Source: Telopea speciosissima
Taxonomy: Eukaryota > Streptophyta > Magnoliopsida > Proteales > Proteaceae
DNA length: 64,000 nucleotides
NCBI RefSeq assembly: GCF_018873765.1
Contig: NC_057920.1
Coordinates: forward strand, 16,071,307-16,135,306
Reading direction: 5' to 3'
Positions 1 through 64,000 of this stretch are shown here, piece after piece. The stretch's first letter is position 1, and every line of letters starts with the position of its first letter. The translations under genes and the position numbers were made by a program. The notes under the pieces are model-generated. The model worked only from the letters and a program-made list of their open reading frames with translations. It had not been told where the DNA came from and did not search any database.

Positions 1-24
1 TCTCTACCTTCTCCGCACTACTCC

Positions 25-3000
25 ATGTCGGTAATTGATGTTCCCCGGCGAGCCAATCGCCTGAAATTTCTTCCACATCTCTTCATCTTACTCTCTGTTT
101 TCTCTGTAGTCCAATCAAATGATCTTGACATCTTAATGAAATTCAAAGCTGCGTTTCCGAAATCCAATACCGTTGTTTTCGATTCATGGACGACTACTAA
201 TAACCCTTGTAATTTCACCGGAGTTTCCTGCAATTCGCAGGGTTCGGTAACAGGTATTGAACTTGGTAACAAAAGTTTGGTCGGTGTTATTCCTGTAGAT
301 TCTCTCTGCCAGCTTCCATTCCTGCAGAAATTGGGTCTCGGATCGAATTTCGTGTACGGTACCATCACTGACGCTTTGAGGAATTGCAGTAGCTTGCGAT
401 ACTTAGATCTTGGGTTTAATTCCTTCTCTGGTTCGGTCCCTGATTTATCCAGTCTAACTCAATTAGAGCTATTGAGTTTGAATGCCAGTGGGTTCTCCGG
501 TCCTTTTCCATGGAGTTCTCTGGCGAACATGACAAATCTCGCCTTCTTGAGTCTTGGCGATAATGTCTTCGATAGGGCTCCATTCCCTGTGAAGGTTTTG
601 AAGCTCGAGAAGTTGTATTGGCTGTACCTCTCTAATTGCAGCCTTGAAGGAACGATTCCTGTGGGCATCGGAAATCTCACTCGGCTCATCGACCTAGAAC
701 TCTCTGACAACTTTCTCACCGGCGAGATTCCGGTGGATATCGGGAAGCTTTCGAATCTCTGGCAGCTTGAGCTCTATGACAATCAATTGACAGGGAAATT
801 CCCACCTGGGTTTGGAAACCTTACTGCTCTCAATTACTTCGACGCTTCCAATAATCTTCTTGAAGGAGACCTATCGGAGCTGAGATTCTTGACAAACCTC
901 ATGTCTCTACAACTCTACGAGAATCAATTCTCAGGTGGGGTCCCCGAGGAATTTGGTAATTTCAAGGAACTTGTGAATCTCTCGCTCTACACAAATCAGC
1001 TCACGGGTCCTCTTCCTCAGAAGCTTGGTTCATGGGCAGACTTCATTTTCATCGACGTTTCGGAGAACTATTTAACAGGTCCGATTCCACCGGAAATGTG
1101 TAAGAATGGCCAGATGACGAAATTGTTGATTTTGCAGAACAATTTCACCGGTGGAATCCCAACGAATTATGTGAATTGTACATCAATGGTTCGTTTCCGA
1201 GTGAACAACAATTCTCTTTCCGGCAGCGTTCCCCCCGGACTGTGGGCTTTGCCGAACGTCTACATGATCGATCTCACTATGAACCAATTCGAAGGTTCCG
1301 TCACGGCAGACATTGCAAAAGCCAATTCCCTCGGGCAGTTACTCCTCGGAAGCAATAGATTTTCTGGTGAATTACCGCCGGAGATCACAAAAGCATCTTC
1401 TCTGGGTTTGATCGACTTGAGCCTTAACAAGTTTTCCGGCCAGATACCGTCGAGTATCGGAGAACTAAAGAATCTGAATAACTTTTATTTGCAGAATAAC
1501 CAAATCTCTGGTTCCATACCGGCTTCGCTAAGCTCCTGCGTGTCTCTGAACGTGATAAACTTTGCCGGGAACTCACTCTCTGGTTCGATTCCTTCGACTC
1601 TTGGATCGCTACCTTCTCTCAATTCGTTAAATCTATCAGACAACGAGCTTTCGGGATCAATCCCTTCGAGTTTATCTTCTTTGAAGCTAAGCCTTCTGGA
1701 TCTTTCCTACAACCAATTAAGCGGTCCAATACCACAATCACTCTCTATACAGGCTTATAACGGTAGTTTCGCAGGGAACCCCGGCCTCTGTAGTTCGAAC
1801 ATCAATTCCTTCCGGCCATGTTCGGATTCCGGAACTGTTGTGACCAGAACTGTTATTTCTTGTTTGGTTGTGGGAGCAGCCGTATTGATTCTGTCAGTTG
1901 GTTGCTTCCTTTTCTTAAAGAAGAGGCAGAAAGCAAATCAGGACCGTGCGATGTCCAGGGATTCTTGGGATATGAAATCATTCCATGTGATGAGTTTCAC
2001 CGAACACGAGATACTGGATTCCATCAAACAGGAGAATTTGATCGGAAAAGGTGGCTCCGGTAATGTCTATCGGGTGGTGGTTGCCGACGGTAAACAACTG
2101 GCGGTGAAGCACATATGGAATAACCCACCGGAATCCAAAAACAACCGGAGCAGCGCCCCCATGCTGAAGCGGCGGAACGGATACCAAGAAGAGTTGGAAG
2201 CGGAGGTGGCGACGCTGAGTTCTATCCGACACGTGAACGTGGTTAAGTTGTACTGCAGCATCACAAGCGAAGATTCCAGTCTATTGGTGTACGAGTACAT
2301 GCCAAATGGGAGTCTGTGGGACCGGTTGCACACGAGTGGAAAGATGGAGTTAGATTGGGAGAATCGGTACGAAATCGGAGTTGGAGCGGCGAAGGGGTTG
2401 GAATATCTTCATCACGGGTGCGAGAGACCGGTGATACACCGTGACGTGAAGTCTAGCAACATATTACTGGACGAGTTCTTGAAGCCTCGAATCGCCGATT
2501 TCGGACTCGCTAAGATCGTTCGGGCGAGTGGAACCACCAAAGACTCGTCCTCCACACATGTCATCGCTGGCACTCATGGTTACATCGCCCCTGGTAAAAA
2601 GTTTTTAACTTTTCCGTTTCTGTTTGTCTTTTTACTTACTTTTGTCTTATTGGGGGTTTGTTTATGGTGTTATATAGAGTACGCGTACACCTGCAAAGTG
2701 AACGAGAAGAGTGACGTGTACAGCTTCGGAGTGGTGCTGATGGAGCTTGTGACGGGAAAGAGGCCAATGGAACCGGAATTCGGGGAGAATAAGGATATAG
2801 TGTATTGGGTGAATCGGAGGGTTGGAACAAGGAGAGAGAGTGTGATGGGATTGGTGGACCCCAGAATACCGGAGATGTTGAAGGAAGATGCGGTGAAGGT
2901 GTTGAGGATTGCAACAATGTGCACAGCGAATGTGCCGGCGCTTAGACCGTCGATGAGAACGGTGGTTCAGATGCTGGAGGACGCTGAGCCTTGTAAGCTC

Positions 3001-3078
3001 ATCACCATTTCCATTTCAAAAGAAGATAAAGTATTAATGGAAGTGGAGGGTGAGGAGAAGATCAGTCAGAGCCCCTGA
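25..3078 (+). CDS. LRR receptor-like kinase, RLK7/HAIKU2 (IKU2) type, subfamily XI
   Basis: CDS is join(25..2593, 2678..3078), 989 aa; Arabidopsis RLK7 and IKU2 are of similar length. Seen: a hydrophobic signal peptide (about residues 14-31, after a short basic N-terminus); an N-terminal LRR cap with CNFTGVSC; about 20 LRRs to residue ~590; one membrane segment at about 605-630; then a Ser/Thr kinase with the glycine loop GKGGSGNVYR (~672), lysine in LAVKHIW, HRDVKSSN (~805), DFG (~823) and an APE motif rebuilt by splicing. AGTHGYIAPE has His where most relatives have Tyr. Wording such as SWDMKSFHVMSFTEHEILDS, YCSITSEDSSLLVYEYMPNG and MLEDAEPCKL matches RLK7/IKU2. In Arabidopsis RLK7 perceives PIP peptides in immunity and germination, and IKU2 controls endosperm and seed size; I cannot choose between the two. 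It acts at the plasma membrane. The start at 25 is the first ATG before the signal peptide, but only 24 bases lie upstream and no in-frame stop precedes it. Confidence 0.93.
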   Translation: MSVIDVPRRANRLKFLPHLFILLSVFSVVQSNDLDILMKFKAAFPKSNTVVFDSWTTTNNPCNFTGVSCNSQGSVTGIELGNKSLVGVIPVDSLCQLPFLQKLGLGSNFVYGTITDALRNCSSLRYLDLGFNSFSGSVPDLSSLTQLELLSLNASGFSGPFPWSSLANMTNLAFLSLGDNVFDRAPFPVKVLKLEKLYWLYLSNCSLEGTIPVGIGNLTRLIDLELSDNFLTGEIPVDIGKLSNLWQLELYDNQLTGKFPPGFGNLTALNYFDASNNLLEGDLSELRFLTNLMSLQLYENQFSGGVPEEFGNFKELVNLSLYTNQLTGPLPQKLGSWADFIFIDVSENYLTGPIPPEMCKNGQMTKLLILQNNFTGGIPTNYVNCTSMVRFRVNNNSLSGSVPPGLWALPNVYMIDLTMNQFEGSVTADIAKANSLGQLLLGSNRFSGELPPEITKASSLGLIDLSLNKFSGQIPSSIGELKNLNNFYLQNNQISGSIPASLSSCVSLNVINFAGNSLSGSIPSTLGSLPSLNSLNLSDNELSGSIPSSLSSLKLSLLDLSYNQLSGPIPQSLSIQAYNGSFAGNPGLCSSNINSFRPCSDSGTVVTRTVISCLVVGAAVLILSVGCFLFLKKRQKANQDRAMSRDSWDMKSFHVMSFTEHEILDSIKQENLIGKGGSGNVYRVVVADGKQLAVKHIWNNPPESKNNRSSAPMLKRRNGYQEELEAEVATLSSIRHVNVVKLYCSITSEDSSLLVYEYMPNGSLWDRLHTSGKMELDWENRYEIGVGAAKGLEYLHHGCERPVIHRDVKSSNILLDEFLKPRIADFGLAKIVRASGTTKDSSSTHVIAGTHGYIAPGKKFLTFPFLFVFLLTFVLLGVCLWCYIEYAYTCKVNEKSDVYSFGVVLMELVTGKRPMEPEFGENKDIVYWVNRRVGTRRESVMGLVDPRIPEMLKEDAVKVLRIATMCTANVPALRPSMRTVVQMLEDAEPCKLITISISKEDKVLMEVEGEEKISQSP
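2594..2677 (+). other. 84-nt intron in the kinase APE motif of the RLK7-like gene
   Basis: The GT (2594-2595) and AG (2676-2677) ends split the Glu codon of APE (phase 1), giving GYIAPEYAY after splicing. The intron is very short, T-rich, a multiple of three and has no in-frame stop. An unspliced message would therefore read through with 28 extra residues, nearly all hydrophobic, inside the activation segment. Confidence 0.9.
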
Positions 3079-3155
3079 AAACTGATTAATTGTGGAATGT
3101 AAATAATCAAATAATAGTCCACAATTAGATAGTAAGGAAATAGGGAGTTATTTCC

Positions 3156-3331
3156 CAATTCGATTCCTCTACTTCCGCCTGCCCCTATTGTCATCTGTGC
3201 TCCACACACAAGTAAGGCGGAATGTACCGCCTTACCTCTGCCCGAACGAGGGTAAAGCGATACTTTTTGTCACGTTTGTGTGTGGGGGCACACGGCAATA
3301 CCAGGTAGGCGGGAGTAGAGGAGTCGGATCC
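3156..3331. mobile_element. Fold-back MITE with 9-bp TSD (Mutator-like), family F1
   Basis: The arms GATTCCTCTACTTCCGCCTG (from 3162) and GGCGGGAGTAGAGGAGTC (to ~3325) are inverted repeats, and the pairing continues inward through CACACACAAG and CTTTGTGTGTG-like stretches. The 9-mer GTTATTTCC stands directly on both sides (3147-3155 and 3332-3340), a TSD length typical of Mutator elements. It lies 78 bases past the receptor-kinase stop codon, probably in its 3' UTR or just beyond. A second member is at about 21653-21850. No coding capacity. Confidence 0.75.
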
Positions 3332-3340
3332 GTTATTTCC

Positions 3341-4076
3341 TCTCTTTTGAACTCGATCTCACACCATCCATGGGGTGTGATCCTAGAGGTGGTTCCCACA
3401 TCTCATGGATGGTGTGATATTGATCCCAGTAGTTAACGACATTGGAGAGGAACTATGTTCGATGATTTAAGCTCCTCAGTACTTTCAGTTGCAGTTTTTG
3501 TTGTACGTTATGTAATTTTTGTAATATCTACTTCTCTTTTGCCTTTTTTCTAAAGAATTTGTTTTTAATTAAATATTATGAATCTGTTCAAGCTGTGTAA
3601 GCTCATGCCGAAAATGTTAGATAGTTGATCAATATATCAAAAACTCTAAAGTTGATGGAACGCGTTAAATTAATCTCTTTAATTTATTTTATACTAGACT
3701 GGTCAAATCATACATTAGATAGAGCCCTATTAAGCACATATAATCTTTGCTTCGGGACGTCCACAAAAACTATTTATGACGAAGATTCAAGGTAAAAAAT
3801 TAAAAACTATCTCGATTAGATCGGAGATATTGGGTTTTTTTTTTTTTTTATTTATGGAAATCATTACTACTGTTCATGAGAATGTGGACTGATCAATCAT
3901 TGGTCTGTGACTTCTTTTGGGAGCTCACATAGTTACCATTGGGAACTACTGATTCCCTATTCTTTGTGACTTTTAAGGGAGGTTTAGAATAGCATTAATG
4001 TTGAACATCCAACAACTTTTAACCTCTTATACAGAGATGCCTAATTGGTATATATATGCTTGAAAATTTATGAGTG
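3341..4076. other. Spacer, no gene seen
   Basis: AT-rich DNA with a T/A homopolymer near 3833-3850. I see no coding frame, RNA gene or clear repeat. Confidence 0.5.
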
Positions 4077-4085
4077 GGATGGGAT

Positions 4086-4680
4086 CATAGTTGGAAAATC
4101 AGGTTTTTTGACTCAGTTTGTGTTTTAGAAAATCTGGTGATTCGACCTAGTCAAGCTGAATCATTTTTTTATTATTATTAAAAAATACGAATAAATGCTA
4201 CATTGTTATGGATTGGATAATGAAGACTTCAATGTGGAGAGAGAGAGATGGCTTCTTTTAATTTATATATAGAATCATAAATGCTACATGGCAATTTCCA
4301 AGAAGAGAGAGAGATCCAAAACGTTAATTAATTGTGAATTATGACAAGCATTTTTAGTCTTTATTGTTTTAGGCATTTAAATTTACATTTATTACTTGTT
4401 ACTAATTATATTTATTGATATATTCACTCATAATCAAGTAGTATTTATATTATTCAAAAAAAAAGTCAAGTAGCATTTATGTATTTAAAAATTGACAAGA
4501 CTCGTCTAGTTAAAAGTGACTCGGGTTAAAAAATCGAGTCGTGTTTGATTCGGGCGAGTCAATACCAAGTCGCGTCATTTTTTCACCTTGATCGAATCTA
4601 CATGACTCTTGACTAGGTTTTCCAAAATTTTGACTCGACTTGAGTGACTCGGTCGAGTCAAAACCCGATTTTCCAACTGT
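4086..4680. mobile_element. 595-bp terminal-inverted-repeat element with 9-bp TSD
   Basis: The left end reads AGTTGGAAAATCAGG followed by TTTTTTGACTC. The right end is its inverse (GAGTCAAAACCC then GATTTTCCAACT). GGATGGGAT flanks both ends directly (4077-4085 and 4681-4689). The 9-bp TSD suggests a non-autonomous Mutator-type element. The interior is rich in GACTCG/CGAGTC motifs. No transposase frame. Confidence 0.75.
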
Positions 4681-4689
4681 GGATGGGAT

Positions 4690-5617
4690 AGAAAAAGATG
4701 GAGTGTGTGTATTCTGGAACTGTTTATTAGGAGAAAAGGTAGGATTACGGATCAGGATCGTCTCCAAGGAGCCCAGTGCCCAGGGCGCATCCACCGGTTG
4801 AGGTGTGTCGTACATATCTCGACGTACGTATGGGAATGTGAACAGCACACCCTAACGGTTGGCAACACCTTGAGCGTGCTGTGCTCCCCGAAGATGAGCT
4901 AGATTCTAGGATTACATGCCATCCTTTTCTTCTGGAGTGAATAAGTGAGATCGGTGGGTTTTGCTTTGGACCTTTGGAATTCACCGTGAGCGTACATGGA
5001 GTCTATTAAAATAAATCAAATGAAGATCAATTATTCTTCCCTTCTTAATAAGGCCTTTTTCCTTGAGCATAAAAAGGGAAACACAGAATGATTGGATCTT
5101 AGAAAGCCGTTCAGGGGTGGAACTCGAGAGGAGAGGGGTGAGAGCATGGCTGGAGCAGTTGACTGGATCAGATACGCTATGCTGGGCTCGAAAGATTTGA
5201 TGATTGGAGTAGAGCATTATCATTACAAACTACTTTTATTATTGTTGTGCTGGGTAAAGTAGATCAGCCATGGTCATGGGCCTATAAGACCATTACCCAA
5301 AGGTAATGAGACACTATAAAGTATAAACTACCTTTTTTATTTGATTTTGGTTGTGTTTGTGCGGGCAAAAGTGATCAGCCATGGCCATTAAATTTACTCA
5401 TTCTCCAAAGGTTTAGAGACAAGAGAAGACGCTACAAACTACTTTATTTTGGTGCTTGTGCTGGGCAAAGGTAATCTGCGGAAAGTTAATCAGCCATTGG
5501 CCCAATGGCTTATTACACAAAGGTTGAGAATCTCTCTCTTTCTCTCTCTCCATTCGTGGGTTTTGTTTTAATGATTATGATTCTGTTTTTGTTTTGAAAA
5601 AGAAAATAATTATTAGG
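4690..5617. other. Spacer, repeat-like, no gene seen
   Basis: 4740-4905 is GC-richer with weak self-complementarity around CGACGTACG, and could be a decayed fold-back element. At 5225-5535 three loosely similar units recur, each with TACTTT, TGTGCTGGGCAAAG-like text and GATCAGCCATGG, suggesting an old tandem array of roughly 110 bp. No credible gene. Confidence 0.35.
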
Positions 5618-5627
5618 GTGTGAAGAC

Positions 5628-5752
5628 GAATCATTATCCCTTCCAATTCCTCACATGAGGGTGGAAATGATCACCCTACTCTCTATCCGAAAACACTGTC
5701 CAAGGTGGGATCCACTCCTGCTTATTAGAGAAATTGGAGGTGATAATTATTC
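5628..5752. mobile_element. 125-bp MITE with 10-bp direct flanking repeat
   Basis: Inverted ends GAATCATTATCCCTTCCAAT (5628-5647) and ATTGGAGGTGATAATTATTC (5733-5752). GTGTGAAGAC is present directly on both sides (5618-5627, 5753-5762). The TSD of 9-10 bp fits a Mutator-like MITE. Confidence 0.7.
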
Positions 5753-7086
5753 GTGTGAAGACGCACAGTTATTTGGTAACATGCATGACTACTCTAACCA
5801 TAGAGTGGAATTCGGTAATGTTATTTTACATATTATTGACAAGACATTCCTTGTCCAGGTGTGGTAATTTTGTTGATCTCCCTAGGAATATAAAGAAAAG
5901 AAACAAGCATAAAAAACAATGACAAATGTAAATTATTGTCCACAACAAATGAACCACCAAAGGAATGTTTGTTAATGTTGTCGACAAATATAAGACTAGC
6001 TCACGACAATCTGATTCCACCAGCAAGTTCTCAAAGCAATCTGAGAATGCCTCCAACAATTCGATCACTTCTGATAGACATTGCTTCATTGATTAGAATG
6101 AAGTTGAATGTCGTCTTCTCAAACATTGCTCTATCGACTACAAGAAAACCATGCAACCAATGGAAACAAATTTAGGAGATTTTAGTCGCGGTAATTTTTA
6201 TCCCCACTAAAAATATGTTTTTACGGACTTTATAGTCACTAAATAGTCAAAACTTAGATATTACGCAGTGATTATAGAATTTTTGCTTTTAAATCACTAC
6301 CTTTCAAGTTTCAACAGTGCTAATTATTTATTACATTAATAATATAGTTTTTTAGACAAGTGAAAAAAACATTCAACATCATGAAAAGTGCTCTTTTAGA
6401 GTCGGTAATATTAAATCACCTTAATTTTTTATGCTAATGAGGAAACCTTTGAACCTGCCTGGGGGGGGGTTTAGTTATTATTGATTTAAATTATAATAAT
6501 TAAACCAAATCCATACAACTTTGAGCTCTCTTGAGTCATTGGATCTCTGAAAGGGCAGCAATGGAGGTCTTAATTACCTGGTTTTGGTGGGGGGAGGGGA
6601 GGCGGGGAGATATGCTTGATCTTTCTCGGCAATTGTTAACTACTGCTCGGAACTGATCTCCTCAGAAAGGATCACCTTGAACTAGCGAGCTAGAAACAAT
6701 GTTAACGCGGCATATTCTTCACCTCGAGAAGGTGATGATCATCCAGAGGAGACTGCAAATATGCAAGTTCAGTTCACTCCATGGAGAGCTATGCCTTGAA
6801 GGAAGCTTTGACAAGCTAAGGGACTTCATACATTCCTGGTCAGTCCTAATCCTCTTGGGCCGGGCCCCAACCTAGACTCTTAGATATATTTTCAATTTAC
6901 GAGTTGGGCTGGGATGGGCTTTTTGTTCGGCAGATTACAGGACAAAATGTGCTTCTTTTGGGTTGTGAGCCCAACCCATGAATAGGTTCTGTTCCTGTGG
7001 TGTTTGGGCTCTGGACCAAAATGGTCGTAATGGGTTTCAGTGACTGCCCCATTCATTCAATTACTTGTGAGATAAATTATAATGGG

Positions 7087-7295
7087 TTAAAATCGGAAGA
7101 AAAAAAAATATTGTCCTGGAAAAAAAGTGCAGTTTGGGGCTTAGAGCTCGATTCATGGAAGATGTTAAATCCAACGGTGCCAAGCTTGAGAAGAAAGAAA
7201 AAGCAAAAGAGAAAAATAAAAAAACTGGGGCAATCGAACTCTTAGCCCCAAACTGCACCGCACTGCACTTTTAGGGAATTGGAGAGGATTTTAAT
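7087..7295. mobile_element. Fold-back MITE, family F2, copy 1
   Basis: AAAGTGCAGTTTGGGGCT (from ~7124) is mirrored by GCCCCAAACTGCACCG (~7245-7260). The right end carries TTTTAGGGAATTGGAGAGG, identical to the terminus of the copy at 8632-8854. The left terminus has decayed. The loop is a purine-rich AAGAAAG tract. Confidence 0.65.
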
Positions 7296-7444
7296 GCGTT
7301 AAAATCTGTGTTCTCCCGATTGTCAAACTAAGGTTAAATAGTACAGAAGGTGATTCTTACTTTTTAATTTTTTCCAACTATCTTACTGAAATAAAATTCC
7401 AAAAGTAGCTCATTAAGGGTGAAGGATCTACCATGTTGATCAAA

Positions 7445-7930
7445 ACCAAGAAAGTAGGGGTGTCAAAAAAAACCCAGCCAGCACAAGCCCGGACAGGGCT
7501 AGGCCGGGCCTGGGGATAACCAAGGGTTGGGCTGGGTTTGATATTTGCATGGCCCTGACAAGGCTGGGTGGGCCTAGGTTGAGGCCTCGACCAGGGCAGG
7601 GCCAGCCCGACCCTGTATTATATAATACATATTATTTGGCATGCTTTGTTGCAACGGTCAAGGTTGCTCTATTGTGACCAATTGGTCACGAGTTTGAGCC
7701 TCGAAACAGCCTCTTCGCAAAAAACTCCTTTTTTTTTATAGTCTGGGCTTAGTTAAGTGGGTTGTGATTGGGCTTTGTTAGTAACACAATTCAATGGGCC
7801 AAGATATTCAGGGACAATCAGGGCCGGTTTGGGCTTGGGTTTAGGAAGGCTCCTACCAGGATTCGAGCTGGGTTTAGAGTATACTTGGCCTGCAAGCCTG
7901 GGCAGGCTTGTTTGTTAAGGCCCATTGACT
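7445..7930. mobile_element. GGGTGTCAA-type MITE remnant with SINE fragment
   Basis: It starts with AGGGGTGTCAAAAAAAACCC and is full of GGGCTGGG/GGCCTGG motifs, like the elements at 10400-10588 and 11121-11526. Inside, at about 7650-7732, is an Au-SINE-like piece: GTGACCAATTGGTCACGAGT, a B-box-like GAGTTTGAGCCTCG, then AACAGCCTCTTCGCAAAAAA. The right limit is uncertain. Confidence 0.5.
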
Positions 7931-8427
7931 AGGTTACAAGAAAAGAAACCTGAAGAACTTCTACCTACAGAAAAAACACTGAAGAACTTTAGATTAAATA
8001 TTTTTAATTAAAAATTTTTTTGATGGGTTATGAGTCTAAAGGTGGCCCCTTTCTTTCTTTTAATGCAAAGAACATTTCAATGTCTTTAGGGTGGTGGCTA
8101 CTTTATATGGGGAAAATGGTTTAATTGATCAAGTAAACTAGGCACAAAAAAAGAATGAAAAAGTGAGACGAAAAGAATGAAAAAGAGAGAAAAAAAAAAA
8201 AATTCTTCAAAAGGAGCCCTCCATGCATGCATTAAGATAAGCCTATCTTAATGACACACTACTTTGAGTTTGGGCCACACGAGGATTGATCTCAGCAATT
8301 TGGATTTAAGTCATGCCGTCATATATGGAACCCTATCTCAAGCATGGCCCTTTATTGTATTAATCTTTAACCAATATTTTGCCAATTTTTTTTATGACTT
8401 AATTCTTAAGGATATACATTTCATGGT
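7931..8427. other. Spacer, no gene seen
   Basis: AT-rich sequence with several A-rich tracts (for example 8156-8205). I see no gene, RNA or clear repeat. Confidence 0.4.
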
Positions 8428-8443
8428 TGAAAGTTGCTAAACG

Positions 8444-8592
8444 GTAAAGGTTGCTCCATTTGTAGCCAAATGGTCACAGATTCGAGTTTGGAAATAGCCT
8501 CTTTGTGAAAGCAAAGGTAAGACTACGTACATTATGACTCTTCTTAGACCCCGTACTGGCGGGAGCCTTGTGCACTGGGTACGTCTTTTTAC
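8444..8592 (+). mobile_element. Au-type SINE with target-site duplication
   Basis: A tRNA-like head with GGTCACAGATTCGAGTTTGG (B box), then ATAGCCTCTTTGTGAAAGCA, GGTAAGACTACGTAC, GACCCCGTACTGGCGGGAGC and GTGCACTGGGTACG. This is the order of landmarks known for angiosperm Au SINEs. The flanking direct repeat TGAAAGTTGCTAAACG (8428-8443) and TGAAATTTGCTAAACG (8593-8608) differs at one base. SINEs are copied by LINE machinery and encode nothing. Confidence 0.85.
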
Positions 8593-8631
8593 TGAAATTT
8601 GCTAAACGTATAAATGACAAAGTTGTGGAAA

Positions 8632-8854
8632 ATAATTCTCTCCAATTCCCTAAAAGTGTGTAGCGTGGCAGTTTAGGGTGGAGATGTCGACACTTGGAAG
8701 CTCGGACATCCAATAGTGCCAAGCTCGAGAAAAAAGAAGAAAAAAAAAAACAAAGTCAATGAACTCGGATCGTTGGATGTCCGAGCTGCTAGGTGTCAAC
8801 ATCTCCACCCCGAACTGCCGCACTGCACATTTTAGGGAATTGGAGAGGATTAAA
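8632..8854. mobile_element. Fold-back MITE, family F2, copy 2, arms near 100 nt
   Basis: The ends CTCTCCAATTCCCTAAAAG and TTTTAGGGAATTGGAGAGG are inverted. The complementarity continues through GGTGGAGATGTCGACACTTG / TAGGTGTCAACATCTCCACC and AGCTCGGACATCCAA / TTGGATGTCCGAGCT, leaving an A-rich loop near 8735-8755. It lies 39 bp from the SINE. Transcription would give a long hairpin. Confidence 0.78.
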
Positions 8855-10399
8855 TCCCAAAGTTATGAACTTTCTCAAAATTTATATCATCGTACTGCTA
8901 CGTGTCAAATATTTAAGGTTATGTAGAGTATGCTGCCCTTTATTATTAATTTCTTTTTTTTGGTGGGGGGATTTATTGTTCTTATATACATGTTTAGGAA
9001 CTTTCACATTGTCATTAAAACTGTTGCATTAAGGTTAAAATTATGTTTAGATACAATGGAGAAACGTAAGATTCTTTGAAAAATAAACCATTGAAAAATC
9101 AAGAGAAAACATCTATGCATAATGAACCATGCATATCTCTCTCTCTCTTCATCAATGTTAGGTCTTTTTTTCTGTTTTTTAAGTCATCCTTGGTATGTTT
9201 AATATGGACATGAGACTGGTGCCTAGTTGGTAGCCCCAAGAATAGTACGGGGGGTCAATGAGAGCACATGTAGGGGCACATACATGGATGGGAATTTTTA
9301 TTTCACAAAGACGGGGTGATAATTTAGTGTTCTCATGTGTGTTAGTGCAGGGGCTACACCATCAAGCAGTGTTCCGTTCTTTATTCACGAGGTATTCTAT
9401 GTGACAGATTATGAAACCCTAATTCTGCTATTCAATTATTGAGTCAAATCTATCAAAGCATTACCTAAAAAAAAAAATTCAAAATACTTTTTCCCTTTTT
9501 AAAAAAAAAATTCATTTTCTTCTTATTTTAGGTCTCTTTAGATATAGTAAGACAAAATGTTTCATGTATAAAAAACCCTTTCCCATATGGTAAAGTGCAA
9601 ACCCTGTTACCTATAATTAGAATTTAAGAAATTTTTAAGACTAAAAAAAATATTTGAAAGCACTATCATGCATTGCTAGGTAAAGTTATTGGTCGTTGAT
9701 AGTGTGATCACTATTTCATGTACTATAGCCCTCTTCCTCTAGTTTGTGGCTAAGATCAAACACTATAATCCAAAAGTTTCCTCCAATGAACATAATGGTT
9801 TTTATTACCCTTTCTAGTACTATAGTCAAGATATAAAATATAGGGAAAAAGGTCACCAGCAAAGACACAAATGGAATGGATAATCTCTTGGATAGCCCAC
9901 AAGTCAAATTTACTAGTTTTCATTGTATCCCTCATGTAATGTTTGAAACTTTATAAATTTGAATTTCTAACATGTTGTTTTGTAAGTTTATGTACATTGA
10001 ATTGTATTATATATTTTGTTAAATATTTAAAAAATAATAATAATAAATATTGAATTTAATCACAATAAAAATAAAAATATTAAGTTGATTCACTTTTTGT
10101 GTTTTTTTTTTCATGCCGCTCGTATTAAGGGGACCTCTCGCATCATACTAAATACAACATGGAAAACGATTTTTTCAATAGAAAACCCACATAGTTATAA
10201 GAAAAAGAATATCTTTGTAAAGGACCTGGCTCTCCACCAGCCATGACTCCAATTCCTGCCACGGCTGGAGGAGAGTCAAATACCTTTGTAAAACCCACAT
10301 GATTAGAATATGAGAAAGCATAAGAAACCTCTTAGATATGGAAAAAAATTTTCCAATTATTTGTATATCAAAAAAAAATTAACGACAAGGGTCCTATTG
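8855..10399. other. Spacer, no gene seen
   Basis: AT-rich with many A/T homopolymers and a (CT)n run near 9137. No conserved protein frame, RNA gene or clear TSD-flanked element recognised. Confidence 0.45.
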
Positions 10400-10588
10400 T
10401 AGGGGTGTCAAAAAAACCCGGTCAGCTTGAGCCCGAATAGGATTGGGCCAAGCCTGTGTTCCTGCCAGGGTCGGGCTGGATTGAGAGTCTGCGTCACTCT
10501 AGCAGGGTCGGGCTGGACTTGGATTTAAATTATGGTTCCTAGGGTTGGGCTAGGGTTAAGGCCCAGACCAGGATGTTGACACCCCTAG
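10400..10588. mobile_element. GGGTGTCAA-type MITE
   Basis: Terminal inverted repeats TAGGGGTGTCAA and TTGACACCCCTAG bound a body full of GGGCTGG/GGGTCGGGC motifs. Related ends occur at 7445, 11121 and 24865. No clean TSD was found. Confidence 0.65.
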
Positions 10589-11120
10589 CTTATTCACTAA
10601 TTTAAGTATCTTGGGACCATAAAAAGGAGTTCACTTGAAATCTATGGTCCATGGGGGTAGCTGATCCGGATTCACTATGAGTCTCTCCACTTAGAAGGAA
10701 TAATGGGACATGTCCTATCAGTCCTTGTGAACCACTTCTTCAATTCTAAACAAAAGGTTCAACGATATCTTTTCCTTTTCAGCACACGTAAACTTGACAC
10801 CGAAGGACCAGTTTGTATTTGAAACTAACTTTGACAATCGTTGGATCAGAATAACTTTAAACAGCATTAAATCGACAAACTTATTCCAATCCAATGGTTG
10901 TTAGATATGGTCTCCCCATAAGGCATATCTCGCATTTCTATAACCATTTCAATAAAAGAGATACAAAAAAGGGTGAGGGGGGGGGGGGGGAGAATGTTGG
11001 AATGCCTATGATATTAAAATGCATGATTATGATAATTGACTCATAGCATATTTTACCATGTCGGTATTGAGGAGAGTGTTCCCCACGACGTCATTGTGTT
11101 GGGGAATCTCCAATGCCACA
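10589..11120. other. Spacer, no gene seen
   Basis: Includes a G homopolymer at about 10979-10990. No coding or RNA feature recognised. Confidence 0.4.
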
Positions 11121-11526
11121 CCTAGGGCTGCAACAGGGTCAGATTGGGCCAAACTTTTTAAAACCCCAACCAAACCCTGAGTCCCCTTACTTGGACCCAG
11201 GCCCAATCCAAACTTGACTCAGGACCTAAAAAATTCAACCCTGACCTGCCCTTAGGGTCAGGCCGGGCTAACCTTGATTTGCCCTGACCATGGGAAGGGG
11301 TAAGGGAGATGCAGGGATTGGGCTAAGCTTGGGGAGAAGAAGAACAGAAAGAAGAAATAACACGAGGAAGAAGAAGAAGATAGGATCGGGTTGGGTTGTG
11401 TTGAGGCCTTGGGCTGTGTTCAGCCTGACCTGCTCTCAGGGTCAAGGTATCTCAACCCAAACCTTGTTCGGATTCAGGTTGGGTTAAGGTGGGTTCAGAC
11501 CTCTTGGGCCAAACTTGCACCCCTAG
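11121..11526. mobile_element. Proline-codon-like GGGTC-rich MITE
   Basis: CCTAGGGCTGCAAC at the left mirrors TTGCACCCCTAG at the right. The body alternates GGGTCAGG, CCCTGACC and TTGGGC motifs. It is the same general class as the GGGTGTCAA elements but with a different terminus. A short basic reading frame inside is not a gene. Confidence 0.6.
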
Positions 11527-13600
11527 CCACATGACTGGTAATGTGGATAACAGTATCAACTTCATGAGACTCACATGGTCATAGTAGGGCAGAAAAAATA
11601 AAAATAAAAATTTCATAGGAAAAGACAATTTAGTACACACTAATATCGTGGGAAAAATTTTCCCATCAAACAATTTATGTATTACTTTGTTGTGATGCAC
11701 TGAAGCAGCAAAAGGATGAGGGGGAGACTGGAAGAAGTGGGAGTCAAAAGTCTCCAAGCACCCCATGCATCTTTTTTGTTTTGGCTTTTCACTGCCTATC
11801 ATGGCCTAGGCTCATTAGCAAAAGAAAAATGAAGGCTAAGGAAAGGTGGGAAAGAACAACCAATAGGGAATTGCCACATCTCAAAATGCAATTCCCCAGC
11901 ATCTAAATGGGGCCCCAGAGCTTTAACTGATGAGTCTAGATAAAGTGGGCATCTTGGTTGCTTTTCCACCTTCATCATTGAGTTAGGGTTCCCTTACCCT
12001 TATGCTTATCCCACATAGATTCTCCATTCATGGGCTTTTTTATAGCCCACCACCTTCTTCAATCTTCTCCCTATAAGCCCAACATAAACCCTATCTTGGC
12101 CAATCACTGGAGTTGATGCCCAGATCAGTATTAACAACTAAAAGTGAATTAAATTTGATATGATCTGGTAATTATAGCTATGGACCCTATAGGTTCTTCT
12201 ATATGACTATAGATGGATTCACATACAAAGTGTTGATGTCACTTGTGGGTGCTAAACTTTAATTAGTTGAGCAATTAATGGTTTTAAGACTTTATAAGTG
12301 TTAGAGCAATCACTCTTTCTTTTTTTGTTTCTGTAAAGGTTATTTCTGCTTTATTTTCTTTTAGCCCATTCGTCCCCACCATCCAAACATATTCATACCC
12401 CATCCAATCAAAAGATATAGCCTAGTTTCTAGTTAGTTCTCCCTTTCGAGTTTGAACCTCAAACCTGACCCAACTTTAATGGCCTGTTTATTGAGTTGAC
12501 CGAAGGGCCCACGGCGGGTGGAGGGAGCTTCCCTTACTGAGAGGAATGAATTCAAGTAGTAGCCAAGGGAGGAGTTCTTTGGAAAAAAAATTGAAATAGA
12601 GCTCAAATGCACGAGTAAGAGCTAGAAAGATGCCCTAACCCGTTAACTGTAGCAAGAGCTCAGTAACTAATAGCCAAGGACGGTAGATCTAGCAAGGAGA
12701 AGGCCATTGATCCGAGGAGGAAGAGTGAACATAATGATCTAAACCAATCAGTAACCAACCAATAGTGAGAGCTATCTGATCAATAACAAAAAAAAAAAAA
12801 AATTTGGAAGAAAGAGAGAATTGTTCTATTCCTGAGTCATGGTCGAAATAGTCAGTTTGATTCAGTTTCGAGTCTGAATCGGTTTTATACATGTATCAGT
12901 TCAAATTGAAGCCGAACCATTAAGGTGGGTTTTGATTTTGACCACTCAGTTTCAGGTTTCTTATAGGGATCTTATCAGTCCTTTACCCGTTCAAACTCAG
13001 TTTTCCATGTATATAAAAAGAAACTATTATGTTAATGCAAAAAACTAACACCAATTCGATGTGCTACATCCACGGGTGAATCTGAATATGATTCACTTTG
13101 TGATGGAAGATAAAAAAAAATACAATGGGGATCTCTCACGAACACTCAAAGCTTGCAGCAAGAACTCCTCCTAGAAAACCCTAACACAAAAGTGCCTAAA
13201 TCCCACTTCTTTTTCTTGTTTGCACAAGAAGACAATAAAACAAAGAAATACTCCTCCAAGTCAAATCGATCTCACAAAATTTATCCTTTCGATCACCACC
13301 AAAAAGTTGTCGGAGCAGGGCAAACTTTGAAACGGGTGCAAGTATTCAATACACACACACATAACATATTATTAAAAAAAAATTTGTTATCAATAGGTTG
13401 GGCCGATCGGTTCGAGTCTTGAAAACTCCAAACCAAACATGATTAATAAGAAAATCGATTCGGTTCAAGTTAGGGTGCACGAGGCCTTTACAGAACCGGC
13501 CTAAATTGAACTGAGAAGTATCCTTTTACAGGATAATGTTGGCCCATTTCAATTTTGTCGTCTTCCACCTCTTCCTCTTTCGCTTACTATTTTACTATTT
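11527..13600. other. Upstream region of the CEPR1-like gene
   Basis: 11800-12130 looks free of repeats and carries CCAAT (11870), AGATAAAG (11938) and GCTTATCCCAC (12005) motifs; it could be a distal regulatory block, which is inference only. 12780-13000 and 13380-13520 contain repetitive TTCGGTTCAA/GAATCGGTTT text of the kind found in small plant transposons. No gene recognised. Confidence 0.3.
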
Positions 13601-13760
13601 TCCTGCATGCATAGCTCCTTGCCTCCTTTTCGATCAACACTGCTTAATATTGCTGCAACCAATAAGCCAATAATACCTCAACTCTGCCATTCTCCATTAC
13701 ATCTTTCAATTCTCCCCATTTTTTTTTTAAATCCCTTGGACCAACCTTACCTGCAACAAG

Positions 13761-16700
13761 ATGGGTTTCCAATCTCTTATCTTCCTCTTCATGTTGGTAC
13801 TTCTTTCTCAATTCAATCTCTCCTCCCAAGCCAGAGATGGTAATAATCAGTCTCATTTCTTCACTCTCATGAAGCAATCACTCTCTGGTAAATCTTTGTC
13901 TCGTTGGGCCCTCCAAGCTCCTTTCTGCAACTATGCTGGAGTCAATTGCAATGATCATGGAGATGTTGTGTCTATTGATGTGTCTGGGTGGTCACTAACT
14001 GGTCATTTTCCTCCCAACATCTGCTCTTATCTTCCACATCTTCGTGTTCTCCGGCTTGGTCCAAACAAGTTCCATGGCTACTTTCCATCTACCATCATCA
14101 ATTGCTCTGTTTTAGAAGAGCTTAATATTACTGGCTCATCTCTCACTGGATCACTACCAGATTTCTCACCTCTGTCTTCTCTCCGAGTTCTTGATCTTTC
14201 ATACAACTCTTTCACTGGGCAATTCCCCATCTCTTTTACCAACCTCACCAATCTAGAAATTCTGAATTTCAACGAGAATGGCGATTTTGCCCCGTGGCAA
14301 TTACCTGAGGAGATATCTCAGCTGACAAAGCTCAAATCAATGATCTTGACAACAGCTATGGTGCATGGAAAGATTCCAGCAACAATTGGGAATATGACTT
14401 CACTTGTTGACCTTGAATTGAGTGGTAATTTCCTTGTGGGTCAGATTCCTTTGGAGATTGGAAAGCTCAGGAACTTGCAGCAGCTCGAGCTCTACTATAA
14501 TCAGCTCGTCGGCGAAATACCATATGAGCTTGGAAATCTTACACAGCTCATTGATTTAGACATGTCTGTCAATCAATTGAGTGGAAGGATTCCAGAGTCT
14601 CTCTTTAAGCTTCCGAATCTTCAAGTACTGCAACTATACAACAACACCCTCACCGGAGAAATTCCAAGCATGATTGGGAATTCCACCACATTGAGGATAT
14701 TATCTCTCTATGATAATCACTTGACCGGGACAGTGCCCTTGAATCTTGGGGCTTCATCTGATTTAGTAGGTTTGGACTTGTCAGAGAACAGCTTATCAGG
14801 GGAGTTGCCACCAGAGGTTTGCAAGGGAGGTAAATTGGTGTACTTTCTTGTATTGCAAAATCAGTTTTCTGGTCAGTTGCCTGAGACTTATCAGAATTGT
14901 AAGTCTCTTCTTCGGTTTCGGGTTAGTTTAAACAGTCTGCAAGGATCAATTCCTGAGGGGCTTCTGGGTCTTCCTCATGTATCAATCATTGATTTAGCTT
15001 TCAATAAATTTGAAGGTCCAATTTCAAGAACAATTGGAAATGCTAAGAACTTATCAGAGCTGTTCATACAGCAGAACAGGATTTCAGGTCTCATACCACC
15101 AGAAATCTCTCAAGCTGTTAATCTGGTGAAGATTGATCTCAGCAAAAATCTCTTATCTGGACCTATTCCTCCTGAAATTGGAAACCTCAGGAAGCTGAAC
15201 CTATTACTTATGCAAGGTAACAGGATAAATTCATCAATTCCTGCATCACTTTCTTACTTGAAATCTCTAAATGTTCTTGATCTCTCCAACAATCAACTGA
15301 CAGGGGTTATCCCAGATAGCCTTTGTGAATTGCTTCCTAATTCCATCGATTTTTCGAACAATCACCTCTCAGGTCCAGTTCCTCCCTCACTGATCAAGGG
15401 AGGTTTAGTAGAAAGCCTTTCAGGCAATCCAGGTCTCTGTGTTTCTGTCTATCCTAATTTATCTGATACAAAGTTCCCTGCTTGTCCACAAATTTACATC
15501 AGAAAGAAGATGAATTGTATCTGGGAAATTGGGATTTCAATAGTAGTTGTAACCATTGGAGGTATCCTGCTTCTTAAACGTTGGTGTAGCAGAGAGAGAG
15601 TAGTGATGGAACAGGAAGATGAAATGGTGTCTTTGTCCTCCTTCTCACACGTCCAAAACTTCCATAAGGTCAGCTTCGACCAGCGTGAGATCATTGAGGC
15701 CCTGGTAGACAAGAACATTGTCGGAAATGGAGGATCTGGGACTGTTTATAGGATCCAGTTGAACAATGGAGAAGCTGTTGCAGTGAAGAAATTGTGGAGT
15801 CAAAAGACAAAGGACCTTTCAACAGAGGATGATCAATTGGTACTAGATAGAGGGCTAAAGACAGAGGTAGAGACACTGGGGAGCATCAGGCACAAGAACA
15901 TTGTCAAGCTTTACTGTTACTTTTCCAGTTCAGATTTGAATCTTCTGGTTTATGAATACATGCCAAATGGGAACCTATGGGATGCACTTCACAGAGGAAG
16001 AATTCTACTGGACTGGCCAACCCGACATCGGATTGCACTTGGGATTGCACAAGGTTTAGCTTATCTTCACCATGATCTGATGCCGCCGATCATTCACAGA
16101 GACATCAAATCAACCAATATCCTTCTCAGTGCAGATTACCAGGCCAAAGTTGCAGATTTCGGGATAGCCAAGGTCTTGCAAGCAAGAGGTTCAAAGGATT
16201 CCACTACTACTGTTATTGCTGGAACTTATGGGTACCTAGCTCCAGGTAATCAAGTTACAATTCAATTCAAAACCACTGTTACTATGGGCTTAATTCATAT
16301 AGACTTTTCACTCTCCCCCCCCCCCCCCCCCCAACCCTGGAACTTGGCTTTTTTTACTTGTTTGGGTTGCTGTTTCTGCATCATTTGAAATTTCTCTTTT
16401 CCTTGTCAAGCTCTTCTACTTTCCAATTGATCAAGTTACATATCAAGTACTTTGAGTTTTCTTATGTTAATCATTCTCTGTTCAACACTGCTTGTTTTAC
16501 AATATTGATGCTTGCTGACATTTTAATGACAGAGTATGCGTACTCGCCAAGAGCCACAGTCAAGTGTGATGTCTATAGCTTTGGGGTAGTGCTCATGGAA
16601 CTGATAACTGGGAAGAAGCCAGTGGAGCCAGAGTTTGGAGAGAACAAGAACCTCATCTACTGGGTCTCATGCAAGGTGGAGACCAAGGAAGGAGCAATGG

Positions 16701-16927
16701 AGGTCTTAGATAAGAGATTATCAGGTTTATTCAAGGATGAGATGATGCAAGTGCTCCGAATTGCCATTCGTTGTACCTGTAGCGGCCCTGCTCTTCGCCC
16801 AACCATGAATGAGGTTGTTCAGTCACTGATTGAAGCAGACCCTTGCAGGTTAGATTCTTGCAAGTCATCAGGAAAGATCAAAGAATCATCAAATGCCAAC
16901 AAGATTAAGAACCCATCTGAGTTCTAA
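13761..16927 (+). CDS. LRR receptor-like kinase, CEPR1/XIP1 type, subfamily XI
   Basis: CDS is join(13761..16245, 16533..16927), 959 aa. Seen: signal peptide (~1-23); LRR cap with CNYAGVNC; about 20 LRRs; membrane segment at ~583-605 (WEIGISIVVVTIGGILLL); kinase domain with VGNGGSGTVYR (~655), AVAVKKLW, HRDIKSTN (~777), DFG (~797), AGTYGYLAPE and YSFGVVLMELITGKKPVEPE; C-terminal RPTMNEVVQSLIEADPC. The wording, especially NFHKVSFDQREIIEALVDKN and the short tail after the kinase, fits CEPR1/XIP1. In Arabidopsis that receptor binds CEP peptides and links root nitrogen status and vascular development, acting at the plasma membrane of vascular cells. All kinase catalytic residues are present, so it should be active. 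The start is the first ATG in frame with the signal peptide, and the stop is TAA at 16925-16927. CEPR1 versus its sister CEPR2 cannot be proven without a tree, but CEPR1 fits better. Confidence 0.92.
16246..16532 (+). other. 287-nt intron at the APE codon of the CEPR1-like gene
   Basis: GT at 16246 and AG at 16531-16532 split the Glu codon of APE, exactly the position and phase of the intron in the RLK7-like gene. It contains a 16-18 nt C homopolymer (from ~16315). Unlike the 84-nt intron, it carries in-frame stops, so retention would truncate the kinase. Confidence 0.9.
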
Positions 16928-19500
16928 CTAATAGAAGGAACTTGATGAGGAGTAAGTAATCAGTAGAAGTAATATTGGACTACAGATGAGTGTGTTCTTC
17001 AAATTATTGAGATACTATTCTTGAAGAACAGCTTTTTACCCTCTCACTGTATAAACTAAATAGTACAGCTTACTAAAAGAAAGAAAGCAGCAAAGAGATT
17101 CTGTCTTTCTGCCCTTATGAATTTATTTTTGGTTCTTGTAATTATGTGAGAATTTGGGCCTTATAACTGCTTCATAGTAACGCATAGTATCTATATATTT
17201 CATAGATCCAAAAAACAAAATTCGTATCTCTTGCTTTTTATTTGATGGATAGTTCTTTTTCAACTTTTCTTGTTCTCCTTTTTATTTGATGAGAGTGACA
17301 AAGAAAGAACTCAGAAAAGCAGAGAAGGGTGGAAGTTGTGATTTTTGCAAGGTCGTCTCCTTTTGTATGTAAGTGGGTGGATTCCTGATCCATTTTTTTG
17401 AATTTAAAAGTTTAGATTCGTTGGGAGGGCCCAGTTCATATGAAGTATCCGTTGTAATAAAGATGGGAGGACTATCATGGAGTGATAAGCATCTTTGTCT
17501 TTGTCTTTGTGAACCTGATTATTTTGTTGAAAGATTGGTGAGAGGGAAGAAGAGCCAAAAGGAAGAAAAAGCACTTTGCTTTCTTGATCACCATAGACAG
17601 TATCCAATGAACTCCACTCACAAACACTGTCTTACAATTTTTGGGGACAGTGTGGGGATGCTTTTCCATGCCCTCTCACATCTGGCTATGTGGGTTCTGC
17701 ATGACATACTCTCTCCTTCTTGATCATGTGGGTCAACCCTATTGACGAAACTGTTTCTTATGCCCCAATTGGTCGGACGTAGGAGATTCCCCTCACACTC
17801 TTGGAATGGAAAACCTCTGCCCTTAATTCTATATTCATTGTTAAAAAACTTGGTTGGACTTTACCAGCAGATTGATCAAATTATGAGTTGTTTCTAATTT
17901 GGTGGGTTGGTGACGCAATTGGAAGTATGGGGCTAGATCTCGTTCTAAACTTCTAGCGCTCATGACCCCTTGAATCCTTAGGTAAAGAAAACTATAATTC
18001 CAATGAGGAAAAAGAGCAAACAAATCGATTTAATTCATAAACTTAAAGATGATCTTATTTCATTCAAAAAGACTTTAATATAATAAGGTCAGATTACAAT
18101 GGAAAGGGAAACCTAAATAATACAAGAAACGAAATAATATAGGAAAATAAAATAGGACACTAATATTCTTAACGCACAAAACTTTAGAGGCTGCATACAC
18201 CCCTTAAACTCTGAAATTGTCATCCAGCCTGTAGAGCATTGGTTGTCGTTTCCAAAAAGATATTATGGCTCCTCCACTTTAATGAAAAGTTATGACCTTC
18301 GAAAGTTGAACTGGCAAATTAATACTTTTGATCTGGTCGGGTGGACTTCTGCTGGTCCAACCGATCAAGGAATTTTTTGAAAATCTTCTCTACATCAGTA
18401 AGAATATAAACGGAAAGTTGAAAATCCAAATTCGATTCGCATATTTGTTCGTTTAGGGGTATCTATATCTAAACAGAGAATATCTATATCTAAATACAGA
18501 TAATCCACAAAAAAATCTATCCAATTCGAATAGATATCAACAAACTTTAAAAAACTAAGGGCAAGAGAATGCTAACCGATCATGTAGCCCCTACACTAGC
18601 ACGGTAGCCAATGAAAGTGCGCACAAAGGCATTGCTGTGTACCTAGGTGCAGGAACCACGTTAACCACGTGATTAGTTAGCTTTCTTTTTCTAAAAAAGT
18701 AAATAACTAATTATCATGAGGGTTCTTAAAGATTCGACAGGCTTTAGAGAAGGAGTAAAAGATCTAAGACAAGTGAGAGACGTGGATTGAGAGCGAATCA
18801 TATCCCTCGGAGGATGAAGATCCGGTTACACAAATCAGGTTTACATCTCTATTGGTGGGTCTACTGGGGGTGGCGTGAGTTCTTGGGTCCACTAAGGAAG
18901 AATAATATTCAAGTATGATTGAGTTATACCTGGAAAGAGGACATTGCTTTTGGCACTGTGGAATGAGCCATGGAAAGCAGAGAAGCTTTGATATCAGACG
19001 GAAGCCTTCGTTACAGGCTTAGAGGCACTTGCACGATGGCTAGTGAAGCAAACACAAATCATTTGAAGCCCATTCCAGGCCCAATTATGTCATAGCCCAT
19101 GGGCTACAACAACAAAGTCTTAGTTCCCACGGCTCCTGGCAAGAAAATTTAACCCATGAGCCCAAAACCGTGCCTTTCCCTATGAATAGGATTATAGGAA
19201 CGAGGGACTAAAATGGCTTCCATCAGCCCTTGAACTTTTTTTAGCCACGTGGGCTTCCCCTTGATCTGCCAGTTGTTGAAGTCTGAGTTCATTTTAATTT
19301 TTGTTTGGCATTTCCTATATTCTGAGTTCCTATTCCGTATTTTGCCTTGATTTTTCATAGTCATTTTAAACTTTTATAATAGGGATTTTCTTATGACACC
19401 TTTTAAAGTCTCAAATAATTTTGAACTTTACTTTTTTATCTTTTTTATATAACACACCTTTTTGTTTTCAATGAGGGTAAACCTTGTTATTTTACATGTA
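16928..19500. other. 3' region of the CEPR1-like gene and spacer
   Basis: The first few hundred bases are probably 3' UTR. 18000-19400 is low-complexity plant spacer. Frames at 17373-17723 have no recognisable domain and I do not call them. Confidence 0.4.
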
Positions 19501-19529
19501 TAATTGAAAAATGCACAAACAATGACATT

Positions 19530-19740
19530 TTTTTTTACCGAGTTTCCCTTTCACCCACGGTGAATGGGATCCCACTCACCGAGGGGCGGGAGAGGGCGGG
19601 ATAGGGTATCGGAAGGGTATTTTGAAACATACTAAAACCCTAGGAGGGGTTTGTGAACCCTGGGATGGTAAACCGTAGAAGGGGTTTGTGAACCCTAGGA
19701 TGGTGGGTGAACTGTCCTCTATGGGTGGAGGAAAACTTTC
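19530..19740. mobile_element. Fold-back MITE family F3, copy 1
   Basis: One end reads GAGTTTCCCTTTCACCCACG with GTGAATGGGATCCCACTCAC. The other reads CCTCTATGGGTGGAGGAAAA. The same blocks occur inverted at 38828-38975. A GGGTTTGTGAACCCT unit is duplicated inside (19646-19700). Confidence 0.6.
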
Positions 19741-20919
19741 TTCTTTTTTTATAATGACATAAAATTCACTTTCAAATTATTTTTAAAAATTTTTATTTTA
19801 TCTTGACTTATAAACTTTTAGAAATAAAATAAGAAATAATCAAAAGAAGGTGTCAAATTCTAAATACACCTATAGAGGTTTCATTGAGACAGTGCCTTTA
19901 TAAACATACTTTGGGATGTTAGATTCGTTTCCTCATTTCATCATGGACACCAAACTTAGGCACTACTGGAGTTGCCACATGTTAGTTTTTTGAGGACTAA
20001 TGGAATATGTTTTGGACTTCTGGTTCCCAACATGACAAAGCTCAACTTCCTTTCAATGGGAGGTGATAAGTATGATATGTATCCAACATGACAAATTGGA
20101 CCCATGCATGTTTAATCAAATGATGAGAGGACCAACAACCTCACACCCATGTCAGGCTCATGCTAGTAAAACGGGCAAAGGAAATGCCTTAAAAGTGAGT
20201 TCAAAGTTTAAATTAAGTTGAATATGTAAACTCATTTTTAACCACTTTGTATTTCTTTTTTGATACTTGTGCCCATCTAAATCTACCATGTGACTAATTA
20301 TGAGTAAAACAGGTCCTTGCATCATATCTCCAAGTAAAATTATGTAAGAGTAATTCTGCAGTTGTCCGTATAAAATTTAAGATTGTGTGGATTTTATTTG
20401 TAAATAAAATAAAAGAATAATGCTTGTTGTTCATCGGGAGAAAATGTTCTTTGTATAGATATGCATTACCATTATTCGTTGAGTTGGAATTTTCATCTCA
20501 AATGTAAGGTACTTCATAAATATTAAGTTCAATATGACCATATATTAAATAATAGAATTTTATCGTTTACATGGTATATGACAATATAGGCCAAGTGAGA
20601 AAACATGTTGAGGTAGCCTTAGTTGTTACATCAACTTAACTGTTTGCATAACAAATGGTTGGCTCACATAGGGCTGGGTAGGTGATTAGATTCAGATATG
20701 AAAGCACACATTAAGGAAAGCCATCATATGGGTTAAGAAAAGGCTTGAAATAAAATGAAAATTTGACTTATTCAAATAATTCTACACTTAAAAATCTCAA
20801 ATTAGAGCACATATACTTGTACATCCTTGTACACACATAAACACACTCTTAAGCTACTCTCTAAGTCACAAACTCTAATTTATCGGAGAAAAAAAAAAGT
20901 TTCAATTTTAGATCAAATT
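19741..20919. other. Spacer, no gene seen
   Basis: AT-rich, no recognisable gene, RNA or bounded repeat. Confidence 0.4.
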
Positions 20920-21305
20920 ACTCAGACCTCTCATAGACTTTGCCTTAATTCGTATCACTTTCCCTGTATTTTTAATAATTACAATTATTTCATTCTATGA
21001 AGATTAAGGTTGCGTTTGGTATGTATTCTGGGTTGATTTCAAATTCTTAGATGATAAATAGTTGTTTTTATTGTCTGAGAATATGAAATTGACCTAAAAT
21101 ACATTCTAAGAATACATACCAAACACAACCTAATTTACTTGAATCTTTCCCTAGACTTTGTCCTAATTCCAATCACCTTTCTTATATTTTCAACAATTAT
21201 AGGGGAGCTGATTGAGAATTAAAGGAGGGAAGAGTAATTGTTGAAAATACAGAAAAGGTGATTGAAATTAGGACAAAGTTCAGGGAGATCTAAGCAATTT
21301 ACTCT
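20920..21305. mobile_element. Inverted-repeat element interrupted by a Tourist-like MITE
   Basis: A block with TTTGTCCTAATTCCAATCAC and ATTTTCAACAATTA appears at 21155-21203, inverted at 21232-21295, and in a diverged direct copy at 20925-20985. The Tourist-like MITE sits between the 20.9-kb copy and the rest, so it landed in an older fold-back element. Confidence 0.55.
21008..21130. mobile_element. 123-bp Tourist-like (PIF/Harbinger) MITE
   Basis: Ends GGTTGCGTTTGGTATGTATT and AATACATACCAAACACAACC are inverted, with TAA on both sides (21005-21007, 21131-21133). This is the TSD and GTTTGGTATG terminus usual for Tourist MITEs. Confidence 0.75.
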
Positions 21306-21652
21306 TAATTTTAATGTTGTTGCCTGCTTTTACCTCCTACACCTGATCTCCTCCTAACTAACCATTTTTGGGCACTTGGGATATAAATACTGTTGAGAGA
21401 CACAACCCTTAATGAACCCCACCAACTCAATATAAACATGGCCTGCTAAATCAGTGTCCGGATTGGGTGGCTTTTGGCAGTGTATCAGTTTCGGTCAGAG
21501 GAAAGCTTAATTTAAAGGGGGTTTGAGGAGAGAAATTCATTTTCATATTAAATCCCATCAATCTGAAAACACCCGCATTACAGTAGATTTCTTTTTAATG
21601 CGTCTCTTGTCCCCTAAATGTATATGATACAAGTATACAACAGCGCTACGGT

Positions 21653-21850
21653 GGGAATGGAATAGATGAGTCCAGATACTCTATTGTCGCCTGTCTGGTA
21701 TTGTCGTGCGCCTCACACATAAGTAAGATGGATAATATCGTGTTACCCTCGCTCGAACAGGGTTAAGACAGTATTTTCCACCTTACTTGTGTGTGGGATG
21801 CACACGGCAGTACTGGGCAGGTGGAAGTAGAGAATTTTGATTCGGAATTA
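21653..21850. mobile_element. Fold-back MITE family F1, copy 2
   Basis: Shares with 3156-3331 the order CTCTA..GCCTG, CACACA..AAGTAAG, CCCTCGCTCGAACAGGGT, CTTACTTGTGTGTGGG, CACACGGCA and GCAGGTGGAAGTAGAG. Its ends are more decayed and no TSD was confirmed. Confidence 0.6.
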
Positions 21851-22430
21851 GAGAGGGTTAAGGATTGAAGGAAAATTTTCTAATCTTGGTGGTGGGAGGA
21901 AAGGAAATTTGAGAATTTTGTTCCCCACAAAAAGCGTTCAATATGGTATGCGTATCCGTCAATTTAAAAAATGGGCAGTATCGAGGTATTAGGTGATCCA
22001 TACCAATACCTCAAACTGTGGGTTTGGGTAGGAGGATTTTGGAGATCGACTAAAACCAACCGTTTGGATTGGAACCCGACAAATTGATAAAAATAAAAAA
22101 CAAAAATTATGGTCTAAGTCTAACTATGATTTTAAGAATTAGTATCCGCTGATCTCTATCGATATCGACAGAAACCAATTCTAACTCCTCGTCAATCTCG
22201 TATTGGTGTAACGCTATGGCCAAGGGTAAAAATTTTGTTTTAAAAAAACTGATTCTTAAGAAAATAGGGGTAAAATTGTCTGATCCAAGCCGATATGGGC
22301 CATTCCATACCAGTTACGACTGAAACATATACTGTCACCGATAGTTATTATTGAAACAATAGGTCTAATTGAAAATAGATCGAAGATTCCAATCTAAGCC
22401 ATCATATAAATAAAGGGGAAAAATAATTTT
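21851..22430. repeat. TATCGG-type repeat remnant
   Basis: Runs of GGTATTAGGTGATCC, GATCTCTATCGATATCGACA and CGATATGGGCC recall the GGTATCGGTATCGAT-rich MITEs also present at 23100-23345, 24865-25164, 26530-26715 and 60670-60710. No clear ends. Confidence 0.35.
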
Positions 22431-22534
22431 GTTGGAGAGTGTGCACCCTGTGCCTAGACACATTAGGGGGCGAAATGATTGCCCTGCCTTCATGAAATGT
22501 GCCAATGACGCCCCACTTGATCATGTGCACTCTC

Positions 22535-22765
22535 CCATTGCCCTTCCCCCATGCACAGGAGCTATGCTCTCCAACAAAGGGACCTGGCTCCTGGGCTGCA
22601 TGTGCAGCACCAGGCAGAGTGAGGCGTGAAAAGACCGCCTCACCCCTGCCCGAGCGCCTTGCCCGAGTAGGGGTGAGGCGGTCTTTTCATGCCTCACTCT
22701 ATCTGATGCTGCACATGCAGCCCGGGCAGAGTACTGGACAGGATCTTTTTCCCCGACAAAGACCA
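22535..22765. mobile_element. Near-perfect fold-back element, arms about 95 nt
   Basis: The left arm (GGGCTGCATGTGCAGCACCA, then AGAGTGAGGCGTGAAAAGAC and CGCCTCACCCCTGCCCGAG) is mirrored by the right arm (CTCGG-like turn at ~22655, GGGGTGAGGCGGTCTTTTCA, TGCCTCACTCT, TGCTGCACATGCAGCCCGGG). The loop is only about 10 nt. Both strands show frames because of the symmetry, but neither is a gene. Confidence 0.75.
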
Positions 22766-23089
22766 CTTCCTTGATCGAGTAGCCTTGCACCAGCGCGGGC
22801 CAATGAGAGGGCCCATAAAGACCATTTGTGTGAATGGAATTTTTTTATTTCACTGGACATTAGTCATTTCTTCTTTTCTTTTGGTACGAGGGATTAGTCA
22901 TTTCACGTGCTCCTAATAGCTTTCTTCTTCGCGTAAAACAAAACCTATCTGAAAAAATTATTTGATTCTGATCTAACCCAACATATAAATAAAACAAAAC
23001 CTAATTCAAACTAAACGGTCGTTTCACACTCCTACAATTAGATATTGTAGCTCGTTAATGTGAGGCTGCCAAACTCCAGAAACCGAAGA

Positions 23090-23345
23090 GATTCTAGAAG
23101 ATTCTAGGAGGGGCATGGTTTTAGTAATTGGTATCCGCATCGGTCTCCGCAAATATTGATCTAATACCGATTTGGATTGGACAAGTTTATCCTTGTTTTT
23201 TTTTTTTAAATTAGAGTTTTTTATAGTTTTACCCTTGTTTGAACTGATCCACCTATATGGGATCAGCCAAGAATTGATATCGATCTCTACTGATACCAAT
23301 ACGAATTGACCGATATGACCGAATTGATACCAATTCCTCAAACCA
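23090..23345. mobile_element. Fold-back MITE of the GGTTTTAGTAATTGGTATC type
   Basis: The left part GGTTTTAGTAATTGGTATCC is roughly mirrored by GATACCAATTCCTCAAACC. The interior holds many GATATCGAT-like words. Confidence 0.45.
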
Positions 23346-24130
23346 TTGGAGGGGGAGGAGAGACTGTTGTTGGTGAGTCACGAGCTTTACCAGTTGGTTG
23401 ATTAGGCACATCAGTGTTGCGGATTTTATTCACTCCCCTAAAGTCCCCTCCAACTTATTATTTGTATATGTAGAGGAAATGCTTTTTGAGCTACAGGGAG
23501 AGTGTATGCTAGCATTTTTGTGTTTAACTCTGTCCTTTCATTCTCACATGAAATGACATTGCTGTCCTCTAATATAAGATATTATTTTGCCACATCTTAT
23601 TGGCAAGAGACATAGAGGAACACGCCAACCCCCATGTTCCTGAAAAGCAATGTGGTATCTACGCTAATGCAAGGGCCAATGGGAATACATGTAAAAGCAT
23701 CACTAGGGGTGGGATTTCCACTTTTCATGGAGGGCAGGACAATCATTTTGCGACCCTCTGTGTTTGAGTGTAGAAGTCACATTGCCTTTTAAGGTTCTTT
23801 TTATGTTTCTACATGATTGTAGAATAAATGAACTCAACTAAGTGCAGAGTGATAAACCAAAGCTTTCACTATTCTGATAAAGAAAACTATAAACCCTCAT
23901 ACATCCCTCCTTGTGAGATCACATCCTATATGTAGCGTTGTGAGATGCATTACAATATACAGATCCTGAACACCCCGAAAGTACAAAATGCATCCACTAA
24001 AAACATTTTGGAAAAAAATTCAGTCCAACACTGGAGAAAAAGTGAACAATACTTCTTGTATTAAATTGAGACCAAGCTTTCACTAATAACATATATATCC
24101 CTTATTTTTCTAATGTTCAAAATGCCAAAT
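23346..24130. other. Spacer with MITE-like remnants
   Basis: 23460-23775 contains ACATGAAATGACATTGCTGT-type text seen in fold-back elements. No gene. Confidence 0.3.
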
Positions 24131-24137
24131 AAAAGGG

Positions 24138-24274
24138 GCGTTGTTCTCTGTGCCGCAACACAGGCTGCGTCCAGGCACATGGGGGTTGGCGTAATAACCA
24201 CCTTGCCCCCTGTATAGGCTGCCCATGTACCTGGACGTAGCCTACGTGGCAGCACTGAGAACATTCTCCCTAAA
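24138..24274. mobile_element. Fold-back MITE family F4, copy 1
   Basis: TTGTTCTCTGTGCCGCAACA, then GGCTGCGTCCAGGCACATGG, is mirrored by CATGTACCTGGACGTAGCC and GTGGCAGCACTGAGAACA. Other copies are at 41117-41265 and 44676-44815. Confidence 0.7.
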
Positions 24275-24864
24275 TAATAATCCACTTGGAAGAAGAGTCT
24301 ACACATGATATAATTATTTAGGCATAATGGAAACATTTGTTATTCGCGTTGTGTTCTTTGTTCTTTTCTTTTTCTTCATGGTGCCAAGGTGGATCCACTA
24401 CAACGGTGTTCCCACAGGGGGGATGGGGCGTCCCGGAGGAGAGGGGATAGAGAAAGTGGGTGGCATACTGGCATGTCTCCCTTAGGCCTAAATGGACAAA
24501 TGCTAATTACGTACAAGTGGGAGGATAAAGTAAAATTGGCTCGTGTGATTCATTCTCTCTCACTCTTGTTGGGAGCACCTCACATGAGAATTTCATGATT
24601 AAATCATTTTTAATATTAAATAGATTGTTTTGTTTTGTCTAATTTTGGTTGGTTACATTGAAATTTTTTATTTTTATTTTTTTGTTTTTTTTGGTTATAT
24701 TGAGATTGTCATTGTACTAATTTTGTACTCTTTATACATGTGGGATCGTCTTCTTTGTATTGTGGGAGAAAATGATGTAATATATCTTAATAAAAAATAT
24801 TTTTTTTTATATTATAATACAGTCAAATTACATAATTATCCTTTGCCTTGTATGTCCCAATATT
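24275..24864. other. Spacer, no gene seen
   Basis: T-rich from 24600 to 24840. No gene or bounded repeat. Confidence 0.4.
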
Positions 24865-25164
24865 AAGGGTGTCAATCAATAAGGTGTCTATACTCTGTAC
24901 TGTACACTACACATATACCTTATACCGATACCGTATTGAATACCAATCAATACAAGTATCTCATATCGATATCGTATGGAATCTATTCGGTATTGTTTTG
25001 TACATGTATTCAGTACTATATGGTGCATTATCATTGTTTTGTCCATATCGATACAATATCAACTACTGACTCGCTATATGTATCTCATATTAATACCACA
25101 TTGAATTTATTGGTATACGGTATCAGTACCGATATATAATATGCGGTACACATTGACACCCCTA
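24865..25164. mobile_element. GGGTGTCAAT-type MITE
   Basis: Ends AGGGTGTCAATC and CATTGACACCCCT are inverted. The body repeats CATATCGATATCGTAT and CGGTATTG-like words, and its reading frames are composition artefacts. Confidence 0.6.
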
Positions 25165-27990
25165 TATCCCATGTCAGGCCATCAGGGCCCCATAAGGAGG
25201 CAAGAAGAGACCCACAAGGGATCAAATATGGTACCCAGAGGGTTCCACTTTTGGAAAGCAAGTAAATGTGGACTAGGTGCTACTAAGGAGACTTGAACCA
25301 CGATCAAGTTCCACGACATTATTCTCCCAAGGGGGCAACAAACCACAAGGACAAGCCCTGGATCGGAAGATGGTTACAACTCTGTGTATGGTTATATAAA
25401 GAATGTCTCGAAAAAGGGTCAAAGTATCTCCAGAAGAGCATGTTGAGAAACTTTCCTAGAATGGCATGGTTTGCCATATGTCCTGTTGGATATATGGGGA
25501 ATTTTTGAATTAACCAATTATAAAATTTCAGATCTAAATTCAATTATTAATCCTCCTTTGTAATGTGATGCCTTTCTACATGTCCATCAATCCATGCATC
25601 CCTTTAGTGAACCACACATCCTTTTGGTGGTATTTGATTTTCCTTTGTTTTATTTGCTACTTAGCAAACTCTATTTAGACTTAAATTTTAAATGTGAGCT
25701 TGGGACACAAGTATTTCTTTATTTCATACGAATTTCTCATATAGTGAAAAGTCAATTCTAAAACAAAAAAGTTTAGAATTTTTTAGCATTATGGAAATCT
25801 TGAGATGTTTTATCTCAAACGATGGTATAATTAACTCCAGAACATTTTTATGAAATAAGACATCAAATTTGGTTATTAAAATTTTCTTTATCATTGCAAT
25901 CAACTTCCTTTGATTTAAAAATAAATAATTTTTATATTATAAAAAAAAATCTATTTATTAAATATAATAAGAGTTTTAGGTAAATTACAGAATCATGATT
26001 ATAAAAACTTTTATTTTTTTTGAAAGTATTTCTATTATCCTTTACTTCCTTTTACTTTCAATCACATAGAATCGTCATGTCTCCTTCATTGTTCATATTG
26101 TATAAGAACAGTTATAAGATATATAATGAATGAAAATATAATTATTTTGTATTTTACGAGTGTAGACTCCCGAAAAATCATGAATTAAATATTTCTTCTG
26201 CCTTTCTCTCGTGCCATAAGGTACCCTTTTCTTCTTGTAAATTTGTTTTTTGGGAGGAGGGGGGGGGGTGTCCTTATGTAATTATACAATTAAAACTTAA
26301 AAGTCTCATTAGGCCGCTAAATAGGTTAGACTTTTTCTTGCATTGTGAACGATGAGAACGTGAAGGAATTAAAAAGGTGGAATAAATGATGTTAATTCAT
26401 ATATATTAATTTGGTTGTCAGCTCAAAGCTGCGGGTGTCACAAATTCTCTGCTATTTTTGTCTTTTACTTGGGGTTAAAAGTCTACTCTTCACCATGTGC
26501 TAAAATACACCGTTAAATGTAACAGAAATCAAGCCCGGTTGTTCAATTCGGATTAGTATCGGCCGATATCGATATTTAATATTGAACTAGAAACGGTACA
26601 GATCAAGGTAAAAAATGGTAAAATATAATATAATATCAGTATTTTTTAGGGCAAAAGCGTTTGATACAAACTGATATTGGTATGATAGTATCAATCTGAT
26701 TCCAAAATCCATTACCCCCCCCCCCCCAAAAAAAAGATTCCAACACTTAAAAATTATGGAATTATTTTTTATTTTCTAACAATGACTTAGGAAAAAGATT
26801 CTCACGATGCTAGATTATGGAATTTTTCTATACTCGTCGTAGCCTTGTGGGGTTCACATTGACACACTCCTTTTATAAATTTGTCTCATTCATCTTGTTA
26901 ATGTGATTTGCCATCATGGAAAACCTTTGCTTAGACACAATCCATCACGAAATAGTCCATCCGGATTCGGCTCCTCTCCAATGAGCAAGCCAGCTCAATG
27001 AGCATCGGACTACTGGGTTGATTGGCACACATCCCTAAACAGGCATCGAGATGTGTGTCAAGCAACCTAGTTGTTGGATGCATCCAAGGAGAGGAGCCTA
27101 ACGTATGTTGATGCTTTTGTGCACACTCTCATTGGCCCATGAAATGACAAACCTCTCCCCCCCCCACCCCCAATGAAAGGTAGAAATCCTATCCAAGTTG
27201 ATGATTTTGTGTACACTCCTAACGTAGGACCCACACTCCTAAACAGAAAACTCTCCCTCATAAGGATATTTTAGTCACTCTAATCACTTAATATGTGAAG
27301 AGACACGTAAATCAATTTTTGTGGCATATCTCAATTCCAGAGCTCCAACTATTAGTTTTCCCTGGTTTCTTCACTCTATAATTTCTTAGATCTACAATAT
27401 AAAATTAAAGGGAAAAAAAACACTAATCGAACATGTGGTTTTTACGACAAATATGGGACTACCCAAAATTACCACTTAGCCCCTATGAACTGAAAAATTC
27501 AATTCAATCAAATGTTCTTGCATGCACTCTTACAAACCCCAGGCATTACTTGACCTGACAATGATCTCTTATCTGTAGATCCCTTGAATAATTTTGACAA
27601 ATGGCTAAAAAGAGAGATATGTGTGCATTCCCAGCGGATTCCTAAGAGAAAATTCTTAAAATTAGAATCAATTGGAATCAAAATCAGTTGATTCCAATTT
27701 GTTAAACCATGCAACAAGAGAGAAAACAATAAAACAGAATTTGGAGAGTTGTGATTGTTGTGAAAGGAATATGTAATAACCAACAAAGTACATCACTAAA
27801 ACCCTAATTTACAAAGCTAATGGGAAACATGATTAAGATGGTTGAATGAAAAAGCCAGCCAAAAATGTGTGCGGTCACTCGTTTTGGTGTTTTCAAGAGA
27901 GAGAGAGAGAGAGACATAGAGAGAGTCGTTAGTTCTTTACCAGAAAACGGAACAAATGAGATGGGATGAAAAAGGCCTTCCACCAGTCGT
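25165..27990. other. Spacer, mostly without recognisable features
   Basis: 26530-26715 has a TATCGG-type repeat. 26950-27100 carries an inverted pair around GGCTCCTCTCC / GGAGAGGAGCC. There is a (GA)n run at 27896-27914. No gene recognised. Confidence 0.35.
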
Positions 27991-28175
27991 AGTAAACACC
28001 AAAGCGTGTTAAATCAGCCGCCCATTAGGATAAAAAAAAAAAACAAACAGAGAGACATGACAAAAAAAAAAAAATTAAGTAGTAAACACCAAAGCGTGTT
28101 AAATCAGCCGCGCATTAGAGAAGGAAAAAAAAAAAAAACCAGGAAAGAAAAGAAAAAGAGACATGACAAAAAAAA
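27991..28175. repeat. Two-copy tandem repeat, period 90, upstream of the miR160-site transcript
   Basis: AGTAAACACCAAAGCGTGTT followed by AAATCAGCCGC occurs at 27991 and again at 28081. Each copy is followed by an A-rich tract and AGAGACATGACAAAAA. It sits just upstream of the TATA-like motif, so it may be a duplicated promoter block. Confidence 0.8.
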
Positions 28176-28203
28176 AAAAGTTTAATAGAATAATTTATAC
28201 AAA

Positions 28204-28211
28204 TATAAATA
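28204..28211 (+). promoter_or_regulatory. TATA-like box for the miR160-site transcript
   Basis: TATAAATA is followed about 50 bases later by a CT-rich tract (28253-28290) of the kind common in plant 5' leaders. Inference from position only. Confidence 0.3.
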
Positions 28212-28634
28212 AAAATTACTTTTTATATTTTACACCATTTGAAAAAAAAAAACCGCTTCTTTCTCATTCTATTTCTCTTTCCCACTCCCACTAGGCTACA
28301 ATGCTACATTACATCAACCCTCCTGGTCTCGCTGGTCCTGTCCTGCCGTCCTGGGCCTTTCTTCCCCTGGCTCGTCCTTTAAAATCAAGGAAACTGGAAC
28401 CATTCCTTCTTAAACTATCTTTCTGTATCTCTCGAATTCCCATTAAAGCCAAACAACAAAGATGGAAGCGAGAAGGACACAGAAAATAGTGTGTGCGACA
28501 GTGAGAGTCAGTCATTTCCCTACAACCCAAAAGCGAAAAAAAAGAGAAAAGGGTCTCTCCTCTCTGCCTCTGCCTCTTCTCCTTCTCTCTGTTTTCTGCC
28601 ATTCCCTTGTTGTTGGGTCTTCACCTATCCTGCA

Positions 28635-28790
28635 ATGGCTCCACAAGACATGTCTTCTTCCTCCATCTCTTCGTCTTCTTCTTCTTCCTCTGCATCTTCC
28701 TCCTTCATTTTCAGGAATGACCCAACTGCCCTTTCTCAGGTGGAGGACTCCCTTGTGAGCAGAAGGTCATTTTGGTGCGTTTTCAGATGA
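28635..28790 (+). CDS. Small serine-rich ORF (51 aa) in the miR160-mimic transcript
   Basis: ATG GCT at 28635 opens MAPQDMSSSSIS, followed by a serine run, FIFRNDPTALSQ and VEDSLVSRRSFWCVFR, and ends in TGA 47 nt before the miR160 site. I recognise no domain. A possible phase-0 donor (CAG|GTGGAG, 28737-28745) after codon 35 means the ORF might be spliced instead. It may be translated like many lncRNA sORFs, or be meaningless. Confidence 0.3.
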   Translation: MAPQDMSSSSISSSSSSSSASSSFIFRNDPTALSQVEDSLVSRRSFWCVFR

Positions 28791-28837
28791 GGTGTACGAT
28801 GTAACTCTGTACAATCCCATCAATATAGAGTAGAGAA

Positions 28838-28860
28838 GGCACACAGGATGGAGCCAGGCA
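28838..28860 (+). promoter_or_regulatory. miR160 target-mimic site
   Basis: 5' arm GGCACACAGG (28838-28847), bulge ATG (28848-28850), 3' arm GAGCCAGGCA (28851-28860). Against miR160 (TGCCUGGCUCCCUGUAUGCCA read as RNA), the 3' arm pairs with miRNA bases 1-10 without a mismatch. The 5' arm pairs with bases 11-20 with one mismatch (base 16). The three extra bases lie exactly between miRNA bases 10 and 11, where slicing would occur. Confidence 0.8.
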
Positions 28861-28900
28861 GTAAAGCTTTCTTAGATTTTCCCTTTATTTTTATACACAC

Positions 28901-31900
28901 AACCCCCAACCCCACCTCACCTACAGCTTCCCTTTTGTTTTTTACCATTTTGCAGTGCTTTTTTTCCCCCACTTTATTTTCAGAAGGAAAAAAGAAAGAA
29001 GAAGCAGCAGCAGAAGAAGGAGAAGGATCATCATCGAGCATTGATCTTGTTGGCCTTGGTCATCATCATCGTCGGAGGAAATAATGCAGCGTATATGGCG
29101 TAATTGGTCTACCCAATGTGTACGTATTTGTGTACGGAATGATGGATATATGGTCGTATGATATTGGTTGCATTGATTGATGATGATGATGTATTTTCCA
29201 TATTTCCTTCTCAATTTTTTCCACAGATTTGGTTCTTCGTAAATATATGTGTCGATTGGTCTATATAATGTTCTTTTCTCACTTCGTTTGAATATGTTTG
29301 ATGTTAAATGAAATGGGAGGTGGGTAGGAAATCACTGGGTTGTGTTATTCTACCTAACCCCTTCCCTTTTCCCTCTTTTCTCTTGTTACTTTTGGGAAAG
29401 GTAAAGGCAAAAAATGATTAACATCTGAACAAATCTATATCTCAAGCATCATGGGTTCACCCCCTCAAGAAAAAGGAAGAGAGAAAAAAAAAAGGGGTTG
29501 AGTTTTACATTTTATGGTTTTGGTGTTTTTGTGTGTGTGCCTGCAATGAATAGAATGGGTTTCGATTTACTGATACAGTTTTAGGTTGAGAAGGCACACA
29601 GAGCAGTTGAAGTGCTGCCTTGTGAGTAGTAAGCTGTGTCTACTGCGATTGTTTGATGATCTAATTTGGTCACTATTGTTCTACATCATTTTTTTTTCCT
29701 TTTCATATTTTGAGTTTAATTTGGTACGTTAGGATCACTTGTGGAGAATTGCGATTATGTCTCTTATTATTGACAGATAATGGGTGATAGTTGTTATTGA
29801 AAAAGAGTATTGGACTGGTGTTCCTTGTACACCCAATCTTCATTGCCTGTTCTTTTTCACTTTTCCCGAAATTTCTTTGTAGCTTATTGAAATAAAAAAG
29901 TGTCTTTACAATCAATTATCTAGGCTCTAGCTATTATAAAATGCGGAGTCGGAGTAATCAGATGGGAATCTGGTTTGAAGTCCAGTTGTTTCAGTGACCA
30001 CAATTCCTTTCAATATCTCCAACTTTGTTTTTCAATGGCACTCTTTTCTGTTAATCCATTATTATCATGATCCTCATATCTCCGCCTACACCACTATGCG
30101 AATGATATATATAAAATATAATGTTGTGAGCAACACAGAGATGCCTCATGGTTGTTTCCAAATCATCTTTTGCATTTCAAGTTGTGGTATCCTTTAGGGA
30201 AGTATTATTTTTAAGGGGGAGGGGGGCATTTAGTACTTTGTTTCAGACTTGATTTGATCTTTGTCGAGTTACAGCCTAGAGCCAGCATGTATTTTTAAGG
30301 GGGCATTTAGTTCTTTGTGCCTTTCAGGCTTGATTCGATCTTTGTTGAGTCACAGTATAAACCCAGCATTTTGTAATATGGCACTCTGTAATCATCACTT
30401 CTAGACATTGTCAAGTGGGTAGAATTGGTCGTTGATTGTGAAAGACCTTCTGCAGTGATTCTTGAGAACCAGGTTAAGCCAATTAGAATGTTTGAGAAGT
30501 GGAGAAGGAAAGCACATTGGCCTTTTGGTGTTCTTTTAATTGAACTGTTGGTTCTTGAAGTTTGGATTGGTGACCCACCTTGAGATACTGAAACCTTTCT
30601 ACTGTAATTGGTTATTGCTGAACAGTCCCACCATTTAGTCATGACGGTTACCTTTTGGTTTGTGGAGGAAACATGTTAGAGCACTGTTGTGCTATTGATT
30701 GAAACTAATGACTGGACTGGTGTCCATTATTTCATCTAAGCATGCTATTGTTTTGGGATATTTGATTTGGAAATAAAAGAAATCCTGCCATCTTATTTAT
30801 TGCAGAGGTAATTGGTCAAGAATATTTATCCATAGTTGGTCCACTTTGGCAGAGTTGGGCTGGTTGCATGTGATCATCCCGCTGAAGTAAGGTAGTGGAC
30901 AAACATCTTAGAAAGCTTGAGGCTGATTTCGTTTGTTTGTCTGAATGTATACAGCACATGTTTCAGTTTCTTATAGGTATATCGGGATTGCACATCCTAT
31001 AACCCAGGATATTAGATGAAGGATGTGAAACTTTCAAGTCAAGAATTATCATACTTCTCCTAGCGGTCGTGAGTTCCTATTTGTAACCCCCCCCCCCCCC
31101 CCAAAGTAACTAACAGCTGCGCACTGCCAATACACCTGAGAATCAGATTTTTTTTTTTTGGTTATACTAATGCAAATACTCATTCCATTTGACTGGTTTT
31201 CTGTTAAGGATTTACAAATAGATTTTATACAATGGGCTTACAATGTGGTTTTTAAAGAAGAAATCTACAATCTGTTTATCATATTTGAACTGATTCCCCA
31301 AGTTAATTGTTTTATTAAAAGGTTAGAGGAAAAGAAACCCTGACAAATTCCAGGAATTCTTAGTTGATTGGAGAGGTTAAGGCTTTGTTGAAGGATGTTA
31401 GGGATGCTTGAGAAGACCAATGAGCAATGAGTACACTTATATTGGATTCCTGGATTGGCGCAATTGTGCATGACTGGATCCATTAGGTTCTCATTACAAA
31501 ATTGATATCAGTTGTCAGAAACATAGGTAGAATAGAAGATACAATTTGACGGAAATTACGTTAAGAGCCCTAGTTAAGGAGTTAACAATCATCTCAGGCA
31601 TGTCATGCTGTCTCACTGGCAGGTGGTTATTAAATTGCCGATAGAGTGCGTTATAGAATGCCTTAGAGTAAGGTAAGATTGTGGTGAATACCTGGTTGAA
31701 ATCTCAAGTGAATGTCCATCCTGAATTATGCATGTGTTGAAGCTGTGGGAATGCTTCAAAATGTGAAGTATGGTTCAGGAAGGACCCCAATAATAGTTAT
31801 ACTTTCAGTTAAGGCAATAGAGGGATTGATTTTAATACCCCAGTTGAGCACTGGTGACATAGGTTTTGTTTGTGGGGGGGGGGGGGGGGAAGACACAACA

Positions 31901-32034
31901 TCACAGTGGCAAATTACAAAATTTTACTGATGCCAAATGTAGTGTACATGTCTCTCTCATTACAATCTATGAAATGGAGTTTTAACATCTAATCAATGAC
32001 CATAAAGATAATTGACAAAGATGAGTGTGGAATC
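28901..32034. other. Non-coding region downstream of the miR160 site
   Basis: No conserved frame was seen. 29588-29601 repeats the 14-mer GAGAAGGCACACAG that precedes the miR160 site. C and G homopolymers stand at 31087-31102 and about 31876-31890. It may hold introns or later exons of the lncRNA. Confidence 0.3.
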
Positions 32035-32348
32035 CATAGTTGTCAAGGCGTCCAAACTCTTTCTTGGGTCCAAGGCGACAGGCCTTGTTGACACTTCCCA
32101 AGTTTACGTTGATTTATGTATATTGCTTTGTTTTTTGATGAATATGCTTATATCTTATACTTTGTTTATTATATATTAATTTTCCCATATTAGGCCATTA
32201 CTAGTATAATTATATCATATTGCATTGATATGGCTTCTATATTGCATATAAGCATAATTATCATACTATATATCACATATAGTCATATACTGCATGCCTA
32301 GAGCACCCCTCCAAAGCTTTGGGTCACCTAGTTGCCTTGACAACTATG
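32035..32348. mobile_element. hAT-like MITE with CATAGTTGTCAAGGC ends
   Basis: The 314-bp element starts CATAGTTGTCAAGGCG and ends GCCTTGACAACTATG. The flanks GTGGAATC / GTTGAATC (8 bp, one mismatch) suit a hAT TSD. The same termini bound the larger element at 53143-55109. Confidence 0.8.
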
Positions 32349-32610
32349 GTTGAATCTGATGTGTTTCCCCTTCTTTGGTGTTGTAGGGTGGCACACCTCT
32401 TTGTACTTTATGGTTACTTAGTTGTGAAGAATTACTTTCTCTAGTAAGCCTTTAGGTGTTGACATTGTCTTCCCTGGGATATGAACAAAAGTATTTGAAG
32501 GTCTAAAGAGCCCCGGAATAGTTAAATTGTTAAACTAAAAGTGCTTCTCATTACGTGAATTGTCTTATAGGTTCTTTGAGGGGCTACCCTTGTAACTAAA
32601 TTGCACCCCC

Positions 32611-32985
32611 CCTTAGTAGCCTTTGGAGCACTTGTAAACAGCCTACAGGCTCATCTCACAGGCATTCTCTGGTGATTCTCAGGGATGGGAGATCCACTTC
32701 ATGGGTGTATCTCCTTTTTGTGGACAGTGGACCCTTTCTGTATTGTCCCACTTGTGACGTGGAGGCCATTTCGGTCATTTTACAGCATTATGGGAGATCC
32801 ACTTAGTAGCTTTAGGAGCACTTGTAAACATTCTACAGGCTCATGTCACATGCACTCTCTGGTGATTCTCAGGGATGGGAGATCCACTTCATGGGTGTAT
32901 CTCCTTTTTGTGGACATTGGACCCTTTCTATATTGTCCCATTTATGACATGGAGGCCATTTCGGTCATTTTACAGCATTATGGGC
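32611..32985 (+). repeat. 190-bp tandem duplication
   Basis: The unit from CTTAGTAGC..GGAGCACTTGTAAAC through GGATGGGAGATCCACTTCAT, GGGTGTATCTCCTTTTTGTG and CATTTTACAGCATTATGGG is present twice, starting at about 32611 and 32801, with few differences. Both copies hold the same short frame, which I regard as non-coding. Confidence 0.85.
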
Positions 32986-34060
32986 ATGGGATCCAGCAGT
33001 GTTACAGGTGTTTGTAGTGTTGTCCATTTAGGGTTTATTTTGTACGCTTGGGACCAGTTGAAGGTTGGATGTATAGTGAGCATTTCGTTGTGGATTCTTT
33101 TGTGTCCATGGGAACCATAGGGTCTAGTAGACCAATGTGTAGGGTGTGGAAAAACCTACTTGGATGCTATATTTGTTTGACTTTTGCACTTGGCAACAAC
33201 GCTATACTTCTGGAATTTTGGCTCTAAATTTTTTCGCTTGGAGTTGGATGAGCCTAGCCAGTTACCACTCTTGTTCATTTTAGGTTATGAGTTTTTTTTT
33301 TTTTATATTTTACTTTATCTGTCTTTCTGGTGGAGTCTTAACTTGAGTGCAGATCTTGTCCTGTTTCCTTTCGTAGGTTTTATGTGAGAGGTCAGAAACT
33401 TGTGCCTTTACAATTTTACTTGATGATTTGATGTTGGTTTCATTAAAGAGGTTTCCAGTTACGGTTTAACCAGTCCAGTATCTTGTGAATTTGATGTGTT
33501 TTGGGAGTGCATGGCTGATCTGTTGGTCCGGATCAATGATCAATCTGTGGCAGGAATTATCTAATGCCTACTAGTTTGGTCATGACCAGTATATCTAATG
33601 CCTACAGTATTTTTGTTTTGGGGGAGGTAAGAGTGATTGTATTTATATAAACAAAAAGAGAGCACCCTGATCACTAGAGACCTTTATATAAAGGCCTACT
33701 GTACCTTTTTTTTTTATCTTTTGCAAAAAATAATGAAATATGGTTGCTACAATGTCATAGCTTTGGTGTCTACTTAGATCTCTTGATGGTGTGATTCTTT
33801 CAAAGCTCTCTCTGTGTCTGTTCAGATCTCCATGTAAAGGCTGTGCACCAATTATTTGAAATAGCCATTGGTGATTCTGGTCATAGTTTTGGAAACCATA
33901 AGCAAAGCAGTCAACCATTTTATGGGTGGTTCCAGTCTGATTTGTTTTGATGCTAAGCCACAATTTTGGGAAAAAATTAATTAAAATTACCAAGAAAGAG
34001 GAAATATCATTGAAGACAAACAATTTATCCCCCCATATCATTGAAGACAGACAATTTATA

Positions 34061-34125
34061 CCCCCCCCCCCCCCAAATGTATATATATATATATATATAT
34101 ATCAAACCCCCCGGGGGGGGGGGGG
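34061..34125. repeat. C14 / (AT)n / C6G13 low-complexity block
   Basis: A C run (34061-34074), an alternating TA run (~34079-34102) and a C-to-G run (34107-34125) stand within 65 bases. A 30-bp direct repeat (ATATCATTGAAGACA, 34005 and 34035) abuts it. Confidence 0.85.
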
Positions 34126-37100
34126 AGAAAAGGAAAACAGAGAATTCCTATTGGAGAGATTCCAATGAATAGAATTCTGCAAAATAGAATTGTAGTATGA
34201 TGCAGAGTACTGTTAGGTCCATTGGGATGTTTCAAGATGGAAGGAAAGGTGGAGCTGTGTCCACTCAAAGGAGAACTTGTCAGAATCTTAGATGGATGAA
34301 GAATGGAGAAAGAACAATTTCCTGAATCTCCCCCTCCCCCACTAAGGGGCTTTGCAGTTTGCCGATCAGGTTCCGAGCATGTGAGAGAGAGCTGCTTACC
34401 TGGGTTGCTGTTATGCATTCTCTGCTGTTAAAAGTTCATTATTGTTGTGGTTATGTTTCTTCTTTTTCCTCTTGTACTTTTTCTTTTTTTCATGGCTTCG
34501 TAATACATAGTTAACTCATTGATTCCGTGATGTTTGAAAACAATTTTATGAGAAATAGGCTGGTTAGGTTATTCGAGTTACTCTGGGGCCTTTGTTTAGA
34601 CCGACCTGGGCCTAGTTCTGATTTAACCTCCTTACCATGCAGGCTATTCTGATTTCCAATGGTAGGATGCCAAAGGAACATATCCTCTCTTTTTATTTTT
34701 CCCTCAAAATTTTCCCTTATGCACTCTTTTAAAATTTTCAATGAATTTCCAGTACATCTCTATTCATCAGGAGCACTTTTATATCTGATCTGATCTATCT
34801 ATTCCACTTTTCGATTTACCAGTCCTAAATCTTTTTCTGATTCCATTTGCATAAAACACTATTTCTTTGTTATATTTTTGTGTCTCTTGGGTGGCAGGAC
34901 CTTGACCGTCCTATGTTCAATGCCAAGATCCTGACAGGTCATGGACTGAAGACATCATGACAAGAGTACATTGGTTTAATTTAGCTCTAAAAGGTGCTGA
35001 ACTAGTCATGAGTGCTCTAAGTACAACAATAATCTGCACATGGGTATGGAAGATGTCATCAAAAGAACTGTATCAATCCTGTGAAAAATGTTAGGATGAG
35101 AATAGACCTTAGCCTATAATTATCAAGCAGGAAGATGCTGGTCATTATTGAGTTCTTCTCATCATTGGCCATAAGCCCAGTCTTCAAGGGGCAACTCTGC
35201 CAAACACAAAAAAGGGAATAACAGTATGGGACAGATTTAATATTGGCTGTCAGGATTTGAGTTTTTAAGTGCCTGAGTATGTGTCTTTAATCAAGTCAGT
35301 GGGTTATATTCCCAGGATCTTGAAAAGTTGTATTTAAACTGGAGCCCATGAGTTAATTGGCCCAATCCATGGTGTCCCCAAACTTCTCTTGATTCTATGC
35401 TGTCATGTGTGATCTCACATATCTCATAGTTGTGTATCTCTTTGCTAGTTAGTAGTCTAATTGCCATTGGCAATTATAATGTTCTATGTCAGACATATGG
35501 GAATTATTCCCACAATCTCAGGATTTGTCCTTGGTTTACTGTTACTGACATTCTCGTTTGTCCTCTGTGGTACCACCTGTCTACAGTGATTCTGCCAATG
35601 TGCGTCCTTAATGTCACCACGTCTGTTAAGTTTATATGCTTCCTAATACTTAATAGTAGTTACTTTTCTTATCAGAGTGAGATTCCAACCAATTGATGTC
35701 ACAAAATATTTTGCTATCAGACCTCCTATGTCATAGCTGTTGGCTGCATATTGCTCCATCCAGGGGGGAAATTGCAAGTTGATAAAACCCTTAACAGAGT
35801 ATGCTCCGGAAGCATCTGCTATGAACTTTAGATTCTTTACATTTGAATCAGAAAGGTATTTTGACTGGATATTAAGGACTTCATTTAGTCTATGCCTTAG
35901 CTGTCAACCTATTTCCACTTTGTAGCCTCCTAGAAGGTAGATTTTCTTGTATGTCAAACATTTTGTGCAATGAACCATTTGGATGTGCCCGATGTTCTTA
36001 GTTCTTGTCATGATTGTGTGGTCGTTTTATGCTAGATAATATTTAGCTAACCTCTGTTCTGTGGTGGCATTTTGGGTTCCAAGTTTTATCATTCAAAAGC
36101 TTGATTCATGCCTGAGAGATATCGCAGGTGTGGGAATTTAATTTCTGGCTAAACCGTGAGCTAGTTACAAAGGTGACTGCTATCTGTATTTTTATTGCTG
36201 GTGTAATGGTATGCTTTACCTGTTTGAAATTCAAAGTATTTTAATCTCACCATTGACCATGCTAATTTTCACGGCAGCTACATTCAATCGGTTTGGGTTT
36301 TTGACATTGTTGATGTGGCAATGTTCTACAGCCAGCACACTTTTTTCCCCTTCTTGTCCTTTGCTATGATCCAGATTTTTCTTGCCAAGTATTTTGTGAG
36401 GAGTGAACTAGACCACCAGGCAACAGTTGCGTTATGGCATTGATAGCTTGATTTTTATCTTAGATATGTCTTTACTAACTGGAGGACTTGATCACTGACC
36501 AAAGATGAAGCAAGTTCTTTCTACTGAAAATGTGAAAGCATAATACAAAGCTTCGAGTGTTAATCTACTAATGCACAAGACTATTGGGTGGTCCACTGTT
36601 TTCTATCCCAGGAAAAAAAAATGAAAAGACTATTGGATGGTCAGTGATGAAACTCCCTGCTGTTTAGGATGAGTGATTAAGGATTTAGGAGAAAGCTCTA
36701 ACCCTTACAAGTGATTCCTGTGTCCAGTATGGTTGAAACTTCAAAAGTTAGAAGACTGGACTTTTATTTATTAGCTGTGGCTTGCAGGAGTTAAAAATGG
36801 AGATAAAATATCCATTCTATTCATTAATTAGTCTTGAAATTTTGTAATTTGTTGTTGTCTTAAGTCTTACTGATTATGAATTGCAAATACAAATGTCATG
36901 ACTTTGTTCTCATAGAAGTTTTTCTGTTTATGTTGTTGTGGCACTAAGCTCTGCTTCTACCCTTTCTTTCATGTCACTAAAACTGGAATTAAGTGATGAT
37001 CAATCATACTGTTACAATAAGATGGTTGGAAATGAAATGGATGTGGGAGTCAGGTGGTGGTACTCTAAGACATCCCATCCCATGTAGTGGGATTAAGGTT

Positions 37101-38400
37101 CAACAAATTACTGAATGATTTGTAATTAAACCCAGGAATAATCACCAAATGGGAGTGTTACTAGTGGAGGGAGACCACCAGTTGCACAGATTTGGGGTAA
37201 GAGTGGCAGCAATGAATGATTTGTTCTGTAAAAAACAAAGTTGAGTTGAAAAATGGAATATTGAATAAGGATTGTTTTTATTTTTGGGAAATTATCAACG
37301 CTACCCCCTCGTATGCCTATATTTTAAAGCACACCCACTAACTACCATAATATCAAGCACCCACTAATTACCATAACATCAATCGGTACCTATTTTTGAA
37401 CGGCGGTACCTAATTTTGAACGGTGTTAACATTTGAAGTTCTTTTGATCAAAATAACCTTTACACTAAAACATAATGGTGAATGGCACCCAGGGACCAGG
37501 GTACCTAATGTCTTAACAAATTGTAATCTAGGTACATGATGTTTTATATATTGTGTTTGAGGTATCTAAACCAGATTAGAACTAACCTAAGTATTCAATA
37601 TTTTTTCTTTTTCAATTTTATCCTTAAAATAAACTTAATGGGACCCACCCACCCCATCACTGCCCCTCCTTCCTCCTCCCTCCTCTACAATCCTCAACAT
37701 CACCATACATCCTTTTCATTTGTAAGAACTATCTTTGGGAATGTGGTCTATGTCAACGTTCTCGTTGGGAGCACGATTAGTGTTAGAGATCACTCTTTCT
37801 GTCAGGGCAGCAGATCATGTTCTTGTACAAGTATTGTTCAAGGTCCTCCAAGGGCAATCACATGGAATCCCCTGTGGAACCCATAGGTGGAGTGGATTCC
37901 ATTTGACTGGCTCTTGAGGGCCTTGGACGGTACTTGTACAAGGACATTGCGTGGATCCTATGCTCAGACATAGGAGCGCATAAAATTATCATTTTAACCC
38001 TTGTGAAATAAAAATATCTCAAGATTCTCATCTAAGTTGATGTTCGCACGCTCTCTGCAAGGGTTACCCGACCAGGCAACGGTCTCTTGTTCAAAATTAA
38101 TAAAATCAATAAAATTCAATATATATATTTGCCCTTTTTATATATGAAACACTAATTATATATGGTTAAAAGATATTGATAATGGATATTTTTTGGGTGC
38201 AGATATTGATAATGGATTGAAACCGATCAAATCGTTAACTATCAGTTTTAGTTTGGTTTATATAGATTGGACAGCTTATAGATCTGGTTTCAGTCTTATC
38301 CGATATTTATAAATAAAAAAAAATAAAAAAAACTGGAATCCAATCAAATTGACTGTTTGTCACCCCTAGTGATGTGAATCTTGGATTTTTATCTTGAATC
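34126..38400. other. Long stretch without a recognised gene
   Basis: Composition is less AT-extreme than true repeat spacer and could be intron or lncRNA sequence. A possible terminal exon at 34898-34960 is described in the findings. 38160-38370 ends in a GTCACCCCTAG-type MITE remnant. Confidence 0.3.
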
Positions 38401-38827
38401 CAACCGTCCACCCAAAACTTGAGAAGATAAAAAGATGTCACTGTCTATTTTTTTTTATGATTGGACTCAAGTGTGGTGCATTGCCCACTTGAGAGGATAA
38501 AAATCCATGAATCCCCCCCCCCCAAAGTAACCTATTGATTCTGGGATAGATTGCTTTGTATTTGTTCCCACCAAATTGACCGATTGGATGGATGCCAAGG
38601 AAAGAAAAAACATAATTATACCTCATAAAAGAAAAAAAATGAAGATAATGATTTATGTGTCTATCTCTTTTCTTAAATTCAATTTTTTATTTTGAGTTTT
38701 GTCACTTGATCAATTCTAACAACTTAGCTACATCAACCTGGGCGAGGATAGTTTTCCTTGATAAAGGATTCATATTTTCAAAGAGTAGAGAGTGTGAGGG
38801 ATGTAAGAGGGTGCAGGAAAACAACGA

Positions 38828-38975
38828 CAAAGTTTTCCTCCACCCATAGAGGACGGTAAATCCACCATTTTAGGGTTTTAGTATGTTCTAAAGTACCCTC
38901 CCGATAACCATTCCCGCCCCTCTCCCGCCCCTCGGTGAATGGGATCCCATTCACCATGGATGGAGGGAAACTTGG
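38828..38975. mobile_element. Fold-back MITE family F3, copy 2 (inverted relative to copy 1)
   Basis: TTTTCCTCCACCCATAGAGG, CGCCCCTCTCCCGCCCCTCG and GTGAATGGGATCCCATTCAC match 19530-19740 on the opposite strand. The 18-mer around GAATGGGATCCCATTC is itself a perfect palindrome. Confidence 0.65.
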
Positions 38976-39329
38976 TCCAAGAAGTAAATATACAACAAAC
39001 TTCTAAACTTGGAATGGATGAGGGAAATCAATGGTTTGGATTGAGTAAGAAATGTAAGGGACCCTCTTTATTCCCTTTTCACCAATTGGATCTTATAATT
39101 GTCTTATGGGAGAGAGTTCCCTATGTTGCGAGTATGGGGAGGAATATGCACATCGCATCAATGAGTGTCTTGAAAAAGATATCACCAAAAAAATAGAAGG
39201 TATAATCTATATGGAACCTAGCTACATGTTTTTTAAAACATGTGAGAAGGAAATTACATGGTTTTTCTCTAGAAAAAAAAAATAGAGGGAGGTGTGGGGG
39301 GGGGGGGGAGCGGAAAATTAACGCCCCAA

Positions 39330-39430
39330 GATCGGGCGGTCTCAGCGCATCGTGCGGCTGGGCACGCCAAGTGTGCATAGTGGGCCCCACTATGCACACA
39401 TGGGTGGTGCCCAGCCGTACGATGCGCACA
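39330..39430. repeat. Palindromic fold-back element, GC-rich
   Basis: CGCATCGTGCGGCTGGGCAC is mirrored by GTGCCCAGCCGTACGATGCG. The centre GTGTGCATAGTGGG-C-CCCACTATGCACAC (39371-39399) is perfect. It is a MITE-like hairpin with no loop. G and C homopolymers flank it (39296-39309, 39434-39439). Confidence 0.75.
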
Positions 39431-40628
39431 GGACCCCCCCAGTACCAGGGGGGAGCATGGTTGAAGAAATCATCTAGATCAAATCAATATCGGTCGGAGG
39501 GCAGTCTTGATTCTTGGCTGATCCGATATTGATCCAAGGTTACGACCTAAGGGTAAAAAGATAATAAATTTGATTTTTATTAAAAAGTAAAGGGAAATCC
39601 ATCTGATGCAACCCGATTCAAGGTGATTCGATTCGGTATCGGCATTGGCAGATCCCGATCTGATTATTGGTTACTAAAACCTTAGTTAGTAAGTACGACA
39701 ACGTCAATAAAATGGGTACATATACATACGACAATTAAACAGATCAAACACCAATAATACTTTTAAAAAATCCGATATGATAAAAGTGTACAACAATAAT
39801 ACGGTATGTGTTTAACACAACACCTTGTAAGCTAAAATATAGGTATATATTCGCTAAGACATGCCTCACCTAATAAACAAAAAAATATAATCTAGACAGT
39901 TATTTTATCAAAAAGAAACCTTACAAGTGAAATAAACACAATACAATATCCCCTATTCCCATCCAACGAACTTCTGGTATTCACTATGCAAGATGTAATA
40001 TCCTTTAACCTCTTTAGATTTGAGCCTTAGATGTAGACTCATCGGCTATCATGAATTTAGACAGGAACGGAGATGAAGAAAAAGAAGAACGGGGCAACAG
40101 CTAAGAGTTTTGCGTTTTGTGAGTTGCGATCAGGAAGGGGCCAAGGGCGAGGGATTTGGGGTTTGTTTTGATTATTTTTTTTAATATAACAAACCTAAGT
40201 AAAATGTATAATGTGTTTAATGCATATAAAAACATGTATAATATGTGTATAATATGATACCCATCTAAAAATATGTTTCTTTATATAAATGCATTAATAC
40301 ATTAAAATATATATTTTTTCCATTAAACGTTTGGAAATACACGTATAATACGGTTATTATATTCATATTTATTAACCTTTTTTTTTTTTTTTTTTTGGTT
40401 GAAATATTCATATTTATTAACTAAGACTTAAACCTTGGGGCAGTGGCGGATGGCAGAAGGAGAGGGAGAGAGACAGAGAGACGGTGGTTACTGCATCACT
40501 TTCAAACGGTGGGAGTGGATAGATAGTCAGTTCGCCCATACGATGATGGGCCAACGGCCCAACATTCTTTCCTTCTCCACATAAAAAACAGAAAAAGAGT
40601 AAAAAATATTAAATAAATAAATATTTAT
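39431..40628. other. Spacer, no gene seen
   Basis: 39500-39690 has TATCGG-type repeat words, and the rest is AT-rich. No gene. Confidence 0.4.
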
Positions 40629-40800
40629 TGGGAAAAAGTTCTCTGTCCGGGGGTGTGGTCTATGCCAGCATTTCCATGAGTCTATCTCTCTCCTCCCCAT
40701 ATGAAAAGATACCTCTGCCCCCTTATTTTAAGGAGGAGAGAGATAGACACATGGTAGTGCTGGCGTAGACCACACTCCCATATAGAAAACTATTTCCCAA
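40629..40800. mobile_element. Fold-back MITE family F5, copy 1
   Basis: GGGTGTGGTCTATGCCAGCA, then CATGAGTCTATCTCTCTCCT, is mirrored by AGGAGAGAGATAGACACATG and GTGCTGGCGTAGACCACACT. A related, disrupted copy is at 44420-44620. Confidence 0.7.
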
Positions 40801-40888
40801 ATTTATTTGTTCTACATAGTAGGATAGTATACCGCTTTGATATTTGTATAAAGGAGTACACCATACATGGTACACATACTCAGGCATT

Positions 40889-40914
40889 CTCTCTCTCTCT
40901 CTCTCTCTCTATCT
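40889..40914. repeat. (CT)n microsatellite
   Basis: About 12 CT units between two fold-back elements. Confidence 0.9.
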
Positions 40915-40947
40915 CGTTCGTGTGTCCAACAAAATGGGATTATACTC

Positions 40948-41104
40948 TCAGGTTCTTGTCGGGTACAATTGTCCGATTCCTCTCATAGGGGGTTGGAAAT
41001 GACAACTTAACCCCCTGCCTGAACAAACTGTCCGGGGGTGATTAAGTTGTCATTTTCGCCTCCTATGAGAGGAACCAGACAATCAGACGGGACAGGAAAC
41101 CTGA
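40948..41104. mobile_element. Fold-back MITE upstream of tubulin
   Basis: TCAGGTTCTTGTCGGGTACA, then CCGATTCCTCTCATAGGGGG and GAAATGACAACTTAACCCCC, is mirrored by GGGGGTGATTAAGTTGTCAT, CCTCCTATGAGAGGAACCAG and GACAGGAAACCTGA. Confidence 0.7.
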
Positions 41105-41116
41105 CAAAAAAAAATG

Positions 41117-41265
41117 GCCAAATGTTTTTTGTGCCAGGGGCACAGGTTGCGTCCAGAGTCCAGACACATGGGGGTGAGCAAAATGACCACTATGCCCCCT
41201 GAATGGCAGACCCATGTGTTTGGACTTTGGACTCAGGCTGTGCTGCAGCACAGAAAAGCTCAGCC
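41117..41265. mobile_element. Fold-back MITE family F4, copy 2
   Basis: GTGCCAGGGGCACAGGTTGC, then GTCCAGAGTCCAGACACATG, is mirrored by CATGTGTTTGGACTTTGGAC and CAGGCTGTGCTGCAGCAC. It lies about 490 bp before the tubulin TATA box. Confidence 0.68.
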
Positions 41266-41749
41266 CAAAAAAAATTCAACAAGATGTCCCAATTAAAAGA
41301 TGAAAAAGGGTTGACACACAGCCGGGTTGCCTACCTTATATTTGTTTCTCTTACACCCTCATTGAAAAGACGATCCTACCCTTCCCATCCCACCCAGCTC
41401 ATTGGTCAAAACCATCTTTCAATCGATCAGCCTCTCTTCAACCAGCGAAGTTTTTTCGATACCCATCATACCCTTACCAGTGAAGGGCATCATGGTACAT
41501 CCCTACTGCTTTTACCTATAGTATCATAACTGCAAATTTTTCAAACGTTGAGGGAGACCCGTTACGGTAACGAAATCGAAATCGGGCGGCAAAACTAATA
41601 AGAGAAAACCATGGTTAACAGAGTCATTTTAGCTGTGGCTGTCCAATGGTTGTGCTTCGCTGGTAGCCGTCCGTCACCGTGACCACGACCAACTAACTGT
41701 GGTTAAAGAACCAGATACTTCTCCCTCTCTAATCTCTATACCCTTCTCC

Positions 41750-41757
41750 TATAAAAG
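41750..41757 (+). promoter_or_regulatory. TATA box of the alpha-tubulin gene
   Basis: TATAAAAG lies 151 bases before the ATG, leaving a plausible leader of roughly 110-120 nt that is CT-rich near the start codon. Confidence 0.7.
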
Positions 41758-41894
41758 GCGAAGCGAAAACCCGGTACCAGTCCATCTCTCATCGAAGGGC
41801 GTCTTAATAAACGCCCGTCTTTGTGGTCTCCTGTGTTTCTGTCTTCTTCTCCTCCTAAATTTCTTGTATTCTTTCGAGAGTTCCTTCTCCCTAA

Positions 41895-44128
<2,234 letters not shown>

Positions 44129-44415
44129 TGATGTGTTCAATGTGTTCAGTTTGGCTGTGTTCTGTTTCAATGTTTACAGTTTGTCATGGGGGTGTGCTTT
44201 TTTTGGTCATATGCTGGGATTGTTTTGTGTGCTGGACTATTAGATATGCTTATCCTGCCATTTCACTGTTATGATTTGCTAGGGTTCCTTTTTTTTGGAG
44301 TCATATTTGCCTTGCTTACTGCTAAGATCGGTATAATTCTTAGAAATTGGTAGATACTTTGAATTGGGAATCAGGGTGAATTGAAAATTTGATGAACATC
44401 TGATTCCCATATAAT
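44129..44415 (+). other. Probable 3' UTR of alpha-tubulin
   Basis: T-rich sequence directly after the stop. No single poly(A) signal can be chosen by eye. Confidence 0.4.
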
Positions 44416-44419
44416 GGGA

Positions 44420-44620
44420 AAAAGATCTACCGGCAGTGTTTCCTACGCCATTACTCCCACGAGTCTCTCTCTCATCCCATGTCATCATCCCATGTGAAAA
44501 GACAAATCTGACTCTTGTTTTGAAGAGGAGATAGAGAGACACCTCCCAGACCGAAAAATGCATCCATGATTCTACTTTTTCGTTGAACATTTGGTACTTG
44601 TTGGCGTAGGAACACCCCCC
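44420..44620. mobile_element. Fold-back MITE family F5, copy 2 (disrupted)
   Basis: TTTCCTACGCCATTACTCCC and GAGTCTCTCTCTCATCCCAT on the left; GAGGAGATAGAGAGACACCT and TTGGCGTAGGAACA on the right. About 50 bases of unrelated sequence separate the inner and outer right-hand blocks. Confidence 0.5.
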
Positions 44621-44675
44621 TTCCCTAACTGTTTTACAGGGTGCGTTTAATTGGATGGTTAACTTAATCAATGGG

Positions 44676-44815
44676 GCTTTGTTCTCTGTGTTGCAGTGTA
44701 GGCTGTGCCCAGGTACAAGGGGATGGGTGCAATGAACACCCTACCTCTCTGCACAGGCTGTGCCCATGTACCTGGGTGTAGCTTGCATTGTGGCACAGAG
44801 AACATTCTCCCTTAA
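44676..44815. mobile_element. Fold-back MITE family F4, copy 3
   Basis: CTTTGTTCTCTGTGTTGCAG, then GGCTGTGCCCAGGTAC, is mirrored by GTACCTGGGTGTAGC and TGGCACAGAGAACATTCTCC. It is the closest relative of the copy at 24138-24274. Confidence 0.7.
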
Positions 44816-46763
44816 GTTATTGCTTTTACTTTTTGAGACGCAAGTAGCTGAAGTGTTCTTTTCCCATCAATTACGATTTACCAAGTTTGTCATGGCCACT
44901 GCGTCTTTGAAAATTCTTTAGAGCCCTTTTGGATATGGGTGGTGGTTTTAATATTTGTAGTTTGGGGAATGCTTGGGGGGTCAACATGGACTTGATGGAT
45001 GGATGTTGAAAGTAATCGATTATGGGCGAAGTCATCATATAGATCTTGAAGGTTTAGGGTGCAAGTTTTCGATTATACACCGAGGGAAATTGTCACTACT
45101 AAAAGGAAAATCAAAGGAAAGTGAAAGGAGAATGACGGTAGGATCCTTCCCCAAATCATCTCCCTGAAATCCATAGCTTGGTGGATGAGGGAATGTTGGC
45201 AGTGATCGTCTTCCGATGGATCATCCTTTCAAATTCCATATGAAATAACATGTAATTGACACTACAAAAAAGAAAATCCTTTTATAATATTTTGGGATGG
45301 AGATATTTCGAAATAGGAATTCAACCAAGCCTAAGAGTGAAGGTGCTAAGATGTTCTTAGTACACAACCCAATGGTCCTGCAGCCCATATCCTTTATATA
45401 TAAACTCACAAGAAAGTAGCAGATGCCAAAAAACACTGATGAAATTTATATCCATACAACTGGAGAGTTTGTATCTATCGTAGAGCCCTCCAGCTAGTAC
45501 TTTCGATACGACACCCTAAAATTTGGATGCACTTCCAAGTTTTCACAGAAAATTCCACCTTACTCTGCATTGTGATGAAGGAATAAAGAACGCATATGAG
45601 ATTATGATTCCATTCCCCATATTGAATCAATTGATGTACCTTTAAAATAGGAGGTTTGAGGTAGTTGGTGTCGGTGTAACCAGTCTATATGAGGGAACCA
45701 AGGGTTATTCCAACCGTTTACCTTCAATCCATTTTCAAGCAAATCAAACTTAACAAGGTTTGGATAACCAACTTAACACTGTTCTATATCCATGACCCAT
45801 TTTTAATCTTCAAATTTGGAATCAAGAATATTTGAGTTTCTTGCCATAAAAAAACAGATCCGAGTTTCTAAGTTAATTAATTTTAACACAAGGATCCAAA
45901 GAGCAAAAGGAGAATATGGCAACCTAATTTGAAAAGTACAGCCTTATTATGGAATGAACTTTGTCAAAAGCCCAAACGTTTATCGATAATCTTGTCTTCC
46001 CCTCCTTTCCTTCTCCAAAAACCAGCATTAATAGAAGCTAAATTGATTACAAACTTGTTTTTAGGAGAAAAGAAAGCAAGGCTTCAAGTATAGTGGTATT
46101 GAGTTTATAACTGATTCAATCAACACTGATCGTCCAGCCTGAGATAATAGGGGTATTTTCAAGCCTGACAGTTCAGCAGTACATTGAACCTGTTAGTCCA
46201 CTTTTAATACCATCCACCATTAGTAATTAAAAATCAAATTCAAAGAGTAATCTATTCAAGACAAATAATCATCAAATTTAATCTAGCATCCTGTATATTC
46301 ACTAAGAATTGACAAATAATCATCAAATTTAATCTAGCATCCTGTATATTCACTAAAACAATCATCATCTACAGCCTGTATATTCATTAAAACAATCATC
46401 AATACACTGCAATTGATATCTTGTTGATTGTCTAGCTCTCCAGTAATGGATCGGATTCTCTCCTTTGTCCACACATGAATAGATTTAAGCTCAAGAAAAC
46501 CATCCATTGACTCAGTTGGCTAAAGGTGTCTTCAGAGTCTCGATTTATCGTACCAACCGCACTTTCTTTAAATGGTAAATAACAAATCTAACTACTAGAT
46601 TGTCTGTAGCCTACCATCTGATCACTGAGAAACTTCATGGCCAAACCAAGCCCCTCCTCACCCCCTGCGTGACCCACCCAATCCCAAGAGGAGAAAAAAA
46701 AAATCATAAATACCTTGAGAACAAACAGTTGCTTCTCTCTCAAACCCCGAGAAACAAAGGCTC
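44816..46763. other. Convergent spacer between tubulin and ARP4
   Basis: No gene was seen. 46260-46356 holds a 51-bp tandem repeat listed separately. The last few hundred bases before 46764 probably include the ARP4 3' UTR. Confidence 0.4.
46260..46356. repeat. Tandem repeat, period 51
   Basis: GACAAATAATCATCAAATTT followed by AATCTAGCATCCTGTATATT starts at 46260 and again at 46311. A third partial unit (CCTGTATATTCATTAAAACA) follows at ~46375. Confidence 0.85.
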
Positions 46764-49700
46764 CTACGGGCACTTCCTTTGTACGTAGGAAGCCCCATGC
46801 TCCTCATACCTGCAATCAATAGAGAAGCAACAACCGAGGAATTACTGGAATGCAGTAAGAGATGCATTGAGAAAGAATGGTGTTCCAAATTGATGGACTT
46901 AGCAGAGGCTATTTAAGTCCAATCTGGTGAACTTAGAAACAAGATTGAATGTTGACCCAGCAGACCCAGCAGTAGTAGCCTTGCGGGCCTGAACTGGGGG
47001 GAGGTAGGCCAAATCAGTCATACTAGCTCACCACAAACAAAAAAAATGCAAAAAAACCACTTTTCAGGTCCAGTTCAACTGGTGAACCAGAGTGGCCTGG
47101 ATTTGGATCAGATCAGCCCATATAAAGGGCCAGGTTCTCCCGTTGTCCAGGTCAATAAAGCACCTTCATGAAATTCTTCCTAATCTAATGAATGATTTTA
47201 TCAGCAAAGTCATAAAAAGACTCCCATAAAGACGGGTGAATGATTTTATTACCAAAGTTCCACAAAGACTCCCAAAAAGACAGTTATGATTATGTGAACT
47301 AACAATAAGCATTTGTATGCATTTGAAATTAGAGCACGTAGATGAAAATCCTTTGAAACTTACTCTGCTTTGGAGAACCACATTTGCTGAAAAGAACCAA
47401 GAGAAGCCAGAATGCTCCCTCCAATCCAAACACTGGATAACACACCAATAGACATTCACAAATAATCAATAGTTAGAGGGGGTGGATGGAGCAAGCCTTA
47501 CCCCAATAGTTGAAAGTATCGGAAGAGAGCACAATTTTTTGAGTAGGCATGATAAATGAAAGGGAGAGTGGTTCTGATACAGGACAGAGAATTTTTTTCA
47601 TTGCAACAACGCATTATTTTCATACATAAGCATTTTAACATTTCCATTCTCCTATAAATGGAGAAGAAATACTACCAATAGATCATCAAGTTCTTAAAGA
47701 GTTTCCAATGATCTAAAAAAATCTTGTAAAACCTCAACACCCACTAAAGGAACCAAAATTGGGGGGTGGGGGGTGGAAGAGGAAATTGATCAAACATTTG
47801 TAACTGTCCCCACCAGGTATTACGTTTGACCCAGAGGATCTATGTATGAACAAGTCCGTAAATTAGTTTAAATTAGTTAGGACAAATGTATCATGCTTCA
47901 TGGTGGTTTTCAATCTTGAACATTACCGCAGCTTGCAGCTTGCAGCTTGCAGCTTTGGGGTTGTGCCACTTCAGCTGCCCAACATATTGGTTCCCTCCAG
48001 GCAGCTATTGGCTCAAGCAGAGGCATTGGAGCCCCACGTGAAAATCAACACACTAGCTCAGCCATTTCCTAGGCCCCATTCAGCCTCTTCATGAGCAGTA
48101 CATTGTTTACCAGCAAGGTTTAAAATCTCGTTTCGTTTCGGTGTTTCAGTCTGACCGAAATTTCCAAGATACCGAAATTGCATCGAAATATAGTATTTTT
48201 TCTATGAGTTTTGCTTGGCCATTTGTGGGTGTAAAATGCCGAAATGACTGAAATGACCGAAATTTCCAAAATATTGCATTTTTTCAATTCGAACTTGCGT
48301 TTCGTTTCGACTCGACCGAAATATTCGAGATTTCGACGGAGACGAAATGAGTTTTTGAACTATGTTTACCAGTATCAGGTAGCATGTTGAAGATGACCTC
48401 CCAATAATTCCATTGAAGTAATACCCAGTAAAATATACTCGTTCTAGTTTCCATCATAGGAGTATTAGACAAAATAAATTTTTGTAACAAGTGGATTCCA
48501 ATGTACACCATTGAAGAAAGAAATTAATGGTATTAGTTAAACAGATATAATGCCAGAATTTTATTCACCCTACATTAATCCTCTAGTGGACAATTTCTAG
48601 GGCCAGGTTTACCATCCATATATTGCATGTGAGGTGTGGATTTATTTATTTGAAAGGTTATCAGGGACAAATTTGGAATATTGATATGTTGCAAAAATAA
48701 CTGACTCTAACAGTTTATCTTATGACCCCCAACAAAGAGAATGACTTTAATTTTAATTACCTATAGTAAAACTAGAAAAATTAATAATTTCTAATGATCA
48801 GACACCATTACATAGAGGAAATGAGACCTTACACATAGATATACTACCAACACACACAATCAAGGGTGTTAACCTTTGTAAATAGCAACTTAATCCAGAA
48901 TTTTACTAGTACACAGTGAAAGTAGAAAAAATGGTATTTTGTAATGACAACACCAGTCACCATTACAGAGGAACTGACACCTCACACATATAGAAATGCT
49001 ATCAAAACTCATTAAAGATAAAAAAAACTTTCCGCAAAATTATGAGCATTAACCTTTGTAAATGGTGATTTAATCTAGACGAGTTCTATTTCCCGCCCCC
49101 CCTTTACCCCCCCCCCCCCCCAAAAAAAAAAAAAAAAAAGAAGAAAGAATTTAGACATGTTCTAAATAGTCATGCTACACTCAAGAACAAAACCAATGTT
49201 TTGATTTATTACAAAACTCCTGTAAGATCCTCACTATTTAAATCCTGACCACATAACTAGTGACAAACAGCGGATCAAAGATGTGAACTCTACCTGAATC
49301 GCCGTTCTGTTGAATTCCCAATTGCCAATACTTTAACTCTAGCTGTTTGAGGAGACTCCTGCATTTGAATAACACAAAATGAAAATCAAGATGATATTTG
49401 TGGTTTATTACGGCCAATTACTCAAAGCACTGATCTCCAAAGTGAAAGATTCTATCAGACAACCATTAGTACAATTACAAAGCAGCTACTCTAGCTGTCT
49501 ACATTCTAAGCTAACATGGAATCTTTTAAGAGGTACGGAAAAGTAAACACCATGAGAAATAAAATTGAAGGACAAATTTTCAGCTCACATCATAAAACTT
49601 TTAATGATTATTATAAAATCACTGACATATTATTTTGAACACATATTTAGGCTCCATTTGTTTCAACATAAATGGCTAGAGGTAAATTAAAGTTTCGGAA

Positions 49701-52700
49701 ATACTTTGCCTTCCACTACTTTATTTTATAGCCTAGGGCATAAAATAGTCTGTAGAACTTTACATCTCTTGTTTTTACTTCCAATGAAACAAACTCTATA
49801 ATAATACATTTTACTTATTTTTTAATACTCGCCTGTTTCATATAAAAAACAAATGGAGCCGTAAAAGAAATAGAAAACAACTGATGCAACAATGTCTAAG
49901 ATCTTGTGAGATTTCGAGAGAGATGGAAAGGGAGAAAAAACTTAGGCAAAGATCTAGAACTAGCTCCAGCTAATTCTACTTAAGTGACCCCGAAATTCCA
50001 GAAAGTGAAGAATATAGACAATCTAGTGAATTTCATATACAGAATATTTACAACACGAGAGATGAAACAGAAAAGAGGATGAAAGGCCCAGATGCCTTTC
50101 CAGATATACCAGATATATTTAGACAACCAATTAACTTATTGACCTTAATGTAGAAATTTGAAGCCAAAGAAAATAAAAGAAGTTAACTGAAAGAAGGTGA
50201 GCAGAACTTGAACTGAAAACTTTTACAGTGCTATACAGGGCTTCAAGGGAAGGAGTGAAGGACCATACACAGTCCAGAGTCCAGACACTGAGAAATAACT
50301 CTAGGTTTACAACAATGGTGCCCAAGGTAGACGTGGTAGTAACTTAGTTATTAACCAGATGGTGCCTAACTCTGCATCTCGAAGGTTTAGCCAATAGAGA
50401 GATCATAGAAACCATCAGCCTCAAAAGCCATTGTACAGGTAAAATATCAGACTACAATTCTGAGTGAAAATTTACCTCTAGCAAGTCCTTCTCAAGGCGT
50501 TCTTTCAACTGTTGCATTGATGCTGTGCCCCCAGCAAGCTATTTAAATGAGAATGGAAGAAACAAGTAAGATCAAGTCATTGCTACGAGCTAAAACTGAC
50601 TCAAGATCAATTTATTTTGATAAAATTTATAATTTTAGTCGTGTAATAAGCCTCATTCACAGAACTTAAGCACATGTAGTTTATGTACCCAATCAACCAA
50701 AACCTGTATTGAGTTTTCTGCCAAAATGTTAATGTCACTATTCTGCCAGCATGAGAAAAGATATTGGCATAAACGTTGGTTTATCGCTCTTTCATAAATT
50801 CAGTGGCTTCTAATGGAGCTGGGAACACTGCCTCAAATAGAAACTTAAAGATCGGGTTCCTACTCTACCTGCTAGTAAGTAGTAATATGGACTGAGTCTT
50901 CAAACAAACAACCAATAGAATAATTAACAACCAGCTCACCCTATCCAATAGATCAATAGAAATAACGAAAGCACAACCTACTATGATTTCTAAACATTAA
51001 GACTTTCACTAATCAAAGGACTATAAACTAAAATCATATTAAGACCAAAAGGGGCCCGCAGCTGGGATTAAAAAACCCAGTATATTTCCAATCAGTTTGG
51101 CTTAGTCTGTATCAACATGTGGTCACAGCTGGGCTGGTTCAAGCACTGTTCAGGCCTCTTTTTGGTTTTGGGCTGACCATGTGTTATATCACTTCAGCTA
51201 GAAGATAAAAACACCAAATTTTTTCTCAAGTCAAACCCTGTTCTTCCATAGGTCAGATGATTAGAATGGAGAACCAAAGACCAGCGCTGGAATCTGCTAG
51301 AAAAACCTACGGTATGGAAAAAACAATGATAGCTCATGAGGTCCAACCATTAACAGCTTGATCAGTTGATTTGTACAGAGTTTTCCTTTAGAACTCTATA
51401 AAGTTTTGTCTAAATGAAATGCCTTCAGCTAAAAAGTTTAAACTGTGCCGACAGATGTCTAAGAGAGATAAGAAATTAACTTACCAGTATACTGCTAAAT
51501 AGTTCCCTTCGGATGTCCACATCACATTTATTTATGCTCTCAACAACCTATGCACAAATTCCAAACAAGATGTGACCAAAACAGTTTGAGAAAAACAATT
51601 TATTCAAGATAAAAAATAAATAAATAATTATAGTATGAGTCATTGCTTAGAGGAACGGTATAAGGTTCAGGCTGTCAGGGCAAATGCCCAGGTTCGAGTA
51701 TTGAGGGTGGCCACTTTGCGCAAAAAAGCCAAAGTTTAGGACCGACTCCAAACTCACCACTCCCAGGATCCCGCATAGGCGGGACCAGCACTGGGTAATG
51801 GCCCTTTAGTATGAGCAAGATCCTGTAGAAATGCATGACAAGACAAAATGCAATTTACCATCTGGGGAAGACCGCGAACAGGAGCAGAGTCTGAAAAACT
51901 CTCCATACCGGGAATTGTCTGGTAATAAAGATAAAAATAAGTATAGGTGAAAAGTAAACAACTAAGTTAAAAGAAAAGTCAAACTATCAGCATTAAAACG
52001 AATAGTTCAGGAATCGACCAACTAAAACAATTTTTTAGACTGACATGGGAAATCCATTCCCCAGCACTATCAACCTTTAAAACAAAATTAACACAAACCC
52101 AAGAGAACACATTGACATGATTAACTATGGAAGGTTGACTTGAACACAAACTAATTATTAACAGGTTGTACCAGGGTTGGGATAAATGACATGATGAGTA
52201 AACAAATCATGTTTTGGTAGCAAATTTGGTTCAACAGGAATCTGACATGAGGCAAGATGACCAGTTGCCAACTCTACTCCTAAGCACCCTATTGCATTAG
52301 TGAGAAGACAGTGGCTCTTGAACCTATACTTATGATGCATTTGGTTACGATTTTATAATTACTGATACTCATTGTGATCACAACCTAATAGCTTTCATAC
52401 ATGGTAACCAATGCGGATGTTGATTTCTAGCTGACGACTGTAACCTAAATGAAATCCCTCAAATAAGTGATGAAGATGCCAAACAGGGAAGATTGAATAA
52501 TTCATAGCTTTTGATTAATACTCAGGTATAAGTAACCCTCACTCTAAGAAAAATTTTAAGTACCGTCCACAATACGGAACCAATTTCCAATGATTATATA
52601 GAATCTCTCAGCTTCCACCTTCCACCAACCTCAAGTTTGACCAAGCAGATTGACCACAACATTTAAAGAGACTTAAGAGCACCAAGTTTGGCAGAAAATT

Positions 52701-55700
52701 GATTACAGAAAACCCAAATTTTGGAATAGAACACATGCATGCAATACTTTGCAACATGAAGTGCCAATTGAAGTGTTTGGGCATAAACAGAAGCATTATA
52801 GATTTATAGTTGCCTACTTCTGTCCCTACAATTCCCAAACCTCCAGACAATTCTGACAAATAAAAATAAAAAGAATGCAGAAACCTAACAAGCCCAAAAT
52901 CAGTTCACCGACCTGAACTAAGGATGGAGTGAACAAAACATCTGGAATCTTGAATCTATCAGCTCCAACTTCTATTGTCCTGAATAAAAAATGAGATACA
53001 TGAAGTGATGTAAACCAGAATGCATCAAAGCCCTTGTATCATTTTCAGCGATTTCAAGCAAAGAAAAAGAGGTCTATTGAAATCTGATGTACAACAGAAA
53101 TTGGAAAGATTGCGGAGATTTATGAGTCCCGATTAATGGGAGCATAGTTGTCAAGGCGGCTAGGCAACCCCAAGATGGTGTATGGGTGCCTAGGAGACAA
53201 GGCGCTCGACTAGGTGTCGCCTAGGCAAGCATTATATGTAGTATTTATGCCATAGACATAATTATGTTAGTAATGCAATATGATCAATTTAATGTAAATG
53301 TATCCATAGTTGTCATGGAGTCCAGGCGACCCAAAGCGTTGGAGAGGGGCAAAACTCAAGGCGACACCAATTAGGTGACCTAGGCATCCAAGGCACCCGC
53401 CTAGGCGCCCAAGGTGCCAAGACGCCTAGGCGACGCATTGACAACTATGTTTATGTATCAGTGAAATATGCTAGTAATGACCCAATATGAGAAAACCAAT
53501 ACATAATAAATGTAGGATATAATATAAGCATATTCATCAAAAAGAATAATATAAAGCAATAAACTAAGAGCATAATAGCATATGATTAAGAAACAGAATT
53601 ATAGAACATGTAACTGTGAAAGTATGATTCCATGTGTCACGTATGCTTCATAATCTTGTACACAAATCAATAATAGGGTTAGAATTAGAACCCATTACCT
53701 ATAACATAACCAAAAAAAACACACACACCATACAATATGGCGTCCACCATGCACAAGACATCCAAAGCGATGGCTAGATTCTCAGTTATGGAGTAAGTCT
53801 ACTTGGGGAAGTTAGCTTAACAACTGCAGAATCGATGGACAGAATGGGGGGTTTAAACCAATGATCAATTAAAGCTCTAACAGTTGAATAACCGGTAACA
53901 ATAAGTATGAACAGAATAGCCAAAACAGATTCAACAACCTGATGATTTAACAAATCCTAGTTGCAACAGGATTTCTAGTATTAATTGGAAAATTCAGATT
54001 TTGAAACTATCGAAAGATTCAGAACTAATAACAGAACAAAGAACTGAAATCAAAGATCAATTTTTGAACAAAGGATTTGGAGAAATCCAAGTTGAAGTAG
54101 GAAAATAGATTTCCAAGGGAAAGGATTTTGGGTTTTTGAAGCTATAGCTGAAACTAAATAAAAAGAAAAGATAAAAAGGTCATGGTCAGGAATCACCACC
54201 TGATCTGCAGGGCTGGAATCACCACCAACAACCCAGCCTTGGAATCCATACCAGGGACCCTACTGAATCACCACAGAACCAAAGGCAAAAGCCAACTTAT
54301 ATTCATCACATTTGTGTATAAAGGTGTAGCCCCTTACAAACTTATATAGAAGACTCAAAATCAGACTCAAAATCAGAAAAGTATAGGCCTAAACTGGGTA
54401 ACCTAAACTAACTTGGAAACTGAAATACTAAAGGAGACCGAAATAAGGCTGGACTCTTCGAGACCTATTCTAGCCTAACTAAAATACTTGATAACGGGGC
54501 CTTGACATTGCCCTTCTGCGGCCTTCCTCCTCTGCGTAGGCTGGTTGCCGCCCTCTTTCCCCCCCCCCTCCCCTCTCTCTCTCTCTCTCTCTCCTCCCTT
54601 CTTCCTCTTCTTTCTTGTATATTGGTTCTCTTTCCCTGCCCTCATTTGGGATTCGGTAATATATTCATTTACCAAAAAAAAAAATACTTGATAACAAATA
54701 AAATAAAGAAATATTACTTTAACTAGACTAACAAATAAAATAAATATCATACTGATTCCTTCTACCCATATTTTAGGCCCATTAAAGTGGGACTACTACA
54801 ATAAAAACCCATTGCGATAAAATAAAGAAATATTACTTTAACTAGACTAACAAATGAAATGAATATCATATTGATTCCTTCTACCCATATTTTAGGCCCA
54901 TTAAAGTGGACTAATACAATAAAAACCCATTGAACCAAGGCCCAACATGGATAGAACCAAACCCAAGGCTTATTTCCACTATAATAAGCCCATTTTCGCT
55001 GATATATCTGCATCAAAGGCAGTTGCCTTTTCCGTATCAAATAAGGTGTGTTGTCGCCTTGGACCCTAGACTGTGCCTGGATGCCTAGGCAAACACCTTG
55101 ACAACTATGAATGGGAGAAAATCAGCTCAGCCTTTTGTGACATCAATGGATGATTGAGACCTAAAGAAATATTAATCACTAAAAGGGAATGGTATTCTAA
55201 GTAGCAGCAAATGAGCTGTTCATCACTTTTATTCGGACTGACTTTGGGTAATCAAAACATGTCCTTTTTGCTTGATTTTGGCTCTGTTTGGAAGCGCTAT
55301 CGATTTACCATCCAATGAGACAGAGATCATGCAATTCCAACTCATACTCTCATAGTGGAGAAGTTATGACTAATTTACTGAAGGAGTGTCAATATCTGAT
55401 GCGATTCTATTTTTGGCATGTTTATTTAATTGAGCAAGGTTATTTTAGTCTTTACATTATTTATTGCAGGGATCAATATTAGAAAGTACTTTAGGACAGT
55501 TTTACGATCGGCTATGATGTATGGGGCAGAATGCTGAGCAGTTAAGAAGTGTCATATTGAGAAGCTTTGTGTAGCAAAGATGAGGATGTTAAGATGGATG
55601 TGCGGAAAAACTAGGAAGGATAATGTAAGGAATGAGCTTATTAAAGCGGACTTGGGCGTCGCCCCGATCAATGACGAGCTCGAGAGAGTCGTATGAGGTG

Positions 55701-56668
55701 ATATGGTCACGTCCAACGGAGGCCTAGGGACGCCCCAGTAAGGAGGAGTGATATGATCCCGATTGAAGCTAAAAGAGCTAAGGAGAGGCCTAAAATGACC
55801 ATAGGAGAAGTTGTGAGGAAGGACATGCATAGTCTAGGCATTGCACCAAGAATGACCTCAGATAGAACCTATTGGAGGGCAAGGATCCATGTAGCAGACC
55901 CCATTTAATTGAGATTTTCCTGACTTTGTGGGCTGTGCCTCTTTCCTCTTACTTTCATCTTTCATTTTTCATTTATTTGCCATCTTGCATTTGTCGTTTT
56001 CCGTTTTTCATCTCTCATCTCATTTCTCATCCCTTGTTTTCCATCTTTTTTTTTAGACCTCAGCTTTACCTACTTTGTTTTGTTTGGATCCATGTAACCG
56101 ACCCCATTAAGTTGGGATAAGGCTGTGTTTGTTGTTGTCGTTGTTGTTATCAATATTAGAAAGTGCATTACATAAGACTAGAGGGTTCCAGATAAATTCT
56201 TTGTAGTGCTTTTCTTGTATAGGCATTGTAAAGGCCACAAGCCTGCATAGTGCGTAGTCATTGTTATTTTAATATTTTTGCAGAGATTTTTCTCCCTCAG
56301 TTCCTCCCACCATCGAATTAGGTTTCGAAATGGGTACTACATTGTTGATTTGATGCCGAAATGTTCCTGGTTTGCTTTTCAATTCTGCCTAATAGGCTTA
56401 TCCTTTTTGAATCAAGAACAAAACAAACAGCAAACTAAATTAAACAATCACCAAAAAGAAACAGAAATCACGACCATTCAACAGCAGTCTGCCAAGGGCA
56501 CTATTATAAAGATAGAACACTCGACAATATTTAGAGAGTAGAACTTGATAATTCTAAGAGTCATACAGTACAATAATTACTACAATCTCAAAATGGACCT
56601 TGAAGTAGGAACTTACTGTCCATCTGGAAGCTCATACGGTGTTGTTGGGACGTTAGCATATGCACTTT
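46764..56668 (-). CDS. ARP4: Actin-related protein 4 (3' part, eight exons)
   Basis: The minus-strand coding exons, 5' to 3', are 56617-56668, 52913-52979, 51859-51918, 51485-51547, 50476-50538, 49294-49358, 47364-47432 and 46764-46809 (stop TAG). All seven introns are GT-AG and the phases join without a break, giving the last 160 residues of a family about 440 aa long. Seen: [99 protein letters not shown] and the end RKCP. This matches plant ARP4 (BAF53 relative), a nuclear actin-like subunit of the SWR1, INO80, NuA4 and SWI/SNF chromatin complexes. One change stands out: VLAIGN where Arabidopsis has VLASGN. The N-terminal two-thirds lies past the right edge, behind an intron longer than 7.3 kb. 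Confidence 0.95.
48120..48365. mobile_element. CGAAATTTCGG-type repeat inside an ARP4 intron
   Basis: Repeated words TTTCGTTTCG, GACCGAAATTTCC, CGAAATATTCGAGATTTCG and GACGAAATGAG are characteristic of a small plant repeat with inverted parts. Ends are not clear. Confidence 0.45.
49650..49860. mobile_element. MITE with GGCTCCATTTGTTT ends
   Basis: GGCTCCATTTGTTTC at the left and AAACAAATGGAGCC at the right. An internal CCAATGAAACAAACTCT recalls the terminus. It lies in the ARP4 intron 49359-50475. No clean TSD. Confidence 0.6.
51640..51806 (+). mobile_element. tRNA-derived SINE (family S2), with 9-bp TSD
   Basis: B-box-like CCCAGGTTCGAGTATTGAGG, then TTTGCGCAAAAAAGCCAAAG, AGGACCGACTCCAAACTCAC, GGATCCCGCATAGGCGGGAC and CAGCACTGGGTAATGGCCC. 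TAGTATGAG flanks both sides (51631-51639, 51807-51815). It sits in an ARP4 intron, antisense to the gene. A partner copy is at 61997-62150. Confidence 0.8.
54496..54680 (+). mobile_element. 185-bp poly(A) retroposon with 15-bp TSD
   Basis: AAAATACTTGATAAC occurs at 54481-54495 and again at 54681-54695. The sequence between starts GGGGCCTTGACATTGCCC, contains a (CT)n tract and ends TTCATTTACC followed by an A run. This is a SINE or a strongly 5'-truncated L1-type insertion; no tRNA-like boxes are evident. Confidence 0.8.
54700..54925. repeat. Tandem duplication of about 112 bp
   Basis: AAATAAAATAAAGAAATATT, ACTTTAACTAGACTAACAAA, TGATTCCTTCTACCCATATT and TTAGGCCCATTAAAGTGG recur in order in two adjacent copies (beginning ~54704 and ~54816). 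Confidence 0.8.
55488..56148 (+). mobile_element. 5'-truncated RTE-clade LINE with 16-bp TSD
   Basis: The 3' end of an RTE LINE: a broken frame reads [40 protein letters not shown] and [18 protein letters not shown], the region after the reverse transcriptase, followed by stops and frameshifts. The tail is CCCATTAAGTTGGGATAAGG and then TTG-type repeats (GTTGTTGTCGTTGTTGTT). ATCAATATTAGAAAGT flanks both ends (55472-55487, 56149-56164). Dead copy inside an ARP4 intron. Confidence 0.88.
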
Positions 56669-57094
56669 CTGTAAAGAACAGGCTAAAAAATTAAAATTCA
56701 TACTTCATAATGGAGAAGACAAGGTTTTCCTTAGTATACAGTAGAGAAATGCAGCATGAATATATTTATTTGAGAAAAAAAATTTATTTGAGCAACACAC
56801 TAATAGAAGTCAGGTGTATGATCTTTTGTTAACTTGAATACCATTTGGTATACCAATACATAGTCAATGCAATGTCTACGTATTAGAAACTCTCAACTGA
56901 ATTCTGCTGTTCGGATGGCACAAAAACTCATTAAAGCACACATAATTTCCAAACACAGTTTTGACGACTTTGCGAATAGCTGGCTTTTGCAGTTGTGTAT
57001 GTACAGTCAATAATATGATTATTATCATTTGTAACGTAATAAGAGACACCAGAAACTAAGAATTGACAACCCAAAATAATTCCCCTCACCCAAA

Positions 57095-57560
57095 TTGGCA
57101 CACCTTTTTGATAATTCAAATACAACCACTGATGCAGGAGCACTTCCTTGGATCAACATACCCAAAAAAAGGAAAGATTTGGAAGGAAAAACAAAAAAAG
57201 TAAACCTGTTTGGTAGCCAGACCAAGATGAACCAAGTCCAACTATGGTTTTGGTTCAGTAGGACATTTACGGGTATATTTATTTATTTGGGGTTATCTTG
57301 TAATCTTTTATTTTATTCTGTTTTATTTTGAGTTAGCTGCGTAGAAGATTAGATCAGTTATTTTTTTCAGTTTCCTGAGCAAGTTTCTATTTTGAGTTGC
57401 ATTTCTTCATATTTATATGCAAGAAACCCACCGTTTGGAATAGAGAATGAAGAATAAAATTGATTTTTTGTTATAGTTTGCCTGTGTTACCAGAGCCAAG
57501 TGGTTGCTCCTGGTTCGTCCCTCCTCCCCTGCGAAATCACTCCTTTCTGGTAAGCTTCAG
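57095..57560 (+). mobile_element. Possible LTR fragment (Copia-like)
   Basis: TTTTGAGTTGCATTTCTTCA, TATATGCAAGAAACCCACCG, AGAATGAAGAATAAAATTGA and TTGCCTGTGTTACCAGAGCC resemble the transcribed end of plant Copia LTRs. Ends and TSD were not found; low certainty. Confidence 0.3.
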
Positions 57561-58160
57561 CTTTCCTGTTCTTCCTCCTAATTCTTCTTTACTTTAACTG
57601 CTCCTCTCTTCTTCTGTTTCTGTTCGCCTGTATCCTTTCTGTGGCCAGCATTACCCACAACCAGACTCTAGATTTTGTATGTAAGATTCCCTACCTAGGG
57701 CAACTCAGACTCTAGGTCCCTGCCCCTCATTAGCTCCTCTATCGTGAGTTACAAATCTATAACGAGAACACAAACAGGAACTTCCGCCCCAACCTGAGTT
57801 CAGAATATTTTGCTAAATCTTAAATTGGTGTTTCCGCTGGATCTTGTCATAAGGTTGAAGAAGACTTGGTGACGATAAATTAACTGTCACCATATCCCCC
57901 ACTTTCCCAAAATACACCTCTTCATCTTAAATCTTGTCCCTATCCTTATGTTATGTTAATGCCTAGTCCACCCTTCTCTTCAAATATTAATTCCTCGTGT
58001 CCTAGTTCATAGTTATCTACCAAGCAACCATTTTAAGATTCTGTTTATTCAGAAATCTGTCATTCCCCTTTAAAGCTTGGAATCTTGATGATTGGGTGGG
58101 CCCATAAGTGATCCAAATAAGGGTTCTCGGTCTCCGGATTGCGTCAACCATATATCGAGA

Positions 58161-58222
58161 GCAACAACAACTCAGCCTTATCCCAACTAAATGTGGTCGG
58201 CTACATGGATCCTTGCAAAGAC
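58161..58222 (-). mobile_element. Short second RTE LINE 3' end
   Basis: GCAACAACAACTCAGCCTTA then CCCAACTAAATGTGGTCGGC is the minus-strand RTE tail (AAGGCTGAGTTGTTGTTGC). It lies 36 bases from the tail of the longer copy. Confidence 0.6.
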
Positions 58223-58257
58223 AAAAGATTAATAAAAATAGTAGAAAGAAAAAGAAC

Positions 58258-59198
58258 ATAACAACAATAACAACAACTCAGCATTACTCCAACTAAATGG
58301 CGTCGGCTACATGGATCTTTGCCCTTCAATCAGCTGTATTCGAGGTCATACTTGAAACAAGACCTAAGCTATGCGTGTCTTTCCTCACCACTTATCCTAG
58401 GGTAATTTTAGGCCTGCAGCTCTTTTAGTATATTCAATCTGAATCAAGTCACTCCTCCGAACTGTAGCATCCGAAGGCCTCTGTTGAACATGGCCATGCC
58501 ACCTCAGACAAGTTTCTCATAGCTTATCTTGAATCGGAGCAACTCCTAAATCAACTCTAACATGATCATTCCTTTTTTTTATCCTTCCTAGTTTTGCCAT
58601 ACATCCATCTCAACATACGCATCTCCGCTACACTTGGCTTATCTATATGACGTTTCTTAACTCCCTAACATTCCACACCATACATCATAGCTAGTCGCAT
58701 GACTGTCCTATAAAATTTTCCTTTAAGCTTTAAAGGAATACGTCAATCACACAACATTCCGAATGCACCTCTCCACTTCATCCATCCTACTTTAATTCTC
58801 TAAGCAACATCATCTTCTATATCACTATCCTTACTGATGAATCTCAAATACCTAAAATAATCACTTTGTGGAATCTCCCTCTCATCAATTTTCACCCCCT
58901 CATTATCCGTCCTAGAGTTACTAAAGTTATACACCATATACTTCGTTTTTGTTCTACTTATCATGAAAACTTTTGCTTCCAAGGTTGATCTCCATAACTC
59001 CAACTTCGTGTTAATTCCTACTTTTGTCTCATTCACCAAAACAATGTCATCAGCAAAAAGCCTCATCTTGGATGTCCCTGGTTCACAAATCCATGATAAG
59101 TGCAGACAAATAAAGGCTTACGCTGACCCTTGATGTAGCCCAATTGTAATTGGGAATTCACTACTTTGACCCTCCACGGTTTTTACACTAGTCACCAT
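58258..59198 (-). pseudogene. RTE-clade LINE fragment, reverse transcriptase remnant
   Basis: On the minus strand from the high end: VTSVKTVEGQSSEFPIT, GLHQGSA then stop, LFADDIVLVNETKVGINTKL (the FADD catalytic box is intact), TKTKYMVYNFS and FRYLRFISKDSDI, then a degraded tail region ending in CAA/TTG repeats at 58258. It is 5'-truncated, with several stops and frameshifts. It is inserted against repeat copy A at 59199, inside the large ARP4 intron and in the same orientation as the gene. Confidence 0.85.
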
Positions 59199-60531
59199 AA
59201 TGTAGTCCTAGAATAGGAGATAATCCTACTAAGAGCCAAGTGAAATCAGGTTCTGATCAAGTCTGCTGTTTGGGGTAGATTTGGGGTTGTTTAGGGCAAA
59301 TCTAGGGTTTAGGCTAGGGTTATGGATGAAAGTAATATATGGTAATGATCAGCAGGTCTAGGGAATTATTTTGATATAAAAAAAATAAGATTTGATTAGG
59401 TTTTATAATTCTGCAGATTTAGGGTTAGGGTTTCAGGTTTTAGAAATTAAGAAAAATTACCAAAACTAGGGTACGAGTGGGATCTAAGGGCTGGTCTTGG
59501 GATCGAGTTTACCAAACAAGGAGGGGAAGATTCGATCCAAATATGGGAGGGTTTTGATGGTTAGAAGTACTGATTCTGGGTTTTTAGGTTTATGGGGGAT
59601 GAGGGAATTCTAGGGTTTTGAACTAGGGATGGAGACAGCAGTCAGGATCGAGTGGAGGGGTTAATGTAGTGATGCTGTATCTGAAGTTTGAAGGGATTTG
59701 GGTGATAGGATATGGCTGGACTGAATTTAGAACACTAGGGTTTATGAAATTAAAATAGAAAATAAAGGGGGAATTGATTGGAAAGGAGAATGAATAGAAA
59801 AAACAGAATTTAAAGTTCAAACTCACTACTGGAATCCACCGGCAGCAGCTTGAAGGATGAAGGGTGAAACCACCTTCAGAGGGAGATCCTCCCAGCCATC
59901 ACGGCGTAAGGAGTCGCAGGAATCCACCCACCCTTTCCACCTTGAAATCCACAAGGATGCACACTCACAAGGAGCAGAACTGCAGCAGCAGTCGGCTAGC
60001 AGCAGAAAACAGTCTTTTAATTCAAATTTCAATGTGTGGGAGCCTCCCACGATTTTTACTTTTATAATAAAGGGCCAATGGCCAAATCCTAGTACAAATT
60101 AAAGTCTCCTCCTTCTAAAATCGTGGAAGGGAGAGATTTAATCTAACTTAACTAATTTAAAACAGTAAATTGACTAAGATACCCCTACTAACTTAAAATA
60201 AAATAATCTCACTTAAAACAACTAATTTAAAAGAAGATTCCATACTAGCCAATAGGATATAAGGGCCTATTAACCAATAGGAACACTTCACTTAAATTAA
60301 ACCAATTGAACCAATTGGATGCAACCAATTTTAAACCGGTTCAATCTAAAAACATAAAAGTAACTAAGTATTAGGCTAATCCCGTATGCAACCTATATAC
60401 CCCTAGTTTAGGCTCATTAAAGTGGCCTATTACATAGAAAACCTATGGGATCAAAGGCCCAACATACATATAACCCAACCCTAGACTTATTTCTCAAGAA
60501 ATAAGCCCATTTCGGTGATGAATCTGCATCA
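59199..60531. repeat. Dispersed 1.3-kb repeat, copy A (LTR-like)
   Basis: From TAATGTAGTCCTAG to TCTGCATCA. Shares with copy B, in order: ATGGTTAGAAGTACTGATTC, GGAATCCACCGGCAG, GGAGTCGCAGGAATCCACCC, CTTGAAATCCACAAGGATGC, AATTTCAATGTG, and AAGAAGATTCCATACTAGCC-type text. The right terminal 170 bp, ending GCCCATTTCGGTGATGAATC, also resembles 54880-55015. Ends TG..CA are possible, so it may be an LTR, but no primer-binding site or polyprotein is visible. Confidence 0.6.
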
Positions 60532-61996
60532 CACCACATCATAATACATATCTTTAATTACGTCCACATATTTACTCAATCAAGAGCATGTTGAACAATA
60601 CAAAAATGACTAACACCACATGTCCAATAAAATGAGCATTCATCACGCCATAAATAAGGTACACATATCCGTACAGTATCGTCCAGATATTGGTATCGGT
60701 CATGGCCGATACCGATTTTAATGTAATACTAGGATTCAAATACACAAATACGACCCTAAATTACAATAGGACAACTCATACTAATGGCATTACAGCCTTC
60801 TACCAATTTCCAGCAACAGGCAATGACAGGAACACTTATAGGTGCACAGCAAGGTATTGTAATTATTCCAACTTCCAACAATATCTAATAATGGTCTAGG
60901 ATGATTCCAATCACAATAGGACTAAACAGCAACAGTTTAAGATCTACCACAGAGTAGGGAAACAGGTTAAGAAGCTAGGAATCAACAGTCATCAGAAATA
61001 GCAACCAAAGTGCTTGACTGGACCTTATGTTCCAATCGAGTGGAGATCTAATAGGGTTGACTAACCCCTCAAAAACACAGCCAAAATTAATGGCTAGATG
61101 TTGAAATAACAATAAGTCTCAGAATTAGTAACTAAGGTCCAAAATTAATAACTAACTGGTATAGACCAATCTAGTAACTGGATCAGCCTCAAATTACCAT
61201 CGAAGGAAGGATTTGAAGACTGTACTTTGCTGTCAAAATATGGGCTCTAGTTGATGGATGGACCTCCACTTCAAAGGTCTTGAAGCTTTCACCAAGAAAC
61301 ACCAGTGAGGCTGAACAGCAGGGTAACCCTTTGTCCTATCCAGCCAACAACTGATGAAGCAGCAGTAAGCACTCTTCCAGCAGCAGCAAGGAACCTTCGA
61401 TTGTGTCTCAGTTGTGAAAAAGAATCTAAGCACAATAAGGAGAAACAGGGGTATTGATACAAGAGAATAGGAGAAGGCTAGGATAGTGATTTGAGTCTCT
61501 CACTTGCACCTAGGCATCTCACCTCAAGGCCTCTCATCGTCACCTCACTGTTTCACAAGCCCATTAGCAAAGCCATAAACTCAACTTCGTTAAAATCTTG
61601 AGAACTCCTTAAGTCCAGTACATACAGATTGGCAGTAGCCATATCTAAGGAAATAACAGAAATAGAAATAACAAAATTAGAGAGTACCTTACAATGCCAA
61701 TATTGGGACTTGTACAGCAAGAAAACTCAATGGCAACTAAAAATCCTAGCTTTTAACACAAAATAAAAAGTCGTTAAAACAAAATATTAGAATAAGATAT
61801 CAGCTATAGATCCCCACGATCTGGTTCTGAGTGAACCAGAAAACACCCAGCCGCATGGCTGGCCCAGCCCAAGGTTGGTGGCTTAAAGGCCCACAAACCT
61901 GGTCCACCTAATTGGTGTCATGGATCTGGCCCCTTAGGTTCATGTGGCCATATTTCTGGCCCAGAAACCTGTCTACATCAGATTCCTAAAACCGTG
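60532..61996. other. Interior of the large ARP4 intron, no gene seen
   Basis: A TATCGG-type palindrome (GGTATCGGTCATGGCCGATACC-like, ~60691-60713) is the only clear structure. No ARP4 exon was found here. Confidence 0.4.
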
Positions 61997-62150
61997 GACA
62001 TTACCCAGTGCTGGTCCCGCCTATGTGGGGTCCTGGGAGGGGTGAGTTTGTAGTCGGTCCTAACCTTTGGCATTTTTGCACAAAATGGCTGCCCTCATTA
62101 TTTGAACCCGGGCATTTGCTCTGGCAGCCAAAACAGTTTACCATTTTGAA
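61997..62150 (-). mobile_element. SINE family S2, copy in minus orientation
   Basis: Reverse complement of the 51640 copy: ACATTACCCAGTGCTGGTCC, CGCCTATGTGGGGTCCTGGG, GTGAGTTTGTAGTCGGTCCT, ATTTGAACCCGGGCATTTGC (B box). No TSD was found. Confidence 0.75.
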
Positions 62151-62885
62151 AAGAATCACACACCTCACAATTAAGTTAGGCATATAACACACTTTTATGA
62201 CCAATATAAAACTGATTTCACCATCGGTAAGCAAGGGACGTTTTGGTCATTTCAAAGGCCAACTAGAAATTATCGATGGACTGATATGATCTCAGTTGGA
62301 CCCATACATGAGCTTCATCCACCAAATGGAAAAGGAGTGGTTTGGGGGTGAAATGACATGTTTTAAATATGTGTGAGTTACAAAACAACTCCACCCACTT
62401 GACATTCAAATGTCCAATATTTTATTTGAGTGTCCACAGGTATTGCAATATACATTATTTCAGGGCACCCAAGCACCTAATATTGGACCTAGGCTTGATA
62501 TCGCAATTTCTATCTCCAAGTATCTACCCAAATGCACCATAAAAGAAATCATAACATTGGTGAAACCAATAAACTCCAGAATTCATAAAGCGAAAGCTAC
62601 AAAGAGATGTTTACGCCTGATTAAGGTAGACGAGGATTATTCTGAAGTTACTCATTGTAGTTGTGAATGGAGGTTCATAAATATGCTTAATTGAAAAAGA
62701 TGAGCAAATTTTATGTATCAATAAAACAAGACCTTAAGCAACAATCACAAGGGAGAAGGCCTTTTTTTTTTCTTGGGGGGTAAACAGCCATACTAATAAA
62801 ACTAGAAGCAAGAGAACAAACAAACATGAGTAAAGGATCATCCTCAACAAATACGAGATAACTCAAACTAAAATAATGAGCAGCC
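62151..62885. other. Intron sequence, no feature seen
   Basis: A 94-codon open frame at 62410-62694 (+) shows no known domain and looks fortuitous. No ARP4 exon recognised. Confidence 0.35.
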
Positions 62886-64000
62886 CCTAGACCCTGACTA
62901 ATGTAGCTCTAAATAGAAAAAGGATCCTATTAGAGGCCAAACAACAGGATCTCAATGGACTGCTGGTTCGAATGGGCAGAATAGGTCAACTAGGGCAGAA
63001 TTAGGGTTAGGATGAGGTATTTGAACTAGGGTTTTATTTAGTAATGATGTGCAGGTCAAAAGGAAGCTAATGAAATAAGTTTGGAATAGGTTTAAACAGA
63101 AATTAAAATTCTGAAATTCTAGGGTTAGGGTTTTGGGTTTTGGGATTTAGAACGTAGGTTGAAATTAGGGTTTTTTATGGGAGTTTAGGGCTAGGGTTAG
63201 GGTCGAATTTTCCAGGTAGGGAGGGGAGGGTTCTATCCAAGTATGGGAGGTTTTTGATGGTTAGAAGTACTGATTCTGGAATTTTAGGGTTTTCGGGGTT
63301 TAATGGAGATGAGGGATTTTAGTGTTTGAGAGACAAATAAGGCAGCAGCTTGGGATCGAGTATAGGTAGTGGTATGAAGGGGCTGTAGTATGAATCTGAT
63401 TGAATTTTGATAATGGATGAAGGTTTAATGTAACCTAGATGATATAGGGTTTAAGGGAATCGATGGGATTCAAATAAAATAAAAAGGGGAATGATTGGGA
63501 GGGAGGATGAATGAAAAAAAACAGAATTTAAACTTCAAACTAACCACTGGAATCCACCGGCAGGAGCTTGACAATTGAAGGAACCTCCCAATCGTCTCGA
63601 TGCAAGGAGTCGCAGGAATCCACCCACCCTATCCACCTTGAAATCCACAAGGATGCACTCACAAAGGAGCAGGAACAGCAGCAGCAATCGGCCAGCAGCA
63701 GAAACAGTCTTTTTTTTTCAAATTTCAATGTGGGGGAGCCCTCCACGATTTACTATATTAATAAAATGGCTTTATGCCAAGTCCTAGTACAATTTAAAGT
63801 CTTTTCCTTCAAAAATCATGGAAGGAAGAGATTTAATCTAACTTAACTAATTTAAAACAGTAAAAGACCTATTTAACCCTACTAACTTAAGTTAAAAGAT
63901 ATCTAACTTAAAATAACTAATTTAAAAGAAGATTCCATATTAGCTAATAGGATATAAGGTCCTATTAACCAATAGGAACACTTCACTTAAATTAGACCAA
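62886..64000. repeat. Dispersed repeat copy B, runs off the window
   Basis: Begins near CTAATGTAGCTCTAAATAG and follows copy A to CCAATAGGAACACTTCACTT. Copies A and B stand in the same orientation 3.7 kb apart. Both carry scattered TAGGGTTAGGG/TTTAGGG words in their first half. Confidence 0.65.

Follow-up and report, generated by a model that had tools for sequence, protein, structure and literature searches.

Genomic context of the locus

The window, the whole 64,000-nucleotide stretch of Telopea speciosissima DNA that was analysed, has the look of plant nuclear DNA. It contains an LRR receptor kinase gene, which starts at 13.76 kb, was read to ~16.9 kb and has plant receptor kinases as its best solved-structure matches, and a tubulin gene at 42.9–44.1 kb. 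Within the ~26 kb separating these two genes lies a candidate target-mimic site for miR160 (28838–28860, + strand), which consists of GGCACACAGG, the bulge ATG (28848–28850) and GAGCCAGGCA.

Upstream of the site, the + strand carries a candidate TATA box at 28204–28211 (TATAAATA, a consensus match only, and one of five occurrences of this sequence on that strand across the window), followed by a pyrimidine-rich stretch at 28255–28300 (78% pyrimidine, a level reached by 1.2% of 46-nt windows). Further upstream, a tandem repeat at 27989–28182 is made up of two copies of ~90–100 bp, each with GAGACA/GAGACATGACAAAA. GAGACA is the reverse complement of TGTCTC, the auxin element AuxRE. The + strand of the window contains 18 GAGACA and 14 TGTCTC motifs, and the presence of GAGACA in the tandem repeat is not remarkable by number.

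A short ORF encoding a serine-rich peptide of 51 aa (28635–28790, + strand) ends 47 nt 5' of the mimic site. It has no Pfam match. Its codon score of 0.196 lies above the 95th percentile of 130 intergenic ORFs (0.109). When this stretch is read in a shifted frame it still scores 0.138, so that composition explains part of the value. Given this coding-like codon usage, the RNA that hosts the site may not be purely non-coding.

Downstream of the site, 29582–29601 on the + strand (TAGGTTGAGAAGGCACACAG) is a partial copy of its 5' flank and 5' half (28826–28846). The adjacent 29604–29629 copies 28737–28762 at 77%, and the two segments together form a reordered partial copy. The alignment score of the half copy was reached by none of 300 simulated pairs, the regions having been picked after the repeat was seen. 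The half copy lacks the portion complementary to the miR160 seed, and should therefore not bind miR160 as a mimic.

Pairing of the site with miR160

The site was aligned with canonical miR160, which we take to be UGCCUGGCUCCCUGUAUGCCA. All of miR160 positions 1–10 are paired, as are nine of positions 11–20, the exception being A16, which stands opposite C. Position 21 is unpaired (28837 is A). The site thus has two mismatches in 21 nt (positions 16 and 21) and no G:U pair. The preliminary description of this DNA had read perfect pairing at positions 1–10 and one mismatch at positions 11–20, and the same result was obtained on re-reading against canonical miR160; its account holds through position 20 and omitted the unpaired position 21. 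It had also put the ATG bulge "exactly" between positions 10 and 11, which is a valid placement, but a GAT bulge between positions 11 and 12 scores equally. The miR160 probe printed in PMC9666636 is the reverse complement of the sequence used here.

The duplex of the site with miR160 has an RNAduplex energy of −34.5 kcal/mol, compared with −45.4 kcal/mol for a perfect site and −41.0 kcal/mol for the site with the bulge omitted. The ceRNA rules given in PMC6355781 call for perfect pairing at positions 2–8, a bulge of 2–4 nt at positions 9–12 only, at most four mismatches outside the bulge with at most two in a row, an energy below −25 kcal/mol and an RNAhybrid P-value below 0.05. We scored the site for seed, bulge, mismatches and energy. 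Positions 2–8 are perfectly paired, the 3-nt bulge falls at 10/11 or 11/12, and both the two mismatches and the energy, calculated by RNAduplex in place of RNAhybrid, lie within the published limits. An ordinary miR160 target was considered and rejected, as a 3-nt bulge opposite positions 10/11 argues against it.

Chance expectation

A pattern scan with up to three mismatches, in which the bulge and position 16 were left free, hit the window once and 100 dinucleotide shuffles not at all. Expected counts were calculated for the class of sites with a 3-nt bulge after position 9, 10 or 11, at most two mismatches in 21 nt and perfect pairing at positions 2–8. For miR160, 3.2e-5 sites of this class are expected per window (dinucleotide model of the window); across 29 conserved plant miRNAs the figure is 0.003, and with bulges of 1–5 nt allowed it is 0.015. 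Among these 29 miRNAs, miR160 alone has a site this good in the window. When shuffled pseudo-miRNAs were used in place of miR160, 0 of 2000 produced a window site of that class, with its bulge after 10. With expected counts this low and empty shuffle controls, it is highly improbable that the site arose by accident within a single window. The target-mimic geometry claimed in the preliminary description agrees with the published prediction rules scored above, and goes far beyond chance for one window.

One alternative is that the site is a random match, or a functionless remnant, either of a target site in an ARF or of a MIR160 gene. This window is presumably one of many that were scanned, so that a single find of this kind becomes more probable and the chance figures lose some of their weight. 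Against a random match, the stricter class to which the site belongs (20 nt, at most one mismatch, bulge after 10) has an expected count of 0.02 in 1 Gb of sequence read on both strands. Together with the evidence on relics described below, this leaves the alternative, in our estimate, quite improbable.

The site pattern had no match in viral and genome contig collections, and the region 28400–29000 had none among plasmids; as these collections are non-plant and may omit the source genome, the zero matches say little.

Search for MIR160 and ARF genes

No Rfam family matched the window at its gathering score. Between 28000 and 30000, both strands lacked an Rfam mir-160 match at E values of up to 10, and the 26 weak matches in this interval all lie below the cut-offs of their families. 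Three minus-strand folds gave z values of −0.02, −0.07 and −0.25 relative to dinucleotide shuffles, with 92, 87 and 78 of 200 shuffles, respectively, folding at least as well. In two of the three folds the miR160-like stretch is partly paired, which could be read in favor of a relic hairpin; the lack of an Rfam mir-160 match and of folds stabler than the shuffles speaks against it. We rejected a MIR160 gene or hairpin relic on these two grounds.

Pfam searches of the + strand frames at, beside and spanning the site revealed no ARF domain, which also counts against a relic of an ARF target site. Between 17 and 42 kb, 80 open frames of 65 aa or longer were listed, some of which overlap; the Pfam searches covered 20 of these, including those that span the site, plus one more frame. 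None of them matched at a curated cut-off, and one zinc-finger match at 31.3–31.5 kb was weak and below its cut-off. An unbulged 20-nt miR160 target pattern had no match in the window at up to three mismatches. An ARF10/16/17 gene or fragment was rejected from the absence of a Pfam ARF domain in the frames scanned and of an unbulged target pattern. The earlier statement that no ARF gene surrounds the site is borne out within the 20 of 80 frames scanned in 17–42 kb.

A candidate intron next to the site

A candidate intron of 123 nt (28861–28983, + strand, GTAAAG...TTTTCAG, 7% G) begins directly 3' of the site: the donor-like GTAAAG (28861–28866) abuts it, and TTTTCAG ends at 28983. Around this interval the composition flips from purine-rich to pyrimidine-rich and back to purine-rich. 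In unguided segmentation, 28700–29150 divided best into four segments, whose boundaries lie at 28867, 28982 and 29028. The wider interval 28500–29300 divided best into six; these three breaks recurred, and further ones appeared at 28554 and 28713. The breaks at 28867 and 28982 fall just past the GTAAAG hexamer and at the AG, and the exact positions 28861 and 28984 score 3.9 and 2.0 log units, respectively, below the best breaks. Among 300 random 450-nt pieces of the window, four had a segment that passed the GT/AG test, all of them in this locus; three of the four segments are the candidate intron, and one is the pyrimidine tract at 28554–28713. The composition breaks suggest an intron at 28861–28983, with the mimic site as the final 23 nt of the exon before it.

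As a control, the same method was applied to a single known intron, that of the LRR kinase gene, which has its donor at 16246 and its last base at 16532. There it missed the donor by at least 58 nt and set the acceptor-end break too early, by 5 nt with two segments and by 8 nt with three or four. A comparable poverty in G is found in 1061 of 63877 123-nt windows and in 44 overlapping + strand GT..AG pairs, and GT..AG stretches as poor in G as the candidate intron are not rare elsewhere in the window. The donor at 28861 is weak, scoring at the 71st percentile of + strand GTs and ranking 10th among the GTs in 28400–29300, where those that outscore it include 28766, 28740 and 28792; the splice-site scores were calculated from base frequencies. 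If one of these upstream donors (28766, 28740 or 28792) were joined to the acceptor at 28983, the site would be lost from the spliced RNA.

In a second alternative, the site lies inside an intron of a small protein gene (exon 1 encoding MAPQDMSSSS...) and is spliced away, acting at most as a nuclear or intron-retention decoy. The stronger donor-like GTs at 28740 and 28766, the acceptor-like AG at 28983 and the coding-like codon usage of the first frame are consistent with such a gene, and a 74-aa frame whose tail is hydrophobic results when 28739 is joined to 28984. Since several frames are open across the purine-rich second exon, this 74-aa frame is weak evidence, and the frames given to Pfam had no match. 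In addition, the intron-like pyrimidine-rich tract begins only past the mimic site, and near-perfect pairing with miR160 would be unlikely to persist in a discarded intron. We consider this alternative unlikely.

A further reading, in which the locus is a splice-gated miR160 decoy, appears very improbable to us. Here the choice between the weak donor at 28861 and those at 28740/28766 would set the presence of the site, the bulge would double as a start codon in good context, and the auxin-response-like GAGACA elements of the upstream tandem repeat would close a loop with the ARFs under miR160 control.

The ATG in the bulge

With A at −3 and G at +4, the context of the bulge ATG is favorable (CAGGATGG). 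A 78-aa frame begins with it (28848–29084) and stays in frame when 28861–28983 is removed. These features would be expected of a translation switch, in which the bulge ATG starts a small ORF (78 aa unspliced; 37 aa by arithmetic without 28861–28983) and bound miR160-RISC blocks initiation. Against it stand the low codon score of the frame (−0.106) and the ATGs at 28301, 28462 and 28635, which come earlier if transcription starts near 28.24 kb; the bulge triplet may also be accidental. A translation switch therefore seems to us hardly likely at all.

Proposed function of the locus

From its sequence, we think it fairly likely that the site is part of a + strand endogenous target mimic of miR160 (eTM160), as the preliminary description had proposed; that proposal is a plausible reading of the locus. 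The locus may be transcribed from the TATA-like box at 28204 with a pyrimidine-rich leader, giving a non-coding or short-ORF + strand RNA that carries the mimic site. An intron directly 3' of the site would leave the site in the spliced RNA. AGO1-miR160 would bind the site by perfect pairing in the seed half and near-perfect pairing in the 3' half. As the 3-nt bulge opposite miRNA positions 10–11 would prevent slicing, miR160 would be held on the decoy, and its ARF10/16/17 targets would be relieved.

The mimic reading gets no support from predicted accessibility: among the 23-mers of three candidate RNAs, the site ranks at the 6th, 19th and 26th percentile, and is thus less open than most. This speaks against an eTM160, yet accessibility is a weak predictor.

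If the RNA is expressed, this plant would have in the locus a brake of natural origin on its miR160-ARF10/16/17 auxin module, through which the module could be tuned; the locus would also be a test case for control of mimic-site presence by splicing. As a predicted site alone, it is one further candidate in a published class.

Comparison with known target mimics

In reports that cite Wu et al. (2013), eTM160-1 and -2 are described in Arabidopsis (PMC11353855), an eTM160 in rice (PMC4253996; PMC9975556) and bra-eTM160-1/-2 in Brassica rapa (PMC9975556), with effects reported for the RNAs of rice and Brassica (PMC9975556; PMC4253996). For the Populus RNAs lincRNA432 and lincRNA1174, conservation with 13 mimics from Arabidopsis and rice has been reported (PMC4144774), and eTM160 candidates from annotated genes have been reported in longan (PMC4633511). 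An Arabidopsis eTM160 has been used in potato to lower miR160 (PMC6018911). The Brassica and rice eTM160 transcripts are 464–688 nt long (PMC9975556), a length that would fit the size of this locus. The known eTM160 lncRNAs and the locus described here, where the decoy is predicted from sequence, share the same miRNA and the same kind of decoy. The locus is probably a member of this known kind, and is perhaps an orthologue of one of the known eTM160 RNAs. With such RNAs already known from Arabidopsis, rice, Brassica and Populus, it would be at most a new member. A text literature search with pieces of the site returned no plant paper by title, sequences in figures and supplements lying out of its reach. 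What the present analysis adds to the preliminary description is that the site abuts the donor-like GTAAAG, with composition breaks close to it and at the next TTTTCAG.

The RNA of IPS1/At4, the mimic of miR399, has a short ORF upstream of its mimic site, as does the locus described here. The two also share a 3-nt bulge at positions 10–11 (PMC6888562 for IPS1/At4). They differ in the miRNA, the present locus is without a known link to phosphate, and here a candidate intron lies directly 3' of the site. STTM and artificial miR160 mimics share the principle of a bulged, unsliceable site. These constructs are engineered and usually contain two sites, whereas the site described here is single and natural, with one extra internal mismatch.

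Other features of the window

A mimic-like site for miR828 is present at 55414–55439. With a score of 3, it is the weaker of the two sites, and its bulge of 4 nt follows position 9 or 10; its expectation was calculated strictly, with G:U ignored. Two 190-bp tandem copies with a 93% match occupy 32612–32984. On the minus strand, an open frame at 58800–59117 resembles, by eye, a piece of a LINE-type reverse transcriptase. Two + strand open frames, at 59854–60102 and 63544–63846, have similar sequences (QPSRRKESQESTHPFHLEIHKDA and QSSRCKESQESTHPIHLEIHKDA, respectively) and probably represent a dispersed repeat.
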